Shown here piece after piece: positions 1-64,000 of a stretch of DNA of 64,000 nucleotides (positions within the stretch are counted from its first letter, which is position 1; each line of letters opens with the position of its first letter). Source of the DNA: Paracoccus liaowanqingii. GTDB taxonomy: Bacteria > Pseudomonadota > Alphaproteobacteria > Rhodobacterales > Rhodobacteraceae. Under the pieces are notes generated by a model. That model did no database searches and was not told the origin of the DNA. It saw nothing but the letters and a program-made list of their open reading frames with translations. Location of the stretch: contig NZ_CP038439.1 of NCBI RefSeq assembly GCF_004683865.2, forward strand, positions 1,652,501 to 1,716,500, read 5' to 3'. Position numbers and translations under genes: made by a program.

Positions 1-549
1 GCCACGGTGGACGAGGTGGCGCTGGCCATCGACACCCCGATCGAGCGGTTGCGGCGGCTCTTTCCCGATGACGACGCCCTGCTGATCGCCAGCATCGAGC
101 AGTCGCTGGTCGTGCTGATGGATGTCAGCCGCCGCGCGGTCGTCCAGGTCGATCCCGACGACGCGCTGGCGCAGTTCACCGCCCTGGCCGACGCCTATCT
201 GGACTGGGCGGCGGTCCACCACGTCCAATTCCGCATCCTGTCGGATTGCGATCCCGCCTTCCTGCTGCAGACGGTGACGCTCAAGCGCTATATCGACGGC
301 ATGACCGACCTAATGACCCGCATGATGACCCGGGCGCGCGACGACGGCCGTCTGCACCCGCGCGAGGACATCCCCCTGCTGGTCCTGTCGGCGCGCAGCT
401 ATGCTTACGGCCTGGCGCGGATGATCGTGGATGGACGGATGCAGGACTGGGCCCCCGACAGGGACCCGGTCGTCATGGCCAAGGAGCTCAGCCGGGACTT
501 CGTCCTGCGGATCGCCCGCAGCAGCCGGCAGGACCCCTCCAATACGTGA
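1..549 (+). CDS. TetR/AcrR-family transcriptional regulator, 3' part
   Basis: The window opens inside this gene: the frame is open from base 1 to a TGA at 547-549, so the start codon and most of the DNA-binding domain lie upstream. The visible beginning (VALAIDTPIERLRRLFPD) resembles the end of a TetR helix-turn-helix, and the rest is an all-helical ligand-binding region with no catalytic motif. It is followed at 621 by ahcY on the same strand, but a role in controlling the methyl cycle is only a guess from position. Family assignment is moderate because the diagnostic N-terminus is missing. Confidence 0.6.
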   Translation, partial: ATVDEVALAIDTPIERLRRLFPDDDALLIASIEQSLVVLMDVSRRAVVQVDPDDALAQFTALADAYLDWAAVHHVQFRILSDCDPAFLLQTVTLKRYIDGMTDLMTRMMTRARDDGRLHPREDIPLLVLSARSYAYGLARMIVDGRMQDWAPDRDPVVMAKELSRDFVLRIARSSRQDPSNT

Positions 550-620
550 CAGTTTGACCCTTTCGATGACCGGGGGCTTGCGGTATCCCGATGCCAACCT
601 GGAATGACGAAAGAGCAGCC

Positions 621-2006
621 GTGACCGATTACATCATCAAGGATATCGCCTTGGCCGATTACGGCCGCAAGGAACTGGACATCGCCGAGACCGAGATGCC
701 GGGCCTGATGGCCCTGCGCGCCGAATATGGCGAAGCCAAGCCCCTGGCGGGCGCCCGGATCGTGGGCTCGCTGCACATGACCGTTCAGACCGCCGCCCTG
801 ATCGAGACGCTGACCGCCCTTGGCGCCGATGTCCGGTGGGCCTCGTGCAACATCTATTCGACGCAGGACCACGCGGCGGCGGCGATCGCCAGGTCCGGCG
901 TCCCGGTCTTTGCCATCAAGGGCCAGTCGCTGGAAGAGCATTGGGATTATCTGGACCGGTCGTTCCAGTTCCCCGAGGGCGCCAACCTGATCCTGGACGA
1001 TGGCGGCGACGCGACGCTCTACGTGCTGCTGGGCGCGCGGGCCGAGGCGGGCGAGGACATCATCCCCGTGCCGGAATCCGACGAGGAAACGGTGATCAAG
1101 GCGCAGATCGCCAAGCGCATGGCGCAGTCCCCGGGCTGGTTCACCAAGACCCGCGACCAGATCCTGGGCGTGTCCGAGGAGACCACCACCGGCGTGCACC
1201 GCCTGTACGACCTGCAGAAGAAGGGCCTGCTGCCCTTCCCCGCGATCAACGTGAACGACAGCGTCACCAAGTCGAAGTTCGACAACAAGTACGGCTGCAA
1301 GGAATCGCTGGTCGACGGCATCCGCCGCGCCACCGACGTGATGATGGCCGGCAAGGTCGCGGTCGTCTGCGGCTATGGCGACGTGGGCAAGGGCTCGGCG
1401 GCGTCGCTGCAGGGCGCGGGCGCCCGCGTGAAGGTGACCGAGGTCGATCCGATCTGCGCGCTGCAGGCGGCGATGGACGGCTTCGAGGTGGTGACGCTGG
1501 AGGATGTGGCCGACAGCGCCGACATCTTCATCACGACGACCGGCAACCGCGACGTGATCCGATTGGAGCACATGCGCGAGATGAAGGACATGGCCATCGT
1601 CGGCAATATCGGCCATTTCGACAACGAGATCCAGGTGGCCAGCCTGCGCAACCACAAATGGACCAACATCAAGGACCAGGTGGACATGATCGAGATGCCC
1701 TCGGGCAACCGCATCATCCTGCTGTCCCAGGGCCGCCTGCTGAACCTGGGCAATGCCACGGGCCATCCGTCCTTCGTGATGTCGGCCAGCTTCACCAACC
1801 AGGTGCTGGCGCAGATCGAGCTGTTCACCAAGGGCGACGACTACAAGCCCGGCGTCTACATCCTGCCCAAGGCGCTGGACGAGAAGGTCGCGCGCCTGCA
1901 TCTGGAGAAGGTCGGCGCCAAGCTGTCGACCCTGTCGACGGAACAGGCCGCCTATATCGGGGTTGCGCCCGAGGGACCCTTCAAGTCCGACCATTACCGG
2001 TATTGA
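621..2006 (+). CDS. ahcY: Adenosylhomocysteinase
   Basis: Cytosolic NAD-dependent enzyme that splits S-adenosylhomocysteine into adenosine and homocysteine, removing the product inhibitor of methyltransferases. The 461-aa protein has the NAD-binding loop [12 protein letters not shown] near residue 250, the active-site stretch [17 protein letters not shown] near 210, and the family C-terminus FKSDHYRY. Bacterial enzymes of this type carry an insertion making them about 460 aa, as here. I chose the GTG at 621 because [20 protein letters not shown] is the usual N-terminus and AAAGAG lies upstream; an in-frame ATG at 591 is the alternative. metK follows after 2 bp, so the pair is almost certainly co-transcribed. 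Confidence 0.97.
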
Positions 2007-2008
2007 TC

Positions 2009-3187
2009 ATGACAGAATATTCGCTGTTCACCTCGGAATCCGTGTCCGAGGGCCATCCCGACAAGATTGCCGACCAGATCTCGGACGCCATCCTCGACGC
2101 CATCCTGGCCGAGGATGCGCGCGCCCGCGTCGCCTGCGAGACGATGGTGAAGACCGGGGTGGCCATCATCTCGGGCGAGATCACGACCAGCGCATGGGTG
2201 GATCTGGAATCCATCGTGCGCGGCGTCATCACCGATATCGGCTACAACTCGTCCGATGTGGGCTTCGACGGGGCGACCTGTTCGGTGATCAACATCATCG
2301 GCAAGCAGTCGCCCGAGATCAACCAAGGCGTCGACCGGGAAAGCCTGGAAGAACAGGGCGCGGGAGATCAGGGCCTGATGTTCGGCTATGCCTCGGACGA
2401 GACGGACGTGCTGATGCCCGCGCCGATCACCTATGCCCACCGACTTGTGGAACGCCAGTCCAAGGTCCGCCGGGACGGTACCCTGCCCTGGTTGCGCCCC
2501 GACGCCAAGTCGCAGCTGACCCTGCGCTATGACGCCGAGGGTCGCCCCGAGGGGATCGACGCGGTCGTGCTGTCCACCCAGCACAACCCCGAGATCAGCC
2601 TGGCCGACCTGCGCGAGGCGGTGATCGAGGAGATCATCCGCCCCGTCCTGCCCGCCGAATGGCTGTCGGGCGACACCAAGTACTTCATCAACCCGACCGG
2701 CAAGTTCGTGATCGGCGGTCCGGTGGGCGATTGCGGCCTGACCGGGCGCAAGATAATCGTCGACAGCTATGGCGGCATGGCCCGACATGGCGGCGGCGCC
2801 TTCTCGGGCAAGGATCCGTCCAAGGTGGACCGCTCGGCCGCCTATGCGGGCCGGTGGGTCGCCAAGAACATCGTGGCGGCCGGGCTGGCCCGGCGCTGCG
2901 AGATCCAGGTCAGCTATGCCATCGGCGTGGCCGAACCCACCTCGATCAGCCTGAACTGCTTCGGGACGGAGACCGTGCCGGTGGGCCGGATCGTGGATGC
3001 GGTGCGCGAGGTCTTCGACCTGCGCCCCTTCGCCATCATCCGCGAACTGGACCTGTTGCACCCGATCTATCAGCCGACCGCCAGCTATGGCCATTTCGGC
3101 CGCGCGCCTTACGCGCTGAACGGCGCCACCGCCTTCAGCTGGGAGGCCACCGACCGGGCCGAGGCGCTGAAATCCGCGCTGACCTGA
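2009..3187 (+). CDS. metK: S-adenosylmethionine synthase
   Basis: Makes S-adenosylmethionine from methionine and ATP. The 392-aa product shows the three expected signatures: [18 protein letters not shown] at residues 7-24 (ATP and metal binding), [10 protein letters not shown] near 118, and [18 protein letters not shown] near 262 (phosphate-binding loop). Length matches the family (about 385-395 aa). It starts 2 bp after the ahcY stop, so SAM synthesis and SAH removal are in one transcript. The ATG at 2009 is the only sensible start. A strong hairpin terminator follows at 3214. Confidence 0.98.
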
Positions 3188-3213
3188 GAGGGCGGCGCTG
3201 ACCGGAACGATCA

Positions 3214-3240
3214 GGGCCGCCCCGAGGGGCGGCCCTTCTT
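3214..3240 (+). terminator. Terminator after metK (bidirectional)
   Basis: A 10-bp GC stem (gggccgcccc with ggggcggccc, 3214-3223 and 3226-3235) is followed by CTTCTT. It lies between metK and the convergent gene ending at 3240 and can serve both strands. Confidence 0.75.
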
Positions 3241-3596
3241 CAATAGGCCATGATGCCGAAATGCTTGGTGCCCGTGATCGGCTTGCCGTCATTGGCCAGA
3301 AGAAAGCCCGAGATCACCCGGATCAGCCCCCAGATCGCCAGGAAGGCCCAGATCAGGAAGCCGATCCCCACCACCATCGTCACGAAGGCGAGGATCGCGA
3401 TGGCGAGGCTGATCCAGAAGGTGCGGATCTGGAAGGTCAGGTGGCTGTCCAGCACCGGGTCCCTGCCCCGCGCGACATAGGCATAGATCACGCCGACCAG
3501 CGTGGTCAGCGCCACGACGTAGCCCACGGCATAGAGGCCGTAGACGATCTTGGCAGGCATCAGGTCGGGGGCGGTGGTGGTCTGGGACGGGGTCAT
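3240..3596 (-). CDS. DUF4870-type small membrane protein
   Basis: 118-aa integral membrane protein with about three hydrophobic segments (residues 16-42, 60-82 and 84-100) separated by a short polar loop containing RGRDPVLDSHLTFQIRTFW. That loop, with a conserved SHL.FQ..TF pattern, is typical of the DUF4870/Tic20-like family, whose function is unknown. It starts with ATG at 3596 just downstream of ratA (stop at 3606) on the same strand, so the two are probably co-transcribed. Fold class is fairly sure; function is not. Confidence 0.75.
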   Translation of the reverse strand: MTPSQTTTAPDLMPAKIVYGLYAVGYVVALTTLVGVIYAYVARGRDPVLDSHLTFQIRTFWISLAIAILAFVTMVVGIGFLIWAFLAIWGLIRVISGFLLANDGKPITGTKHFGIMAY

Positions 3597-3605
3597 TGGG
3601 CTACC

Positions 3606-4067
3606 TCATGCATAGAGCTTGCGGGCGCGATCCTCGAAGGCGCGGACGATGCGCGACATCGCCTCGTGGAAGACGACGCCGATCAGCCGTTGCAGAATGG
3701 CATTCTTGAACTCGAAATCCACATGGAATTCGACATGGCAGCCGCCCTCGGGCCGGTCGGTGAAGGTCCAGCCGCTGCGCATGTAGCGAAACGGGCCGTC
3801 CAGATATTCCGTGTCGATCTGCAGCGGCCCCGGCCCGTCCGCGGGCCACAGCACGACGCGGCTGCCGAAACGCTCGCGGAACACCTTGAAGCTGATGACC
3901 AGATCGGCGGTGATCTCCTCGGCGCCGTCGGGACGGGTCTCGCGCGTGCGGATGCGGGCCGCGCTGTTCCACGGCAGGAACTGCGGATAGCTTTCCACAT
4001 CAGCGACCAGATCGTACATCTGGCGCGCGGTATAGGGCAGATTTCGGTTGTCTCGATGGTTCGGCAC
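3606..4067 (-). CDS. ratA: RatA/Coq10-type START domain protein
   Basis: 153-aa single-domain protein of the polyketide cyclase/START fold. Family hallmarks are the N-terminal LPYTARQMYDLVADVESYPQ, FLPW at about residue 30, and a C-terminal amphipathic helix (FHEAMSRIVRAFEDRARKLY). Alphaproteobacterial members correspond to Coq10, a ubiquinone-binding chaperone; E. coli RatA was described as inhibiting 70S ribosome assembly. The Coq10-like role is the likelier one here. The start is GTG at 4067 (MPNHRDNRNLPYTA). A DUF4870 gene follows 10 bp downstream. Confidence 0.85.
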   Translation of the reverse strand: MPNHRDNRNLPYTARQMYDLVADVESYPQFLPWNSAARIRTRETRPDGAEEITADLVISFKVFRERFGSRVVLWPADGPGPLQIDTEYLDGPFRYMRSGWTFTDRPEGGCHVEFHVDFEFKNAILQRLIGVVFHEAMSRIVRAFEDRARKLYA

Positions 4068-4137
4068 GGGCTGGCTCTTGAGTTTTGGCGCGTCGTCTGG
4101 TTTCGCTGTCGCGAGGATTTAACAGGCGAGGCGCAAG

Positions 4138-4317
4138 ATGCACAACCTGATGTGGCTGGTTCGAGCCGCAAGATGGGTTCGCAACCCCCCAAGTGCCAAG
4201 ATGGTGATGATGGTCTTTGGCATCATCGCCGTCGCGCTGGTCATCGCGGGGGTCGAATGGATGGGCTGGTGGCCCGAATGGGCGACGATGGACCGCCAGC
4301 CGCGCTTCCCGCGCTGA
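4138..4317 (+). CDS. Small single-span membrane protein (59 aa)
   Basis: A 59-codon frame from ATG 4138 to TGA 4315-4317. It has a basic N-terminal segment (RAARWVRNPPSAK), one hydrophobic helix (VMMVFGIIAVALVIAGVEW, residues 23-41) and a Trp-rich tail (WMGWWPEWAT). The pattern of an RxxRWxRNPPS motif before a single helix recalls short hypothetical proteins seen in Rhodobacteraceae, recalled from memory and not searched. Its upstream GAGGCGCAAG gives a weak ribosome site. It is divergent from ratA. Function unknown. Confidence 0.6.
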   Translation: MHNLMWLVRAARWVRNPPSAKMVMMVFGIIAVALVIAGVEWMGWWPEWATMDRQPRFPR

Positions 4318-4320
4318 GGA

Positions 4321-4422
4321 TCAGTCCTTCTTGACGGGCTGGGCGCGCGGCCGGGGCGCCCCCAGGGCCAAGGTGATGCCGAAGGCCGACATCAGGCCGA
4401 CAAAGGTCAGGATCAGGGTCAT
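4321..4422 (-). CDS. 33-aa membrane micropeptide
   Basis: Reads MTLILTFVGLMSAFGITLAL followed by GAPRPRAQPVKKD. It is a single hydrophobic helix with a short basic tail, preceded by a good GGAGG six bases before the ATG at 4422. The stop at 4321 lies 4 bp from the end of the convergent 59-aa gene. The strong ribosome site and clean one-helix design support translation; function is unknown. It is upstream of, and codirectional with, nothing obvious, so it may be monocistronic. Confidence 0.45.
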   Translation of the reverse strand: MTLILTFVGLMSAFGITLALGAPRPRAQPVKKD

Positions 4423-4448
4423 GGTAGCCTCCGCTTGGGGTCGGGCGG

Positions 4449-5285
4449 TCACAGGATGCCGGCGCCGAAGGTGTCACATTCTCTCATGTCGCCCGAGTCG
4501 AACCCGCGCATCAGCCATTCCTGACGTTGCGCACCCGAGCCGTGGGTGAAGCTGTCGGGAACCGGCGTCCGGCCCGCATTGGCCTGGATCACATCGTCCC
4601 CCACGGCCGCGGCGGCGCGCATCGCCTCGTCCAGATCGCCAACGTCCAGCGTGCCGAAACGTTCCTGCGCGTGGCGCGCCCAGATCCCGGCATAGCAGTC
4701 GGCCTGCAGCTCGGTCGCGACCGACACCAGGTTCGCCTCGGCCTCGGGCAGGGATCCGCGCGCGGCGTTCACCTCGCCCAGCACGCCGGTCAGGTTCTGG
4801 ACGTGGTGGCCGACCTCGTGCGCGATCACATAGGCCGCCGCGAAATCCCCGCCCGCGCCCATCCGTTCGGCCATCATGTCGAAGAAGTCGGTGTCCAGAT
4901 AGACGCGCTGGTCGCCCGGGCAGTAGAACGGCCCCATCGCCGAGGAAGCGCCGCCGCAGGCCGATTGCACCACACCTCGGAACAGCACCAGCGTCGGGTC
5001 CTGATAGGCCAGTCCCGCCTGGTCCTGCAGGACCGGCTGCCAGATCTCTTCGGTATCGGCCAGCACGACCGAGACGAACTGGCCCCATTCCTCGTCGCGT
5101 TCGGTCAGCTCGACCTCGCCCTGCTGCTCCTGGCCCATGCCTTGCACCAGGGGCGACACGTCGATGCCGAAGAAATAGCCCACGGCCAGCACGACCAGCG
5201 TGCCGGCGATGCCGATCCCTCCGGCCCGGCCCATGCCGCGCCGATCCTCGACATTGCTGCTGCCCCGTCGTCCCCGCCACTGCAT
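4449..5285 (-). CDS. ypfJ: YpfJ-type neutral zinc metallopeptidase, membrane-anchored
   Basis: The protein (278 aa from the chosen start) has a short basic N-terminus (MQWRGRRGSSNVEDRRG), one transmembrane helix (IGIAGTLVVLAVGYFFGI) and a periplasmic metalloprotease domain with the zinc motif in VIAHEVGHHVQNLTG. A downstream ELQADCYAGIWA helix supplies the third ligand region. This is the family described as putative neutral zinc metallopeptidase (YpfJ/KPN_00151). I chose ATG 5285 because the family begins MrWRGRR.S.NVEDRRG; in-frame ATGs at 5294 and 5351 are alternatives. No adjacent gene suggests the substrate. Confidence 0.88.
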   Translation of the reverse strand: MQWRGRRGSSNVEDRRGMGRAGGIGIAGTLVVLAVGYFFGIDVSPLVQGMGQEQQGEVELTERDEEWGQFVSVVLADTEEIWQPVLQDQAGLAYQDPTLVLFRGVVQSACGGASSAMGPFYCPGDQRVYLDTDFFDMMAERMGAGGDFAAAYVIAHEVGHHVQNLTGVLGEVNAARGSLPEAEANLVSVATELQADCYAGIWARHAQERFGTLDVGDLDEAMRAAAAVGDDVIQANAGRTPVPDSFTHGSGAQRQEWLMRGFDSGDMRECDTFGAGIL

Positions 5286-5434
5286 CCCGAACATCCCCCC
5301 GATCTCTGCTGCGCCGAACGCGCCGGTCTGCGCCGGGTTCCGTTCCATCACAGCGCCGCGACAGGGGCCGCATCGGACTTGACGCCGGGGGCCTGCAGGG
5401 GGAAGGACGGGGAAAACCCAAGCGGGGGACCGGG

Positions 5435-6013
5435 ATGCTGCGGAGGCTTTACGACTGGACCATGGGGCTGGCCGGCCACCGGCATGCGGGCACGTCGCTG
5501 TTCGCGGTCAGCTTCATCGAAAGCTCGGTCTTTCCGATCCCGCCCGACGTGCTGATGATCCCCATGGTGCTGGCGCAGCGCGCGCGGGCCTGGGCGATCG
5601 CCGCCATCGCCACGGCGGGGTCGGTGCTGGGCGCGCTCTTGGGCTACTGGATCGGGGCGGTGTTGATGGACACGGTCGGCCAATGGATCCTGACCGCCTA
5701 TGGCAAGGAGGCCGCGTTCCAGGACCTCAGCCTGCGCTTTGCCGAATACGGGGGCTGGGCCGTGCTGTTCGCGGCGCTGACGCCCTTTCCCTTCAAGGTC
5801 ATCACGATCTTTTCGGGCGCGGTGGGGCTGTCCCTGCCGCTGTTCATTGCGACCTCGATCCTGGGGCGCGCGGGGCGGTTCTTCGTCGTCGCGGGCCTGT
5901 TGTGGAAATTCGGCGTGCCCATCCGCGACTTCATCGAGCGGCGCTTGGGCCTGGTGTTCACCATCTTCATGGCCTGCCTGATCGGCGGGTTCGCGGCAGT
6001 GAGGTTCCTGTGA
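5435..6013 (+). CDS. yqaA: YqaA-family VTT (DedA-like) membrane protein
   Basis: 192-aa polytopic inner-membrane protein of the VTT/SNARE-associated family. Recognisable parts are the N-terminal SFIESSVFPIPPDVLMIPM, which matches the E.s..P.PP re-entrant motif, and a later ALTPFPFKVITIFSGAVGL. DedA relatives act in lipid (undecaprenyl-phosphate) transport and envelope homeostasis; YqaA itself is less studied. The ATG at 5435 has GGGGGAC upstream. Its TGA overlaps the GTG start of dsbB, so the two are translationally coupled. Confidence 0.85.
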   Translation: MLRRLYDWTMGLAGHRHAGTSLFAVSFIESSVFPIPPDVLMIPMVLAQRARAWAIAAIATAGSVLGALLGYWIGAVLMDTVGQWILTAYGKEAAFQDLSLRFAEYGGWAVLFAALTPFPFKVITIFSGAVGLSLPLFIATSILGRAGRFFVVAGLLWKFGVPIRDFIERRLGLVFTIFMACLIGGFAAVRFL

Positions 6014-6477
6014 CGGGCAGACAGCTTTCCCTTTTCGCCGGGGCCGGATCGGCCCTTCTGCTGATCGCCGCGCTTGGCTTCCAGGCGGTGGGCTATGCGC
6101 CTTGCGAGCTGTGCGTCCTGCAACGCTGGCCGCATGTGGCGGCGGCCCTCGTCGCCGGGCTGGTCTGGTGGACGGACCGGGTCCGGGCGCTGGCGGTGCT
6201 GGGCACGATCGCGGCGGCCACGGCGGCGGGCGTCGCGCTGTATCACGTGGGCGTCGAGATGACCTGGTGGGCGGGGCCCACGCATTGCTCGGGCGGGATC
6301 GGCGATCTGTCCCGCATGTCGACGCAGGACCTGATGACCCGCCTGCAATCGGCCCCGGTGGTCAGCTGCACCGAGGTCGCCTGGTCCTTCCTGGGCGTGT
6401 CGATGGCGGGCTGGAACGCGATCCTGTCGGCCGGACTGGCGGGCCTCTGGGCAATCGCTGCCCGCAAGGGCGCCTGA
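6010..6477 (+). CDS. dsbB: DsbB-type disulfide bond formation protein
   Basis: 155-aa inner-membrane protein expected to re-oxidise periplasmic DsbA and pass electrons to ubiquinone. The first redox pair is CELC (residues 32-35) after helix 1; the second pair is Cys93 (PTHCSGG) and Cys120 (VVSCTE) in the large periplasmic loop. Four hydrophobic helices are visible. The GTG start overlaps the yqaA stop by 4 bp. A DsbA-like thiol protein occurs far away at 48896, so the natural partner is not adjacent. Confidence 0.88.
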   Translation: MTGRQLSLFAGAGSALLLIAALGFQAVGYAPCELCVLQRWPHVAAALVAGLVWWTDRVRALAVLGTIAAATAAGVALYHVGVEMTWWAGPTHCSGGIGDLSRMSTQDLMTRLQSAPVVSCTEVAWSFLGVSMAGWNAILSAGLAGLWAIAARKGA

Positions 6478-6478
6478 G

Positions 6479-6504
6479 GCCCCGAAAAGCGCCGCTTTCG
6501 GGGC
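6479..6504 (+). terminator. Hairpin after dsbB
   Basis: A perfect 9-bp inverted repeat, gccccgaaa (6479-6487) with tttcggggc (6496-6504), begins 1 bp after the dsbB stop. There is no T-run beyond it, so termination strength is uncertain, but its position between two separate genes fits. Confidence 0.5.
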
Positions 6505-6581
6505 ATCGGCGGCGGGGGCGCGATTGCCCCCCGGCACCGGCTCGGCTATACCCAATCCCAACTAGATGTTGAGGAATACCC

Positions 6582-9341
6582 GTGGCCGACACCCCAGAAG
6601 ACGATCTGCCCGAAACCCCCGAAGAAGGCGCGACGGCGCGCGTGGTCATGCATCACGACGGCCCGGTGATCGACATCTCGGCCGAGATGCGGACATCCTA
6701 TCTGGACTATGCGATGTCGGTGATCGTCAGCCGGGCGATCCCCGACCTGCGCGACGGGCTGAAGCCGGTGCATCGCCGCATCCTCTATGCGATGGACGAA
6801 AGCGGCAACACGTCCGACAAGCCCTATCGCAAGTCGGCGCGGTCGGTGGGCGACGTGATGGGCAAGTACCACCCGCATGGCGACAGCGCGATCTATGACG
6901 CGCTGGTACGGATGGCGCAGACCTTCTCGATGTCGCTGCCGCTGCTGGACGGCCAAGGCAACTTCGGCAGCATGGACGGCGATCCGGCGGCGGCGATGCG
7001 CTATACCGAAGTGCGCATGGACAAGCCCGCGAACTTCCTGCTGATGGATATCGACAAGGACACTGTCGATTTCCAGGACAACTATGACGGCAAGGACCGC
7101 GAGCCGACCGTCCTGCCGGCGCGTTTCCCGAACATGCTGGTCAACGGCGCGGGCGGCATCGCCGTCGGCATGGCCACCAACATCCCGCCCCATAATCTGG
7201 GCGAGGTGATCGACGCCACGCTGGAGCTGATCGCGGACCCGGACCTGCCGACCGAACGCCTGCTGGAGATCATTCCCGGCCCCGACTTCCCCACCGGCGC
7301 GACCATCCTGGGCCGCTCGGGCGCGCGCAAGGCCTATCTGGAGGGGCGCGGCAGCGTCATCATCCGCGCGAAAACTCATATCGAGGAACCGCGCAAGGAC
7401 CGCTTCGCCATCGTCGTGGACGAGATCCCCTATCAGGTGAACAAGTCCACCCTGATCGAGCGGATCGCCGAGCTGGCCAAGGAAAAGCGGGTCGAGGGCA
7501 TCGCCACCGTCCAGGACGAATCCGACCGCCACGGCGTCCGCGTCGTCGTGGAACTGAAACGCGATGCCACGCCCGAGGTGGTGCTGAACCAGCTGTTCCG
7601 CTTCACCTCGCTGCAGACGACCTTCGGCTGCAACATGCTGGCGCTGAACGGCGGCAAGCCCGAGCAGCTGGCGTTGCGCGACTTCCTCACCTATTTCATC
7701 AGCTTCCGCGAGGAGGTCGTGGCCCGGCGCACCGCCTATGAGCTGCGCCGCGCCCGCGAACGCAGCCATGTGCTGTGCGGTCTGGCCGTCGCGGTCAGCA
7801 ATGTCGACGAGGTCGTGGCCACCATCCGCAGCAGCGCGGATGCCGCCGAGGCCCGCGAGAAGCTGATGACGCGTCCCTGGCCCGCGCATGAGATCGTCGA
7901 ATACCTGCGCCTGATCGACGACCCCCTGCATCCGGTGAACGAGGACGGCACCTACAACCTGTCCGAGGTTCAGGCCCGTGCCATCCTGGACCTGCGCCTG
8001 CAGCGCCTGACCCAGATCGGCGTCAAGGAGGTCACGGACGAGCTGCAGTCGCTGGCCGACAGCATCCGCGACTATCTGGCGATCCTGGCGTCTCGCGACC
8101 GGATCATGCAGATCATCTCGGACGAACTGCGCGAGGTGCGCGGCCTCTTCGCCGTGCCGCGCCGCACCGAGATCGTCGACTGGTCCGGCGACATGATGGA
8201 CGAGGACCTGATCGAGCGCGAGGACATGGTCGTGACCATCACCTCGGGCGGCTACATCAAGCGCACCGCGCTGGCCGAGTTCCGCTCGCAGCGGCGCGGC
8301 GGCAAGGGCCTGTCCAGCATGGCCACCAAGGAAGACGACGTGGTCACCACGCTGTTCGTGGCCAACACCCATACCGAACTGCTGTTCTTCACCACCGATG
8401 GCATGGTCTATCGGATGAAGACCTGGCGGCTGCCGCTGGCGGGGCGCACCTCGAAGGGCAAGGCGATGGTCAACATCCTGCCGATCGGCGCGGGAGTCAG
8501 CATCGCGGCCCTGCTGCCGATGGATGCGCCCGAGACCGAATGGGACAACTATCAGGTGGTCTTCGCCACCGATGACGGCGACGTGCGCCGCAACGCCCTG
8601 TCCGATTTCACCAACATCATGCGCAATGGCAAGATCGCGATGAAGATGCCTGACGGTGTCACGCTGGTGGGCGTGCGTCTGGCGACCGAATCCGACGACA
8701 TGATGCTGGTCACCGGCATGGGCCGTGCGATCCGTTTCCCGACCACCGCCATCCGCGTCTTCAAGAGCCGCGATTCGACCGGCGTGCGGGGCATCCGTCT
8801 GGCGGATGGCGACAAGGTCGTCAGCATGTCCGTCATCCGCCATTTCGAGGCCGAGCCCTCCGAACGCATGGCCTATCTGAAGATGCGCCGCGCGGTGGCC
8901 GGCGCGCTGGATGACGGGGCCGAGGCGGACGAGGATGACGATACCGTCGAGGGCACCGTGACCCAGGAACGCTATATCGAGATGTCGGCGGCCGAAGACC
9001 TGATCCTGACCATCTCGGCCAAGGGCTCGGGCAAGATCAGCTCCAGCCACGATTACCCGGTGCGCGGTCGCGGGGGCCAGGGCATCATGGCCATGGACCG
9101 CGCGATGCGGGGCGGGCCGCTGGTCGCCAGCTTCCCCGTCGAGGGCGACGACCAGATCATGCTGGCGACCTCGACCGGGCAGTCGATCCGGGTGCCGGTG
9201 CAGGGGATCAGCTTCCGGTCCCGCAGCGCGGGCGGGGTCAAGGTCTTCAACACCGCCGCGGCCGAGGTCGTCGTCTCGGTCGCCCGCATCGCCGAGCAGG
9301 GCGATGCCGAAATCGCCGAGATCGCCGACGATCAGGACTGA
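6582..9341 (+). CDS. gyrA: DNA gyrase subunit A
   Basis: 919-aa type II topoisomerase subunit that breaks and rejoins DNA. Landmarks: the winged-helix/QRDR segment [15 protein letters not shown] near residues 94-108, the catalytic tyrosine in [11 protein letters not shown] (about residue 141), the GyrA box QRRGGKG near 568, and the C-terminal beta-pinwheel repeats. The positions equivalent to E. coli Ser83 and Asp87 are Ser and Asp, the unmutated state at the two main quinolone-resistance sites. The start is GTG 6582 with GAGGAA upstream. An acidic insert ([13 protein letters not shown]) sits between two pinwheel blades. Confidence 0.98.
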
Positions 9342-9351
9342 CACCGACCGA

Positions 9352-9382
9352 CCCGATCCCGCCAGCCGGGGTCGGGTTTTTC
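9352..9382 (+). terminator. Rho-independent terminator of gyrA
   Basis: A 9-bp stem (cccgatccc 9352-9360 with ggggtcggg 9368-9376, one G-U pair) with a 7-base loop and a TTTTT run starts 10 bp after the gyrA stop. Confidence 0.85.
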
Positions 9383-9403
9383 TTCAGCGCCGCGAGGACC
9401 TGC

Positions 9404-10495
9404 GTGGACCATTCGAACGAGACCGTGCTGCGCGAGCGGCTGCAGACCGGGTTTCTGGGCCTGATCGCCTTTTCGCTGCTGATGTTCATGCTGGTGCAGG
9501 CCAAGTTCATCCTGATCTCGCTGGCCATCGCGATCATCCTGTTCTCGCTGACTTCGGACGCGATCTACGCGATCTCGACCCGGCTGCGGGTCCCGAACTG
9601 GCTGGCCACCACGCTGGCGCTGATCGGCATCGCGCTTGGGCTGCTGTGGATCTCGACCACCATCGTCGCGCAGGTGAACGAGGTCGTCTTCCTGGCCATC
9701 GCCTATGCCGAGCAGGCGCAGGCCGCCCTGCCCGCCCTGACCGAACGCCTCGGTCCCGAGGCGCAGGAGCGGATCATGACCGCGCTGACCAACTTCAACA
9801 TCACCGGCTGGATCCGGTCGCTGGCGGGCCAGGCCTCGGGCCTGCTGTCGGGCAGCGTGCTGGTGATCCTGTTCGTGGGCTTCATGTTCGCCGAGCAGGT
9901 CTGGTTTCCCGTCAAGATCGAACGCCTGGCCGAGGATCCCGAGCGCGCCCTGCAGATCCGCCGGATCATCGCCTCGATCATGCACCGGGTGAACCGCTAT
10001 CTGGTCGTGAAGACCGGCGTCAGTGCGGTGACGGCGGTCATCGTCTGGATCATCTTCCGCGTGGCGGGGCTGGAGCTGGCGATGGCGGTGGCGACGCTGA
10101 CCTTCATTTTGAACTTCATCCCCTCGGTCGGCTCGATCGTGGCGACGGTGATCGCGACGATTCTGGCCTTCGTGCTGACCGGCGACACGACGCTGACGCT
10201 GATCGTGGGCGCGCTGTGCAGCATCACGCAGTTCCTGATCGGCAACATCTTGGATCCGATGCTGCTGGGGCAGACGCTGCGCCTGTCCAGCTTCGGCATC
10301 ATCCTGTCGCTGGCCTTCTGGGGCGCGATCTGGGGCGTGCCGGGGATGTTCCTGGCCGTGCCGATCATGGTCGCGCTGATGATCATCTGCGCCCATATCC
10401 CCTGGCTGCGGGGCCTGGCGGTGATGCTGTCGCGCGAGGGGCTGCCCGACGACGGTAGCAGCGACGAGGACGGGGCGCGCAAGTTGGCCGCCTGA
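9404..10495 (+). CDS. AI-2E family transporter (PerM-like)
   Basis: 363-aa polytopic membrane protein with the AI-2E/DUF20 layout: two or three N-terminal helices, a soluble middle (about residues 95-160), then a run of helices with the family motif FILNFIPSVGSIVA and a late GNILDPMLLGQTLRLS. Family members have been linked to autoinducer-2 export or Na+/H+ exchange, so the substrate cannot be stated. The GTG at 9404 has GAGGA seven bases upstream. It is a single-gene unit between the gyrA terminator and the terminator at 10516. Confidence 0.85.
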   Translation: MDHSNETVLRERLQTGFLGLIAFSLLMFMLVQAKFILISLAIAIILFSLTSDAIYAISTRLRVPNWLATTLALIGIALGLLWISTTIVAQVNEVVFLAIAYAEQAQAALPALTERLGPEAQERIMTALTNFNITGWIRSLAGQASGLLSGSVLVILFVGFMFAEQVWFPVKIERLAEDPERALQIRRIIASIMHRVNRYLVVKTGVSAVTAVIVWIIFRVAGLELAMAVATLTFILNFIPSVGSIVATVIATILAFVLTGDTTLTLIVGALCSITQFLIGNILDPMLLGQTLRLSSFGIILSLAFWGAIWGVPGMFLAVPIMVALMIICAHIPWLRGLAVMLSREGLPDDGSSDEDGARKLAA

Positions 10496-10515
10496 CGTCG
10501 GAGATGCGGATGCGA

Positions 10516-10545
10516 AAAGGGGCGCACCCGCAGGTGCGCCCCTTT
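10516..10545. terminator. Bidirectional terminator
   Basis: Stem aaaggggcgcacc / ggtgcgccccttt with loop CGCA lies between two convergent genes. An A-run on one side and a T-run on the other fit termination in both directions. Confidence 0.85.
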
Positions 10546-10565
10546 GCCGTGCCGGTCCCGGGGGA

Positions 10566-13037
10566 TCAGCGCCCCGAGTCGAAATCCCCGTCATCGGGCA
10601 GTTCGCGGGCGGCGACCGAGGTGTCGCGCGGCTCGGGGGCGGGGCGGTCCGCCGCGACGGGACGCTCTTTCGCCGGGCGCTCCGGTCCCTGGCGCTGACC
10701 CGGCAGGGATTCGGGATTGCGCAGCCAGATGTCGCGCTGCGCGAAGGGGATCTCGATCCCCTCCTCGGCAAAGCGCGCGGCGATGGCGTGCAGCAGGTCC
10801 GAGGTGACGCCCAAGCCTGTGCCCACATCCGCCAGGATCGCCCGGATCTCGAAATCCAGAGAGTCAGCGCCGAAGGCGCGGAACAGGATCGCCGGGGCCG
10901 GGTCGATGGCGACCAGCGGGTGATCCTCGGTGATCTCGCGCAGGATCGCCTCGACCTTGCGGGTGTCGGTGCCATAGGCCACGCCCACCGGGATGATGAT
11001 CCGCCCGACCTTGTTGTGCCGCGTCCAGTTGGTCACCGGCTGGCTGATCAGGTCGCTGTTCGGAACGATCACCTCGGTCTTGTCGAAGGTCTCGACCTGG
11101 GTCGAGCGGACCGAGATGCGCTTGACGATGCCTTGCTGCCCGCCCGCGCTGATCCAGTCACCGACGCTGACCGGGCGTTCGATCAAGAGGATGATGCCGC
11201 TGACGAAGTTTGACACGATGTTCTGCAGGCCGAAGCCGATGCCGACCGACAGCGCACCGGCGACGATGGCCAGCGAACTGAGGTCGATCCCCGCCGAGGT
11301 GATGGCCATCAGCGCCGCCAGCACGATGCCCACATAGCCCAGGCCCGACACGACGGCATTCTGCCCGCCCGGATCCAGCTTGGTCTTGGGCAGGATCGAG
11401 TTGCGCAGCGCCCCCTGCGCGCCCCGGGTCAGCATGTAGCCCACCGCGAAGATCACGAGGAAGGTCAGGATCGCGCCCGGCGACAGGGAAATCCCGCCCA
11501 GGCTGATGCCCTGCCGGAAGCTGAGCCAGTATTCGCCCAGCTCTTCCGGGGTCGCGCCCCAGATCACCATGAAGACGGGGATCGAGGCCAGCACAAGTGC
11601 GAAACCAGACAGCAGCGGCGCCAGCCCCTCGCGGGCGCCCTCGGCCCCGTGCTGGACCATGTCGAACAGGTCGGCGATGAAATCCTGCAGCAGGATCAGC
11701 AGACCCACCAGCGCCAGCGAGAAAAGCCAGGGCCAGATGAACAGGTTGCCCAGATTGACGAAGCCCGCCGCGATGGCCAGCACCGCCAGCGGCGCCACGA
11801 TCCGGGTCAGGCGCCCGGCCCATGCGACGATCCAGTGGCGATAGGACAGGTCCTGCGTGACCGCATCGCGGGTCAGGCGGCGCAGCACGTTGCCAAGCCG
11901 GAACATCGCCAGCGCGGTCGCCACCGCCAGGCCCAGATGCCAGACGCCGGCCGAGGCCTCGCCGAACTGCACCGGCACGCGGCCGACCTGCGCTTCGCCG
12001 TGTTCGTAGAGGCCCGACAGCGGCAGGACCGCGCGCGACAGCAGGTGATGGATCGCCATCATCGCGGCCAGCACGGTGACCATCCGCCCGGCCGAGACGC
12101 GGGCCGCCTCGCTCATCTGCAGCGAGGTATAGGCGATGGCCTTGCGCGGGAACAGCGCCCGGGCCAGCCAGATGCCCCCGAAGAGGATCATCGCCGCTAA
12201 GGGCAGCGCGCTGAGGAAGGGTGTGGTCCATTCCCCGGCCAGCCCGGTGGCCCGGATGGCGCTGATGCCCAGATAGACCCCGGCCAGCGGAATGGCGATC
12301 TGGCCAAGCGAGACGACGAAGGCCAGCACGGCGCGCGAATGCTGCGAGGCGCGGGCCGAGAGGCGCGAGGGCAGGTTCACGATCCAGGCGCGGCCATAGG
12401 TCAGGATCAGCAGCGCCGCGATCAGATAGGCGCCGACCTGCGGCAGGCGCGGGCGCAGCTCGGCCCAGGTCTCGGGCGTGGCGTCCTGGCCGGTGATCTC
12501 ACCGGCGACCCCCTCGGCCAGGGTCAGACCGTCCACCGCCGCATCCGCCCAGGAGCTGGGCAGCAGCGGCGAGGGCGACTGCTTGGCCAGTTCCAGCGCC
12601 TGGCGCTGTCGGATGATCTCGTCGATCTGGCCGATGATGGAATTGGCGCGGCTGGCGGCCTCGGTCGCGGCCAGGCGCGGGGCCTGGGCGGTAGACAGCT
12701 GCGAGGTCAGTTCGGACCGCCGCGCGGCGACCTCCTCGTCCTCGCTCTCGCCCTCGGCGGGCGCGGGACCCAGGGACTCGATCTGATTGCGCAGCGTGGC
12801 GATGCGGTCGGCATTGACGTTCTGCCCGGCCTGCAGCCGGTCGCGCCAGTCGACGATGCGCGCACGGGTGCGGGCCAGTTCCTCGTCGGTGGCCTGGGGA
12901 TTGGCGCTGAGCGCCTCGGCCCGTTCGGCGACCTGTTCCCAGGTCTGGTAATTCACGGTGTCGGCCTGCTGGGCCATGACCGGCACGGCGGTCAGGACCA
13001 GCAGTGCCGTCAGAAAAACAGCAATCAGATGTCGCAT
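10566..13037 (-). CDS. Mechanosensitive channel, MscS family with long periplasmic N-terminus (DUF3772-like)
   Basis: 823-aa inner-membrane protein. It has a signal peptide (MRHLIAVFLTALLVLTAVPV, cut near AQQ), a roughly 150-residue helical periplasmic region of the DUF3772 type, about ten transmembrane helices, and an MscS core. Core signatures are GALSVGIGFGLQNIVSNFVSG (pore helix, trimmed here) and the beta domain EVIVPNSDLISQPVTNW. The C-tail is Pro/Arg-rich and low complexity. Such channels protect against hypo-osmotic shock. The ATG at 13037 begins the signal peptide; the frame is open further upstream but overlaps cysK. It starts 8 bp after the cysK stop, so the two are co-transcribed. 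Confidence 0.9.
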   Translation of the reverse strand: MRHLIAVFLTALLVLTAVPVMAQQADTVNYQTWEQVAERAEALSANPQATDEELARTRARIVDWRDRLQAGQNVNADRIATLRNQIESLGPAPAEGESEDEEVAARRSELTSQLSTAQAPRLAATEAASRANSIIGQIDEIIRQRQALELAKQSPSPLLPSSWADAAVDGLTLAEGVAGEITGQDATPETWAELRPRLPQVGAYLIAALLILTYGRAWIVNLPSRLSARASQHSRAVLAFVVSLGQIAIPLAGVYLGISAIRATGLAGEWTTPFLSALPLAAMILFGGIWLARALFPRKAIAYTSLQMSEAARVSAGRMVTVLAAMMAIHHLLSRAVLPLSGLYEHGEAQVGRVPVQFGEASAGVWHLGLAVATALAMFRLGNVLRRLTRDAVTQDLSYRHWIVAWAGRLTRIVAPLAVLAIAAGFVNLGNLFIWPWLFSLALVGLLILLQDFIADLFDMVQHGAEGAREGLAPLLSGFALVLASIPVFMVIWGATPEELGEYWLSFRQGISLGGISLSPGAILTFLVIFAVGYMLTRGAQGALRNSILPKTKLDPGGQNAVVSGLGYVGIVLAALMAITSAGIDLSSLAIVAGALSVGIGFGLQNIVSNFVSGIILLIERPVSVGDWISAGGQQGIVKRISVRSTQVETFDKTEVIVPNSDLISQPVTNWTRHNKVGRIIIPVGVAYGTDTRKVEAILREITEDHPLVAIDPAPAILFRAFGADSLDFEIRAILADVGTGLGVTSDLLHAIAARFAEEGIEIPFAQRDIWLRNPESLPGQRQGPERPAKERPVAADRPAPEPRDTSVAARELPDDGDFDSGR

Positions 13038-13045
13038 GAACTCTT

Positions 13046-14077
13046 TCAGTCTTCGTAAACCTGCGGCAGATCCAGTCCGGGACGGGTCAGCCAGTCGGGA
13101 ACGGGCAGGCCCTTGGCCTGCAGGAACTCGGGATTGAACAACTTGGTCTGGTAGCGGGTGCCGTAGTCGCACAGGATGGTGACGATGGTGTGGCCGGGGC
13201 CCATCTCGCGCGCCATGCGGATGGCGCCGGCGACGTTGATGCCCGACGATCCGCCTAGGCACAGCCCCTCGTCCCTCAGCAGGTCGAAGACGATGGGCAG
13301 CGCCTCGACATCCGAGATGCGCCAGCTGAAATCGGGGGTGAAGCCTTCCAGGTTCGCGGTGATGCGCCCTTGGCCGATGCCCTCGGTGATCGAGCTGCCG
13401 GGGCTGTCGAACTCGCCGGTCGTGTAGAAGGAATGCAGCGCCGCGCCCTCGGGATCGGCCAGGCCGATCCTGACCCCGCGGGGCTGCAGCGCATCGGCCA
13501 CCCCGGCCAGCGTGCCGCCGGTGCCCACGGCGCAGACGAAGCCGTCGACGCGGCCATCGGTCTGGTCCCAGATCTCGGGGCCGGTCGTCTCGATATGGGC
13601 GCGGCGGTTGGCGATGTTGTCGAACTGGTTGGCCCAGATCGCGCCATTCGGCTCGGTCTTGGCCAAGGCCTCGGCCAGGCGGCCCGAATAGCGGACATAG
13701 TTGTTGGGATTCTTGTAGGGGGCCGCGGGCACCTCGACCAGGGTCGCGCCGGCCAGCCGCAGCATGTCCTTCTTTTCCTGGCTCTGCGTCTCGGGGATGA
13801 CGATCACCGACTTGAAGCCCATCGAGGCGCCGACCAGCGCCAGACCGATGCCGGTATTGCCTGCCGTGCCCTCAACGATGGTGCCGCCCGGGCGCAGCAC
13901 GCCGCGCGCCACCGCATCCTTGACGATGTACAGCGCCGCCCGGTCCTTGACCGACTGGCCGGGATTCATGAATTCGGCCTTGCCGAGGATCTCGCAGCCG
14001 GTCTCGTCGCTGGCGCGGTTCAGGCGGATCAGCGGGGTGTTGCCGATCGCGTCGGCCAGATCAGTGTAGATTCGCAT
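13046..14077 (-). CDS. cysK: Cysteine synthase A
   Basis: PLP enzyme forming cysteine from O-acetylserine and sulfide. The 343-aa protein carries the PLP lysine Lys44 in NPGQSVKDRAALY, the substrate loop EGTAGNTGIG (residues 69-78) and the phosphate-binding GTGGTLAG. It is of the slightly longer alphaproteobacterial type, with a C-terminal GTRYQTKLFNPEFL segment. The ATG at 14077 has AGAAGG upstream. A long nested hairpin at 14112-14169 lies in its leader. mscS follows 8 bp downstream. Confidence 0.95.
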   Translation of the reverse strand: MRIYTDLADAIGNTPLIRLNRASDETGCEILGKAEFMNPGQSVKDRAALYIVKDAVARGVLRPGGTIVEGTAGNTGIGLALVGASMGFKSVIVIPETQSQEKKDMLRLAGATLVEVPAAPYKNPNNYVRYSGRLAEALAKTEPNGAIWANQFDNIANRRAHIETTGPEIWDQTDGRVDGFVCAVGTGGTLAGVADALQPRGVRIGLADPEGAALHSFYTTGEFDSPGSSITEGIGQGRITANLEGFTPDFSWRISDVEALPIVFDLLRDEGLCLGGSSGINVAGAIRMAREMGPGHTIVTILCDYGTRYQTKLFNPEFLQAKGLPVPDWLTRPGLDLPQVYED

Positions 14078-14111
14078 GGCGATCGACCTTCTTTCCGGAG
14101 GGAGTCTTGAT

Positions 14112-14169
14112 GCCGGATACCTACACGGGCAGCGATCGGTGGGGCAACCCCGCCGCCTGCCCGTCCGGC
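14112..14169 (-). promoter_or_regulatory. Nested hairpin in the cysK leader
   Basis: Three stems stack: gccgga/tccggc (14112-14117, 14064+ side at 14164-14169), cgggcag/ctgcccg (14126-14132, 14157-14163) and ggtgggg/ccccgcc (14138-14144, 14148-14154). It lies 35 bp upstream of cysK and just past the NUDIX stop on the same strand. It may be the upstream gene's terminator or a cysK leader structure; no T-run follows. Confidence 0.4.
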
Positions 14170-14183
14170 ACGGGCCAACGGCG

Positions 14184-15253
14184 CTACGCGGTCCCCAGTT
14201 CCCCCCGCAGCCGCTCGACTCGGGCGTCCAGCCACAGCGACAGCGTGGCCAGCGGCCCGTTGGCGATCTGGCCCGCATCGACCAGCGCAGACAGCGCCGC
14301 GCGGTCCATCAGGTGGCCGCGGATATCCTCGGCCTCGCCGTCCAGCCCGTGGATGCCCGCGATCCCGTCGGGCAGATCGGCAATGCCGACATATTGATAG
14401 AGGAATTCGCAGACCGCCCCCGGGCTGGGATAGGCGTGGAAGGCCGGAACGAGGCGGGTCACCTCCAGCCCGGCCTCTTCCTGGGCCTCGCGCAGGATGG
14501 CGGCCTCGGGCGTCTCGCCGGCATCCACGCGGCCCGCGATCGGCTCCAGCAGCCAGGGTTGGGGATCGCCGCGGAGCGCGGGGGCAAAGCGGAACTGCTC
14601 GATGATCAGCACGCGGTCGCGGACCGGATCCCACGGCAGCAGCACCGCGGCATCGCCCATCAGGAAAGCCTCGCGCGTCATCGCCACGCTGGTCCCGCCC
14701 TGATGCAGCGCATGGGTCAGGTCGTGCCGAGCGACGCCGAAATAGCCCAGGAAGGGCTGGTGGCGCGCCAAGGTGGTGACGGCCCCCCGCCCCGCGGCGC
14801 CACGACCCCCTGCCCCGAGGGCGCCATGGCCTGCGCCCGCAGCCGGCTGGCCGCCCAGATGCCGGTCATCGGCAGCCGCCAGGCCAGCAGGTCGGGATCG
14901 GTGCCGGGATCGGCATTCAGGATCTGCCGGGCGATCTCGGCCGCCAGCGCCTCGCGCAGGGCGTCGGGCAGCGGATCGCCCTGCCCGCCCGCGCCGAGGC
15001 CCAGCACCTCGTGGGCCTGCACTTGCTGCGCCTGCAGCCCCATGACCGCCGCATAGCGCGTCAGGGCGGCGGTCGCCTCGACCTCGACCCCCGGCAGCGC
15101 GTCGTCGCTGCCGATCAGCGCGGGCCAGCCGTCGCGGTCGATCCCCGCCCGACCGCCGCCTTCCAAGCGACCAGCCAGGACCACCGGCCGCCCCGACAGA
15201 TCCAGCGCCGTCATCAGGCCGGGCCGGGCCAGTGCCCCCAGCAGCACGATCAC
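14184..15253 (-). pseudogene. GGCT-like/NUDIX fusion gene with a one-base frameshift
   Basis: The N-terminal part (GTG 15253 onward) reads as a diverged gamma-glutamylcyclotransferase-like domain (LSGRPVVLAGRLEGG) and runs to about residue 156, AMAPSGQGVVAPRGGG, then goes off frame and stops at 14717. The C-terminal part in another frame is a complete NUDIX domain: GVARHDLTH, then the Nudix box GRVDAGETPEAAILREAQEE, ending at 14184. Adding one base to the six-C run at 14783-14788 joins them as ...PRGGG-AVTTLARHQPFLGYF, the normal layout of Rhodobacteraceae ADP-ribose pyrophosphatase-like fusions. The usual YGTL motif is degenerate (LGAL). The GTG overlaps the DUF2059 stop by 4 bp. If the shift is real the NUDIX half could only start internally. 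Confidence 0.75.
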
Positions 15254-16131
15254 AATTGCCGCCCCTGCAGCCGCAGCGCCGCCGCCAGTCCCATCTCGTA
15301 CGAGGTGTGCTCGAAGACCCCGTCGAAGCCCGCGAAGACGATCCGCGACAGCGCCTGCCCCTCGGCCGAGGCGGCCCACGCCCCATAGGAGGCCAGCTCG
15401 GCATCGCTGAGCGGCGCATAGGCCAGCATCAGGAAGCCCTGCAGCCATGCGGTCGCCTCGGCCTCGATCTGGTCGCGCTGCGCCCAGGCATCTTGCACCA
15501 TCTGCTGCGGGTCGGGGGTCATGTCGAAGCCGTCCCCTTGGGCAAAGCCGCGCGCGAAGGCCAGCGCCGCATTCAGCCCCCCCGCCACGTTGGGCGAGAT
15601 CAGGTCGGCCCGGTCGATGATGTCGCGGATGGCCAGCGCGCGCGGTGCCCCTTGGTCCAGCGCCTCGGCGAAGGATTGGCGGGCCAGCGGCTCGACACCT
15701 TCCTCCAGCATCGCGCGGCGGGCCGAGATCTCCAGCCCGACGACCTGCTGCCCCAGCTCCGAGGCATGAAAGCCCAAGGCCCGGTCCACGAGACCCGCGT
15801 CGGTGCGCGCCAGCGCCTCGGCCAGGCTGTCGCGGAACAGCCGTTCCAGCCGGGCGGGATCGTGGATGCGGCCGACCGTGCGCGCCCAGTCCGGGCCCTG
15901 CCCCGCGATCAGCCCCTCGGCCTGCATGCGCGCGGCCTCGCCCACCGCCTCGGCCTGCATCACCGGCATCAGCCGATCCATCCCCAGCACCTGCCACAGC
16001 CGGTCGGCCTGCTGCTGCCGGTCGCTGTCCTGCGCCTGCACCCGATGGATGGTCGCGGGCGACCAGTCGGTCCCCGCGGGCGACGGACCCGAGGCGGCCA
16101 GCGCCGCCATCAGTCCCAGAATGCTCAGCAT
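15250..16131 (-). CDS. DUF2059-domain exported protein
   Basis: 293-aa protein with a signal-like N-terminus (MLSILGLMAALAASGPSPAG) followed by an all-helical region. Two segments have the DUF2059 appearance: a helix pair around residues 45-75 and a repeat around 180-230 (LRQEY-type replaced here by LSDAELASYGAWAASAEG). DUF2059 proteins are periplasmic and of unknown function. The ATG at 16131 is chosen because upstream codons run into the tRNA-Ser gene. Its TGA overlaps the GTG of the GGCT-NUDIX gene, so the two are coupled. Confidence 0.75.
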   Translation of the reverse strand: MLSILGLMAALAASGPSPAGTDWSPATIHRVQAQDSDRQQQADRLWQVLGMDRLMPVMQAEAVGEAARMQAEGLIAGQGPDWARTVGRIHDPARLERLFRDSLAEALARTDAGLVDRALGFHASELGQQVVGLEISARRAMLEEGVEPLARQSFAEALDQGAPRALAIRDIIDRADLISPNVAGGLNAALAFARGFAQGDGFDMTPDPQQMVQDAWAQRDQIEAEATAWLQGFLMLAYAPLSDAELASYGAWAASAEGQALSRIVFAGFDGVFEHTSYEMGLAAALRLQGRQL

Positions 16132-16239
16132 GTCCCGCCCTTTCGCGAAAATCTCGGCCTCGGCGGATTTTTCGGTCAAACCCCCTTGCGCTTCAACCCC
16201 CACCCCTCTAATTCCGCGACACCACACCAAAATAAGCGC

Positions 16240-16329
16240 GGAGAGGTGCCGGAGTGGTCGAACGGGGCGGTCTCGAAAACCGTTGAGCCTGCAAGGGTTC
16301 CGTGGGTTCGAATCCCACCCTCTCCGCCA
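16240..16329 (+). tRNA. tRNA-Ser (anticodon CGA)
   Basis: A 90-nt class II tRNA including an encoded CCA (16327-16329). The acceptor stem is ggagagg/cctctcc, with a D-arm, anticodon loop CTCGAAA giving CGA, a long variable arm, and the T-loop GGTTCGAATCC. Its 3' end is the integration site of the following island: the last 14 bases plus one are repeated at 24304-24318, so the gene is regenerated intact on insertion. Confidence 0.97.
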
Positions 16330-16330
16330 C
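16316..16330 (+). repeat. Left attachment site (attL core)
   Basis: CACCCTCTCCGCCAC, forming the acceptor 3' strand of tRNA-Ser plus CCA and one base. It is identical to 24304-24318. Confidence 0.85.
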
Positions 16331-16916
16331 ATCATCCGTTTAAAGCGTTGTATTCGTTTTGAAATTGGCGATGTCTATATTTTTATTCCCCCAACGCTTC
16401 CCCCATTAAATTCTGGCATATGCCGAACGATGTAGGAACGTTCGGGCGCGCTTGATGACGCAGACGCACCCACACCCCCTGTCAAAAACTGCTCCCAGTC
16501 AAAATGAGGCAATGGCACGGGTCTAGGGACACTACCCCCCATCTTATTTTTCGGGGGGGCCGGATCTCAGAGAAGCGCGGGAAATCGACGACAGGCAGAT
16601 GCAACCGCCCAGCCGCGCCGCGCTCGCGTGAGAGACGAAAAACTGTGTTGACAGGAAGCGTGATGACCGAAGCCGGTTCCGCAAGACGCGCGGCGCAGAC
16701 AATGTGTCCACCCCCGACGCCGCCTTTCCAAATGCCTTGAATTGTGACTGGGTAATTTCATTGCCCGCGCCGGTCCGGCGTGAGAGACCGTAGAACCTTC
16801 AATGCTACCCCCCCTTTTTAAAAGCCCCCTAGTCCTTGCTGCAGACCCGTGGGAATGCTTCATTTTCAGAGGCGTTGCGTTCGGCTGGGGGGTATGGGTT
16901 CAGTCAAGCCAACTCG
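16331..16916. other. Gene-poor left end of the island
   Basis: About 590 bases with no convincing gene: codon use is erratic and there are runs such as seven G at about 16551. It holds the paired TTCCCCCA repeats described separately, a TTGACA hexamer at about 16649, and an 11-bp direct repeat GCGTGAGAGAC at about 16626 and 16778. I see no RNA gene. Confidence 0.5.
16386..16405 (+). repeat. Paired TTCCCCCA repeats, left arm
   Basis: Two copies of TTCCCCCA at 16386-16393 and 16398-16405, 12 bp apart, 56 bp inside attL. The same octamer with the same 12-bp spacing and orientation occurs near the right end (24163-24182). The layout suggests arm-type integrase binding sites. Confidence 0.6.
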
Positions 16917-17969
16917 CTAGGCCAATTCGCGCAACAGGTTGTCGGTCACGAACCGGGCAACGTGAAGAATTTTTGGCTGTCGCTGCCGCTTGACGAGGGC
17001 GTTGGCCAAGCGGCGCGCCATAAACACCGGCAACAGCTGCTCCTTTTCGTCTCTCGAAAGATCAAGCGTGGACAGAAATGGCAGCGCACTGTCCACCGCA
17101 ATACCCATGTGGGTTGCGGCGCCGGTCTGCGGCAGGTGGTCTTGCACATGCAGCAGGAAGGTCACGCAATCGCGCAGGATCGGCATCCAGGTCTCTCCCT
17201 CGATGTCGAAGGCATGGATCGTATTGCCCTGCACACGCAGATTGCCCGGATGGAAATCGCCATGGCTGGCAGCAATGCTGAGCTTGCTGCCGCGCAGCTC
17301 GTCGATGCGTTCGGCCTGCCAGCCCGTCAACCGCTGCCACCGCGCAAGATCCAACGGGTTGGCAATTCCCGCAGGGTCCTGCAAAGGACCCAGCATCCGT
17401 TGAGCATCAAACGATACGGTCTTACACCTCAATTTCGTAAATTGGGTCAGCCAAGACCCACCCATACCCAAAAGCTGTTCGCGGCGTTCACGTTGCGCCA
17501 GCCGGATGGCGGCGCCCATCGGGCACCCCGGTGCCAGCTGCAGGGCAATAAGTCCAGCTTCAGGGTCTGCAGTCATATACCCGGCCACGCGGTTGTTGGT
17601 GTTGGTCATCCGGGCCACGGCAAAATCAAGCTCTGCCATCATTCCATGAATGCGTTGATCTGCACCCGGACCCAGCAGGCGTTTGACATAGACAGGATTG
17701 CCATCCAGAACGCCACGCACGACTATCCGCTCAGGTACGGACTTCACCAAGCTCTCAAGCCTAAAGTGCTTGAAGCCCGGTCTTTTTCTAAGAAAGGCTT
17801 CTAAATGCGCGACCGGAGCAAGTTTGGGGGGCAAGAGCAACAGGGCGGGCCGATAGATGGAACTAAGTCTGCCTATAACGATAATCCTTAGTGGGCTAAA
17901 TTTTTGACGGTAGGTCGAAGCGGTCTTTCCTCTGACCAATCTGTTTACTTCGCGCGCGTGAGAATGCAA
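16917..17969 (-). CDS. APH/choline-kinase-fold phosphotransferase family protein
   Basis: About 350 aa with a kinase-like phosphotransferase domain: catalytic loop SHGDFHPGNLRV near residue 236 and metal-binding FDIEG about 17 residues later. The N-lobe is shorter and less clear (VLDGNPVYVKRLLGP supplies a candidate ATP lysine). Substrates in this superfamily include aminoglycosides, choline, sugars and lipopolysaccharide, so no substrate is claimed. The reading frame opens at TTG 17969, which has a poor ribosome site; the true N-terminus may be later. It is cargo near the left end of the island and codirectional with the integrase. Confidence 0.7.
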   Translation of the reverse strand: MHSHAREVNRLVRGKTASTYRQKFSPLRIIVIGRLSSIYRPALLLLPPKLAPVAHLEAFLRKRPGFKHFRLESLVKSVPERIVVRGVLDGNPVYVKRLLGPGADQRIHGMMAELDFAVARMTNTNNRVAGYMTADPEAGLIALQLAPGCPMGAAIRLAQRERREQLLGMGGSWLTQFTKLRCKTVSFDAQRMLGPLQDPAGIANPLDLARWQRLTGWQAERIDELRGSKLSIAASHGDFHPGNLRVQGNTIHAFDIEGETWMPILRDCVTFLLHVQDHLPQTGAATHMGIAVDSALPFLSTLDLSRDEKEQLLPVFMARRLANALVKRQRQPKILHVARFVTDNLLRELA

Positions 17970-18069
17970 ATCCTGTGTTAGCAGACAGCACTTCCAGCCA
18001 GGCCGGTCCCGCCTGCACGATGCCGTAGAGTTTGAAACGCCCCCCCTCCACGCTTTGGGATGCCTGCAT

Positions 18070-18186
18070 TCAGCCCAGCGTCGGCAACAGATCGCAGCGT
18101 CCCCTGACCAGCCTGTTCAGCGCCCGTTCGGCTCCGTCTAGCTGGCGCGAATGCTCTACGTGTTCCACGTCAATGGCTGGCCTGAC
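18070..18186 (-). pseudogene. Remnant related to the 19701-20249 gene
   Basis: On the minus strand a stretch reads VEHVEHSRQLDGAERALNRL and then ends at a TGA (18070-18072). It matches LNHVENLRQQDAAERALNKL of the intact gene at 19701-20249 in spacing and most residues. There is no start codon with a ribosome site and the conserved C-terminal GGQAVVGNV part is missing, so it is a decayed, truncated copy. The rest of 17970-18281 shows no gene. Confidence 0.55.
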
Positions 18187-18281
18187 GAGATGCGTTCAGC
18201 ACAACCTACTTTACGCCCTAGCACATTTTTAGTTTTACCCTCGTCGTGCAGCCGTGCGACATTGGAGGGGGAGGCCGGAAG

Positions 18282-18956
18282 ATGACAGAAATTCCTCCTG
18301 CGCGGAAGGAACTGAGCGCAGCCGAGATCGGCGCCCTCGCCCACTTGTACCGAGGCGAGGTTTATCGGTCGACGCTTTGGCGACAAAGGCTCGATACTAC
18401 AACGAACTGGTCAGTGGTAACGCTTGGTGTTGCGCTGTCCATCACCTTCGCCGCGCCCGACGCTTCGCCACTACCGCTGGTGCTCGTCGGCATTCTTATC
18501 ATGTTCTTCCTCATGCTCGAGGCGCGCCGATATCGCTACTTCAACGTGTGGCGGGCCCGCTGCCGCTGGCTAGAGACGCATTTCTTCGCGCCTATGCTTA
18601 AGGAGGGGGACTTGCATCTCGACGAAAGATGGCAGGACAGGCTGGCTGACGATTACCTCCATCCGCGCTATCACGTCAGTTCTGCTGTCGCGATGGGGCG
18701 GCGGATCCGGCGCAACTATCTGTGGATCCTGCTCATCCAAGCAACTGCCTATCTTGGTAAGCTTATCGTCCACCCGGATCCAGTCACCAGCATTGACGAA
18801 TTCCTCTCACGTGCAGACATCGGACCATTGCCCGGGATCGTCGTCTTGGCGCTTGGCCTGCTCTACTGCGTTACATGGGCGGGCATGGCGTTCTGGAGTT
18901 GGCAGAGCGACCGCCGTCGCGCCCGGACGCGTCCGGCCCACACTTCGATGGGCTGA
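18282..18956 (+). CDS. DUF2270 membrane protein
   Basis: 224-aa protein matching the DUF2270 pattern: LAHLYRGEVYRSTLWRQRLD, then TTNWSVVTLGVALSITF as helix 1, helix 2 LPLVLVGILIMFFLM, the motif EARRYRYFNVWRARC, and two more helices near residues 145-165 and 185-210. Function is unknown. The ATG at 18282 has a strong GGAGGGGGAGG upstream. It is the only clear plus-strand gene of the island and lies between two gene remnants, so it may have arrived separately. Confidence 0.85.
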   Translation: MTEIPPARKELSAAEIGALAHLYRGEVYRSTLWRQRLDTTTNWSVVTLGVALSITFAAPDASPLPLVLVGILIMFFLMLEARRYRYFNVWRARCRWLETHFFAPMLKEGDLHLDERWQDRLADDYLHPRYHVSSAVAMGRRIRRNYLWILLIQATAYLGKLIVHPDPVTSIDEFLSRADIGPLPGIVVLALGLLYCVTWAGMAFWSWQSDRRRARTRPAHTSMG

Positions 18957-19057
18957 TGCACCAAGGGCGCTCGGAGCCTTAGCGAAGCGCATGTCAGACC
19001 AGACGAGGCAGAACCCCTGTTTTTGCCCGTCCCCCGGTCGTAATCCGCTGCCTCCGG

Positions 19058-19327
19058 TCAGTGCAGCTTTAGTAAAGAGGCACGGCATTGTTTGACCAGC
19101 CTGTCGACCTGCGCGCGCAGCGCCACCGCACCGTGCGACCGTTCGCCGTGCCGAAAGTTCGGGTGCGCGGGGCCTGGTTTCTGGCCACCGCCTGCACCAT
19201 GAACGCGGCAGACCCGCCAGCCAGTGACAGCCGGGGCGAGGCAAGGCTTGCCCGTGCGCTTGGCGGTGGCGGTGCATCTTGGTGCGGCATTGGCCCGATC
19301 AATGGGGTTAGCGTCACCCTTGCCCAT
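19058..19327 (-). CDS. Small phage-type protein with HGxGGG motif
   Basis: 89-aa protein starting MGKGDANPIDRANAAPRCTA. It contains a Cys/His cluster (PCLAPAVTGWRVCRVHGAGG) and then a GPAHPNFRHGERSH segment. This Cx4-Cx9-C..HG.GG...GP..HGxxS layout is common in small proteins on phages and islands, whose role is unclear; zinc binding is plausible. I chose ATG 19327 because the same MGKGDANPIDR start recurs at 19714; upstream ATGs exist at 19336-19342. Its start overlaps the end of the 75-aa gene upstream. Confidence 0.6.
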   Translation of the reverse strand: MGKGDANPIDRANAAPRCTATAKRTGKPCLAPAVTGWRVCRVHGAGGGQKPGPAHPNFRHGERSHGAVALRAQVDRLVKQCRASLLKLH

Positions 19328-19331
19328 CTGC
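19302..19331 (+). repeat. 30-bp direct repeat, copy 1
   Basis: Matches 19689-19718 with one mismatch. It covers the start (MGKGDANPID, minus strand) of the HGxGGG gene and points to a duplication followed by loss of most of the other copy. Confidence 0.7.
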
Positions 19332-19541
19332 ATGCTCATCATTCAACTCTTTACCGAATAGAACGCCGAGACTGCGCTTTCTAGGTGCAGCATGTTCTAA
19401 AGCCGCTAACCCCTCCAAAGTATGGCGGAGGTCGTCAAGCGTCACGTTGTCGTTCGCTACGCTGATGATATTCAAAGCTGACTTTGGTATTGTTCCTCCG
19501 AACATCTGCCGGACGTCATCAAGGGTAAGCTTGTCCGTCAT
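19314..19541 (-). CDS. Hypothetical small protein (75 aa)
   Basis: Starts MTDKLTLDDVRQMFGGTIPK and contains two similar TLDDxRxx segments (LTLDDVRQMFGG and VTLDDLRHTLEGLAA), suggesting a short internal repeat. The ATG at 19541 has AAAGGGG seven bases upstream. Its 3' end overlaps the start of the HGxGGG gene by 14 bases, so the two are likely coupled. No family recognised. Confidence 0.5.
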   Translation of the reverse strand: MTDKLTLDDVRQMFGGTIPKSALNIISVANDNVTLDDLRHTLEGLAALEHAAPRKRSLGVLFGKELNDEHADGQG

Positions 19542-19597
19542 GAGATAGCCCCTTTCTTTCTCGCGCCTGTGTTCGATAACGTTGAGCATAGCCGATT

Positions 19598-19714
19598 TTA
19601 CCGGATTTTCATCAAACTACTCGATCGCGATATGCACTCGCCCACGCGCAGATTGCGGACATCCGCTTTGACCAAGCTTGTTCGGTCTATGGGGTTAGCG
19701 TCACCTTTGCCCAT
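19598..19714 (-). pseudogene. Truncated copy of the HGxGGG gene start
   Basis: From ATG 19714 the frame reads MGKGDANPIDR exactly as in the intact gene at 19327, then diverges (TSLVKADVRN) and stops at TAA 19598 after 38 codons. The Cys/His region is gone. It directly follows the 182-aa gene ending at 19701, the position where the intact partner would be expected. Confidence 0.55.
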
Positions 19715-19718
19715 CTGC
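19689..19718 (+). repeat. 30-bp direct repeat, copy 2
   Basis: Second copy of the 19302-19331 sequence, one mismatch. It spans the end of the 182-aa gene and the start of the truncated HGxGGG copy. Confidence 0.7.
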
Positions 19719-20249
19719 CCGCCCCCCGTGCTGCACATTGCCAACAACCGCCTGACCACCACTTTCCACATTCACCCGCTCCACCCTAACAACCTGCTGC
19801 CCCTTGCTGCGATACCGCTTCAACCCGTCAAGCTGCGCTGCGTAGGTTCGGGCCAGCTTGTTCAGCGCCCTTTCGGCTGCGTCCTGTTGGCGCAAGTTCT
19901 CAACGTGGTTCAGCCGCCGCGCCATCATCATGGTTGCTTGGTGAATTACTGCCATCTGGGCCAGCAACAGCGTTTCTGCTGCATCGCGGGGGGCCATGCT
20001 ATCGACAAAGCCCAGCGCGAAGCTGGACGCCTCTGGGTCGATGCGCTGCCCGTGAGACCCAAGGACGGCGGCTTGCTTCACCAGCCCAAGTGACACCTGG
20101 GCGTTTCCCGCACCTGCCTTGATCCGTCCATAATCGCCCAACCTTTCGACCCTCAGAACGTCGCCCGCGTCAAATCTCAAGGCGACGGTCGGACCCTCGC
20201 GTTTATCCCCGGTGACGGGCACGGGCGGCGTAGTGGTCTTGTCGGTCAT
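19701..20249 (-). CDS. Conserved island/phage protein (182 aa) with GGQAVVGNV motif
   Basis: Helical protein starting MTDKTTTPPVPVTGDKREGP. It has a middle segment MAVIHQATMMMARRLNHVEN, an ALNKLARTYAAQLDGLKRYR helix, and a C-terminal VERVNVESGGQAVVGNV motif. That tail is recurrent in small proteins of alphaproteobacterial phages and islands, usually just before an HGxGGG gene; this is recalled, not searched. The ATG at 20249 has AAGGTG seven bases upstream. A decayed partial copy lies at 18070. Function unknown. Confidence 0.6.
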   Translation of the reverse strand: MTDKTTTPPVPVTGDKREGPTVALRFDAGDVLRVERLGDYGRIKAGAGNAQVSLGLVKQAAVLGSHGQRIDPEASSFALGFVDSMAPRDAAETLLLAQMAVIHQATMMMARRLNHVENLRQQDAAERALNKLARTYAAQLDGLKRYRSKGQQVVRVERVNVESGGQAVVGNVQHGGRADGQR

Positions 20250-20327
20250 GGCTGCACCTTGCATCGCTGGGCATCCTTGCTGCGCACCGCTTGAAGCGTG
20301 GGCCTATGGCTTAGATGTAGATATGGC

Positions 20328-20461
20328 TCAAATACTGCGCCGCCTGTCCGGCAAAATCGCCCCAAGGCGGCCCAGTGATTGCGCCGCTTTGGACGTCGCA
20401 GCGTGTCACCGGGCCGGAAGTGGCTCAGTGACTGCGCCGCGCGGCTCAAATTTTGCGCGGG
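20328..20461 (+). repeat. Four copies of a CTCAGTGAYTGCGCCGC-like motif
   Basis: Related 17-mers start at 20328 (ctcaaatactgcgccgc), 20371 (cccagtgattgcgccgc), 20424 (ctcagtgactgcgccgc) and 20445 (ctcaaattttgcgcggg). A fifth match, ctcagtgattgcggg, lies at 21504-21518, directly upstream of the four-gene operon. They occupy the gap between the HTH gene (stop 20446) and the 182-aa gene (start 20249). This could be an operator array or iterons. Confidence 0.55.
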
Positions 20462-20850
20462 GATTCTGATTTTGCCCGCCATGACATATAGGCTTTCGAT
20501 GCCGGTTTTCCGTCGCATGGTTCTTCCTCCAAAGCATAAGTGCTGGCCTGCCCGATGCCGGACGGGCCAAGGTGGTGTTCGCCGGTCTTGCGGATGAAGC
20601 CGCGCGCCTCCAGTTCCCGGAACCAGCCCGCGACCGTGTTGCGGGCCACGTTCAGCGCCTTGGCCGCATCCCGGTGCGAAAGGTAGAGCGCGCCGTTGTT
20701 CGATCCGGTGAAGCGTCGCTTTATTTCGACGTAGAGCGCACGCGGGCCGGGCGGCAGGGTTGCCCATGCCGCGCTGGCCTGCATGTATTCCATAAGCTGC
20801 ACAAAGCGTCCGGTGCCGCGCTTGTGGCGCTTGTAGGGCCTAGCTGCCAC
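20446..20850 (-). CDS. Helix-turn-helix (replication/regulatory-like) protein
   Basis: 134-aa protein starting MAARPYKRHKRGTGRFVQL with a winged-helix-like region: LSHRDAAKALNVARNTVAGW is a clear helix-turn-helix, followed by FRELEARGFIRKTGEHHLGP. The layout resembles small DNA-binding proteins of alphaproteobacterial islands. The start is GTG 20850 with GGGGGTG upstream, overlapping the previous gene by 11 bp. It is the last member of a run of four overlapping genes. The nearby repeated motif (20328-20461) is a plausible target. Confidence 0.65.
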   Translation of the reverse strand: MAARPYKRHKRGTGRFVQLMEYMQASAAWATLPPGPRALYVEIKRRFTGSNNGALYLSHRDAAKALNVARNTVAGWFRELEARGFIRKTGEHHLGPSGIGQASTYALEEEPCDGKPASKAYMSWRAKSESPRKI

Positions 20851-21106
20851 GTTGCACCCCCACAGCGCCCCTCAGCCGCCCGCTGGCGGCATGGAACACC
20901 TCTGGACAGTCCAGCCTTCGCCCCGTCAGGGCAGACCAGCGCAGCGCCCACAGCAGCGCGCTGCGGCGGCATGGCGCCAGATAGACCAGCCGTGCATGGG
21001 CGCGGTGTTCGGTCAGGTCATAGACCGCGAAGGCAGGGCCGGTGCGCGCTGTCGCGGCGCGCACCTCCACCCAACCGCGCGGCGTGTCGTGCCGCGCCGG
21101 GGTCAT
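20840..21106 (-). CDS. Hypothetical island protein (88 aa)
   Basis: Starts MTPARHDTPRGWVEVRAATA and continues with FAVYDLTEHRAHARLVYLAP. It is Arg/Ala-rich with a probable small alpha/beta fold; no family recognised. Its ATG overlaps the TGA of the 32-aa gene (ATGA), and its end overlaps the GTG of the HTH gene by 11 bp, which supports real translation in a coupled operon. Confidence 0.55.
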   Translation of the reverse strand: MTPARHDTPRGWVEVRAATARTGPAFAVYDLTEHRAHARLVYLAPCRRSALLWALRWSALTGRRLDCPEVFHAASGRLRGAVGVQRGS

Positions 21107-21201
21107 TCCAGATCCCCCCAAACCATGCGAGCCACAAGCGCTGCCCGTTGCGGTGAAAGACCATAACGCGCGCATAGGAAGGCAATGCGATAGGCGGTCA
21201 T
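21103..21201 (-). CDS. 32-aa micro-gene in overlapping operon
   Basis: Reads MTAYRIAFLCARYGLSPQRA then ALVARMVWGDLE. The ATG at 21201 overlaps the stop of the 98-aa gene and its TGA overlaps the next ATG, both as 4-base ATGA. AGGGGG lies upstream of the start. The sequence looks like a small helix-turn-helix (FLCARYGLSPQRAALVA). The double overlap is the main evidence that it is real. Confidence 0.5.
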   Translation of the reverse strand: MTAYRIAFLCARYGLSPQRAALVARMVWGDLE

Positions 21202-21494
21202 GCCCTACCCCCTTCCAGTCGGTCGGCAAGCGCTTGGGCGCTGGGCGGATAGCGCAGTCCCGCCAGATCGGTGCCAAGGGCCAGCCGGTAATGTGCGATG
21301 TTCTCCGGGCCGCGCAGTTCCGTCACGATGGGCCAGCCATAGGCGGATTTGAGGCGATGGATTATCGCGCCAAGCCGCCAGCCTTTCACCTCGCGGATTT
21401 CGGTCTTGTGGGAAATGACACGCCCCCTTGTAAGCGCGTCGCAGGTCCAGAAAACTTGCGTCGGATTTGAATACCAGCGTTCAGAATTCGGCAT
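21198..21494 (-). CDS. Island HTH-like protein (98 aa)
   Basis: Starts MPNSERWYSNPTQVFWTCDA. The middle, ISHKTEIREVKGWRLGAIIH, followed by RLKSAYGWPIVTELRGPENI and AHYRL, resembles a small winged-helix protein in which a recognition helix is followed by a beta wing. Similar short proteins are frequent between AlpA and Rep-like genes on Rhodobacterales islands (recalled). It heads a run of four coupled genes. A CTCAGTGATTGCGGG motif lies 10 bp before its start. Confidence 0.55.
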   Translation of the reverse strand: MPNSERWYSNPTQVFWTCDALTRGRVISHKTEIREVKGWRLGAIIHRLKSAYGWPIVTELRGPENIAHYRLALGTDLAGLRYPPSAQALADRLEGGRA

Positions 21495-21600
21495 TGTATC
21501 GGCCTCAGTGATTGCGGGCCGGGGCGCTGGGCGCTATGGTCAGACCATCCCTAGACTTTCCATAGCTGCCGCCGCCCCAAGCCTCGGGGTGGCGGTTTGC

Positions 21601-21780
21601 TTATGCGGAAGTGCGGCTGTTCAGCCAATCAGACAGCGCGCTTTCGGGCCAACCAACCGCCTTGCTGGTCAGCTTTACCGGGCGCGGAAACTGCCCCTTG
21701 CCCATCAGGTCGTAAATCGTGCTGCGGCTTAAACCAGTGATTTCTTCAACGGCGCGGCGGCGGAGATGTTTTTGGGCCAT
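21601..21780 (-). CDS. alpA: AlpA-family transcriptional regulator
   Basis: 59-aa MerR-like HTH protein: LRRRAVEEITGLSRSTIYDL, then GKGQFPRPVKLTSKAVGWPESALSDWL, the standard AlpA/Phage_AlpA signature. In P4- and CP4-57-type elements AlpA activates excision genes, so it is the likely excision or island regulator here. ATG 21780 is chosen with AGGGAA upstream; in-frame starts further up (21798, 21846) would add an untypical N-terminus. Confidence 0.88.
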   Translation of the reverse strand: MAQKHLRRRAVEEITGLSRSTIYDLMGKGQFPRPVKLTSKAVGWPESALSDWLNSRTSA

Positions 21781-21937
21781 GTCGGCATTTCCCTGCATGT
21801 TGCGGATAGTAAAAGCAACATGGTGCGAAAGCCTGTCGTTTATCAATCAAATGTCAGCCCAAAAAAGAGAGTATGCAGCCCATAAACCTTGCCAATTTCT
21901 ATCGCATTTTCGGGCAGAATTTTGGGCACGTTTTTGG

Positions 21938-22963
21938 CTAGTCACCTTTGGTAGATAGCACATCCGCAAGGTATCTCTGGACAGATGACCGACTTGGCTT
22001 TTGATTAAAAACTTCTTTCACCCACTCGGCAACCGCCTCGTTAATGGCTTCTACTTTCTTCGGCAGTTCTCCGTTTTCACGGCGCCTTGTAAACTCGTAT
22101 CTGACTGCTAACTGAATATTTCCGTCTCCGAGACCAGGCCTACCCGGGCGTCTTGTAATCTGACTGGTGGGCACCTTATGATTCGCATCCAAAATTAAGG
22201 CAGCTCCGGACATTAAACCGGAAAAAGGGGTTTCAACGGCTTCCGGCCTCGGAAACATCTTTAATAAATCTCTCATTAGCATTTGAACGCCAACCCAACC
22301 AAATTCATCACCCTCAATAGAAATAGCTGAAGTTCTCCAGTTAATCGAAGATTGCCGCCAATGTTCAGCGGGCACTGATTGGAATTCGCCGGAAATATTT
22401 TCATCATTGCCATCATCGCTTCTCTCATTGGTTTTATTGGCGACGCGAACGCCCAATGTAGAAAGCCTACCTGATGCAACAGCGTTAAAAATAGCCGCCT
22501 GGCCAATCTCAGAGCGTCTCTCTAACTCTGAAATATACGGCCTGATTAAAGCTTCAGCCTCCAAGGCTTTTTCATCCTGCGAAAGTTCCACCTCACAATC
22601 AGCTATAATTCTTTCCAAATGTGAATTCTCCTTAACGCTCCTCATCATATCAGAAATAACGCCTTGCAAACGGCGAATGTTAGCCTCTATTTCAGGTGCG
22701 CCTCGACCGTAAGTTAAGGCCAACGCTGTCGAAAACCGCTCCGGATTAGCACTTTTTATTATCGTTTGAATTACCGGCGCCACCTCAAAAAAATCTGAAC
22801 TCGTCAACGCCTGCATTTGGTCAAGATGTTCATCAGCGGAACTGCGAATGTCATTCCCATAGCCGTCGCTCAAGAACCGGGGCACAATGCCGAGAGAAAC
22901 CCAAAGCGCAGCCTCATGGATATAGCAGCTTTCCGGCAGTTCGGCCCGAACGTAAATTTCCAT
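21938..22963 (-). CDS. Hypothetical protein coupled to the integrase (341 aa)
   Basis: The gene is clearly richer in A and T than its neighbours, a sign of recent or different origin. The N-terminal two thirds are helical and acidic with a coiled-coil-like stretch (RIIADCEVELSQDEKALEAE). The C-terminal 80 residues (TRRPGRPGLGDGNIQ onward, with KPSRSSVQRYLADVL at the end) look like the GRP-plus-HTH tail of integrase-linked proteins in alphaproteobacteria. The ATG at 22963 shares a base with the integrase stop (TGATG), so it is translated from the same message. No enzyme motif seen. Confidence 0.65.
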   Translation of the reverse strand: MEIYVRAELPESCYIHEAALWVSLGIVPRFLSDGYGNDIRSSADEHLDQMQALTSSDFFEVAPVIQTIIKSANPERFSTALALTYGRGAPEIEANIRRLQGVISDMMRSVKENSHLERIIADCEVELSQDEKALEAEALIRPYISELERRSEIGQAAIFNAVASGRLSTLGVRVANKTNERSDDGNDENISGEFQSVPAEHWRQSSINWRTSAISIEGDEFGWVGVQMLMRDLLKMFPRPEAVETPFSGLMSGAALILDANHKVPTSQITRRPGRPGLGDGNIQLAVRYEFTRRRENGELPKKVEAINEAVAEWVKEVFNQKPSRSSVQRYLADVLSTKGD

Positions 22964-24159
22964 CAGCCAATCCTCACCACGTTTTCGCGTTTTTCAGCCA
23001 AGAAAGCCGACCAAGCGTCCATCATCTTGCGGCGCTTGTCGAACACGTCGCTGCGGGCATAGGCCCGCTCCACGGCATCGCCGGACAGGTGCGCCAGCGC
23101 CGCCTCGGCCACCTCGCGGGGGAAAGTCGTGCGTTCCTGCGCCCAAGTGCGGAAAGACGTGCGGAAGCCGTGAACGTCGGCCTCGAAACCCAATTCCTTG
23201 ACCAGCTTCGAAAGGGTCATGTCCGACAGCGGACGGCCCGTTTTCGTGCCGGGGAACACAAGCCCGGACCCATCGGCTAGCGCCTCTGCCTCGCGCAGCA
23301 ATGCCACGGCGCGCGGCGACAGGGGCACGCGATGCGGGCGTTTCATCTTCATCCGGGCTGCGGGGATTTCCCAGACTTTCGCGGTCATGTCTATTTCGGC
23401 CCAGCGGGCTTCGCGCACCTCTCCAGACCGCGCAGCGGCCAGCACCAGAAATTCAAGCGCCAGTTTTGTCACCTGTCCCGCACCGGATGCCCGCACAGTA
23501 TCAATGCAGCCCGCCACGTCACCATAGGGCAGCGCCTTGCGGTGTTCCTGCACTTTGGACACCTTGGGCAGAGCCCGGCTAATATTCTCGGCTGGATTGT
23601 CCTGCCGCCAGCCTTGGGCAATGGCCCATTTCAGAACCATGCCGATGCGCTGACGCACCCGGCGCGCGGTCTCCGGTTTCTCCGTCCAGATCGGCATGAG
23701 AACCGCAAGCACGTCGCCCGTGGTCACGTCCTGCACTTTCAGCTTGCCCAGCCGGGGGAAGGTGTAAGTTTCCAGCGTGGACAGGAACTGCGCCGCGTGC
23801 TTTTCATTGGCCCAAGTGGGCTTGTGCAAGGCGTGAACCCTGCGGGCCGCTTCTTCGAAGGATAAGACAGCCTGCGCCTCACGCTTGGCTTGCAACGGGT
23901 CGCCGCCTTCACGGGCCAGCTTGCGATTGACCAACGCCTTAACGCGTGCCTCGGCCAGGGTGACCAGTGACGGCGAACCAAGCCCTAGTTCACATCGCTT
24001 GCCGCGCACCGTGATACGCTGGACCCAGAACCGCGAACCGTTGGCGTCTACGCGCAGGTAAAGCCCATGCCCGTCAAAATACTTGCCCGGCAGGGTGGCG
24101 TTGCGCACCGCCTGCGCGGTCAGGGCCTTTTCCGGCGTGCGGGTCAGATGGACGGCCAT
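22963..24159 (-). CDS. int: P4-type tyrosine recombinase/integrase
   Basis: 398-aa integrase with an N-terminal DUF4102-type arm-binding domain (PGKYFDGHGLYLRVDANGSR), a SAM-like core-binding domain and the catalytic domain. Catalytic residues are Arg244 (AARSGEVR), His330 and Arg333 (VHGFRTSF), His357 and the nucleophile Tyr367 (ERAYARSD). The ATG at 24159 has GGGGGAAG five bases upstream; in-frame ATGs at 24171 and 24183 are alternatives. It reads away from attR into the island, and its ribosome site overlaps the right-hand TTCCCCCA pair. Confidence 0.95.
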   Translation of the reverse strand: MAVHLTRTPEKALTAQAVRNATLPGKYFDGHGLYLRVDANGSRFWVQRITVRGKRCELGLGSPSLVTLAEARVKALVNRKLAREGGDPLQAKREAQAVLSFEEAARRVHALHKPTWANEKHAAQFLSTLETYTFPRLGKLKVQDVTTGDVLAVLMPIWTEKPETARRVRQRIGMVLKWAIAQGWRQDNPAENISRALPKVSKVQEHRKALPYGDVAGCIDTVRASGAGQVTKLALEFLVLAAARSGEVREARWAEIDMTAKVWEIPAARMKMKRPHRVPLSPRAVALLREAEALADGSGLVFPGTKTGRPLSDMTLSKLVKELGFEADVHGFRTSFRTWAQERTTFPREVAEAALAHLSGDAVERAYARSDVFDKRRKMMDAWSAFLAEKRENVVRIG

Positions 24160-24162
24160 AAC

Positions 24163-24182
24163 TTCCCCCATTCCTTCCCCCA
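24163..24182 (+). repeat. Paired TTCCCCCA repeats, right arm
   Basis: Copies at 24163-24170 and 24175-24182, 12 bp apart, 122 bp inside attR. They have the same sequence, spacing and strand as the left pair. They cover the integrase start region, so binding there could repress the gene. Confidence 0.6.
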
Positions 24183-24303
24183 TTGACTTGGGGAATAGCC
24201 CGGACCACGCCGGAACAGTAGAGACATGGGAAGCCCGTTAGTCTGTTGCAATAGCTTGATGAATTGGAAGTGTTAGGAACATGCGGGATAGAGGAACGGC
24301 AGA

Positions 24304-24318
24304 CACCCTCTCCGCCAC
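24304..24318 (+). repeat. Right attachment site (attR core)
   Basis: CACCCTCTCCGCCAC, identical to the 3' end of tRNA-Ser at 16316-16330, located 145 bp beyond the integrase start. Confidence 0.85.
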
Positions 24319-25053
24319 TTGCATATCCCAGACCTAAGTTGAGATCCTTCACGCGGCCTTCTTGATCGATGGAGCGATGGGGTTCCGTAACGCCATCCGG
24401 TTTTCGACGACGTGCCTTGAACAAGCGTGCTGCCACGGCGGTGGCGAGGACGTTGGGTTGGCCCGATGAGGTGACGCAAACAGGGATTCGATGATTTTGT
24501 GTCCGGGTCACCGATCCAGATGGTCAGGCAGTACCGGACTGGTCCTTCCTAGCTTGAGGCGAACTTCGCTGCACGATTGTCGCCGGTGGCCGTATCCATG
24601 GCTGGAGGAACACCATGTAGGTGTCTGCCGTGATTGCGGGAAAGCCACTTTGCGCCGTCGGGAAACGCGACTTCATTCGACGCGGCGCCGGGACCGATGG
24701 CGACTGCGGCTTGTTTTCGATTGGCGCGCCCCACCCTTCTGGCTGGCCATCTCGTGTCCCTGTCCAGCTAGATCCGAAGTGATCCGCGTTGCCTCGGGGC
24801 TTCATTGCTGCGCTTCTTGTTTGTCGTGCAGTGGCGGGTGGGTTCCGGATGAACCGTGCGAAGACGCATTTCGTAGCAGAGGAACTCTTGCCGCCGGCTG
24901 AGGTCCGTACCGATGCCCATGCAGAACAAGCCGCACGATGATGTCAGCAACCAGATGGCGGATCCACAGCCCAGAACAGGATGTCCGACCATACGAACGT
25001 CAAGGCGAAAACGGAGCAATGCCCTGTGCAAACCATTAATCAAAAGGAAGAAG
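24319..25053. other. Intergenic stretch with decayed DNA, right of the island
   Basis: About 735 bases without an intact gene. Open frames here have unlikely codon use and no ribosome sites. A degenerate IS5-like transposase start is visible on the minus strand (24640-24845). The rest looks like old mobile-element debris or promoterless spacer before tRNA-Glu. Confidence 0.5.
24640..24845 (-). pseudogene. IS5-like transposase N-terminal remnant
   Basis: On the minus strand, frame-by-frame reading gives TRHCTTNKKRSNEAPRQRGSL, here trimmed as TTNKKRSNEAPRQRGSL, then an in-frame stop and LDRDTRWPA..GRANRKQ. It parallels the IS5-family start (YRTTNWxxYNEALRxRGSL.IW.D...W.A...GR.GR). The stop and substitutions show it is dead. 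The assignment is from pattern recall. Confidence 0.4.
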
Positions 25054-25128
25054 TGGCAGCCCGTAGGGGAGTCGAACCCCTCTTTTCAGGTTGAAAACCT
25101 GACGTCCTAACCGATAGACGAACGGGCC
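25054..25128 (-). tRNA. tRNA-Glu (anticodon TTC)
   Basis: 75 nt with encoded CCA on the minus strand. The acceptor stem is ggcccgt/acgggct (one G-U), the anticodon stem tcagg/cctga with loop TTTTCAA giving TTC, and the T-arm GGGGTTCGACTCCCC. Confidence 0.97.
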
Positions 25129-25240
25129 ACTTTCTGGCGCTGCAGGTCTTCCCTGCGGCGTGAGGCGGTGTTTAGGGAAAGCCGCCGGGGGCTGCAAGCC
25201 AAAATATTCGCTCGGGGTGAAAAAACCTGCCGCGCGCTGG

Positions 25241-26170
25241 TCAGGCTCCAAAAAACCCTGCCAGGACAAGCCACAGCGGCAGGCTCAGCGCGGCCAGCAC
25301 CGTCTGCCAGGTGAAGATCGCGGCGTAGAAATCCGCGTCTCCGCCCATCTGCCGCGCCAGGATATAGCCCACGGGAGCGCCCGGCGCGGCGGTCGCCAGA
25401 AGGCCCGAGGCCAGCTGTCCGGCGGGCAGGCCCAGGGCCAGCGCGGCGCCGAGGAAGATTACCGGGCACAGCGCCAGCCGCAGCCAGACGCCCAGCCACA
25501 GGGCGAGGTCGCGCTGCCACAGGCGGGCGGGCTCGATGCCCGCGCCGACGGCCAGCAGACCCACGGCCAGCGCGCCCTGCCCCAGCCAGTCCAGCGGCGA
25601 CATCACCCAATCGGGCAGCGCCACGCCCGACAGGTTCAGCGCCAGACCGGCAAGGCAGGACAGCACCATCGGGTTGCGCCCGATCTCGGCCCCGATGCGG
25701 CGCGCCGCACCCGTGGGGCGCGGCCCCTCGGACAGCAGGGTCAACGCCACGATGGCCGAGATGTTGAAGGCCGGGATCAGGAAGGCGAAGGCCACCGCCA
25801 GATCGCCAAGCGCGGCCGGGCCGAAGGCCTGCGCCGCCACCGCCAGGATCAGCAGCGAGTTGAACCGCAGCGCCCCTTGGAACAGCGAACTGGCGCGCGG
25901 CCCCGACTGGCCGCTGCGCAGCGCCCAGAGCAGCGCCAGCCCTCCGGTCAGCGCGAAGGCCAGCGCCAGCGCGCCCAGGTAGGGACCGAGCCGCCCGAGC
26001 GACAGGTCGGACCGATAGATCGAGGTCAGCAGGATCGCGGGAAACAGCACGCGATAGCCCAGCTGCTCGATCCCCGGCCAGCTGGCGGCGGCGATCAGCC
26101 CGCCGCGCCGCGCCAGATGGCCCAGCAGGACCAGCGCGATCACCGGCAGGATCGACAGAGCGGCGGACAT
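25241..26170 (-). CDS. AEC family transporter
   Basis: 309-aa membrane protein with about ten helices in two five-helix halves, the auxin-efflux-carrier fold. The N-terminus is MSAALSILPVIALVLLGHLA; NPMVLSCLAGLALNLSGVALP in mid-protein (trimmed) and AAPGAPVGYILARQMGGDAD near the C-terminus are typical. Bacterial members export or import organic acids such as malate or malonate; the substrate is unknown. It is divergent from gatC, sharing a 69-bp promoter gap. Confidence 0.85.
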   Translation of the reverse strand: MSAALSILPVIALVLLGHLARRGGLIAAASWPGIEQLGYRVLFPAILLTSIYRSDLSLGRLGPYLGALALAFALTGGLALLWALRSGQSGPRASSLFQGALRFNSLLILAVAAQAFGPAALGDLAVAFAFLIPAFNISAIVALTLLSEGPRPTGAARRIGAEIGRNPMVLSCLAGLALNLSGVALPDWVMSPLDWLGQGALAVGLLAVGAGIEPARLWQRDLALWLGVWLRLALCPVIFLGAALALGLPAGQLASGLLATAAPGAPVGYILARQMGGDADFYAAIFTWQTVLAALSLPLWLVLAGFFGA

Positions 26171-26239
26171 GGGCACCTCCGGGCGGCTTGCGGCCTTTGG
26201 CGCGGGGTTGTAGACCCGCCCGCAACGAAAGGAAACGTC

Positions 26240-26527
26240 ATGTCGATCACCGAGGATCAGGCCCGCAAGGTCGCGCATCTGGCGCGCATTGCCGTTGACG
26301 ATGCCGCCCTGCCGGCGCTGGCGCGCGAGCTGAGCGGCATTTTGCAGTTCATGGAACAGCTGAACGAGGTCGATGTCGAGGGCGTCGAGCCGATGACCGG
26401 CGTCACCCCCATGCGCCTCAAGCGGCGCGAGGACGTGGTGAGTTCGGGCGGCATGACCGACCAGATCCTGTCCAATGCGCCCGACGCGCGCGAGGGCTTC
26501 TTTGCCGTGCCGAAGGTGGTGGAATGA
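26240..26527 (+). CDS. gatC: Asp-tRNA(Asn)/Glu-tRNA(Gln) amidotransferase subunit C
   Basis: 95-aa subunit stabilising the GatCAB amidotransferase that converts mischarged Glu-tRNA(Gln) and Asp-tRNA(Asn). Signature: [20 protein letters not shown] at the N-terminus, [19 protein letters not shown] in the middle, and [12 protein letters not shown] at the end. The ATG at 26240 has AAAGGAAA upstream. Its TGA overlaps the gatA ATG by 4 bp. Confidence 0.96.
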
Positions 26528-28008
26528 CCGATCCGAACCGACTGACCATTGCCAATGCGCGCGACGCCCTCGGCCGCGGCGACCTGACCTCGGTCGAGCT
26601 GACCGAGGCCTGCCTGTCGGCCATCGACGGGTCGGGCGCGCTGAACGCCTTCGTCCACCGCACCCCCGACATGGCCCGCGACATGGCCGCCGCCGCCGAT
26701 GCGCGCATCCGGGCGGGCGACGGCGCGTCGATGACCGGCATTCCGGTGGGCATCAAGGACGTGTTCTGCGTGAAGGGCGTGCCGTCCCAAGCGGGCAGCC
26801 GCATCCTGCAGGGCTTCGTGCCCGAATATGAATCCACCGTGACGCGGAACCTGTGGACGGCGGGCGCCGTGATGCTGGGCAAGCTGAACCAGGACGAGTT
26901 CGCGATGGGCTCGACCAACGAGAGCAGCTGCTATGGCCCGGCGGTGAACCCTTGGCGCGGCGCGGGCGGCGTGCAGCTGACCCCGGGCGGCAGCTCGGGC
27001 GGGTCCGCCGCCGCGGTGGCCGCCGATCTGTGCCTGGGCGCGACCGGCACCGATACGGGCGGATCCATCCGCCAGCCCGCCGCCTTCACGGGCACGGTGG
27101 GGCTGAAGCCCACCTATGGCCGGGTCAGCCGGTGGGGGGTGATCGCCTATGCCTCCAGCCTGGATCAGGCCGGGCCAATGACCCGCACCGTGCGCGACGC
27201 GGCGATCATGCTGGGCGCCATGGCATCAAGCGATCCGATGGACAGCACCTGCGCCGACCTGCCGGTGCCGGATTTCGAGGCCGCGCTGACCGGCGACATC
27301 CGCGGCAAGCGCATCGGCATTCCCCGCGAGTACCGGATGGAGGGGATGCCCCCCGCCATCGACGCGCTGTGGCGCGAGGGGGCCGAGATGCTGCGCGATG
27401 CGGGCGCCGAGATCGTCGACATCAGCCTGCCGCATGCGAAATACGCCCTGCCCGCCTATTACGTCATCGCCCCGGCCGAGGCCTCCTCGAACCTCGCGCG
27501 CTATGACGGCGTGCGCTACGGCCACCGCGCCAGCTTGGGCGCGGGCGACGGCATCACCCAGCTCTACGAGAAGACCCGCGCCGAGGGCTTCGGCGCGGAG
27601 GTGCAGCGCCGCGTGATGATCGGCACCTATGTGCTGTCGGCGGGTTTCTACGACGCCTATTACAACCGCGCCCGCAAGGTCCGCGCGCTGATCAAGGGCG
27701 ATTTCGACCGCGCCTTCGCCGAGGGCATCGATTCGATCCTGGCCCCCGCCACGCCCTCGGCGGCCTTCCCGCTCGGCTCGGTGGACAAGGGCGATCCGGT
27801 GCAGATGTATCTCAACGACGTGTTCACCGTGACGCTGAACCTGGCGGGCCTGCCCGGCATCTCGGTCCCGGTGGGGCAGGATGCGGATGGGCTGCCGCTT
27901 GGCCTGCAGCTGTTCGGGCGGCCCTTCGAGGAGGGCGATCTGCTGAACCAGGCGGCCGTCCTGGAACGGGCGGCGGGATTTGTGGCCAAGCCGGATCGCT
28001 GGTGGTAA
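26524..28008 (+). CDS. gatA: Asp-tRNA(Asn)/Glu-tRNA(Gln) amidotransferase subunit A
   Basis: 494-aa amidase-signature enzyme that frees ammonia from glutamine and channels it to GatB. The Ser-cisSer-Lys triad is visible: Lys in [12 protein letters not shown], and the serines in [13 protein letters not shown] and [13 protein letters not shown]. Length and order are as expected. gatB is not in the window, which is common because it is often unlinked. Confidence 0.97.
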
Positions 28009-28037
28009 CCTGCCGCGAACGGCATGTCGGAGGCAGG

Positions 28038-28385
28038 ATGCGCAGGGCTTTGGTGATGGTGGTGCTGGCGCTGGCCGGTTGCGGGGAACATCGGGGCTGG
28101 AACCCGAACTACGGGTTCGGCGACGGCCCCTACGGTCAGTACAAGACCGCCCGAGAGGTCACGCTGATGACCGGAGAGACCTCGCAGCAGGGCATCCCGA
28201 TCGCCCTGCCGGTGCTGTCCCCGACGCCCGCCCGGATCACGGGCCGCGATCCGGTCCTGCCGCCCCCCACGGCGGGCATCCGCAACGTCCCGGTGGCGGC
28301 ATCGGCGCAGACCCCGCCCAGCCTGCCCGCCCTGCGCCCGGCCCTGGCCATGCCCGTGGCGATCGCGCCGGTCGCGACGCCCTAG
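28038..28385 (+). CDS. Small lipoprotein (115 aa)
   Basis: Signal peptide with a lipobox (MRRALVMVVLALAGCGE, Cys at residue 16), then GWNPNYGFGDGPYGQYKTAR and a Pro/Ala-rich tail. The Asn-Tyr-Gly region recalls short Rhodobacteraceae lipoproteins of unknown function. The ATG at 28038 has GGAGGCAGG upstream. It lies 4 bp before the GTG of the next gene, so the two are likely co-transcribed. Confidence 0.75.
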   Translation: MRRALVMVVLALAGCGEHRGWNPNYGFGDGPYGQYKTAREVTLMTGETSQQGIPIALPVLSPTPARITGRDPVLPPPTAGIRNVPVAASAQTPPSLPALRPALAMPVAIAPVATP

Positions 28386-28389
28386 GCTC

Positions 28390-29088
28390 GTGCCCGACCG
28401 TCCGGGCGCCAGCCCCAATCACGGCGACCGGCGCGGCCAGCGCCCGTCGCTGATCGTGATCCATTACACCGGCATGGCGGATGCCGCCTCGGCCCGCGCC
28501 CGGCTCTGCGATCCCGCGGCCGAGGTCAGCGCCCACTGGCTGATCGCCGAGGATGGCACGACCGACCCGCTGGTCTGCGAGACCCGCCGCGCCTGGCACG
28601 CGGGCGCGGGCCGGTGGCAGGGCCGCGACGACGTGAACAGCCGCTCGATCGGGATCGAGCTGGCCAATCCCGGCGACCGCCCCTTCCCCGCCCCGCAGAT
28701 GACCGCCCTGCGGACCCTGCTGCAGGCCATCATGGCCCGCTGGCAGATCCCCCCCGCCAACGTCATCGCCCATTCCGACCTGGCGCCCGGCCGCAAGATC
28801 GATCCCGGCCCGCGCTTCGACTGGCAGGCCCTGGCGCGCGAGGGCTTGGCCCTCTTCGCCCATCCCCCCGCAACCGCCGCCGCGCCGCCCCTCGGCCCCA
28901 GCCTCGACGCCTTGGGCTATCCCCTGGCCGACCCGGACACCCGCCTCGCGGCCTTCCGCCTTCGCCATCGCCCTTGGGGACAGGGCCCGGAAAGCCAAGC
29001 CGACCGCCGCACCGCCGCCACGCTCTCTTCTTCACGAAAATATCCCGGGGGAATCGCCGAAGGCGATGGGGGCGGCGCCCCCTCTTGA
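28390..29088 (+). CDS. AmpD-like N-acetylmuramoyl-L-alanine amidase
   Basis: 232-aa amidase_2 domain protein expected to cut MurNAc-L-Ala bonds during muropeptide recycling. Zinc ligands are His in LIVIHYTGM, His in VIAHSDLAPGRKIDPG, and Asp of KIDPG; AWHAGAG and SIGIELANPG are family segments. The start is GTG 28390. The last 20 or so codons (after RKYPGG) are read from a dispersed repeat element at 29028-29082, so the native C-terminus may have been extended. No signal peptide, so cytosolic action fits AmpD. Confidence 0.85.
   Translation: MPDRPGASPNHGDRRGQRPSLIVIHYTGMADAASARARLCDPAAEVSAHWLIAEDGTTDPLVCETRRAWHAGAGRWQGRDDVNSRSIGIELANPGDRPFPAPQMTALRTLLQAIMARWQIPPANVIAHSDLAPGRKIDPGPRFDWQALAREGLALFAHPPATAAAPPLGPSLDALGYPLADPDTRLAAFRLRHRPWGQGPESQADRRTAATLSSSRKYPGGIAEGDGGGAPS
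29028..29083 (+). repeat. Dispersed AAATATCC-hairpin element, copy a
   Basis: aaaatatcccggggg followed by tcgcc/ggcga and gggggc/gccccc hairpins. It is related to 61978-62035 (same order with different paired bases) and more loosely to 25201-25222, 32591-32645 and 43660-43702. Confidence 0.55.
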
Positions 29089-29119
29089 CGCCCATCGCCC
29101 GCCCCGCCATACGGGGCGC

Positions 29120-29494
29120 GCGCGGAGGGCTGGATGACCGCGGCGCGGCGACGCGTCGAGGAAAGTCCGGACTCCATGAGGCAACGGTGCCGGGTAACGC
29201 CCGGCGGGGGCAACCCCAGGGACAGCGCCACAGAGAACAGACCGCCCGTCTTCGGACAGGTAAGGGTGAAACGGCGGGGTAAGAGCCCACCGGGGGGCTG
29301 GCAACAGCGCCCGCATGGCAAGCCCCACCGGGAGCAATGCCGAATAGGGATCGCGTGCGGGGCAACCCGCAGGGCCGCCTTGCCCCAGCAGATCCGGGTA
29401 GGCAGCTAGATCCGTCCGGTAACGGACGGACCAGAGGAATGGTCATCCAGCCGCGCAAGCGGTGGACAAAATCCGGCTTACAGGCCCTCCGCGC
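29120..29494 (+). ncRNA. rnpB: RNase P RNA
   Basis: About 375 nt, bacterial class A RNase P RNA that cuts tRNA 5' leaders. P1 is gcgcggagggc (29120-29130) pairing with gccctccgcgc (29484-29494). Conserved core sequences are GAGGAAAGTCCGGACTCC (CR I, 29158-29175), ACAGAGAACAGACC-like CR region, and ACAAAATCCGGCTTACAG near the 3' end. Ends are set from P1 pairing and may be off by a few bases. Confidence 0.95.
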
Positions 29495-29506
29495 ATCCAG
29501 ACGGGC

Positions 29507-29947
29507 TCATTTCTTCTTGCCGCGCGCCTCGGTCGCGTTGGCGATGGCATTGGCGGCCTCGCCCTGCATCTTCTGGGTGAAGGCGACCATCTGGGCGGCA
29601 TAGGTCTCGGACCAGTCGGCAAAGGCGTTGCTGCCCGACCCGCCGCCGGCGGACATGGCCTTGGCGCGCATCTCCTCGCCCTGCTTCTGCATGGCGGCGA
29701 ACTGATCCTCCCAGACCTTCTGCATCTGCTGCCACTGCACCTTCATGGTCTCGCTGGCGCCCTCCATCTTGGCGACGATCTGGCTGTTGACCTCCTGCTG
29801 CTGCTGCAGGGCCGAGGTCTGCCATTTGCGGGCCTGCTCCATCGCCTCTTCCTGGCCCTTGGCCATCGCGGCCTGCCATTCGGTCAGGCGTTCCTGGAAC
29901 TGTCGGGCATTGTCGGTCAGCGTCTTCAACATGTCGGGCAATATCAT
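29507..29947 (-). CDS. Phasin-like coiled-coil protein
   Basis: 146-aa hydrophilic, Gln/Ala/Met-rich protein with long amphipathic helices and no membrane segment: VNSQIVAKMEGASETMKVQW, then a Gly/Ser hinge (AGGGSGSN), then FADWSETYAAQMVAFTQKMQ. That layout matches polyhydroxyalkanoate granule-associated phasins, which coat PHA granules. The ATG at 29947 has GGGAGGAG upstream. No PHA synthase is nearby, so the role is inferred from composition only. It converges on rnpB with 13 bp between. Confidence 0.6.
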   Translation of the reverse strand: MILPDMLKTLTDNARQFQERLTEWQAAMAKGQEEAMEQARKWQTSALQQQQEVNSQIVAKMEGASETMKVQWQQMQKVWEDQFAAMQKQGEEMRAKAMSAGGGSGSNAFADWSETYAAQMVAFTQKMQGEAANAIANATEARGKKK

Positions 29948-29977
29948 TGCGGCTCCTCCCAGGATGACGGGACCATG

Positions 29978-30014
29978 AAAAAGGCCCCCGGATGCAAGCC
30001 TGCGTCCGGGGGCC
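29978..30014 (-). terminator. Terminator after mltG
   Basis: On the minus strand, stem ggcccccggacgca/tgcatccggggggcc-like (29983-30013) is followed by TTTTTC. It lies 26 bp past the mltG stop. Confidence 0.8.
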
Positions 30015-30039
30015 CCGTTTGTCAAATACCCAAGTCTTA

Positions 30040-31224
30040 TCAGCCGTCGGTCTGCACCGGACTGTCCGTCGGCAGACCCTGCTGCGCCTCGATCTCGCGC
30101 CAGCGGGCGACGGCGGCGTTGTGCTCGTCCAAAGTCCGGCTGAAGGCATGACCCCCCGTCCCGTCGGCCACGAAGAACAGGTAGTCGGTCTCGTCCGGGT
30201 TCAGCGCCGCATTGATCGCCGCGCGCCCCGGATTGGCGATGGGGGTCGGCGGCAGGCCGTCGATGCGATAGGTGTTGTAGGGCGTGGTCGTGTCCAGTTC
30301 CGACCGGCGCAGGCCGCGGTCCAGGATCCCCTGCCCGCCCGTCACGCCATAGATCACCGTCGGGTCGGTCTGCAGCCGCATCCCCTGGCGCAACCGGTTG
30401 ACGAAGACGCTGGCCACCTGCGGGCGCTCGGCGGCCACGCCCGTCTCCTTCTCCACGATCGAGGCCATGATCAGCGCCTCCTCGGGCGTCTCGTAGGGCA
30501 TGCCGAAGGGCCGCGCCTCCCACTCCTCGGCCAGGATCGCGGCCTGCCGCTCGGCCATCCGCGCCAGCAGCGCGTTGCGGTCGCCGCCCCGCTCCAGCAG
30601 GTAGGTGTCGGGGGCGAGGCTCCCTTCGGCCGGCGTCTCGGCCACCTCGCCGACAAGGAAGCTGGCGGCGTTCAGCGCCTCGACCACCTGCCAGCTGGTG
30701 ACGCCCTCGGCCATGACCAGGCTCAGGCGCACATCGGCCAACTCCTCGGCGGCGGCGATCGGCTCGGGGCGCGCGCCCTCTGCCGGGTTCCAGCGCGCCA
30801 TGTCCTCATAGGCGCCGGTCTCGGGGTTCATGTCGCGCAGGATGACACTGTTCTCGCGCACGCCCACGCGGATCAGCACCTCGGTCCCGCAGGTCGAGGC
30901 CCCGCCCGAGGTGACCGCGCCGACGATCTCCTCCATGCTGGCGCCCGGCGGCATCAGGAAGCTGCCGAATTTCAGCTCGCGCGACTTGCCCAAGGCATCG
31001 GCGCCCGCGCGGAAGAGATAGGCGTTCGAGATCGCCCCCTGCGCCGCCAGCTGGTTGCTGACCGCGTTCAGGCTGGCACCCGGCGCGATCTGCACGCATT
31101 GCGCCACTGCACTGGGACCGGGCCCGCTGAACTCGCGCTTGGCCCAGGCCACGGCGGCGGCCGCCGCGATCAGCAGCACGATGGCCAGCGTCAGGAAATT
31201 CGAGGCGATGTTGCGCCAGATCAT
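30040..31224 (-). CDS. mltG: Endolytic murein transglycosylase MltG
   Basis: 394-aa membrane-anchored lytic transglycosylase that ends nascent glycan strands. An N-terminal helix (FLTLAIVLLIAAAAAVAWA) is followed by a LysM-like region and the YceG domain, with catalytic Glu in MASIVEKETGVAAE and the conserved RLRQGMRLQTDPTVIYG and NPGRAAINAALNP. It overlaps fabF by 4 bp (ATGA), an arrangement usual in alphaproteobacteria. A terminator follows at 29978. Confidence 0.95.
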   Translation of the reverse strand: MIWRNIASNFLTLAIVLLIAAAAAVAWAKREFSGPGPSAVAQCVQIAPGASLNAVSNQLAAQGAISNAYLFRAGADALGKSRELKFGSFLMPPGASMEEIVGAVTSGGASTCGTEVLIRVGVRENSVILRDMNPETGAYEDMARWNPAEGARPEPIAAAEELADVRLSLVMAEGVTSWQVVEALNAASFLVGEVAETPAEGSLAPDTYLLERGGDRNALLARMAERQAAILAEEWEARPFGMPYETPEEALIMASIVEKETGVAAERPQVASVFVNRLRQGMRLQTDPTVIYGVTGGQGILDRGLRRSELDTTTPYNTYRIDGLPPTPIANPGRAAINAALNPDETDYLFFVADGTGGHAFSRTLDEHNAAVARWREIEAQQGLPTDSPVQTDG

Positions 31225-32483
31225 CCCGCGACCTTTCCCAGAACCAGGCTGGCATTGGTGCCGCCAAAGCCGAAGCTGTTGGACAGTGCGATATCGACGC
31301 GCCGCCGCACGGCGGCATTGGCCGCCAGATCCAGCTTCGGCGCCACGGCGGGGTTGTCCAGGTTGATCGTCGGCGGGCAGATCTGGTCGCGGATCGCCAG
31401 GATGCAGAAGATCGCCTCGACCGCGCCCGCCGCCCCCAGCAGATGCCCGATGCTGGATTTCGTCGACGACATGACCGCGTTCGGAGCGTGATCGCCCAGC
31501 AGGCGCTCGACCGCGCCCAGTTCGATCGTGTCGGCCATGGTGCTGGTCCCATGCGCGTTGATGTAGTCGATCCGGTCCGGCGTCAGCCCGGCGCTGCTCA
31601 GGGCCGCCTCCATCGCCCGGTATCCGCCATCGCCATCCTCGCTCGGCGCGGTGATGTGATAGGCGTCGCCCGACATGCCGTAGCCCAGCACCTCGGCATA
31701 GATCTTGGCGCCGCGCGCCTTGGCGTGCTCGTATTCCTCCAGCACGACGACGCCCGCCCCCTCGCCCATCACGAAGCCGTCGCGGTCGGCGTCATAGGGA
31801 CGGCTGGCCGCCTGCGGATCATCCGCGCGCTTGGTGGACAGCGCCTTGCAGGCGTTGAAGCCCGCGATGCCGATCTCGCTGATCGGGCTTTCCGCCCCAC
31901 CCGCGATCATCACATCCGCATCGCCATAGCGGATCATCCGCGAGGCGTCCCCGATGGCATGGGCGCCGGTCGAGCAGGCCGTGACCACCGCATGGTTCGG
32001 CCCCTTGAACCCGTAGCGGATCGACACCTGACCCGAGATCAGGTTGATCAGCGCGCCCGGGATGAAGAACGGAGACACCCGCTTCGGCCCCCGCTCCTTG
32101 ATCAGCACCGCCGTCTCGGCGATCGAGGACAGCCCGCCGATCCCCGATCCGATCATCACGCCGGTGCGCAGCCGGCTCTCCTCGTCCTCGGGCTGCCAGC
32201 CCGCATCCAGCACCGCCTGATGCGCCGCCGCCACCCCATAGAGGATGAAGTCGTCCACCTTGCGCTGGTCCTTGGGCGCCATCCAGTCGTCGGGATTGAA
32301 GCTGCCGTCGCTGCCATCGCCGCGCGGGATCTCGCAGGCATAGGTCGTCACGACATCCTTCGCATCGAAGCGCGTGATCGGCCCGGCGCCGGACTGCCCG
32401 GCCAGCAGCCGGTCCCAGGTCGCCTCGACGCCCGAGGCCAGCGGCGTGACCATGCCCAATCCGGTGACAACTACCCTGCGCAT
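31221..32483 (-). CDS. fabF: Beta-ketoacyl-ACP synthase II
   Basis: 420-aa condensing enzyme of fatty-acid elongation. The catalytic triad is Cys in VVTACSTGAHAIGDA, His in INAHGTSTMADTIELG and His in SSIGHLLGAAGA, and the C-terminal NSFGFGGTNASLV is diagnostic. The ATG at 32483 starts MRRVVVTGLGMVTPL. In many alphaproteobacteria acpP lies directly upstream; here a PfkB kinase gene is upstream, with a repeat/terminator between (32591-32645). Confidence 0.96.
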   Translation of the reverse strand: MRRVVVTGLGMVTPLASGVEATWDRLLAGQSGAGPITRFDAKDVVTTYACEIPRGDGSDGSFNPDDWMAPKDQRKVDDFILYGVAAAHQAVLDAGWQPEDEESRLRTGVMIGSGIGGLSSIAETAVLIKERGPKRVSPFFIPGALINLISGQVSIRYGFKGPNHAVVTACSTGAHAIGDASRMIRYGDADVMIAGGAESPISEIGIAGFNACKALSTKRADDPQAASRPYDADRDGFVMGEGAGVVVLEEYEHAKARGAKIYAEVLGYGMSGDAYHITAPSEDGDGGYRAMEAALSSAGLTPDRIDYINAHGTSTMADTIELGAVERLLGDHAPNAVMSSTKSSIGHLLGAAGAVEAIFCILAIRDQICPPTINLDNPAVAPKLDLAANAAVRRRVDIALSNSFGFGGTNASLVLGKVAG

Positions 32484-32590
32484 CGGAAAACCCCTCGCCT
32501 GCCCATAATTCGGGCCGTCATACACGCGCGCCCCCCGCCGCGCAACGTCACGAAACCGCGACGCAGGCCCCATGCGCGCCGCCCGACCCT

Positions 32591-32645
32591 TTCATCTTGG
32601 TGCAAATATCCCGGGGGGCCCGGGGGGCTGGCCCCCGGCCGTGGC
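32591..32645 (-). repeat. Dispersed AAATATCC-hairpin element, copy b (probable terminator)
   Basis: Read on the minus strand: GCTTGCGTCCCGC, then a G/C hairpin built from ccgggggccagccccccgg, ending GGGATATTT. It sits 14 bp past the PfkB kinase stop. Copy c (43660-43702) shares the same gcttgcgtcccgc lead-in. Confidence 0.6.
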
Positions 32646-32658
32646 GGGACGCAAGCTG

Positions 32659-33687
32659 TCAGACCAGCCCCTCGGCCCGGAACAGCGCCCGGATGTCGGT
32701 CTCGGGGCGCGGGCCCACATGGCCGATCACCTCGGCCGCCGCGATGCAGCCCATGCGTCCCGCCACCTGCAGGGGCCGACCCGAGGCCAGGCCAAAGATC
32801 AGCCCGGCGGCGAACTGGTCGCCCGCCCCGGTCGCGTCCACCGGCACGACGCGGTGGACCGGGGCCGTCACCCGCTCTCCGTCGCGGATCAGGATCGCAT
32901 CCTCGCCCGAGCGGGTGCAGATCACCGTGCCGCAATCGGCCACGGCCAGCCGCAGCGCCTCCTCCAGATCCTCGACCTGATACAGTGCCTGCCATTCATG
33001 GACATTGCCGATCACGTAATCCATCCGGTCTGCCACCAGCTGGCGAAAGTCGTCGCGATGGCGGTCGACGCAGAACGGATCGGACAGCGCGATCCCCGCC
33101 TGCCCGCCCGCGCGGTGGATCTCGTCGGTGGCCTTCAGGAAGGCCGCCTTGCCCTTGGGCTTGTCGAAAAGATAGCCCTCCAGGAACAGCCAGCCCGCGC
33201 CGTCGAAGACCTCGGCTGCGACGTCGTCGGGGCCCAGCTCGGCCGAGATGCCCAGATAGGTGTTCATCGACCGCTCGCCATCCGGCGTCACGAAGATGAT
33301 GGTGCGCGAGCTGGGCAGGTCGGAGCCCGCCACGGGCGCATTGACGAAGCGCGTGCCCGCCCCCTCCGTCTGCCCGGCATAGAGCCGGCCGATCTCGTCG
33401 TCGGCCACGCAGCCGATGAAGGCGGTGCGCAGCCCCAACCCGCCGATGCCCGCCAGGGTGTTGGCCACGCTGCCGCCCGCGACCATGCGCGCCTGATCGC
33501 GGCGCGACGAATGGTCGTCGGCCTGGGCGGCCATCAGGTATTCCGACCGGCCCCGGTCCACCAGCTGCATGATCCCCTTGGTGATGCCCAGCTGGGCCAG
33601 ACGCGCCTCCTCGGTCGGCGCGATGATGTCCATGACGGCATTGCCGATGCCCACCACATAGGGGCCCTCGTTCGGGGATGATGTCAT
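32659..33687 (-). CDS. PfkB-family kinase (adenosine-kinase type)
   Basis: 342-aa ribokinase-fold sugar/nucleoside kinase. Motifs: GGSVANTLAGIGGLG (N-terminal substrate motif, residues 70-84) and the C-terminal PVDATGAGDQFAAGL with catalytic Asp. SRRDQARMVAGGS and MNTYLGISAEL resemble the adenosine kinase-like branch found in alphaproteobacteria. The likely reaction is ATP-dependent phosphorylation of adenosine or a related nucleoside; not proven. It overlaps nth by 4 bp and is co-transcribed with it. Confidence 0.85.
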   Translation of the reverse strand: MTSSPNEGPYVVGIGNAVMDIIAPTEEARLAQLGITKGIMQLVDRGRSEYLMAAQADDHSSRRDQARMVAGGSVANTLAGIGGLGLRTAFIGCVADDEIGRLYAGQTEGAGTRFVNAPVAGSDLPSSRTIIFVTPDGERSMNTYLGISAELGPDDVAAEVFDGAGWLFLEGYLFDKPKGKAAFLKATDEIHRAGGQAGIALSDPFCVDRHRDDFRQLVADRMDYVIGNVHEWQALYQVEDLEEALRLAVADCGTVICTRSGEDAILIRDGERVTAPVHRVVPVDATGAGDQFAAGLIFGLASGRPLQVAGRMGCIAAAEVIGHVGPRPETDIRALFRAEGLV

Positions 33688-34346
33688 GCGGTCTTCTCCT
33701 CATAGGGGCACAGGTCGTGGATGGGGCAGACGCCGCAGCGCGGCTTGCGCGCCTGGCAGATATAGCGGCCATGCAGGATCAGCCAGTGATGGGCATGGGT
33801 CTGGAAACGCGCGGGGACATTGTCCTCGATCGCGCGCTCGACCTCGTCCACGTCGCGGCCCGGCGCGATGCGGGTGCGGTTGCCGACGCGGAAGATATGG
33901 GTGTCGACCGCCTGCGCGGGATGGCCGAAGGCGCAGGACAGGACCACGTTGGCCGTCTTGCGCCCGACGCCCGGCAGGCTCATCAGCGCGGCGCGGCTGT
34001 CAGGGACCTCGCCGCCATAGTCCTCGACCAGGATGCGCGACAGGGCGATGACGTTCTTCGCCTTCTGCCGGAACAGACCGATGGTGCGGATATGTTCGGT
34101 CACGCCCTCGACGCCCAGCTCCAGCATCTTCGCGGGCGTGTCGGCGCGGGCGAAGAGGTCGCGCGTGGCGCGGTTCACGCCCACATCGGTGGCCTGCGCG
34201 GAGAGGGCCACCGCCACGACCAGGGTGAAGGGGTTGACGAACTGCAGCTCGGTCTCGGGGGCCGGGTTCGCCTCGGCCAGCCGTGCGAAGATCGCGCTCT
34301 GGGTGGCGAAGGGCAGCGCGGGGGGCGGGCGTTTCAGGAGGGCCAT
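33684..34346 (-). CDS. nth: Endonuclease III
   Basis: 220-aa DNA glycosylase/AP lyase for oxidised pyrimidines. The helix-hairpin-helix LPGVGRKTANVV carries the catalytic Lys, VDTHIFRVGNR carries the catalytic Asp, and the 4Fe-4S ligands follow the C-x6-C-x2-C-x5-C spacing in CQARKPRCGVCPIHDLC. The ATG at 34346 has CAGGAGGGCC upstream. It leads the nth-pfkB pair. Confidence 0.96.
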   Translation of the reverse strand: MALLKRPPPALPFATQSAIFARLAEANPAPETELQFVNPFTLVVAVALSAQATDVGVNRATRDLFARADTPAKMLELGVEGVTEHIRTIGLFRQKAKNVIALSRILVEDYGGEVPDSRAALMSLPGVGRKTANVVLSCAFGHPAQAVDTHIFRVGNRTRIAPGRDVDEVERAIEDNVPARFQTHAHHWLILHGRYICQARKPRCGVCPIHDLCPYEEKTA

Positions 34347-34581
34347 GCCCGCTTTTGACCGGCCCCGCCCCGCTTTGCAAGCGCGCCCGAGGACGGGTTC
34401 CCCTCGCCCGACCACGGGCTTTACGAAACCGTGTCTTCCCTTCCGCGCCGAACTGCGACAGCTTGCCACGCATGAAACGCGCCTTGCGGGAATCGGACCG
34501 GATCCGGCACCGGAGGGCGCCATGACACATGCGGGGCGCGGCGACGGATCGCCCGCCCGGATCCAAAGGAAAGGGAGCCCC

Positions 34582-35253
34582 ATGACACTCCGCACCACCA
34601 GCCTTCTCGCCGCCTCCGGCCTGCTGATCCTGGGCGCCTGCGCCCCGGCCATGACCGGCACCGGAACCGGCACCACCGGCCTCAGCCGCACGCAGCAGGG
34701 CGCTCTGGCCGGCGCCGCCGTGGGCGCGCTCTATGGCGGGACGCGCGACGACGACAGCAGCGGCCGCAGCCGCGACGCGGCGCGCGGCGCCATCCTGGGC
34801 GCGGCCGCGGGCGCGGTCGCGGGCAACATCCTGGACCGCCAGGCCGCCGCGCTGGAACAGTCGATCAGCAACCCCAACGTGCAGATCGTCAACCACGGCA
34901 GCTACCTGCAGGTCACCCTGCCCGAGGGCATCCTGTTCGCCACCGACTCGGCCGCCGTGTCGGGACCGGCGCAGACGGATCTCTATGCCGTCGCGCGCAA
35001 CCTGAACCAGTATCCCAACAGCCGGGTCGAGGTCATCGGCCATACCGACAACACCGGCAGCGCCGCCTACAACCTGGACCTGTCGCAGCGCCGCGCGCAG
35101 TCGGTCGCGGGCATCCTGGCCGCCGCCGGCGTGTCGCAGGGCCGCCTGGTCGCGGTGGGCCGCGGGCTGAGCCAGCCCGTCGCCTCGAACGCCACCGACA
35201 GCGGGCGCGCGCAGAACCGCCGCGTGGACATCATCATCCGACCCACGCAGTAA
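34582..35253 (+). CDS. OmpA-family lipoprotein (YiaD-like)
   Basis: 223-aa outer-membrane lipoprotein: lipobox LLILGACAP, a glycine-zipper region (ALAGAAVGALYGG and GAILGAAAGAVAGN), and a C-terminal OmpA domain binding peptidoglycan (EVIGHTDNTGSAAYN, LSQRRAQSVAGIL, NRRVDI). It probably tethers the outer membrane to the wall. The ATG at 34582 has AAAGGGAG upstream. A strong terminator follows at 35275. Confidence 0.9.
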   Translation: MTLRTTSLLAASGLLILGACAPAMTGTGTGTTGLSRTQQGALAGAAVGALYGGTRDDDSSGRSRDAARGAILGAAAGAVAGNILDRQAAALEQSISNPNVQIVNHGSYLQVTLPEGILFATDSAAVSGPAQTDLYAVARNLNQYPNSRVEVIGHTDNTGSAAYNLDLSQRRAQSVAGILAAAGVSQGRLVAVGRGLSQPVASNATDSGRAQNRRVDIIIRPTQ

Positions 35254-35274
35254 GCGCCGCGCCTGACGATACGG

Positions 35275-35302
35275 GGGGCCGGGCCGCACGCCCGGCCCCT
35301 TT
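35275..35302 (+). terminator. Terminator after OmpA-like lipoprotein
   Basis: Ten-bp stem ggggccgggc (35275-35284) / gcccggcccc (35290-35299), loop CGCAC, then TTT. Confidence 0.75.
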
Positions 35303-35357
35303 GATTCGGCCCCGTCCGGGCTTAGGATGGCGGCCACAGCCAGCCCGGACCCGTCCC

Positions 35358-36149
35358 ATGCCCGCACCCCCCGTCCCCGACACGCCCTTCCAGCCTATCG
35401 ACCCCACCCGCCTGTCCGATGCGGTCGTGGCGCAGATCGAGGCGCTGATCCTGCAGGGCGTCCTGCGCCCCGGAGAGCGTCTGCCGGGCGAACGCGAGCT
35501 GGCGGGCCGGATGGGCGTCAGCCGCCCCTCGCTGCGCGAGGCGCTGGCGGCGATGCAGGCGGACGGGCTGCTGATCACCCGCCCCGGCGACGGGGTCTTC
35601 GTGGCGCAGGTGCTGGGCAGCGCGTTCTCGCCCGCGCTGGTGCGGCTGATCTCGCGCCACCCGCAGGCGGCCGACGATTACCTGACCTTCCGCAAGGACC
35701 TCGAGGGGCTGGCCGCCGAACGCGCCGCCGTCGCCGCCGGAGAGACGGACCTGCAGGTCCTGGACCGGATCGTGCAGTCCATGCGCCATGCCCATGTCAG
35801 CCCCGATCCCCAGATCGAGGCGGCGCTGGACGCCGACTTCCACATGGCCATCGTCGAGGCCAGCCACAACCTGATGGCGCTGCACATGATGCGCGCGATG
35901 CAGGACCTGCTGCGCCAGGGGATGCTGTTCAACCGGCCGCGCATCTTCGCCAGCCCCGACCTGCGCGATCGCATCCTGGACCAGCACATCGCCATCAACG
36001 ACGCGCTGCAGCTGCGCGACGGCCCCGCGTCCCGTGCCGCGCTGGAGGATCACCTGGACCTGGTCGCCCGCACCCTTATCGCGCAGCGCCGGGCCGACGA
36101 CCATGCCGCCGTCGCCCGCCTGCGCCTGCGCAACCGGGCCGATCCCTGA
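35358..36149 (+). CDS. FadR/GntR-family transcriptional regulator
   Basis: 263-aa repressor-type protein with a winged-helix N-terminal domain (LRPGERLPGERELAGRMGVS, then RPSLREALAAMQADGLL) and an all-helical FCD ligand domain. FCD metal/ligand positions are suggested by Asp in DADFHMAI and the histidines in the final helices (DQHIAI, EDHLDL). The family controls carboxylate, pyruvate or fatty-acid genes; the target is unknown and no metabolic operon is adjacent. The ATG at 35358 starts MPAPPVPDTPFQPID. Confidence 0.88.
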   Translation: MPAPPVPDTPFQPIDPTRLSDAVVAQIEALILQGVLRPGERLPGERELAGRMGVSRPSLREALAAMQADGLLITRPGDGVFVAQVLGSAFSPALVRLISRHPQAADDYLTFRKDLEGLAAERAAVAAGETDLQVLDRIVQSMRHAHVSPDPQIEAALDADFHMAIVEASHNLMALHMMRAMQDLLRQGMLFNRPRIFASPDLRDRILDQHIAINDALQLRDGPASRAALEDHLDLVARTLIAQRRADDHAAVARLRLRNRADP

Positions 36150-36154
36150 TGACG

Positions 36155-36187
36155 AAAAGGCCCCCGGTGCATCCGCACCGGGGGCCC
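36155..36187. terminator. Bidirectional terminator (regulator / atp operon)
   Basis: Stem ggcccccggtgc (36159-36170) / gcaccgggggcc (36175-36186), loop ATCC, with AAAA on the left giving TTTTC on the minus strand after atpF. Confidence 0.85.
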
Positions 36188-36211
36188 TGCCGCGTCACTG
36201 TCCGTTGACTG

Positions 36212-36781
36212 TCAGTTCAACCGGCGCGCCACGTCTTCGATGGCGTCGTCGATCCCTGCCGAGCGTTTGCCGCTGCTGACCTGCTGCATGAGGATCTGGG
36301 TCGCGGCCGCCATGGCGGCCTGCACGGCACTGTCGCGCACGGCGCGGACCGCGTCGCTCTCGGCGCTGGCGATCTGGTCTTGCGCGCCCTGCAGGCGACG
36401 CTCGATCGAGCGGGCCAGATCGGCCTGGGCCTTGGCGGCCTGCGCCTCGGCCTCGCGCTTGGCGTTGGCCACGATCTGGTCGGCCTGGGTCTTCACCTCG
36501 CGCTGGCGACGCTCGTAGCTGGCATAGATCTCCTGCGCCTCCTCGCGCAGGCGACGCGCCTCGTCCAGATCCTTGCGGATCCCGTCGGCGCGCTTGTCCA
36601 GAAGGCCCGCGACCATCGCCGGAACCTTGAAGTACAGCAGCACGGCGATGAAGCCGATGAAGGCCAGCAGCACGATGAAGTCCGTGTTGCGCAGCGAGAA
36701 GAAGCCGTAATCCCCGGTCGCGGCAGCGGCGGGACCCGCCGCCAGAGCCGAGGCGGTCAGGATGGCGATCATGCGGGTCAT
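36212..36781 (-). CDS. atpF: F0F1 ATP synthase subunit b
   Basis: 189-aa stator subunit. A cleavable-looking N-terminus (ILTASALAAGPAAA) precedes the membrane helix FIVLLAFIGFIAVLLYF, followed by a long charged helix (residues 60-160) that contacts F1. It is the last gene of the atpI-B-E-X-F cluster and overlaps atpX by 4 bp. The F1 genes are not in the window, as usual for alphaproteobacteria, where the two operons are separate. Confidence 0.95.
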   Translation of the reverse strand: MTRMIAILTASALAAGPAAAATGDYGFFSLRNTDFIVLLAFIGFIAVLLYFKVPAMVAGLLDKRADGIRKDLDEARRLREEAQEIYASYERRQREVKTQADQIVANAKREAEAQAAKAQADLARSIERRLQGAQDQIASAESDAVRAVRDSAVQAAMAAATQILMQQVSSGKRSAGIDDAIEDVARRLN

Positions 36782-37419
36782 TGCACGGCCCCTTTCATGC
36801 GCCCGTCCAGGGCTGACGAGATGGCCGCGTCATCCGCCTGCCCGCCGAAGCTGCGGACCAGTTCGGCGGTGACGTCGCGGGCGACCTCGCGCGCGCTGGC
36901 ATCGGCCGAGACGCGGATCTCGCGGATGCGCGTCTCGGATTCCGCGGTGCGGGCGGCGATTTCGGCATCGGCCTTGGCGATGGCGGCATCCAGCTGGCCC
37001 TGGATCGTGGCGCGGTTCTGCGCGACGATGCCCTGAGCCTCGGTGCGGGCATCGGCCAGCGCCTTGTCGTAGGCGGCCTCGGCCTCGCGGGCCTTCAGCT
37101 TGAATTCCTCGGCGGCCATCAGGTCGCCGGTGACGGCGCCCTGGCGGTCCGACAGCACCGCCGCGATGCGCGGCAGGGCCACGCGCGACAGCACCAGATA
37201 CAGGACCACCAGCGTGACGACCAGCCAGAAGATCTGGTTGCCGAAGGTGGTCATGTCCAGCTGCGGAAGACCCACAGCCTCGACGTCTTGGCCCACGCCG
37301 GGGCGCACGCCCTCGGTCCCGGTAACCACGACGTTGCTCGTCGCGGTGTCGTCGACGACGACCGCTCCGTCAGATTGTCCGACCGCAGTGGTGGCGGCCT
37401 CTTGCAACAGGCTGAACAT
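36778..37419 (-). CDS. atpX: F0F1 ATP synthase subunit b'
   Basis: 213-aa second b-type subunit of the stator. About 55 N-terminal residues precede the helix FGNQIFWLVVTLVVLYLVLS, then ALPRIAAVLSDRQ and a long coiled coil. The longer, acidic N-terminus distinguishes b' from b. It forms a b/b' heterodimer typical of photosynthetic-lineage alphaproteobacteria. A G/C hairpin at 37450 separates it from atpE. Confidence 0.93.
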   Translation of the reverse strand: MFSLLQEAATTAVGQSDGAVVVDDTATSNVVVTGTEGVRPGVGQDVEAVGLPQLDMTTFGNQIFWLVVTLVVLYLVLSRVALPRIAAVLSDRQGAVTGDLMAAEEFKLKAREAEAAYDKALADARTEAQGIVAQNRATIQGQLDAAIAKADAEIAARTAESETRIREIRVSADASAREVARDVTAELVRSFGGQADDAAISSALDGRMKGAVQ

Positions 37420-37449
37420 ATCCTACCCCATGGCCTTTGAACGAACGAA

Positions 37450-37475
37450 GGGGCGGGGGGTCAGCCCCCCACCCC
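37450..37475 (-). terminator. Intercistronic hairpin between atpE and atpX
   Basis: Stem gggg-c-gggggg (37450-37460) with cccccc-a-cccc (37465-37475) and loop TCAG. No T-run follows, so it may be a partial terminator or an RNA-stability element that raises c-subunit output. Confidence 0.45.
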
Positions 37476-37495
37476 GCCGCAAGGATGGCGATGGA

Positions 37496-37732
37496 TCAGA
37501 CCGCAAACATCAGCAGAAGCGCGACGAGGAACGAGAAGATCCCCAGGGCTTCGGCGAAGGCCATGCCGATGAACAGCGTGGCGGTCTGGCCGGCGGCGGC
37601 CGACGGGTTGCGCAGCGCGCCTGCCAGGAAGTTCCCGGCCACGTTGCCCACGCCCAGAGCGGCAAAGCCCATGCCGAACGCGGTCAGGCCGACGCCGATG
37701 TACTGGCCCAGTTCTGCGATATCACCAGTCAT
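37496..37732 (-). CDS. atpE: F0F1 ATP synthase subunit c
   Basis: 78-aa two-helix hairpin forming the proton-driven ring. Helix 1 is rich in Gly/Ala ([21 protein letters not shown], trimmed), the polar loop is LRNPSA, and helix 2 carries the proton-binding Glu in [10 protein letters not shown]. Length and order fit exactly. It lies between atpB and atpX. Confidence 0.97.
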
Positions 37733-37815
37733 ATTAAGTCTCCTTGCGATTGGTAGTTTGGCGATGAAGGGGAATGCGGGCCCGTCGGGCGGATCCGCGT
37801 GTAAGGCGGCGTCCG

Positions 37816-38565
37816 TCAGTGCGACGGGTGCAGCGCATCCTTGAGATAGACGCAGGTCAGGATGGTGAAGACATAGGCCTGCACGAAGGCGACGAGCACC
37901 TCGAAGGCATACATCCCGATGACCGCGACGATGGCGATGGGGGCGACGGCGGCGATGGCCGCGAAGCCTGCGAAAACCTTGATGACCGCGTGACCGGCGA
38001 TCATGTTGCCTGCCAGACGAATGGACAGGCTGAGGGGGCGCACGAAGTAGCTGATGACCTCGATCACGGCCAGGATCGGACGCACGGCCAGCGGGGCTGA
38101 GCGGACCCAGAACAGGTCGAGGAAATGCGCGCCGTTCTTGACGAAGCCGATGATCGTGACCCCGAAGAACACCGCCAGCGCCAGAACGCCGGTGACGGCG
38201 ATGTGCGAGGTGACGGTGAAGGCCATCGGCACCAGACCCAGCAGGTTGGCGAAGACGACGAACATGAACAGCGTCAGCACGTAGGGGAAGTAACGCAGGC
38301 CATCCTTGCCGGCGATGTCCTCGATCATCTTGTAGACGAGGCCATATGCCATCTCGGCCACGGACTGGGCGCGGTTCGGAACGATCGCCCGGCCCCGCGT
38401 GCCCATCACCAGAAGCGCGATTGCCGCCAGGGCGGTCAGCGCCAGCCACAGCGTCACGTTGGTGGGGGTGTACCAGGCGACCGCGCCGTCACCGAACAGC
38501 GGCCGGACCACGAACTGGTCCATGGGGTGGAATTCTAGGCCGCCGCCAGTCGCTTCCGTCGCCAC
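37816..38565 (-). CDS. atpB: F0F1 ATP synthase subunit a
   Basis: 249-aa membrane subunit forming the proton half-channels. The essential Arg lies in [20 protein letters not shown], and [20 protein letters not shown] and [20 protein letters not shown] are family segments. I chose GTG 38565 with AGAGGG nine bases upstream; a TTG at 38571 is too close to that site. It follows atpI, whose stop is at 38568. Confidence 0.96.
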
Positions 38566-38567
38566 GA

Positions 38568-38915
38568 TCAATCCCTCTCGTCACTCTCCGGTCTGTCACC
38601 GGATTTTCGGTCCAACTCGGACGCGGTCCGCATCAAGGACTTGATGCCGGCCGCGAGGCCGAGGAAAATGAAGACGACCATCAGCAGGGGCGTCGTGCCC
38701 AGCAGATAATCCAGCCCGTAGCCGATCACGAACCCCAGGCCCAATCCGGCCACAAGCTCGATCACCATGCGCCAGGCCAGATTGGCCTGTTCGTACTTTC
38801 CCATCGGGCTGGGGCCCTTGGGCTTGGGTGTCAAGGCGGCCAGCTTGGCCTCCAGAGCGCGCAGTCGAGCCTCGTCTTGGGCCCGGTCCGGCGCGTCCTG
38901 GGGTTCTTCGGCCAT
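38568..38915 (-). CDS. atpI: ATP synthase protein I
   Basis: 115-aa assembly factor for the c-ring. An acidic N-terminus ([20 protein letters not shown]) precedes two helices, [20 protein letters not shown] and [15 protein letters not shown]. First gene of the F0 operon. The ATG at 38915 is chosen because the frame beyond it lacks a ribosome site. Confidence 0.92.
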
Positions 38916-39113
38916 GTTTTCCGCCCCCGACGCCGTTGGCCGGTGTCTAGGCGCTGGCGCCCCCCAAGTCAAGCAATGCAGCCCCCGAAGCAACCCGTTG
39001 ATCGGCATGTCTTTTCTTGGCGCGCTCATTTCCCGGGGCCGGTTGCAATCACCGCCCGGCTGCGACATCATTCAACCGCCCGGTTGACCGTTCCCCGCAC
39101 AAAGGCCCGCCCC

Positions 39114-39470
39114 ATGACCCTGCCGCCCCCGCCCGACCGGCTGGATCTGATCTTTGCGGCCCTGGCCGACCCCACCCGCCGCCGCGTGCTGTCGATGCTC
39201 TTGGAGGACGACATGGCGGTCAGCGACGTGGCCCAGCCCTTCGAGGTCAGCCTGGCCGCCATCTCGAAACATCTGGGCGTGCTTGCAGCCGCCGGCCTGA
39301 TCCGGCAGGAACGGCGCGGCCGGATCACCTGGTGCAAGCTGGACCCGGGGGGGATGCGCACGGCCTCGGTCTGGATGCAGGGCTTCGGGCAGTTCGACCC
39401 GGTGGATCTGGACGATTTCGAACGCTTCCTGCAAACCCAGATGGGGGATGACGATGACCAAGACGCCTGA
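39114..39470 (+). CDS. ArsR-family transcriptional regulator
   Basis: 118-aa winged-helix protein: LDLIFAALADPTRRRVLSML, then VSDVAQPFEVSLAAISKHLG as the HTH, and a wing RQERRGRITWCKLDPGG. No metal-binding Cys pair is seen, so this is the metal-independent SdpR-like branch. Its 3' end overlaps the psuK start by about 20 bp, which suggests that it regulates the psuK-psuG unit, an inference from position. Confidence 0.88.
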   Translation: MTLPPPPDRLDLIFAALADPTRRRVLSMLLEDDMAVSDVAQPFEVSLAAISKHLGVLAAAGLIRQERRGRITWCKLDPGGMRTASVWMQGFGQFDPVDLDDFERFLQTQMGDDDDQDA

Positions 39471-40332
39471 CGTGCTGTGCATCGGCGCCATGCTGTGGGA
39501 CGTGATCGGCCGCGCCCCGCGCCGCATGGCGCCCGGCGCCGACGTGCCGGGCCGCATCCGCCACCTGCCTGGCGGCGTGGCGCTGAACGTGGCGGTCGCC
39601 CTGGCGCGATGGGGGCTGGTGCCCGCCGTCCTCTCCGCCGTGGGCCGCGACCCCGAGGGCGAGGCGCTGATCGCCCAGGCCCTGCGGCTTGGGGTGGTGA
39701 CCGACCATCTGGCGCGCGACACCGGCCTGCCCACCGACTGCTACATGGGGATCGAGGACAGCGAGGGGCTGATCGCCGCCATCGCCGATGCCCACAGCCT
39801 GGAACAGGCGGGCGGCGCGATCCTGGCGCCGCTGGACGCCCTGCCCGGCTGGACCGGCCCCGTGGTGCTGGACGGCAACCTGACCGAGGATCTGCTGGCC
39901 GCCATCGCCCGCGATCCGCGGCTGGCGCAGGCCGATCTGCGCGTGGTGCCTGCCAGCCCCGGCAAGGCCGAACGGCTGGAGCCGCTGATCGCCGCCCGGC
40001 GCGGCTGCTTCTATCTCAACCGGCTGGAGGCCGAGATCCTGGCGGGCCGCGCCTGCCCCGACGCGGCGTCCGCCGCGCAGGCCGTGGTGGCGCGGGGGGC
40101 GGCGCGCGTGCTGGTCACCGACGGCCCCCATCCGGCGGCCGAGGCGATGGCCAACGGCCCGACACTGATCCACCGTCCCCCTGCCGTCACCGTGGCCCGC
40201 GTGACCGGCGCGGGCGACTGCTTCCTGGCGGCCCATCTGGCCGCCGAACTGACCCACCAGCCGCGCGATGCGGCCCTGCGGCAGGCCGTCGAGGCCTCGA
40301 CCGCCCATGTTTCCGGAAAGGATGTCCCGTGA
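39454..40332 (+). CDS. psuK: Pseudouridine kinase (PfkB family)
   Basis: About 292-aa ribokinase-fold kinase. The N-terminal motif LPGGVALNVAVALARWG and the C-terminal ARVTGAGDCFLAAHL (catalytic Asp) are clear. The adjacent coupled psuG makes pseudouridine the likely substrate: PsuK gives pseudouridine 5'-phosphate, which PsuG then splits. ATG 39454 is preferred because GGGGG lies six bases upstream; ATG 39448 is in frame. The stop overlaps the psuG GTG by 4 bp. Confidence 0.87.
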   Translation: MTKTPDVLCIGAMLWDVIGRAPRRMAPGADVPGRIRHLPGGVALNVAVALARWGLVPAVLSAVGRDPEGEALIAQALRLGVVTDHLARDTGLPTDCYMGIEDSEGLIAAIADAHSLEQAGGAILAPLDALPGWTGPVVLDGNLTEDLLAAIARDPRLAQADLRVVPASPGKAERLEPLIAARRGCFYLNRLEAEILAGRACPDAASAAQAVVARGAARVLVTDGPHPAAEAMANGPTLIHRPPAVTVARVTGAGDCFLAAHLAAELTHQPRDAALRQAVEASTAHVSGKDVP

Positions 40333-41246
40333 CCCAAGCCCCGCTCACCTTCGCCCCCGAGGTCGCCGACGCGCTGGCCCAAGGCCGCCCCGTCGTCGCG
40401 CTGGAATCGACGATCATCACCCATGGCATGCCCTGGCCCCAGAACCTGGAGATGGCCGAGACGGTCGAGGCCACCATCCGCGAGGGCGGCGCGACCCCCG
40501 CCACCATCGCCGTGATGGGGGGCCGCATCCATGTCGGCCTGACGCCCGAGGCGCTGCGCGCGCTGGCCCAGACCCGGCCCGCGGATGCGATGAAGCTCAG
40601 CCGCGCCGATCTGGCCGTCTGCCTCGCCAATGGCCGCACCGGTGCCACCACCGTCGCCGCCACGATGATCTGCGCGCATCTGGCGGGCATCCGGGTCTTT
40701 GCGACCGGCGGCATCGGTGGCGTCCATCGCGGGGCCGAGGACAGCTTCGACATCTCGGCCGACCTGCAGGAACTGGCGCAGACCCCGGTGACGGTGGTGG
40801 CGGCGGGCGCCAAGGCGATCCTGGATCTGCCGAAGACCTGGGAGGTGCTGGAGACCTTGGGCGTGCCGGTCATTGCCTTCGGTCAGGACAACCTGCCCGC
40901 CTTCTGGTCGCGCGATTCGGGGCTGCGCGCGCCGCTGCGCATGGACGATCCCGCCCAGATCGCGGCGGCGGCGGCGATGCGGGCGGCCCTTGGCCTCAAG
41001 GGCGGGCAGCTGGTCGCCAACCCGATCCCCGTCGAGGCCGAGATCGCGCAGGACGTCATCCTGCCGGTGATCGAGCAGGCGCTGGCCGAGGCGCAGGCCC
41101 AGGGCATCGCCGCCAAGGCCGTCACGCCCTTCCTGCTGTCGCGCATCTTCGAGCTGACCGAGGGCCGGTCGCTCGACTCGAACATCCAGCTGGTGCTGAA
41201 CAACGCGCGCCTCGCCGCGCGGATCGCCGCGGCGATGACCGCCTAG
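40329..41246 (+). CDS. psuG: Pseudouridine-5'-phosphate glycosidase
   Basis: 305-aa enzyme cleaving the C-C glycosidic bond of pseudouridine 5'-phosphate to uracil and ribose 5-phosphate. Family landmarks: VALESTIITHGMPWPQNLEM near residue 24, PATIAVMGGRIHVGL, FATGGIGGVHRGAEDSFDIS and the C-terminal SLDSNIQLVLNNARLAARIA. The GTG start is coupled to psuK. It converges with the patatin gene, overlapping by 4 bp, so no terminator separates them. Confidence 0.96.
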   Translation: MTQAPLTFAPEVADALAQGRPVVALESTIITHGMPWPQNLEMAETVEATIREGGATPATIAVMGGRIHVGLTPEALRALAQTRPADAMKLSRADLAVCLANGRTGATTVAATMICAHLAGIRVFATGGIGGVHRGAEDSFDISADLQELAQTPVTVVAAGAKAILDLPKTWEVLETLGVPVIAFGQDNLPAFWSRDSGLRAPLRMDDPAQIAAAAAMRAALGLKGGQLVANPIPVEAEIAQDVILPVIEQALAEAQAQGIAAKAVTPFLLSRIFELTEGRSLDSNIQLVLNNARLAARIAAAMTA

Positions 41247-42307
41247 ATCGGGCGCATGCTGGGAAACAGCGCGGCCAGATCGAAGCTGTCCTGGCGGTTC
41301 AGCTTGCCCGCGTGATCGTGCAGGAAGCTGTCGGCGGCGGTCTGGCCCGCCGCCTTCATCGCCGCCAGCAGGCCCGGGCGCGGCATGGTCTTTGACCGCG
41401 CCGACAGATCGTTCATCAGCGCATCGTCGTCGATCAGGTGCAGCAGCACGTTCTTCATCCCGTCGCCCTCCAGCCGTCCTTGGGCATAGAGGCGCTTGAC
41501 GAAGTTGATGGCGCGCAGCTGCGCCATCAGCGAGCTGTTGAAGCTGACCTCGTTCACGCGGTCGGAAATCTCGACCGGGCTGCGCGGCAGCACGTCCCGC
41601 ATCAGCGGGTTGATCGCCACGATCAGGATGTCGCGGGGCAAGGTCGTCCGGTAGAGCGGGAACAGCGCCGGGTTGCCGGTGAAGCCGCCATCCCAGAAGG
41701 ATTCGATCTTGCCGGTGTCGGGGTCATAGATCTCGACCGCCTGGAACAGGGTCGGCAGGCAGGCCGAGGCCATCACCGCATCCGGCGTGGCCTGCGTGCC
41801 GGTGAAGACCTTGATCCGCCCGCTGCGCACATTCGTCGCGGCCACGTAGAAATCCGGCCCCGGCTCGCAGGCGAAGTCGGGAAAGGGCAGGTCGCGCAGC
41901 AGAGAGCCCAGGGGATTGACGTAGAAGGGCCCGTAGTCATAGGGGCTGAACAGCCGCGTCAGGTTGTCCATCCAGGCGGCGGGCGACACCAGTTCCGTCC
42001 AGCGCTGCATCCCGCGCGGCATCGGCAGAAGCGAGGACATCCAGCGCACCACGCGGTTGTCGCTCATGGCGCCGACCTCGGACCACAGCGCGTCCAGGTT
42101 CTCGCGCGCCGCCTGCCGCCCGCCTAGGCCCGCATGCGCCGCCAGCCCCGCCTTGAGCGCCGCGCCGTTCAGGGCACCGGCCGAGGTGCCGCTGATCGCC
42201 GCGACCTCCAGCCAAGGCTCGTCCAGCAGCCGGTCCAGCACGCCCCAGGTGAAGGCCCCATGCGCGCCGCCGCCCTGCAGGGCCAGATTAATGCGTTTCT
42301 GTTCCAT
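41243..42307 (-). CDS. Patatin-like phospholipase
   Basis: 354-aa lipid acyl hydrolase with a Ser-Asp dyad: the oxyanion loop LALQGGGAHGAFTWG, nucleophile Ser42 in GTSAG, and Asp in WDGGFTGNP near residue 205. No signal peptide or membrane segment. It is close in layout to RssA-type cytosolic patatins. The substrate is unknown. The ATG at 42307 starts MEQKRINLALQGG. Confidence 0.9.
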   Translation of the reverse strand: MEQKRINLALQGGGAHGAFTWGVLDRLLDEPWLEVAAISGTSAGALNGAALKAGLAAHAGLGGRQAARENLDALWSEVGAMSDNRVVRWMSSLLPMPRGMQRWTELVSPAAWMDNLTRLFSPYDYGPFYVNPLGSLLRDLPFPDFACEPGPDFYVAATNVRSGRIKVFTGTQATPDAVMASACLPTLFQAVEIYDPDTGKIESFWDGGFTGNPALFPLYRTTLPRDILIVAINPLMRDVLPRSPVEISDRVNEVSFNSSLMAQLRAINFVKRLYAQGRLEGDGMKNVLLHLIDDDALMNDLSARSKTMPRPGLLAAMKAAGQTAADSFLHDHAGKLNRQDSFDLAALFPSMRPI

Positions 42308-42409
42308 CGCCAACCTTCCGGAATCGCTGCCTTTGCAACAGCATACCCCGGAAGATCGACCCGATCCATCACTGATGCTGCAGTGCAGCATTTCGGCGCA
42401 GGCGGGGGG

Positions 42410-43537
42410 TCAGTCGGTGGCGTTGGCCTCGGCGCGGCTCTTGCCCGCCACGTCCATCGCCAGCGTGGCCGCCATGAAGCGGTCCAGATCGCCGTCCAGC
42501 ACGCCCTGCGTGTCGCTCGTCTCCTCCAAGGTGCGCAGGTCCTTCACCATCTGGTAGGGATGCAGGACATAGGACCGGATCTGGTTGCCCCAGCCCGCAT
42601 CGCCCTTGGCGGCATGCTGGGCGTTCACCTCGGCGTTGCGGCGGTCCATCTCCATCTGGTACAGGCGCGACTTCAGCGCGGCCATGGCGTTGGCGCGGTT
42701 CTGGTGCTGCGACTTCTCCGACGAGGTCACGACGATGTTGGTCGGAAGGTGGGTGATCCGCACCGCCGAGTCGGTGGTGTTGACGTGCTGCCCGCCCGCG
42801 CCCGAGGACCGGTAGGTGTCGATGCGGATGTCTCGGTCGGGAATGTCGATCTCGATATTGTCGTCGACCACGGGATAAACCCAGATCGAGCTGAAGGACG
42901 TGTGCCGCCGCGCCGCGCTGTCATAGGGGCTGATCCGCACCAGCCGGTGCACGCCCGATTCCGACTTCAGCCAGCCATAGGCGTTGTGCCCGGTGATCTT
43001 GTAGGCGGCGCTGCGGATGCCGGTCTCCTCGCCCTGCGTCTCGGCAAGCAATTCGACCTCGTAGCCCTTCTTCTCGGCCCACCGCACATACATGCGCGCC
43101 AGCATGGACGCCCAATCGCAGCTTTCCGTGCCGCCCGCGCCCGCATTGACCTCCAGGAAGGTGTCGTTGCTGTCGGCCTCGCCGTTCAGCAGCGCCTCCA
43201 ACTCCTTCTGCGCGGCGTCCTTGGCCAGCGCCTTGAGGTTCGCCTCGGCCTCGGTGACCAGGTCGGCATCGCCCTCGGCCTCGGCCAGCTCGACCATCTC
43301 GGCATTGGCCGACAGGTCGCTCTCGATCCGGCGATAGGTGTCGATCGCCTCGGACAGGGACTGGCGCTCGCGCATCAGCTTCTGCGCGCGGGCGGGGTCG
43401 GACCACAGATCGCCATCCTCGATCATGGCGTTCATCTCTTCCAGGCGATGGGGCGCGGTCTGCCAGTCCAGCCGCTGCCCCAGCAGGGACAGCGAGCGGC
43501 GGATGGCCTCGATGGTGGACTGCGTCTCGGCGCGCAT
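42410..43537 (-). CDS. prfB: Peptide chain release factor 2
   Basis: 375-aa factor releasing peptides at UGA and UAA. The GGQ loop [17 protein letters not shown] is near residue 250. There is no in-frame TGA with a Shine-Dalgarno near codon 25, so this gene lacks the programmed frameshift found in E. coli prfB; it reads straight through. The ATG at 43537 starts [16 protein letters not shown]. Upstream lies a repeat/terminator (43660) belonging to the mrcA transcript. Confidence 0.96.
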
Positions 43538-43659
43538 GGGCGGGTTCCTTCGGTCTGGCGTCAGGTCCGGGGTGATACCGCGCCCCGCCGCCTTGGGCAA
43601 GACCGCCGCCGGGGCCGCCCTTGGCGCCGATGGAAGCCGAGCCTCCTGCATCGGTCTAG

Positions 43660-43702
43660 AAGTATCCCGGGGGGCTGGCCCCCCGGCGTCGCGGGACGCA
43701 AG
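43660..43702 (-). repeat. Dispersed AAATATCC-hairpin element, copy c (probable terminator)
   Basis: agtatcccggggggctggccccccgg followed by cgggacgcaagc on the plus strand; on the minus strand it overlaps the end of the PBP1A gene and gives a hairpin then GATACTT. It matches copy b across about 40 bp. Confidence 0.6.
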
Positions 43703-43704
43703 CC

Positions 43705-46251
43705 TCAGTACAGCCCGCCCGAGGACATCGTCCCGAAATCCGTCCGCCCCGGGATCACCCGCGTCTCGCCGGTCGAGGTGGTGACCGAGGTCGCCGTCCC
43801 TGCCCCGGCCTCCCAAGGCAGGATCACCACGTCGTCGCCGAAGCCCGCGACGACATAGGGCGCCAGCCAGTCGGGATCCATCCCCTCGCGGAAATACTCG
43901 GCGATGACATTGGGGCCGCTGGCATCGTCGGACAGGCGCTGGCCGGTCAGGCGGTCGATCTTGACCCAGTAGCCGCCCGGAGGGACCTTGAATTCGGTGC
44001 CGCCATATTCGGCCACCGCCTCGCGCATGAAGGCGTTGAAGACGGGAACGCACAGCGTGCCGCCGAAGGCCCGTTCGCCCAGGGACCGCGGCTGGTCATA
44101 GCCGATATAGCAGCCCGCCACGATATTGCTGGAATAGCCGATGAACCACACGTCCTTGGCATCGTTCGTCGTGCCCGTCTTGCCCGCGATCGGCACCGGC
44201 AGATCGACGCCCGATCCCGAGCCGCGTTCCACCGCGCCCTCCAGCATCGATGTCAGCTGATAGGCGGTCACCGCGTCCAGCACCCTCTCGCGGTTGGTGT
44301 CGATGACCGGGCCCTGCCCCGCGGGCATCGCCTGCATCCCGCAGGTCTGGCAGACGCGCTGGTCGTGGCGATAGACGGTGCGCCCGCGCCGGTCCTGCAC
44401 GCGGTCGACCAAGGTGGGCTCCACCCGCTCGCCGCCATTGGCGAACATCGCATAGGCCGCGACCATCTTGAACAGCGTCGTCTCCTGCGCGCCGAGCGCA
44501 TTGGCCAGGAAGGGCGACAGAGCATCGTAGACGCCGAAGCTTTCGGCATATTCGGCCACCCGCTCCATCCCGATATCATCGGCGATGCGGATGGTCATCA
44601 GGTTGCGCGACTGCTCGATGCCGGTCCGCAGGGGCGTCGGGCCGTAATAGCGCCCGGACGAGTTCTGCGGCTCCCACAGCCCCTGGGGCGTGTTGATGCT
44701 GATGGCTTCGTCCACGACGATGGTCGCGGGGGTATAGTTGCTGTCCAGGGCGGCAGCATAGACGAAGGGCTTGAAGCTGGAGCCCGGCTGGCGCTGCGCC
44801 TGCGTGGCGCGGTTGAAGACCGAGCTTTCATAGGAAAACCCGCCCTGCATCGCCAGCACGCGGCCGGTGTTCACGTCCATTGCCATGAAGCCACCCTGCA
44901 CCTCGGGCACCTGCCGCAGGGTCCAGCGCAGGAAGCTGCCATCGGCGTCGCTGGTCATGGCGCGCACCAGCACCACGTCGCCGGGCTGGACCAGATCGCC
45001 CGCGACCTGGGCGCGCGGGCCCAGCTGGCCGGTCTCGCGGTCCTGTGGACGGGCCCATTGCACGTCGGCGGCGGGCAGCCAGTGGCCGGGTCCGGCCTCC
45101 TCGATCCCCTCGATGCCGATCCGCGCATCGCTGGCGCCGACCTCCAGCACCACGGCGGGACGCCAGCCGGGGATGTCGCGCGGCAGGCGCAGATCCCACA
45201 GCGCGCCGCGCCAGGCGGCCTCGTCGGCCAGCGCCTCGGGGGCGACCGTCTCGCCGGTGCCGCGCCAGACGCCGCGATTGCGGTCGAAATCCTCCAGCGC
45301 CTGCTGCAGCGCCGTCGCGGCCTCGGTCTGCAGGTCCGGATCCAGGGTGGCGCGGATCGTCAGGCCGCCGCCGAAGAACTCGTCCTGGCCAAATTCCAGG
45401 CTCAGCTGGCGGCGGATCTCGTCGGTGAAATAGTCGCGGGGGGGCAGCTGGCGCTGGAACGAGGGGAAGTCGCCGTTCTGCACCGTGCGCAGCGGCAGCC
45501 GCGCCTCGGCCTCGTAGGTGGCCTGATCCAGATAGCCGTTCTGCCACATCTCGCGCAGGACATAGTTGCGCCGCTCGGTCACCCGCTCCTTGGCGCGGAC
45601 GGGGTGATAGCGGCCCGGCGCCTGCGGCATGGCGGCCAGCATCGCGGCCTCGTGCGGAGCAAGTTCGGTCAGCGACTTGTTGAAATAGGTCTGCGCCGCC
45701 GCCACGATGCCGAAGCTGTTCTGGCCCAGGAAGATCTCGTTGACATACAGCTCCAGGATCTGGTCCTTGGTCAGCGTGCGTTCCAGCCGCGCGGCCAGGA
45801 TCAGCTCCTTGACCTTGCGTTCGACGCTGCGGTCGCTGGACAGCAGAAAGTTCTTCATCACCTGCTGGGTGATGGTCGAGGCCCCGCGCACGCTGGACCC
45901 GCCCGAGGCCAGCGCCTCGTAGGCCGCCCCCAGGATGCCGCGCAGGTCATAGCCCGGATGGCTGTAGAAGTTCTTGTCCTCGGCGCTGACGAAGGCCTGC
46001 TTGATCAGGTCGGGCACCTCGTCGATCGGCACGAACAGGCGCCGTTCCTCGGCGAATTCGTCGATCAGCTGGCCTTCGGCGGAATAGATGCGGCTGATGG
46101 TCTTGGGCGCGTATTGCGCCAGCGTCTCGTGGCTGGGCAGGTCGCGCGAATAGATCCAGAAGATGCCGCCCACGGTCAGGGCCGCGAAGAAGGCGGCCGT
46201 CACCACCCAGGAGAAGATCGCACCGAAAAAGGACAGGATGACTCGCAGCAC
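43705..46251 (-). CDS. mrcA: Penicillin-binding protein 1A
   Basis: 848-aa bifunctional peptidoglycan synthase. After one membrane helix (residues 5-33) the GT51 glycosyltransferase shows catalytic Glu91 in [14 protein letters not shown], then a linker with an OB-like insertion. The transpeptidase has SSFKPF (Ser nucleophile, about residue 491), the SxN box SRNL, and KTGTTND near 692. The start is GTG 46251. Its last codons fall in the repeat element at 43660. It is downstream of the AmiC-type amidase gene on the same strand. Confidence 0.96.
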
Positions 46252-46360
46252 GGGATGGGGTCGCCTTTCGCAGCTTCGGGCCGTCTATAGCGAGGCCGCG
46301 CCCGCCGGTCAAAGCAACTGTGCGACAGTGCGGGACGGGGCCTGCGGGCACGGTGACCCG

Positions 46361-47587
46361 TCAGTGCCGCAACAGCCCCGCCCGCGCCTGCTCGTCGCGC
46401 CACCAGCCGGTCGTGGCCTCGGCCACCGCCTCGACCATGCGGGCGCGCCATTCGGGATCGGTCAGGTTGGCCAGGTCGGTCTGGTCCGAAATGAAGCCCA
46501 GCTCCAGCAGGACCGAGGGGATGTCGGGCGATTTCAGGACCGAGAACGCCGCCCCCTGCACCGGGCGTCCATGCAGCCCGATGCCCCGCAGCGCCATGCG
46601 CGAGGTCAGGAGCCGCGCGAAGGCCTCGGACCGGGGCTGGGTGTCCATGCGGGCGAAGTCCATCAGCGCCATGGCCAGCGCGTCGTCCTGCCCGCGCAGG
46701 TCCATCCCCGCCAGCAGGTCGTCGCGCTGATGGCGCAGCGCCAGCTGCGCCGCCGCCCGGTCGTCCGAGGCCGGGTTCCAGACATAGACCGTGGCCCCCG
46801 CCGCCTGCCCCTGCGGCAGCGCGTCGGCATGCAGCGACATCAGCAGATGCGACCCCGAAGCCCGGGCGGCGGTCATCCGGTCCTCCAGCCGCACATAGAC
46901 GTCGCTGTCGCGGGTCATGGCGACGGTGACGCCCCGCGCCTCCAGCGCGTCGCGCAGCTCCTGCGCGAAGGTCAGGACCAGCGCGGCCTCGGTTTCCGCG
47001 CCCGCCTGCGCGCCGGGATCGAAGCCGCCATGGCCGGGGTCCAGCGTCACCGTCAGCCCCGGCGCGCGGGGCGGCGCCTCGGGCATCTGCGCGGGCTCGG
47101 GCAGGTTGCGCAGCGCCGCCGCGGCCGAGGGGCGGGGCGAGAAATCATCCGGCGCGACCGGCTCCAGCGCGACGCGCAGCCGCGCCTCGGGGCCTTGGGT
47201 CTGCAGGCCCGCGCGGGCCACGCGATAGGGGCCGGGCAGTTCGATCACCAGCCGCGACCAGCCGCGCCGGAAGCTGCCCCACCGGATCGCCGGGGCCATG
47301 TCATGACCGAACAGCTGCGCCGGGTCCTGCCCGGTCAGGTCGACGCCCTGCAGATCGACCACCAGCCGCGCCGGATCGCCCACCAGGAAGGCCCGCCACG
47401 GCACGGGCCGGTCCAGCGCCAGCTGCAATTCCAGCGCCTCGGGACCGAAGACGCGCTGCCACCAGCCCGCCGGCGCAGGCGTCAGGGCCGATCCGCCCAA
47501 GGCCAGCCGCGCGGGTTCCGCCTGCGCCGCCTGGAACGGCATGGCCAGCAGCAGGACCAGCAGCAGAAGAAGGGCGCGAAGCCTCAT
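46361..47587 (-). CDS. N-acetylmuramoyl-L-alanine amidase (AmiC type)
   Basis: 408-aa exported cell-separation amidase. Signal peptide RALLLLLVLLLAMPFQAAQA, an AMIN domain (residues 30-145, binding the wall), a Pro-rich linker, and an amidase_3 domain with zinc ligands in LDPGHGGFDPGA, LLMSLHADA and catalytic Glu in VLLELGFISD. It overlaps the aminotransferase gene upstream by 4 bp and precedes mrcA by 110 bp, consistent with a wall-related cluster. Confidence 0.94.
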   Translation of the reverse strand: MRLRALLLLLVLLLAMPFQAAQAEPARLALGGSALTPAPAGWWQRVFGPEALELQLALDRPVPWRAFLVGDPARLVVDLQGVDLTGQDPAQLFGHDMAPAIRWGSFRRGWSRLVIELPGPYRVARAGLQTQGPEARLRVALEPVAPDDFSPRPSAAAALRNLPEPAQMPEAPPRAPGLTVTLDPGHGGFDPGAQAGAETEAALVLTFAQELRDALEARGVTVAMTRDSDVYVRLEDRMTAARASGSHLLMSLHADALPQGQAAGATVYVWNPASDDRAAAQLALRHQRDDLLAGMDLRGQDDALAMALMDFARMDTQPRSEAFARLLTSRMALRGIGLHGRPVQGAAFSVLKSPDIPSVLLELGFISDQTDLANLTDPEWRARMVEAVAEATTGWWRDEQARAGLLRH

Positions 47588-48717
47588 CGCGCCGCCATGA
47601 AGGCGGTCAGCCGGGCCAGCCCCTCGGCGATGTCCGCCGTGGCGCGGGCATAGGAGAAGCGCAGCGTCCGCGCGCCCCGGTCAGGATCGAAATCCAGGCC
47701 CGGCGTGACCGCGACGCCTGCCTTTTCAAGGATCTCCGCCGCGAAGTTCAGCGAATTGTCGGTCAGGTGCGAGACGTCGGCATAGATGTAGAACGCCCCC
47801 TCGGGCGGGGCGATGCGGTCGAAGCCCGCGCGCGGCAGCCCCTCCAGCATCAGGCGGCGGTTCTCGGCATAGACGGCGCGGTTCGCCTCGGCCTCGGGGA
47901 TGCAGTCCAGGGCGGCCAGCGCCGCGACCTGGCTGGCATGGGGCGGGCAGATGAACAGGTTCTGCGCCAGCCGTTCCACCGTGCGCACCATGTCGGGCGG
48001 CACAACCATCCAGCCCACCCGCCAGCCGGTCATCGAGAAATACTTGCTGAACGAGTTCACCACCACGACCTCGTCGGTCACCTCCAGCGCGGAATGGCAG
48101 CGATCGCCATAGGACAGCCCGTGATAGATCTCGTCCGAGATGACGGCCATGCCCCGCGCCCGCGCGGCCTCCGTCAGGGCCGCCAGTTCCGGCACCGTCA
48201 GCACCGTCCCCGAGGGGTTGCCGGGCGAGGCGAGGATCAGCCCCTCCGCCTCCGGCAGGTCGCCGGGACGCGGCTGATAGCGGTCCTCGGCCCGGGTCGG
48301 GATCCCCACAGGCGTCAGCGACATGGCCCGCAGGATCTGGCGATAGCTGGGATAGCCGGGGAAGCCCATCGCCACCCGGTCCCCCGCATCGAAGAGCGCG
48401 GAAAAGGCCAGGATGAACGCCCCGCTGCTGCCCGGCGTCACCACCACGCGGGCCGGGTCCAGATCGACCCCGTACCAGCGCCGGTACAGATCCGCGATCC
48501 CCTGCCGCAGCGCCGGCAGGCCAAGCGCCACCGTATAGCCCAAAGGCTGTTCCAGCGCCGCCGCCAGCGCGCGGCGCGCGCCCTCCGGGGCAGGCGTGCC
48601 GGGCTGGCCCACCTCCATGTGGATGATGTGGCGGCCCGCCGCCTCGGCCTTGGCGGCAGCCGCCATGACGTCCATCACGATGAACGGGTCTACCTGTCCG
48701 CGCAGGGAAGATCGCAT
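47584..48717 (-). CDS. PLP-dependent aminotransferase (class I/II)
   Basis: 377-aa fold-type I enzyme. The PLP Lys is in VVNSFSKYFSMTGWRVGW, with ASPGNPSGTV and VISDEIYHGLSYG as cofactor-binding segments, and a C-terminal LRFSYA containing the substrate-carboxylate Arg. The amino-donor specificity cannot be read from sequence. The ATG at 48717 has AAGAGG eight bases upstream; an upstream ATG at 48741 is possible. It is coupled to the amidase gene by a 4-bp overlap, although the functions are unrelated. Confidence 0.9.
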   Translation of the reverse strand: MRSSLRGQVDPFIVMDVMAAAAKAEAAGRHIIHMEVGQPGTPAPEGARRALAAALEQPLGYTVALGLPALRQGIADLYRRWYGVDLDPARVVVTPGSSGAFILAFSALFDAGDRVAMGFPGYPSYRQILRAMSLTPVGIPTRAEDRYQPRPGDLPEAEGLILASPGNPSGTVLTVPELAALTEAARARGMAVISDEIYHGLSYGDRCHSALEVTDEVVVVNSFSKYFSMTGWRVGWMVVPPDMVRTVERLAQNLFICPPHASQVAALAALDCIPEAEANRAVYAENRRLMLEGLPRAGFDRIAPPEGAFYIYADVSHLTDNSLNFAAEILEKAGVAVTPGLDFDPDRGARTLRFSYARATADIAEGLARLTAFMAAR

Positions 48718-48895
48718 GGCTCGGCCTCTTCTTTTTGGCATGGTGATAGCGCGGGACGCGGCGACGCTCCAGTTCTTTGCGCAGGCGATCGTCGCGTCGC
48801 GGGGGGCGTCACGGGGGCGTGTTCGTACCATTCTTGCCAAAGCCCCCCGCCCCGGTCCAAGCTGCGCGCGACACGAACTGGAAGGTCTTTCCCGG

Positions 48896-49648
48896 ATGAC
48901 ACGCCTGACCGCCGCCCTTCTGCTGAGCGCCAGCACCGCGCTTGCCACGCCCGCGCTGGCCTTCGACATCACCGCCATGACCGACGAGGAACAGGCGGCC
49001 TTCGGCGCGGCCGTGCGCGATTACCTGGTGGAGAACCCGCAGGTCCTGATCGAATCGATCAACGTGCTGGAAACGCGCCAGGCCGAGGCCGGGGCGCAGA
49101 ACGACCTGACGCTGGTGGCGGACAACCGCGAGGCGCTGTTCGATGACGGCTACAGCTGGGTCGGCGGCAATCCCGAGGGCGACCTGACCATGGTCGAGTT
49201 CATCGACTATCGCTGCGGCGTCTGCCGCCAGTTCAACCAAGAGGTCTTCGACGCCGTCGAGGAAGATGGCAACATCCGCCTGATCCTGAAGGAATTTCCG
49301 ATCCTGGGTGAGGACAGCGAGATGTCTAGCCGCTTCGCCATCGCGGTCCACCAGATCGCCGGCGACGAGGCCTATCTGCGCGCCCATGACGCGCTGATGG
49401 AGATGCGCGCCCCCGCCTCGCTGGCCGCGCTGAAGGGCATCGCCCGGGACATCGACGTCGATGGCGACGCGATCGAGGCGCATTTGGCGACCGAGGCGGT
49501 CACATCGGTCCTGCGCCGCAACCGCGAGCTGGGCGAGACCATGGCGATCGAGGGCACCCCCACCTTCGTCATCGGCGACCAGATGCTGCGCGGCGTGCCC
49601 CGCGCCGGCGTGGCAGAAACCATCACCCGCATCCGCGAGACGATGTAG
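48896..49648 (+). CDS. DsbA-family thiol-disulfide oxidoreductase
   Basis: 250-aa periplasmic protein with a signal peptide (LTAALLLSASTALATPALA), an N-terminal ScsC-like helical stretch (residues 20-75), and a thioredoxin-fold domain with the CGVC active site (Cys107 and Cys110 in YRCGVCRQF) and the cis-Pro in GTPTFVIGD. It could be an oxidase or isomerase. DsbB at 6010 may be its partner. The ATG at 48896 has GGTCTTTCCCGG upstream, a weak site. Divergent from the aminotransferase gene. Confidence 0.92.
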   Translation: MTRLTAALLLSASTALATPALAFDITAMTDEEQAAFGAAVRDYLVENPQVLIESINVLETRQAEAGAQNDLTLVADNREALFDDGYSWVGGNPEGDLTMVEFIDYRCGVCRQFNQEVFDAVEEDGNIRLILKEFPILGEDSEMSSRFAIAVHQIAGDEAYLRAHDALMEMRAPASLAALKGIARDIDVDGDAIEAHLATEAVTSVLRRNRELGETMAIEGTPTFVIGDQMLRGVPRAGVAETITRIRETM

Positions 49649-49825
49649 CCGAGGGTTGCCGTAGACCGCGGTTTGGTCGGGGCTGCGCGATCCGTGACCT
49701 GCTGGCGACATCGTCGGCGCCCGGCTTTGCGAGCGACCGCTGCCCGCCGAGGCAATGTCACAAGGCCATGGTCCTGATCTTGCAGGCGGAGACCGGGACA
49801 GGATCGCCCTGCCCCCGCCCCTCCC

Positions 49826-51259
49826 TCAATCAGCCGAGCTGCGGGAATAGACGTCCTCGTAGCGGATGATGTCGTCCTCGCCCAGATAGCTGCCGGTCTG
49901 CACCTCGATCAGCACCATCGGCACTTTGCCGGGATTCTCCATCCGGTGGACGGCGCCCAGGGGGACGTAGATCGACTGGTTCTCGGTCACCAGCGTCACG
50001 CTGTCGTCGACGGTGACCCGCGCGGTGCCCGACACGACGATCCAGTGCTCGGACCGGTGCACATGGCTCTGCAGCGACAGCGCCGCGCCGGGCTTGACCA
50101 CGATGCGCTTGACCTGGAAGCGGTCGGCCAAGGCCAGCGTCTCGAACCAGCCCCAGGGGCGGTGGTCGCGGGGGAACGCTTCGGCCTGCTTGGCGCGCTT
50201 GGCCTTCAGCGCCGAGACCGCCAGCCGCACGTCCTGCGCCCGGCTGCGGTCGGCCACCAGCACCGCATCCGAGGTCGCCACGACCATCAGGTCGCGCAGC
50301 CCGATCCCCACGACCTTCAGATCGTCGCTGTCCGAGCGCAGCAGCACGTCCTGGCAGTCGATGGCCGTCGAATTGGCATCCGCCACCACGCCATGCTCGG
50401 ACGGCGCGTGATCCAGCGCCTCGCGCCAGACCGCGTCCCAGCCCCCCAGATCCGACCAGCGCCCCGAGAACCGCACGACGGTCAGGTTGTCGGCCTTTTC
50501 CATCACCGCATAGTCGATGGAGTTGTCCTCGACCGTCAGCCACGGCGCCTTGGCCAGTCGCAAAAAGCCCAGATCCAGCTTCGCCTCGTCCAGCGCCTGC
50601 CCGACCGGGTCCAGATAGGCGGGCGCATGGGCGCGGAACGCCGCGATCATCACGCGGGCGGAAAAGAGGAAGATGCCCGCGTTCCACAGGTAGGTGCCCG
50701 CCTCCAGCATCTGGCCCGCACGATCCGCGTCGGGCTTCTCGACGAAGCGCGCCAGGGGCTGCGGACCCGCGCCGGTCGAGGCCAGCTCCAGATAGCCGTA
50801 GCCCGTCTCGGGGCGGTCGGGGGTGATGCCGAAGGTGACGATCCGGCCCTGCCGCGCGGCCTCGGCCCCCTCGGCCACGGCGGCGGCGAAGGCCCCGGCG
50901 TCGGGGATCACGTGGTCCGAGGGCGCGACCAGCACCAGCCCCTCGGGGTCGGTTTCGGCCACCATCAGGGCGGCGGCCAGGATCGCGGGGGCGGTGTTGC
51001 GCCCGGCGGGCTCGATCACGATGCGCCCGGCCGCGATGCCCGCCTGTTCCAGCTGCTCGGCCACGATGAAGCGGAAGTCGGAATTCGTCATCACCACCGG
51101 ATCGGCAAAATCCGGTCCCGACAGGCGCCGGGCCGAGGCCTGGAACAGCGTCTCGTCGCCCGTCAGCGCGGCGAACTGCTTGGGAAAGCTCTTGCGCGAC
51201 ACGGGCCACAGCCGCGTCCCCGACCCGCCCGCCATCAGAACCGGTGTAATCTTGGTCAT
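49826..51259 (-). CDS. manC: Mannose-1-phosphate guanylyltransferase / mannose-6-phosphate isomerase
   Basis: 477-aa bifunctional enzyme making GDP-mannose for polysaccharides. The N-terminal nucleotidyltransferase has VLMAGGSGTRLWPVSRKSFP and FVEKPD; the C-terminal cupin isomerase has HRPWGWFETL, LQSHVHRSEHW and PLGAVHRMENPG. The ATG at 51259 has GAAGGGAG upstream. No other capsule or exopolysaccharide gene is nearby, so the pathway endpoint is unknown. It follows nrdJ on the same strand with a terminator between. Confidence 0.94.
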   Translation of the reverse strand: MTKITPVLMAGGSGTRLWPVSRKSFPKQFAALTGDETLFQASARRLSGPDFADPVVMTNSDFRFIVAEQLEQAGIAAGRIVIEPAGRNTAPAILAAALMVAETDPEGLVLVAPSDHVIPDAGAFAAAVAEGAEAARQGRIVTFGITPDRPETGYGYLELASTGAGPQPLARFVEKPDADRAGQMLEAGTYLWNAGIFLFSARVMIAAFRAHAPAYLDPVGQALDEAKLDLGFLRLAKAPWLTVEDNSIDYAVMEKADNLTVVRFSGRWSDLGGWDAVWREALDHAPSEHGVVADANSTAIDCQDVLLRSDSDDLKVVGIGLRDLMVVATSDAVLVADRSRAQDVRLAVSALKAKRAKQAEAFPRDHRPWGWFETLALADRFQVKRIVVKPGAALSLQSHVHRSEHWIVVSGTARVTVDDSVTLVTENQSIYVPLGAVHRMENPGKVPMVLIEVQTGSYLGEDDIIRYEDVYSRSSAD

Positions 51260-51429
51260 TGCAGTCTCCCTTCGGGCGGGCCCGCCCCTTGTCCCGAACA
51301 TGGCGCAGCCGGTCCGACACCACCACTCAAGGGCGAGTCGCCGACCGCGTCAAGGCATGCCCATGGCCCTAGCCCGAACGCATCGCGACTTCCATCCGAT
51401 CTTGCGCCCTGCCCCCGGCATCGTGACCG

Positions 51430-51457
51430 AAAAGACCCCTCTACGCGCGGGGGCGTC
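51430..51457 (-). terminator. Terminator after nrdJ
   Basis: On the minus strand, GAC-GCCCC/GGGG-GTC hairpin (51434-51457, one bulge) ends in TTTTC. It lies 38 bp past the nrdJ stop. Confidence 0.5.
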
Positions 51458-51494
51458 GGGGGGCCGGTCGGGTCGTCGCGTGTCGCAGCCCGTG

Positions 51495-54400
51495 TCAGCT
51501 GCAGCCGCTGGTGCCGCCGCAGGTGTTGCACTTCATGCAGGTGCCGTTGCGGACCAGCGTGTAGTTGCCGCATTCGCCGCAGGGATCGCCCTCGTAGCCC
51601 TGCATCCGGGCCTTGGCGCGCAGGTCCATGCCGGTCTGGAAGACCGCCGCGCCCTCGGCCATGCCGGTCGCCACGGCGGCGGTCGCGACCCCCGCCTGCA
51701 GCGCCATCAAGTCCTGCGGCATCCGCTTGCGCAGGTATCCGGCGCTGCTGATCTGCTTGAGCATGGTCAGCGACTTCAGCTCGGACTGGCGGGTGGCGGG
51801 GGCGCTGCGGCCCTCGTCCTCGCCGCCGCCCAGATCGTCGAAGCTGGCGCCCAAGGGCTTCACATGCGCCAGATCGGTGCGGTCCAGATAGCTGACCGCC
51901 AGTTCGCGGAACACGTAATCCAGGATCGAGGTCGCGTTCTTGATGCTGTCATTGCCCTGCACCATGCCCGCAGGCTCGAAGCGGGTGAAGGTGAAGGCAT
52001 CGACGAACTCCTCCAGCGGCACGCCGTATTGCAGGCCCACCGACACGGCGATGGCGAAGTTGTTCATCATCGCCCGGAAGCCCGCCCCCTCTTTGTGCAT
52101 ATCGATGAAGATCTCGCCCAGCTTGCCGTCGTCATATTCGCCGGTGCGCAGATAGACCTTGTGGCCGCCCACGATGGCCTTCTGGGTATAGCCCTTGCGC
52201 CGCTGCGGCAGCTTCTCGCGGTTCGAACGCACGATCTCCTTGACGATGATCCGCTCCACGATCTTCTCGGCAAGCACCACCGCCTTCTCGTGGTTCGAGC
52301 CGGTGGCCAGGACCTCCTCGGCCTCCTCGTCATCCTCGACCAGCGCGCTTGCCAGCGGTTGGCTCAGCTTGGACCCGTCGCGATAGAGCGCGTTGGCCTT
52401 GATCCCCAGGCTGTGGGACAGCTCGTAGGCGGCCAGCGTCTCCTCGATCGAGGCGCTGGAATTCATGTTGATCGTCTTGCTGATCGCGCCCGAGATGAAG
52501 CCCTGCGCCGCCGCCATCATGCGGATGTGGCTGTCCACCGACAGATAGCGCGTGCCGGTCTTGCCGCAGGCATTGGCGCAGTCGAAGACGGCCAGGTGTT
52601 CGGCGCGAAGGTGCGGCGCGCCCTCCAGCGTCATCGTCCCGCAGACATGGTCGTTGGCGGCGTCGATCTGGGCGCGGGTGAAGCCCAGATGGCGCAGCAG
52701 GTCGAAGGTCGGATCGGCCAGCCGGTCCGCCGGGATGCCAAGCGTGCCGCGGCAGAAATCCTCGCCCAAGGTCCATTGATTGAAGACGAAGCGGATGTCG
52801 AAGGCCGAAGCCAGCGCGCCCTCGACCTTCTCGATCTCGCGCGGGCCGAAACCGTGGCCGGCCAGCGAGGCATGGTTGATCGCCGGGCAGTTGCCAAGCG
52901 AGGCGTGGCCCACCGCATGCCCGATGATCTCCTCGATCTGGGCCGAGGGATAGCCCAGCTTGGCCAGGGCCGCGGGCACGGACTGGTTGATGATCTTGAA
53001 ATAGCCGCCGCCCGCCAGCTTCTTGAACTTGACCAGCGCGAAATCCGGCTCGATCCCGGTCGTGTCGCAATCCATGACCAGACCGATCGTCCCGGTAGGC
53101 GCGATGACCGTGGTCTGGGCGTTGCGAAAGCCATGCGCCTGGCCCAGGGCCAGCGCCTCGTCCCACGCAGCACGGGCCAGTGCGGCCAGCGCCGGATCGG
53201 GGCAGTTGGCGGCGTCCAGCGCCACCGGGGCGACGTTCACGCCCTCGCACTCCGTGCCATGGGCGGCGGCGCGGTGGTTGCGGATCACCCGCAGCATGTG
53301 GTCCGCGTTGCGCGCATGGCCGGGGAAGGCGCCCAGCTCAGACGCCATCTCGGCGCTGGTCGCATAGGCCACGCCGGTCATGATCGCCGACAGCGCCCCG
53401 CACAGCGCGCGGCCCTGATCGCTGTCATAGCCGAGGCCCATGTTCATCAGCAGCCCGCCGATATTGGCGTATCCCAGGCCGAGCGTGCGGAAGTCATAGC
53501 TGCGCTGCGCGATCTCCTTCGACGGGAACTGCGCCATCAGCACGCTGATCTCCAGCGTGACGGTCCAGAGGCGGCTGGCATGGACATAGGCGTCCGAGTC
53601 GAACCGGCCATCCGTCCAGAAGGTCAGCAGGTTCATCGAGGCCAGGTTGCAGGCCGTGTCGTCCAGGAACATGTACTCGCTGCAGGGATTGCTGCCGCGG
53701 ATCGGCCCGTCCTCGGGGCAGGTGTGCCAGGCGTTGACCGTGTCTTGGAACTGGATGCCCGGATCGGCGCAGGCCCAGGCCGCGTGGCCGATCTGGTCCC
53801 ACAGCTCGCGTGCGCTGACGGTCTTGGCGACCTTCCCATCGGTGCGGCGGATCAGCTCCCACGGGGCATCCTCGCGCACGGCGCGCAGGAAGGCATCCGT
53901 CACCCGGACCGAGTTGTTCGAGTTCTGGCCCGAGACGCTGACATAGGCCTCGGAATCCCAGTCCGTGTCATAGGTCGGGAATTCGATGCTGTCGAAGCCC
54001 TGGCGGGCATATTGCAGCACGCGGTTGATATAGGTCTCGGGGATCATCGACCGCTTGGCGGACCTGATCGCGGCCTTCAGTCCCGGGTTGGCGGCCGGAT
54101 CGGTGGCATCCGCCGCCGCCCCGTCCCAAGCGCGGATCGCGGCGAAGATGCCGTTCAGCTCGCGCTCGTGCAGCTTGGAGCCCGCCACAAGCGAGGCGAC
54201 CTTCTGCTCCTCGATGACCTTCCAGTTCACGAAGGCCTCGATATCGGGATGGTCCATGTCGCAGATGACCATCTTGGCCGCCCGCCGCGTGGTGCCGCCC
54301 GACTTGATCGCGCCGGCCGCGCGGTCGCCGATCTTCAGGAACCCCATCAGGCCCGAGGACTTGCCGCCGCCCGACAGCTTTTCGCCCTCGCCGCGCAGGG

Positions 54401-55109
54401 ACGAGAAGTTGGTGCCGGTGCCCGAGCCATATTTGAACAGCCGCGCCTCGCGGACCCACAGGTCCATGATGCCGCCCTCGTTCACCAGATCGTCGCTGAC
54501 GGACTGGATGAAGCAGGCATGGGGCTGGGGATGCTCATAGGCGCTGGTGGACGCCGTCAGCTTGCCGGTCCGGTGGTCCACATAGAAATGCCCCTGCCCC
54601 GGCCCGTCGATGCCATAGGCCCAGTGCAGGCCGGTGTTGAACCATTGCGGGCTGTTGGGCGCGGCCATCTGGCGGGCCAGCATGAAGCGCATCTCGTCGT
54701 GATAGGCGCGGGCGTCCTCCTCGGTGGTGAAATAGCCGCCCTTCCAGCCCCAATAGGTCCAAGCCCCGGCCAGCCGGTCGAAGACCTGCCGGGCGCTGGT
54801 CTCTCCGCCAAAGCGCTGGTCCTCGGGCAACTGCGCCAGCGCCGCCTCGTCGGCGACATGGCGGCAGAGGAAATCGGGGACGCCCTTCTCGCGCACCGGC
54901 TTCAGCCGCGCGGGCACGCCGGCGCGGCGAAAGTATTTCTGCGCGATCACGTCGCTGGCGACCTGGCTCCAGCCCTGCGGGACCTCGACGGCCTCGTTGC
55001 GGAACACGATGGTGCCGTCGGGATTGCGGATCTCGCTCAGCGTGGTGGTGAAATCCACGTCGCCATAGGCTCCGCCGGTCTGGGTGGTGAAACGCCGTTC
55101 GATCTTCAT
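51495..55109 (-). CDS. nrdJ: Vitamin B12-dependent ribonucleotide reductase (class II)
   Basis: 1204-aa adenosylcobalamin enzyme making deoxyribonucleotides with or without oxygen. It has the ribonucleotide reductase barrel with catalytic residues in [13 protein letters not shown] (about residue 478) and NLASMN; the C-terminal Cys-rich tail ([15 protein letters not shown], then [14 protein letters not shown]) is the redox or zinc tail of this long NrdJ type. The ATG at 55109 starts [13 protein letters not shown]. Upstream is an NrdR-box-like palindrome at 55244. No cobalamin riboswitch is seen. Confidence 0.96.
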
Positions 55110-55524
55110 GGCCGACCTGTCCTGTTCCTGATCCCGCAGCCCGCGCAGCAGCACATCCCCGCCCACGGGCGGATGCGACGGGCCAACGGGCCCCCCGGGA
55201 ATGCGAGACAGGCGACGGGCTTGGGGGTGGCCCCTCAAGGAACCACCATATCTTGTGCCACTATGGCGATGACACACAAACTGGCGCCAATCCGACTGTC
55301 ATTCAACTGATTTATTTCAGCGCCGCGCCATCAAAATCCGTTGACAGAGGGGCATCGCGGGGACCGCCAGATTCGCACACAGCAGGGATGCCGCAGGCGG
55401 CGGCCACGCCGTGCCAAGGCGAATTTGCGCAGGCGATGCAGGGCCTTGCCGAAGGTTGTTCAGGACTTGTCCACAGGCTTATCCGGGGCTCGTCCCCAGG
55501 TTGCGCACAGCCGATGCGAAAACG
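55110..55524. other. nrdJ upstream region
   Basis: A 415-bp gene-free stretch between nrdJ and the cyclo-ligase gene. It holds the NrdR-like box at 55244-55257 and, further up, a cluster of TTGTCCACA (55467-55475) and TTATCCGGG-like sequence that resembles DnaA boxes. No RNA gene or riboswitch is recognised. Confidence 0.5.
55244..55257. promoter_or_regulatory. NrdR-box-like palindrome upstream of nrdJ
   Basis: CACCATATCTTGTG, 12 of 14 matches to the CACAATATATTGTG type NrdR box consensus (from memory), 135 bp before the nrdJ ATG. NrdR boxes normally come as a pair about 30 bp apart; I find only one good copy. Confidence 0.45.
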
Positions 55525-56079
55525 TCACGCCCGGCGGGATTCTGCGCGGGGCCGGATCGGGCCCCGGTCGGTGACGATCAGGTCCAGCGGCTGGTCGAAG
55601 GGCTCCGCCGGGATCCGGGGCAGTTCCTGGACGGCGAAGGCCAGCCCCAGGGCCGTTACCGGCCCGGACTTCCGCAGCAATTCCAGCGTCCTGTCGTAGA
55701 AGCCGCCACCATAGCCAAGGCGGTTGCCCGCCGCGTCGAACCCCGCCAGCGGCACGATCAGCACCGCAGGCTGCAGGACCGGCGCCGATTCGGGCGGATG
55801 CGAGGTGCCGAAGGGCCCGGGCTGCAACGCGCCCCCCTGCCAGAGGCGGAAGACCAGCGGCCGGGCGGGGCCGGTGACCACCGGCAGGACCACCGGGCCG
55901 TCATGGCCGGCCATGCCGGGGCGCGGGTCGGCCTCGCCGCGCATCGGCCAGTATCCGGCCAGCACCGCGCCGGGATGGCCGGCCAGCGCCGCCGCCAGAT
56001 GCCGGTCCAGCGCGCCCTGATCGCCCCCCGCCGCGCGGGCGGCCAGGGCACGGGTGCGAAGGGCGGCCTTGTCGGTCAC
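55525..56079 (-). CDS. fau: 5-formyltetrahydrofolate cyclo-ligase
   Basis: 184-aa enzyme turning 5-formyl-THF into 5,10-methenyl-THF. The conserved RLGYGGGFYDRTLELL and the ATP-binding GTSHPPES-type segment, with IVPLAGFDAAGNRLGYG, are present. The GTG start at 56079 overlaps the mgtE stop by 4 bp, so the two are coupled; no functional link is known. Confidence 0.92.
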   Translation of the reverse strand: MTDKAALRTRALAARAAGGDQGALDRHLAAALAGHPGAVLAGYWPMRGEADPRPGMAGHDGPVVLPVVTGPARPLVFRLWQGGALQPGPFGTSHPPESAPVLQPAVLIVPLAGFDAAGNRLGYGGGFYDRTLELLRKSGPVTALGLAFAVQELPRIPAEPFDQPLDLIVTDRGPIRPRAESRRA

Positions 56080-57479
56080 GTCAGGACGCTGGAGGCAAGC
56101 CCGAGGAAGGCGAAGAAGCCCACCACGTCGGTCACCGTCGTCACGAAGGTCCCCGAGGCCAACGCGGGGTCGGCGCCCGCCCGTTCCAGCGCCAGCGGGA
56201 TCAGGATGCCCGCCAGCGCGGCAATGGCCATGTTCACGATCATCGCGATGCCGATGACCACCGCCAGCGACACCCCGTCGAACCAGATCCACGCGACCAC
56301 CCCCATGACGACGGCAAAGGCCAGCCCGTTCAGCAGCCCCACCGCCGCCTCGCGCCGCACCACGCGCCAGACGTTGCGTCGCCCCGACAGGCTGCGGGTG
56401 GCCAGCGCGCGGACCGCGACGGTCAGCGTCTGCGTGCCCGCATTGCCGCCCATGGACGCCACGATGGGCATCAGCACGGCCAGCGCCACGACCTCCTGGA
56501 TGGTCGTCTCGTAGATGGCGATGACCAGCGAGGCCAGGATCGCCGTCACCAGGTTCACCATCAGCCAGGGCAAGCGCTGTCGAAGCGTCTCGGTCACGCT
56601 GTCCGAGATGTTGCTCTCGTCGCCCACGCCCGCCAGGCGCAGGATGTCCTCCTCGTGCTCCTCGTCCAGCACGGCCATCGCGTCGTCGATGGTGATGACG
56701 CCCACCAGCCGGTCGTCGCGGTCCACGACCGGGGCCGAGATCAGGTGGTACTGGTTGAAGACATAGGCCACGTCGCCTTCCTCGGCGAAGGCGCTGACGG
56801 TGCGGAAGCTGTCCTCGGCCAGGTCGCGCAGGGTCGCGTCCCGGCGCGAGGCCAAGAGGCGGCCAAGCGTCACATAGCCGGTGGGATGGCGGCGGGGATC
56901 GACCAGGATGACGTGATAGAACTGCTCGGGCAGCCAGTCCTCGGCGCGGATGAAGTCGATGGTCTGCGCGACCGACCAGTGGTCGGGGGCGGTCACCACC
57001 TCGGACTGCATCAGGCGGCCGGCGGAGTATTCGGGATAGGCCAGCGACTGGCGGACGGCGGCGCGGTCGCTGGCATCCAGCGCGGACAGGATCCGGGCCC
57101 GCTCGGGCTCGTCCATGTCCTCGACCAGGTCGACGACATCGTCGCTGTCCATCTCGCGGACGGCCTCGTCCACGACGTCGCGGGGCAGCAGCTCCAGCAC
57201 CTCGTCGCGGATCGATTCGTCGATCTCGGACAGGATCTCACCGTCGATCTCGTCGGAATACATCGCCAGGAAGCGGCGGCGCCGGGCGGGGTCCAGCCGC
57301 TCGATCAGGTCGGCGATGTCGGCGGCGTGCATCGGCTCCAGCGCGGCGTTCAGCGCGGGGCGGTCGTCGGCGTCGATGGCCGCGTCGATCCGCGCCAGCA
57401 GATCGGCGCCGGGACCGTAACCGCCCTCGTCCCGATCGGACGGGGCCTTGCTCTGCTCGCGCTTCGGATCGTCGGCCAT
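56076..57479 (-). CDS. mgtE: Magnesium transporter MgtE
   Basis: 467-aa Mg2+ channel. The N-terminal superhelical domain (HAADIADLIERLDPARRRRF) is followed by two CBS domains (about residues 150-270; LMQSEVVTAP and YHLISAPVVDRDDRLVGVI) acting as the Mg2+ gate sensor, and five C-terminal helices with the pore motif PIVASMGGNAGTQTLTVAVR. ATG 57479 is preferred by spacing from GGGGG; ATG 57482 is adjacent. It leads a two-gene unit with the cyclo-ligase. Confidence 0.95.
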   Translation of the reverse strand: MADDPKREQSKAPSDRDEGGYGPGADLLARIDAAIDADDRPALNAALEPMHAADIADLIERLDPARRRRFLAMYSDEIDGEILSEIDESIRDEVLELLPRDVVDEAVREMDSDDVVDLVEDMDEPERARILSALDASDRAAVRQSLAYPEYSAGRLMQSEVVTAPDHWSVAQTIDFIRAEDWLPEQFYHVILVDPRRHPTGYVTLGRLLASRRDATLRDLAEDSFRTVSAFAEEGDVAYVFNQYHLISAPVVDRDDRLVGVITIDDAMAVLDEEHEEDILRLAGVGDESNISDSVTETLRQRLPWLMVNLVTAILASLVIAIYETTIQEVVALAVLMPIVASMGGNAGTQTLTVAVRALATRSLSGRRNVWRVVRREAAVGLLNGLAFAVVMGVVAWIWFDGVSLAVVIGIAMIVNMAIAALAGILIPLALERAGADPALASGTFVTTVTDVVGFFAFLGLASSVLT

Positions 57480-57514
57480 CATGCCCCCTGTCGGTGTGGT
57501 GTGGTTGGGGCCTT

Positions 57515-58300
57515 TCAGCCGTTCAGCAGATCCAGCGCGGCGCGGTGCAGCGGGGCCGAGCCCGCCGCGATGACCTGCCCGCCCTCTGCCGCGGGCCCGC
57601 CCTGCCAGTCGGTGACGATCCCGCCCGCCGCCTCGACGACGGCCAGCGGTCCGGCGATGTCATAGGATTGCAGCCCGGCCTCGATCACCAGATCGATCTG
57701 GCCAAGCGCCAGGAGGCCGTAGGCATAGCAGTCCAGCCCATAGCGCGTCAGCCGCACCCGGTCGGCGACGCGATGAAAGGCCGCCGCCTCGTCCGGGGTG
57801 CCGATCTGCGGGAAGGTGGTCAGCAGCAGCGCGCCGTCGATCCCCACGCCGGTGCGGGCCTGCAGGGCACGCGTCCCCAGGGGGCCGGTCAGCTGAGCCT
57901 GCCCCAGCCCGCCCTCGAAGCGCTCACGCAGATAGGGCTGGTCGATCAGGCCATAGAGGATCTTTTCCCCGTCCGAGAGGCCGATCAGCACCCCCCAGCT
58001 GGCCGCCCCGCACAGGAAGGCGCGGGTGCCGTCGATCGGGTCCAGGATCCAGGTCAGGCCGCTGGTGCCGGGGGTCGCGCCATATTCCTCGCCCAGGATC
58101 GCATCCTGCGGGCGGGTGCGGGCCAGAACCTCGCGCATGGCCCGTTCGGCGGCGCGGTCGGCCTGCGTCACCGGGTCGAAATCGGCGGGGCGCTTGTTGT
58201 CGGCTGCCAGATCGGCATGGCGGAACCACGGCAGGATGGCGTCGCGCGCGGCGTCGGCCATTTCATGCGCGGTGCGGATGATCTGCAAAGCGTCCTGCAT
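57515..58300 (-). CDS. hisN: Inositol-monophosphatase-family phosphatase (HisN-like)
   Basis: 261-aa Mg2+-dependent phosphatase. Metal-binding motifs are GEEYG, WILDPIDGTRAFL and the C-terminal SYDIAGPLAVVEAAGG. The DPIDGTRAF variant and length resemble alphaproteobacterial histidinol-phosphatases (HisN), but inositol or other phosphate substrates are possible; no his gene is adjacent. The ATG at 58300 has CAGGGGG-rich sequence upstream. Confidence 0.82.
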   Translation of the reverse strand: MQDALQIIRTAHEMADAARDAILPWFRHADLAADNKRPADFDPVTQADRAAERAMREVLARTRPQDAILGEEYGATPGTSGLTWILDPIDGTRAFLCGAASWGVLIGLSDGEKILYGLIDQPYLRERFEGGLGQAQLTGPLGTRALQARTGVGIDGALLLTTFPQIGTPDEAAAFHRVADRVRLTRYGLDCYAYGLLALGQIDLVIEAGLQSYDIAGPLAVVEAAGGIVTDWQGGPAAEGGQVIAAGSAPLHRAALDLLNG

Positions 58301-58313
58301 GGCGGCCCCCTGA

Positions 58314-58349
58314 TGTCCCGGTCCGGCCGGTGTAGCCGGTCCGGGGACA
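58314..58349. terminator. Long hairpin between the XRE and IMPase genes
   Basis: tgtcccggtccggc (58314) with gccggtccggggaca (58335-58349), one bulge and one mismatch. It lies just upstream of the phosphatase start and past the XRE gene stop. No T-run on either side, so termination is uncertain. Confidence 0.4.
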
Positions 58350-58448
58350 AGGGGCCAGACGTCATGAGGCGCCGGTCAGGGCTGTCGTCCGGCGATCACA
58401 GGGCGCGCGGGACGACGGCAGGGTCATGGGCCTTCCGGCGAAGGCGGC

Positions 58449-58808
58449 TCAGGCCGCGTCGGACAGGACGCGCGCCAGTTCGAAGATCTGGCGGCGCTGC
58501 GCCTCGGGCATGCCGTAATAGGCGCGCACCAGCTGCAGGGCCTCCTTGTCGGCGAAGATGTCGCCCTCGACCACGCCGGCCATGTCGCTGTCCATCAGGC
58601 CCTCGAAGAAGAAGCTGACCGGCACGTCGACCGCCTGCGCGATGTCCCACAGACGCGAGGCCGAGACGCGGTTCATGCCCGTCTCGTACTTCTGGATCTG
58701 CTGGAACTTGATCCCGACCTTGTCGGCCAGCTGCTGCTGGGTCATCCCGATCATCCAGCGGCGATGCCGAATGCGCTTGCCGACGTGAACATCTACACTG
58801 TGTTTCAT
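58449..58808 (-). CDS. XRE-family transcriptional regulator
   Basis: 119-aa protein with a Cro/CI helix-turn-helix (RIRHRRWMIGMTQQQLADKV, then GIKFQQIQKYETGMNRVSAS) and a C-terminal helical tail (MPEAQRRQIFELARVLSDAA). The layout is typical of a conserved alphaproteobacterial regulator of cell-cycle and motility type, target unknown. The ATG at 58808 faces a divergent oxidoreductase gene across 190 bp. Confidence 0.9.
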   Translation of the reverse strand: MKHSVDVHVGKRIRHRRWMIGMTQQQLADKVGIKFQQIQKYETGMNRVSASRLWDIAQAVDVPVSFFFEGLMDSDMAGVVEGDIFADKEALQLVRAYYGMPEAQRRQIFELARVLSDAA

Positions 58809-58998
58809 TTAACCAATCCCCTGCAATCACAAGCGGCAGTACCCCGGAGATGCACAATTTTCGAGTGTCAAGTTTCGCAATCAGCGGTATTCTAGCCAAA
58901 AGGACAGGTCAGTTCAGCTTCTGGAACGGGTTGGCAGGGCAGGCCCGACCAGGAAGAACATGCAGCGAACCTTTCCGCAGCCCCATCCCGGAGGACAG

Positions 58999-59970
58999 AT
59001 GACAGACCTGATTCGCGCCGCCCGCATCGACACCCTGGGCCACGATCCCGTCGTGGCCACCCTTCCCGCGCCGGTGGCCGGTCCCGGCCAGGTCCTGCTG
59101 CGCATGTCCGCCGCCGCGCTGAACTTTGCCGACCTTTTGCAGGCCAAGGGGCAGTATCAGGAACGCCTGGCCGCGCCCTTCGTCCCGGGGCTGGAGGGGG
59201 CGGGCACCGTCTTCGACTGCCCCCCCGGTTGCGGGCTTGCGCAGGGGATGCGGGTCGTCGTCTCGGCGCCCGCCACCATGGCGCAGGTGATCGCCGTCGA
59301 TCCCGGCGCGGTCCAGCCCATCCCCGACGCGATGAGCTTCGAGCAGGCGGCGGGGTTCCAGGTGGCCTACGGGACCAGCCATCTGGCCCTGACCGCGCGC
59401 GGGCAACTGGCCGCGGGCCAGACGCTGGTGGTGCTGGGCCGCCGCGGGCGGCGTCGGGCTGACGGCGGTTCAGATCGGGGTGGCGCTCGGCGCCCGGGTG
59501 ATCGGCATGGTGCGCGGCGCGGACAAGATGGCCCCGGTGCGCGAGGCCCGGCGCGCATGAGGTCATCGACGCCACCGCCTGCCCCGACCTGCGCGCCACC
59601 CTGCGCGAGATGGGCGGCGCCGATGTCGTCTACGACCCCCGTTGGCGCCGAGCCGGGCGAGGCCGCCTTCGGCGCGCTCCATCCCGGCGGGCATTTCCTC
59701 TCCATCGGCTTTGCCGCGGGCCGCCCGCCCGCGCTGCCGCTGAACCACGCGCTGGTCAAGAACATCACCATCCACGGCTTCTACTGGGGCAGCTATCGCA
59801 GCCTGGATCCGCAGGCGCTGAGGGCCAGCATGGCGGCCCTGTTCGACCTGTTCGCCGAAGGCCGCCTGCACCCCGTCGCCAGCGACATCCTGCCGCTGGA
59901 CCGGGTGGCCGAGGGCTATGACCTGCTCCGGCAGGGGCGCAGCATCGGCAAGGTGGTCATCACCCTGTGA
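58999..59970 (+). CDS. Zinc-free alcohol dehydrogenase/quinone oxidoreductase with a scrambled middle (three single-base insertions)
   Basis: 323 codons. Residues 1-146 are a normal MDR-family N-terminal GroES-like domain (NFADLLQAKGQYQER, FEQAAGFQVAYGTSHLAL). Residues 215-323 are a normal C-terminus (GAEPGEAAFGALHPGGHFLS, HGFYWGSYRSL, GKVVITL). Between them about 67 codons encode nonsense. Dropping one C at 59439-59440, one at 59547-59549 and one at 59636-59640 restores GAAGGVGLTAVQIGVALGAR (the NADPH motif) and the rest of the Rossmann fold. The three insertions add one codon in total, so the frame closes again. As given, cofactor binding would be lost. ATG 58999 has GGAGGAC upstream. Confidence 0.8.
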   Translation: MTDLIRAARIDTLGHDPVVATLPAPVAGPGQVLLRMSAAALNFADLLQAKGQYQERLAAPFVPGLEGAGTVFDCPPGCGLAQGMRVVVSAPATMAQVIAVDPGAVQPIPDAMSFEQAAGFQVAYGTSHLALTARGQLAAGQTLVVLGRRGRRRADGGSDRGGARRPGDRHGARRGQDGPGARGPARMRSSTPPPAPTCAPPCARWAAPMSSTTPVGAEPGEAAFGALHPGGHFLSIGFAAGRPPALPLNHALVKNITIHGFYWGSYRSLDPQALRASMAALFDLFAEGRLHPVASDILPLDRVAEGYDLLRQGRSIGKVVITL

Positions 59971-60006
59971 ACACGGACGATTTGACGTGAACACGGACGA
60001 TTTGAC
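59967..60006 (+). repeat. Perfect 20-bp tandem duplication
   Basis: Two adjacent identical 20-bp copies beginning GTGAACACGG (59967-59986 and 59987-60006). The first contains the TGA of the oxidoreductase gene. It looks like a recent slippage duplication or an assembly artefact. Confidence 0.85.
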
Positions 60007-60095
60007 CTAGGAACGGCATTGAAATGCGCGCCGTTTCGCCCGATATTGGCAGCATAGTCGGGCCAGACCCGACACGACCTTTTGGGGAGACTTCG

Positions 60096-60842
60096 ATGGC
60101 AGATTACAACACGTACCGTACCGCGCAGGGCGTCGGCACCCGCCAGGCGGTGGTCGATCAGGGCCTGCGGGCCTACATGAACAAGGTTTATGGGCTGATG
60201 GCGGTCGGCATGGGTGTAACCGCCGTCGCCGCCTTCGGGATCTCGACCGCGGCGGTGACGCCCACCGGCGAGCTGACCGGCCTCGGCGCCGCGATCTACA
60301 CCTCGCCGCTGCGGTGGGTGATCATGTTCGCGCCGCTGCTGATGGTCTTCGCATTCGGCGCCGCGATCAACCGGCTGTCCGTCACGGCGGCGACCGGCAT
60401 GTTCTACGCCTTCGCGGCCCTGATGGGCCTGTCGATCAGCTCGATCTTCCTGGTCTACACCTCGGTCTCGATCGTGCAGACCTTCTTGGTGACGGCCATC
60501 GCCTTCGCCGGTCTGTCGCTCTACGGCTACACGACCAAGAAGGACCTGTCGGGCTGGGGCACCTTCCTGATGATGGGCCTGATCGGCCTGATCGTCGCCT
60601 CGATCGTGAACATCTTCCTGCAATCCTCGGCGATGCAGTTCGCGATCTCGGTCATCGGCGTGCTGATCTTCGCGGGCCTGACCGCCTATGACACGCAGAA
60701 CATCAAGAACACCTACCTGCAGATGTCCGGCTCGGATGCCGACTTCATCGGCAAGTCCGCGATCATGGGCGCGCTGCGCCTCTACTTGGACTTCCTGAAC
60801 CTGTTCATGTTCCTGCTGCAGTTCATGGGCAACCGCGAGTAA
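60096..60842 (+). CDS. Bax inhibitor-1/YccA family membrane protein
   Basis: 248-aa inner-membrane protein with seven hydrophobic helices. Family landmarks: VYGLMAVGMGVTAVAAFGIS after an N-terminal polar stretch, MGLSISSIFLVYTSVSI, and the C-terminal TAYDTQNIKNTYL with the di-Asp region of the TMBIM fold. The E. coli relative YccA modulates FtsH. The ATG at 60096 has GGGGAGA upstream. A strong terminator follows at 60868. Confidence 0.9.
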   Translation: MADYNTYRTAQGVGTRQAVVDQGLRAYMNKVYGLMAVGMGVTAVAAFGISTAAVTPTGELTGLGAAIYTSPLRWVIMFAPLLMVFAFGAAINRLSVTAATGMFYAFAALMGLSISSIFLVYTSVSIVQTFLVTAIAFAGLSLYGYTTKKDLSGWGTFLMMGLIGLIVASIVNIFLQSSAMQFAISVIGVLIFAGLTAYDTQNIKNTYLQMSGSDADFIGKSAIMGALRLYLDFLNLFMFLLQFMGNRE

Positions 60843-60867
60843 TCCTCGCCCGACCCCACCGAATGCA

Positions 60868-60896
60868 AAAGGCCCCCGGATCGGGGGCCTTTTCTC
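60868..60896. terminator. Bidirectional terminator
   Basis: aaaaggccccc / gggggcctttt with loop GGATC, between the YccA gene and the convergent LLM gene. Confidence 0.88.
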
Positions 60897-60911
60897 GTTG
60901 TGGGTGGCCGG

Positions 60912-61931
60912 TCAGGCCGCCTGCCGCAGGGCCAGCCCCGATGCGGCCTCCGCCGCGATCTCGAAGCTGCGCAGGCGCGCGGCATGGTCATGGATCTGTC
61001 CGGTCAGGATCAGCTCGTCGGGGCGGTAGGTCTCGACCAGCCGCGCCAGCTGATCCTCGACCTCGGCCCGTCCGCCGACCGCGCTGATGCGCAGCGAATG
61101 GTCCACCGCCTGACGCATGCCCGCGCCGATCTCGGCATCGATGTCGCGCACGGGGCGCGGCAGCTTGCCCGGCTGGCCGGTCCGCAGCCGCGCGAAGGCC
61201 AGCTGCATCGTCGTGCGCAGATAGGTCGCCTCGCCCGCATCGTCGGCGGCGAAGACGTTCGCCGCCAGGATCGCATAGGGCTTGGACCCCCAAGGCGAGG
61301 GGCGGAACCGCTCGCGATAGATCGTCAGCGCCCGGTCCAGTTCGTCGGGGGCGAAATGGCTGGCGAAGGCATAGGGCAGGCCCAGATGCGCGGCCAGCTG
61401 CGCGCCGAAGGTGCTGCTGCCCAGGATCCAGACCGGCAGGTTCGTGCCCTCGCCCGGCAGCGCCCGCACGGCCGCTCCGGGACGCTCGGGCCCCAGATAG
61501 TCCAGCAGCTCGACCACGTCCTGCGGAAAGCTGTCGGCCATCGGGTCGCGGCGCAGCGCGCGCACCACCGCGCCGTCGCCGCCGGGCGCGCGGCCCAGCC
61601 CCAGATCAATGCGGTCGGGAAAGACGGTGGCCAGGGTCCCGAAGGCCTCGGCCACGGTCAGGGGCGCGTGGTTGGGCAGCATGATGCCGCCCGCGCCCAC
61701 GCGGATGGTCCGCGTCGCCTGCGCCACCAGCCCGATCAGCACGGCGGTCGCCGCGCTGGCGATGCCGGGCATGTTGTGATGCTCGGCCAGCCAGAAGCGG
61801 TGATAGCCCCAGCCCTCGGCATGCTGCGCCAGGTCGATGGTGTTGCGGATGGCATCCTGCGCCGTGCTGCCCTCGGGCACCGGCGACAGGTCGAGAAGGG
61901 AATAGGGAAGATGCTGTGTCATCCCCAGCAT
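60912..61931 (-). CDS. LLM-class flavin-dependent oxidoreductase
   Basis: 339-aa luciferase-like monooxygenase: [19 protein letters not shown] at the start, [31 protein letters not shown] and [20 protein letters not shown], the MsnO8/YtmO-like branch. It uses reduced flavin to oxidise an unknown substrate; the name cannot be more specific. ATG 61931 has GGCGGA upstream; ATG 61922 (MTQHLPYS) is an equal alternative and matches the family start. Confidence 0.88.
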
Positions 61932-61977
61932 CTAGTCCGCCCGCGCGCCATTGCAATGACGGGCCTGCATTGGTCCG

Positions 61978-62037
61978 CAAATATCCTCGGGGGTGAATTG
62001 GCCCGCACGGCCAAGAGGGGGCGCGAGCGCCCCCTGC
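61978..62037 (-). repeat. Dispersed AAATATCC-hairpin element, copy d
   Basis: gcaaatatcctcgggggtgaa, then ttggcc/ggccaa and gggggcgc/gcgccccc hairpins. The order equals copy a (29028) while the paired bases differ, which is covariation. It lies 7 bp past the GNAT stop on the minus strand. Confidence 0.6.
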
Positions 62038-62043
62038 CGCCCC

Positions 62044-62634
62044 TCAGCCCATCTTGCGCAGATAGGTCCAGGTGGGCACGCGCGCGCCCCGCGCCACCGA
62101 CCAGCTTTCGGCATCGCCCAGATAGACGAAGCCGCCATTGGTCAGCACCCGGGCCGAGCCGGGATTGTCCTGGAAGACCTCGGCGAAGAGGGTCCGCGCG
62201 CCATGCGGGTTGGCCCCGACCAGCGCCGCGACGGCCTCGGTGGCAAAGCCCGTGTTCCAGAAGCCCGCGCCGACCCAGAAGCCCAGCTCGGACTGCGCGC
62301 CCTCCATCCGGGTCAGCGAGACGACGCCCAGCAATTCGTCCAGCTGCTGCTCGGATCCGTCGATCGCCCAGACATCCTCGGTCCGGTCGGACGCCAGCGC
62401 ACGGGCCACGAAGTTCTCGGACGCGCCGCGCGGAAGCGGATGGGGGATCGCGCGCGTCCCCTCGGCCACCCGCCGGTCGGCGGTGTAATGCGCGATCAGC
62501 CCGGCATCGGACGCGCGCAGGGGGCGCAATGTAAAGCGTTCGGTCGAGATGACGGGCTGCAGCTCGGCCCCCGCATCGACGGTGCGAAGGTCATCCAACC
62601 GGCTTCCCTCCCTCATGGGTGCAGACATCACCAT
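62044..62634 (-). CDS. GNAT-family N-acetyltransferase
   Basis: 196-aa RimJ/RimL-type acetyltransferase: STERFTLRPLRASDAGLIAH, then SELGFWVGAGFWNTGFATEA carrying the acetyl-CoA region, and VFQDNPGSARVLTNGGFVYL. Substrate unknown; in Rhodobacterales this gene often follows rplU-rpmA before obg. I chose ATG 62634 with GGGAGG six bases upstream over a TTG at 62658. Confidence 0.9.
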   Translation of the reverse strand: MVMSAPMREGSRLDDLRTVDAGAELQPVISTERFTLRPLRASDAGLIAHYTADRRVAEGTRAIPHPLPRGASENFVARALASDRTEDVWAIDGSEQQLDELLGVVSLTRMEGAQSELGFWVGAGFWNTGFATEAVAALVGANPHGARTLFAEVFQDNPGSARVLTNGGFVYLGDAESWSVARGARVPTWTYLRKMG

Positions 62635-62683
62635 GTTTCCTCCCAGAAAACCGGTCAATCAAAACAGGATGCCCAAACGGCGC

Positions 62684-62709
62684 GGGGGACCGGCTTGCGC
62701 CGATCCCCC
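62684..62709 (-). terminator. Hairpin after rpmA
   Basis: gggggaccggc (62684) / gccgatccccc (62699-62709), one mismatch. It lies 27 bp past the rpmA stop on the minus strand. The downstream T content is low (GTTTGG), so it may only partly terminate before the GNAT gene. Confidence 0.4.
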
Positions 62710-62735
62710 TCTAACATCGAAATGTTGCGTTCGGG

Positions 62736-63008
62736 TTACTCGGCGGCCTCGAGGCTCGCGGGGACGATCGAGATGAACGTCCGGCCCTTCAGGCCCTTCT
62801 TGAAGCTCACGTGACCGTCGGTCAGCGCGAACAGGGTGTGATCCTTGCCCATGCCGACATTGACGCCCGGCCACCAGGTGGTGCCGCGCTGACGGGCGAT
62901 GATGTTGCCCGCGATGGCGGCCTGGCCGCCGAACAGCTTGACGCCAAGACGGCGTCCCGCGCTGTCGCGGCCGTTGCGGGAGGAACCGCCTGCTTTCTTG
63001 TGTGCCAT
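62736..63008 (-). CDS. rpmA: 50S ribosomal protein L27
   Basis: 90-aa ribosomal protein near the peptidyl-transferase centre. It starts [20 protein letters not shown] and has [20 protein letters not shown]. It begins 12 bp after rplU, the normal order, and its ATG at 63008 has a GAGAACGAC-type leader. Confidence 0.98.
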
Positions 63009-63020
63009 GGGTCGTTCTCC

Positions 63021-63434
63021 TTAGGCTTCAGCGGCGTCTTGGGCCGGTTTCGTGGCAGTGGCCGGCGCATCGCTGGCCTCGGTCTTGGTGCGGGCGCCGA
63101 CGGCGGTCTTCACGCCGGTCTTCTCGGCGCCGCTTTCCAGCACGTCGGTGACGCGCAGCAGCGTCAGCTGCTGGCGGTGGCCGCGCGTGCGCTGCGAGCT
63201 GTGCTTGCGGCGGCGCTTGACATAGGTGATGACCTTGTCGGCCTTGATCTGGTCGATCACCTCGGCCTGCACGCAGGCACCGGCGATCAGCGGCGCGCCC
63301 AAGGTCGAGCCGACCATCAGCACGTCGTTGAACTGGACCTTGTCGCCCGCGGCGGCGTTCAGCTTCTCGACACGCAGGACATCGCCCGCCTGCACCTTGT
63401 ATTGCTTGCCGCCCGTTTTCAGAACTGCGAACAT
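63021..63434 (-). CDS. rplU: 50S ribosomal protein L21
   Basis: 137-aa 23S rRNA-binding protein. MFAVLKTGGKQYKVQAGDVL at the start and YVKRRRKHSSQRTRGHRQQL are family signatures. The C-terminal 35 residues (GVKTAVGARTKTEASDAPAT onward) are an Ala/Thr-rich extension common in alphaproteobacteria. ATG 63434 is chosen; the open frame beyond it is too short to matter. Confidence 0.97.
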   Translation of the reverse strand: MFAVLKTGGKQYKVQAGDVLRVEKLNAAAGDKVQFNDVLMVGSTLGAPLIAGACVQAEVIDQIKADKVITYVKRRRKHSSQRTRGHRQQLTLLRVTDVLESGAEKTGVKTAVGARTKTEASDAPATATKPAQDAAEA

Positions 63435-63721
63435 CGCGTCTTCCTTTGTCATCCGCGTCCTGCGGCCCCGGCCCTGCGGCCGGCATTCGTGGGGGCTTCC
63501 CCGCCTTCGGACAGCGCACCCCGGTCAGGGTGTCATTGAAATACATTGCACCGGTCAAGGGCGGATGCCCGGCCGGTCCGGCGCATGTCGCCCATTCCAC
63601 CGCGCAAGTCAAGTCCCCCCGGCCGCCCTGCCGCCCGCATCGGCAAACAGGCCGCGACGGGGCGGAACCCTGCCCCCCCGGCCCGGCTTGTACCCTGCAG
63701 CCACAGGACGCCGTTTCCCAC

Positions 63722-64000
63722 ATGCAACGTTTCTCTTGTCCCCATTGCGGGACACGCGCCTATTTCCACAACCTCACCTGCCTCTGCGGCGCCGAGATCA
63801 GCTTTGATCCCGTCGCGATGCAGATGAGCACCGTCAACCCGCATTGCGCCAACCGCCGCTCGATCGACTGCAACTGGTCGGCGCCGGCCTCGGGCAAGCT
63901 GTGCCGGTCCTGCGCCATGTCGCAGGTCGTGCCGGTCCTGCACGTGGGCGACAACCAGAGCCTTCTGGCCGGGGCCGAGCGGGCCAAGCGGTGGGTGCTG
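63722..64000 (+). CDS. Zinc-ribbon, putative zinc-binding metallopeptidase family, 5' part
   Basis: The window ends inside this gene; 93 codons are visible. The N-terminus MQRFSCPHCGTRAYFHNLTC has a CPHC...CLC zinc-ribbon-like cluster, and a second cluster (Cys and His in PHCANRR, DCNWSA, LCRSCA) follows. This matches the start of the DUF2248/Zn_peptidase-like family in which the metallopeptidase domain lies C-terminal. No HExxH is yet visible because the gene is cut off. Divergent from rplU. Confidence 0.65.
   Translation, partial: MQRFSCPHCGTRAYFHNLTCLCGAEISFDPVAMQMSTVNPHCANRRSIDCNWSAPASGKLCRSCAMSQVVPVLHVGDNQSLLAGAERAKRWVL

Follow-up and report, generated by a model that had tools for sequence, protein, structure and literature searches.

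The paired octamers TTCCCCCA that stand at both ends of a tRNA-Ser island of Paracoccus liaowanqingii are, to judge from sequence comparison, most likely the docking (arm-type) sites of the island's own integrase, in a layout like that of P4. This kind of arrangement is already known, and its blueprint is unusually regular. The window, meaning the whole stretch of DNA that was analysed, comprises 64,000 nt of contig NZ_CP038439.1 from a genome of 4,925,228 bp.

Paired octamers at the island ends

The tRNA-Ser at the left border and a 15-bp direct repeat shared with the right border suggest integration at a tRNA 3' end, as in P4-type elements.

16240..16329, + strand: tRNA-Ser (CGA), the integration target, whose 3' end forms the left att (ARAGORN)
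16316..16330, + strand: left att repeat CACCCTCTCCGCCAC, direct repeat with 24304-24318
16386..16393, + strand: TTCCCCCA, first copy of the putative distal arm site (word search)
16398..16405, + strand: TTCCCCCA, second copy of the putative distal arm site (word search)
21601..21846, − strand: AlpA-family gene, candidate excisionase (PF05930, E 5.1e-19)
22963..24159, − strand: integrase with PF13356 arm domain, PF22022 and PF00589 (profile match)
24163..24170, + strand: TTCCCCCA, putative integrase-proximal arm site copy, overlapping the int ribosome-binding region (word search)
24175..24182, + strand: TTCCCCCA, second putative integrase-proximal arm site copy (word search)
24298..24316, + strand: probable core sites GGCAGA and TCCGCC, flanking a 7-bp overlap at 24304-24310 (sequence reading)
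24304..24318, + strand: right att repeat CACCCTCTCCGCCAC, direct repeat with 16316-16330

The core arrangement GGCGGA-N7-TCTGCC, written in int orientation, is present in several relatives. An empty chromosomal site was not found in genus relatives among 11 loci and 5 longer stretches, where the left flank alone matched. The integrase matches PF13356 with an E value of 4.1e-19, and the solved chains 3jtz and 3ju0 match it within residues 13-97. No P4 primase, capsid-size or helper-control gene was recognised among the 10 ORFs scanned, which cover part of the ORFs of the island.

The octamer TTCCCCCA occurs four times in the window when both strands are searched, always on the + strand, and the start-to-start spacing is 12 in the left and right pairs alike, confirming the initial annotation, which had reported same-strand pairs of equal spacing at the island ends. 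A lone octamer is unremarkable (shuffles average 2.27 copies, and 17 of 100 shuffles hold at least four). The exact doubled form TTCCCCCA-N4-TTCCCCCA is present twice in the 4.93-Mb genome, both times at an island end, against an expectation of about 0.0035 for independent bases at window composition; the initial annotation had likewise called the chance of both pairs with equal spacing low. The gap from the tRNA-Ser 3' end (16329) to the left pair measures 56 bp, and that from the right pair to the right att copy 121 bp. The right pair, which had been placed on the integrase start region, indeed covers positions -23 to -4 from the likely start ATG at 24159; with an alternative in-frame ATG at 24183 it would lie inside the first codons.

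Conservation of the pairs in related islands

In a test blind to the word itself, an exact 6-mer repeat at lag 12 was found upstream of the integrase in 64 of 99 related loci (first-order Markov control: mean 6.4, maximum 11), and in 59 of 94 after the window and four loci brought in by the pair search were dropped. Such a repeat, with varying words, also precedes 23 of 30 PF13356 integrases sampled phylum-wide (control mean 2.1, maximum 6). The exact lag-12 6-mer is lacking in 35 of the 99 family loci and in 7 of the 30 phylum loci, and in one relative (G217) the proximal pair has decayed. The exact pair of the island occurs 19 times in 394 family genomes, six times directly upstream of an integrase; eight of the 19 lie near a tRNA 3' end, seven at 56 bp and one at 46 bp, and some pairs 56 bp from tRNA ends stand in loci without an integrase.

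The initial annotation had staked its reading on conservation of the octamer pairs at the ends of sister islands, and this is what was found: a 9-kb island (G101) carries exact pairs at each end, and of 55 relatives 20 have their own pair downstream of int on the predicted strand, whereas none of the 55 has it on the opposite strand. The far-end counts cover 27 islands in which the att repeat was mapped without use of the distal pair; in the other 28 of the 55 the accessible sequence offered no usable att repeat. In 24 of these 27 islands the 110 bp on the inner side of the far att contain an own-word pair with 4 or fewer mismatches in 16 positions, compared with 79 of 5400 random control windows; the best own-word match falls 50-58 bp from the far att in 23 of 27, and pair and position go together in 21 of 27. 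A far-end tRNA was called in 21 islands, and in 16 of them the pair stands 56 bp from its 3' end. Genome rarity, recurrence in family genomes and the far ends of relatives together rule out a chance origin of the pairs.

Phased repeats and likeness to known elements

Further repeats lie close to the two pairs; among them, the third, inverted arm copy and the TCC words on the right had been overlooked in the initial annotation.

16435..16437, − strand: single TCC, -32 from the distal pair, the sole local unit of the weak far-end array of relatives
24188..24195, − strand: third, inverted and degenerate copy of the arm word, TTGGGGAA in + strand letters, with one mismatch to TGGGGGAA, 5 bp from the right pair
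24192..24214, − strand: TCC array B (GGA on +), with units at 24192-24194, 24202-24204 and 24212-24214, at -12, -22 and -32 from the pair
24249..24261, − strand: IHF-like site CATCAAGCTATTG, one mismatch to the IHF consensus WATCAANNNNTTR, between TCC arrays A and B (motif search)
24266..24288, − strand: TCC array A, with units at 24266-24268, 24276-24278 and 24286-24288, at -86, -96 and -106 from the pair

The TCC arrays between the right att and the right pair, which with one unit every 10 bp resemble the helically phased int-side direct repeats of P4-type elements, are probably AlpA excisionase sites. Across the 99 loci, TCC pairs spaced 10 bp apart number 228, whereas other distances average 13.8; compared with the family profile, the -42 unit of array B is missing in the window. 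In 21 islands a weaker TCC array in the same register lies close to the far pair on its inner side, which rules out arrays confined to the integrase side, and directionality therefore cannot rest on the TCC array alone. Inverted copies occur at a gap of 5 in 13 of 74 loci, and they are exact, with the same gap as here, in L009, L013, L015 and L135. IHF-like sites with at most one mismatch are modestly enriched (14 of 74 loci, 4.9 expected in shuffles).

The closest counterpart is satellite phage P4 (NC_001609), whose record annotates pairs of a 12-bp 'attP arm sequence repeat' with the word TGGGGGCA, one base different from TGGGGGAA of the island. As in the island, two 12-bp tandem arm repeats stand on each side of the core in the same orientation; the gaps to the core are 53 and 112 bp in P4 and 56 and 121 bp here, in keeping with the P4-type geometry of about 55 bp distally and about 110-120 bp proximally. 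Both elements have an extra inverted repeat at the int start, and the int-side TCC registers of P4 (-105/-95/-85 and -42/-32/-22/-12) are near those of the island and its family. The P4 record gives its integrase an arm-type DNA-binding domain, matched here by PF13356, and the P4 excisionase Vis resembles the AlpA family, matched here by the PF05930 protein. P4 differs in host and target tRNA, has an additional annotated arm repeat of its own inside int (3621-3632) and is without a far-end TCC array, whereas the family relatives have the weaker one.

Other elements share part of this plan. In E. coli K-12, KplE1 (CPS-53; IntS/TorI) shows by eye doubled lag-12 words at both ends, GGGTAAAA/GGATAAAA and GGGTAAAA/GGGTAAAA; its arm word is unlike that of the island and its integrase is distant, the domain 2kj8 matching weakly. 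Its sites have been studied experimentally. Passages of PMC2951348 place the KplE1 integrase promoter within the att region and two blocks of excisionase sites on the int side, features shared by the island, with the TCC arrays as its probable excisionase sites. CP4-57 (IntA/AlpA) from the same strain appears by eye to have a lag-12 pair at both ends (AGGCCCA...AGGCCCA and GGACCAA...GGACCAA); it also has some TCC words 10 bp apart and an AlpA, with a word different from that of the island. The arm-type words and spacing of lambda differ from those found here, and lambda-type arms are ruled out by the differing layout. Lambda does share a bivalent integrase with an N-terminal arm-binding domain, but its int and att are organised differently (passages of PMC2951348). 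For HE-PICI, excerpts from PMC10111431 describe a doubled, co-oriented TGTATTGC at 81 and 132 bp from the attP centre; by arithmetic the corresponding island distances are about 77 and 134 bp, and the words differ. In those excerpts its authors describe the doubled motif as absent from other PICIs and leave its binder open. A literature search over titles, abstract openings and passages, with subscription papers mostly outside it, found no general statement of the layout beyond P4, KplE1 and HE-PICI, and no arm-site terms were found in the ICEKp1 paper.

Probable occupancy of the pairs and its possible consequences

The reading of the octamers as arm-type integrase sites, which the initial annotation had put forward, is well supported by the comparison with relatives, the P4 record and KplE1. 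Among its rivals, the one that survives best exchanges the roles, with AlpA excisionase on the pairs and integrase on the 10-bp TCC arrays. AlpA is linked in 48 of the 58 loci having more than 4 kb downstream, the far pair is also accompanied by a weaker TCC array, as arm sites would be, and the similar doubled motif of HE-PICI is left as integrase or AlpA in the excerpts from PMC10111431. In 71 family loci the pair word follows the arm domain (partial rho 0.31, 0 of 300 permutations) and shows no such relation to the remaining part of the integrase (-0.07). Once AlpA similarity enters the analysis (55 loci), the word is associated about equally with AlpA and with the arm domain (partial 0.19 and 0.18), so covariation alone does not tell which protein reads the pair. 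The exchange of roles is nevertheless improbable in view of better-known elements. In passages of PMC2951348, sites with TAAA that precede intS are assigned to the KplE1 integrase as arm-type, and the TorI sites are given as GTCCG/GTTCG/GATCG words in two blocks; the lag-12 words GGGTAAAA fit the TAAA sites. Lag-12 repeats are the arm repeats in the P4 record, and passages of PMC7498355 describe known excisionase sites as direct repeats spaced by roughly one turn of the helix, a pattern that the TCC arrays share.

A role for the pairs outside recombination, with a host factor or a protein of replication or packaging as the binder, is more improbable still, since the word varies from island to island along with the integrase arm domain and the pair keeps a constant place relative to att, something for which a host factor would have no need. 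A purine-rich ribosome-binding leader of int on the right and a chance match in C-rich DNA on the left would fit the overlap with the Shine-Dalgarno position (GGGGGAAG-TT-ATG) and an octamer not rare by itself, but this reading has virtually no probability and a plain leader is rejected because the far-end pairs have no gene start, quite apart from the single-strand own-word pairs downstream of int in relatives, the pairs at tRNA ends in integrase-free loci and the mere two exact pairs in 4.93 Mb.

With the pairs as integrase arm sites, each octamer would be one half-site for the PF13356 N-terminal domain, and the excised attP would carry two half-sites 12 bp apart on each arm in the same orientation, the distal-arm pair 56 bp and the integrase-side pair about 120 bp from the core. 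The four half-sites would correspond to the recombination complex's four integrase subunits, and integrase would bridge arms and core, aided by a bend at the IHF-like site, while AlpA on the two integrase-side TCC arrays would give excision its direction. Since the pair on the integrase side spans the leader and start of int, bound integrase (and AlpA) would keep int expression low. Precedent makes such repression through the right pair likely, autorepression being described for the P4, PAI I536 and KplE1 integrases; according to passages of PMC2951348, KplE1 repression is unrelieved by single arm-site mutations, save at P'1, which overlaps the -10 box and is uninformative. The explanation as a whole, with the pairs as arm half-sites, the TCC arrays as AlpA sites and int kept low, we regard as highly probable; it builds on the observed anatomy, conservation, geometry and P4-like layout, and from these we infer the assignment of proteins to sites, the four-subunit arrangement and the int repression.

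Arm sites have usually been found by footprinting, element by element; here they are visible in the sequence, where a 16-base doubled word gives the island ends, the att sites, the orientation and the far end matched to its integrase. The choice between integrase and AlpA printed for the doubled motif in PMC10111431, as far as its excerpts go, becomes one testable binding question that proteins from an environmental bacterium could answer. We see even chances that PF13356 integrases across Proteobacteria share one near base-exact attP blueprint (12-bp doubled word, about 56-bp tRNA step, fixed-register 10-bp TCC array), in which the arm word alone drifts, as an identity code coevolving with the arm domain. 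If this is true, the arm-word code would be readable from sequence, and could be used to locate the ends of islands and to predict between which islands the integrases can act across.

The island and its octamer pairs

The island of about 8 kb is inserted in a tRNA-Ser(CGA) gene called by ARAGORN. The four octamers reported in the initial annotation were all recovered at their positions on one strand, with no further copies in the window. The features of the island are as follows.

16240-16329: tRNA-Ser(CGA) gene
16316-16330 and 24304-24318: att, the 15-bp direct repeat bounding the island
16386-16393 and 16398-16405: far (left) octamer pair
16917-17969, minus strand: cargo ORF with an HGDFHPGN stretch and no Pfam match
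18246-18956: cargo gene for a DUF2270 membrane protein (E 2.2e-68)
21601-21846: AlpA-family gene (Pfam match)
22963-24159, minus strand: integrase with PF13356 (arm), PF22022 (central) and PF00589 (catalytic) domains
24163-24170 and 24175-24182: proximal (right) octamer pair
24188-24195: inverted arm copy TTGGGGAA, one mismatch, 5 bp from the right pair
24192-24288, minus strand: two arrays with TCC every 10 bp, located between the right pair and att, nearly in the registers of P4

Each pair holds the arm word, TGGGGGAA when read in the orientation of the integrase, twice at a start-to-start distance of 12 bp (lag 12). It is the doubled word that is rare and not the single one: the exact doubled word has two copies in the 4.93-Mb genome, both at the island ends, against about 0.0035 expected, whereas four or more single octamers arose in 17 of 100 shuffles. 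With up to two mismatches the doubled word occurs at eight places in the genome, versus four for a control pattern with the letters backwards, and the other six of the eight carry exactly two mismatches each.

Several side observations concern the surroundings. A 24-bp direct repeat (16613-16636 and 16765-16788, 83% identical) lies just inside the left end, and the HGDFHPGN stretch resembles the motif of aminoglycoside/choline-kinase-like phosphotransferases. About 735 bp (24319-25053) separate the right att from a tRNA-Glu gene; among the genus relatives compared, nothing next to tRNA-Ser matched the right flank. The genome encodes a second PF13356 integrase (L169, G000:C1:2276903-2277154), upstream of which no clear lag-12 pair was seen on inspection by eye.

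Conservation and geometry of the pairs in related islands

The octamer pairs were sought at sister islands and proved to be conserved on the integrase side and at the far end. The named integrases closest to that of the window come from Paracoccus; the loci compared were 80 named ones (the best of 175 confirmed, from a genome contig scan) and 30 from a search of 394 genomes of the family. Of 116 upstream regions, 99 remained once those with 70% identity or more had been removed, and in these 99 exact 6-mer repeats were counted at each lag from 5 to 40 with no word specified. Repeats occurred at lag 12 in 64 of the 99 regions, at lag 10 in 40 and at lag 20 in 21; under a first-order Markov control the lag-12 count averaged 6.4 and never exceeded 11. 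Leaving out the window and the four loci that the exact-pair search had contributed to the 99 gives a lag-12 count of 59 of 94. For the 74 loci with a clear pair, the information content is 0.96-2.0 bits in word columns 1-7 of each copy, compared with 0.33-0.64 bits in the four columns of the spacer; these loci were chosen by closeness to TGGGGGA, so that only the spacer contrast and the last word position are independent of the choice. That last position is almost always A, T or C, and is the same in both copies in 65 of the 74. Among 30 PF13356 loci from across the phylum (the best-scoring among the matches listed, 80 genomes, redundancy kept), the lag-12 repeat is present in 23 (control mean 2.1, maximum 6) and an 8-mer repeat at lag 12 in 15; some of the single 6-mer matches may be due to chance. 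Their words, such as GTTGGTAT, TGTCGGTA, GTGTGTAG and CGTATATAA, are quite unlike that of the window.

The exact pair also serves to find islands, with 19 copies across 17 of the 394 family genomes versus three for the backwards-letter control. Six sit 3-62 bp ahead of an integrase match and a further one (L120) 235 bp ahead; eight have a called tRNA 3' end nearby, at 56 bp in seven cases and at 46 bp in one (L133, genome G012); one (L131) precedes a tRNA-like sequence uncalled by ARAGORN, and three have neither an integrase match nor a tRNA nearby. On one contig (G217:C9; loci L170, L171 and L118), an intact far-end pair beside a tRNA-like sequence is separated by about 32 kb from an integrase with a decayed pair of its own, to which it may or may not belong.

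Of 55 loci searched downstream of int, 20 have a pair of their own word (at most 2 of 16 mismatches) on the strand predicted; none has one on the opposite strand, and one has it with letters reversed. When any G-rich lag-12 pair was accepted, the predicted and opposite strands yielded 210 and 117 matches, mostly background. Because these searches used the word, the far ends were retested with att located beforehand: a fixed stretch preceding the proximal pair was compared with all DNA downstream, and the longest unique repeat shared by the two (at least 13 bp) was taken as att. An att repeat was mapped in 27 of the 55 loci; the 28 without one are likely larger islands, contig ends or decayed. 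An own-word pair (at most 4 of 16 mismatches) lies within 110 bp inside the far att in 24 of the 27 islands (random windows, 79 of 5400), in 23 the best own-word match stands at a distance of 50-58 bp from that att, and both hold in 21. The proximal gap, from att to the proximal pair, is 109-122 bp in 26 of the 27, and its values cluster although the stretch searched bounded them to 85-155: 18 are 119-121 bp, five are 109-110 bp, and 105, 116, 118 and 122 bp occur once each. The two main classes differ by about one helical turn. From the far pair to the tRNA 3' end the distance is 56 bp in 16 of the 21 islands with a called far-end tRNA and 54, 55, 58, 58 and 66 bp in the others; the 56-bp gaps occur at Ser, Ala, Arg and Met tRNA genes and the 66-bp gap at Asn. 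In the window this distance is likewise 56 bp.

TCC arrays and inverted copies beside the pairs

In 21 islands (the 27 minus three with weak distal pairs and three with other gaps), the 2477 bp between att and the proximal pair contain 142 TCC on the integrase strand versus 14 on the opposite strand; the background elsewhere is 2755 in 209,433 bp. Neighbouring TCC are exactly 10 bp apart in 66 of 121 cases. TCC pairs at distance 10 number 228 over the 99 loci and 34 over the 30 phylum loci, where the other distances average 13.8 and 3.7, respectively. Measured from the pair, the TCC cluster at -12, -22, -32 and -42, with a second block near -85, -95 and -105. P4 has these positions plus -77 and -130; the window has -12, -22, -32 and -86, -96, -106, lacks -42, and adds -49 and -113. 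The gap between far pair and att is low in TCC (9 in 1159 bp). Confinement of the arrays to the integrase side was considered and dropped, since a weaker array in the same register was found just inside the far pair of relatives (-12, -22, -32 and -42 in 8, 9, 11 and 5 of the 21 islands), with 17 TCC pairs at distance 10 versus one for GGA. At its far end the window has the -32 unit only (16435-16437), and P4 has none of the four. We read the array near the core on the integrase side (array A) as the one-sided part of the TCC arrays.

Known excisionase sites consist of direct repeats spaced by roughly one turn of the helix (available text of PMC7498355), and the TorI sites of KplE1 comprise GTCCG, GTTCG and GATCG words in two blocks (available text of PMC2951348). 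By their sequence, the TCC arrays are probably binding sites for AlpA acting as excisionase. An IHF-like site lies between the two arrays in the window; such sites are modestly enriched over the loci compared (14 of 74 versus 4.9 expected), and the int promoter region of P4 is reported to contain an IHF site (available text of PMC7286903).

The third, inverted arm copy is exact in L009, L013, L015 and L135. Over gaps of 0-30 bp, inverted copies with at most one mismatch are confined to three values, 5 bp (13 of the 74 loci), 15 bp (12) and 25 bp (3), and thus share the 10-bp lattice of the TCC array; since TTCCCCCA contains TCC, the two overlap and are indistinguishable by sequence alone.

The protein reading the pairs and its possible effect on int

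The proposal that the pairs are arm-type integrase sites is strengthened by sister-island conservation and by the P4 and KplE1 records, and on this comparison they very probably are. The P4 record lists adjacent 12-bp 'attP arm sequence repeats' of TTGGGGGCATAA type on one strand at 3942-3965 and 4151-4174, flanking the core at 112 and 53 bp, along with single arm repeats at 3915-3926 (inverted) and 3621-3632. These are the same object as the window pairs, the word differing by one letter. In KplE1, TAAA-containing P' sites upstream of intS are assigned to the integrase as arm-type sites (available text of PMC2951348); by eye, its sequence shows two lag-12 pairs, GGGTAAAA/GGATAAAA ahead of intS and a doubled GGGTAAAA at the far end, and CP4-57 likewise shows lag-12 pairs at both ends by eye.

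Covariation was assessed on loci with a lag-12 word matching at least 7 of 8 (96 of 129), of which 90 had a usable protein and 71 of these were family loci; the label permutations leave shared ancestry in. For the family loci, word and arm domain correlate once the rest of the integrase is allowed for (partial rho 0.31, equalled in 0 of 300 permutations), and the remainder of the protein does not follow the word (-0.07; 255 of 300). For the full set of 90, the corresponding figures are 0.27 (0 of 300) and 0.04 (70 of 300). The alternative reader is AlpA, found in 48 of 58 testable loci. When it is added (55 loci), arm domain (0.18; 5 of 300) and AlpA (0.19; 6 of 300) both track the word. The covariation thus argues against the catalytic part, not against AlpA, as reader of the pair, and it is because of the P4 and KplE1 records that the integrase is preferred.

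With the integrase as reader, four co-oriented half-sites on two arms would tether integrase subunits, and AlpA and IHF would bend the integrase-side arm, AlpA being needed, to judge from known systems, for excision and not for integration. Integrase bound at the right pair would cover the int leader and start. Repression of int from this pair, suggested in the initial annotation, is fairly likely by analogy: integrases repress their own genes in P4 and PAI I536 according to the accounts available to us. Repression is documented in KplE1 too, but there single arm-site mutations failed to relieve it, apart from one uninformative arm site over the -10 box (available text of PMC2951348).

Site pairs of this kind are already known. 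In the portions of the literature searched, we found no statement that one layout extends from P4 to alphaproteobacterial islands with almost base-pair precision, the word being the main part to drift. A doubled co-oriented motif of HE-PICIs, at distances of 81 and 132 bp from the centre of attP, is reported as absent from other PICIs (available text of PMC10111431), and on our reading of that account it is one dialect of the same layout.
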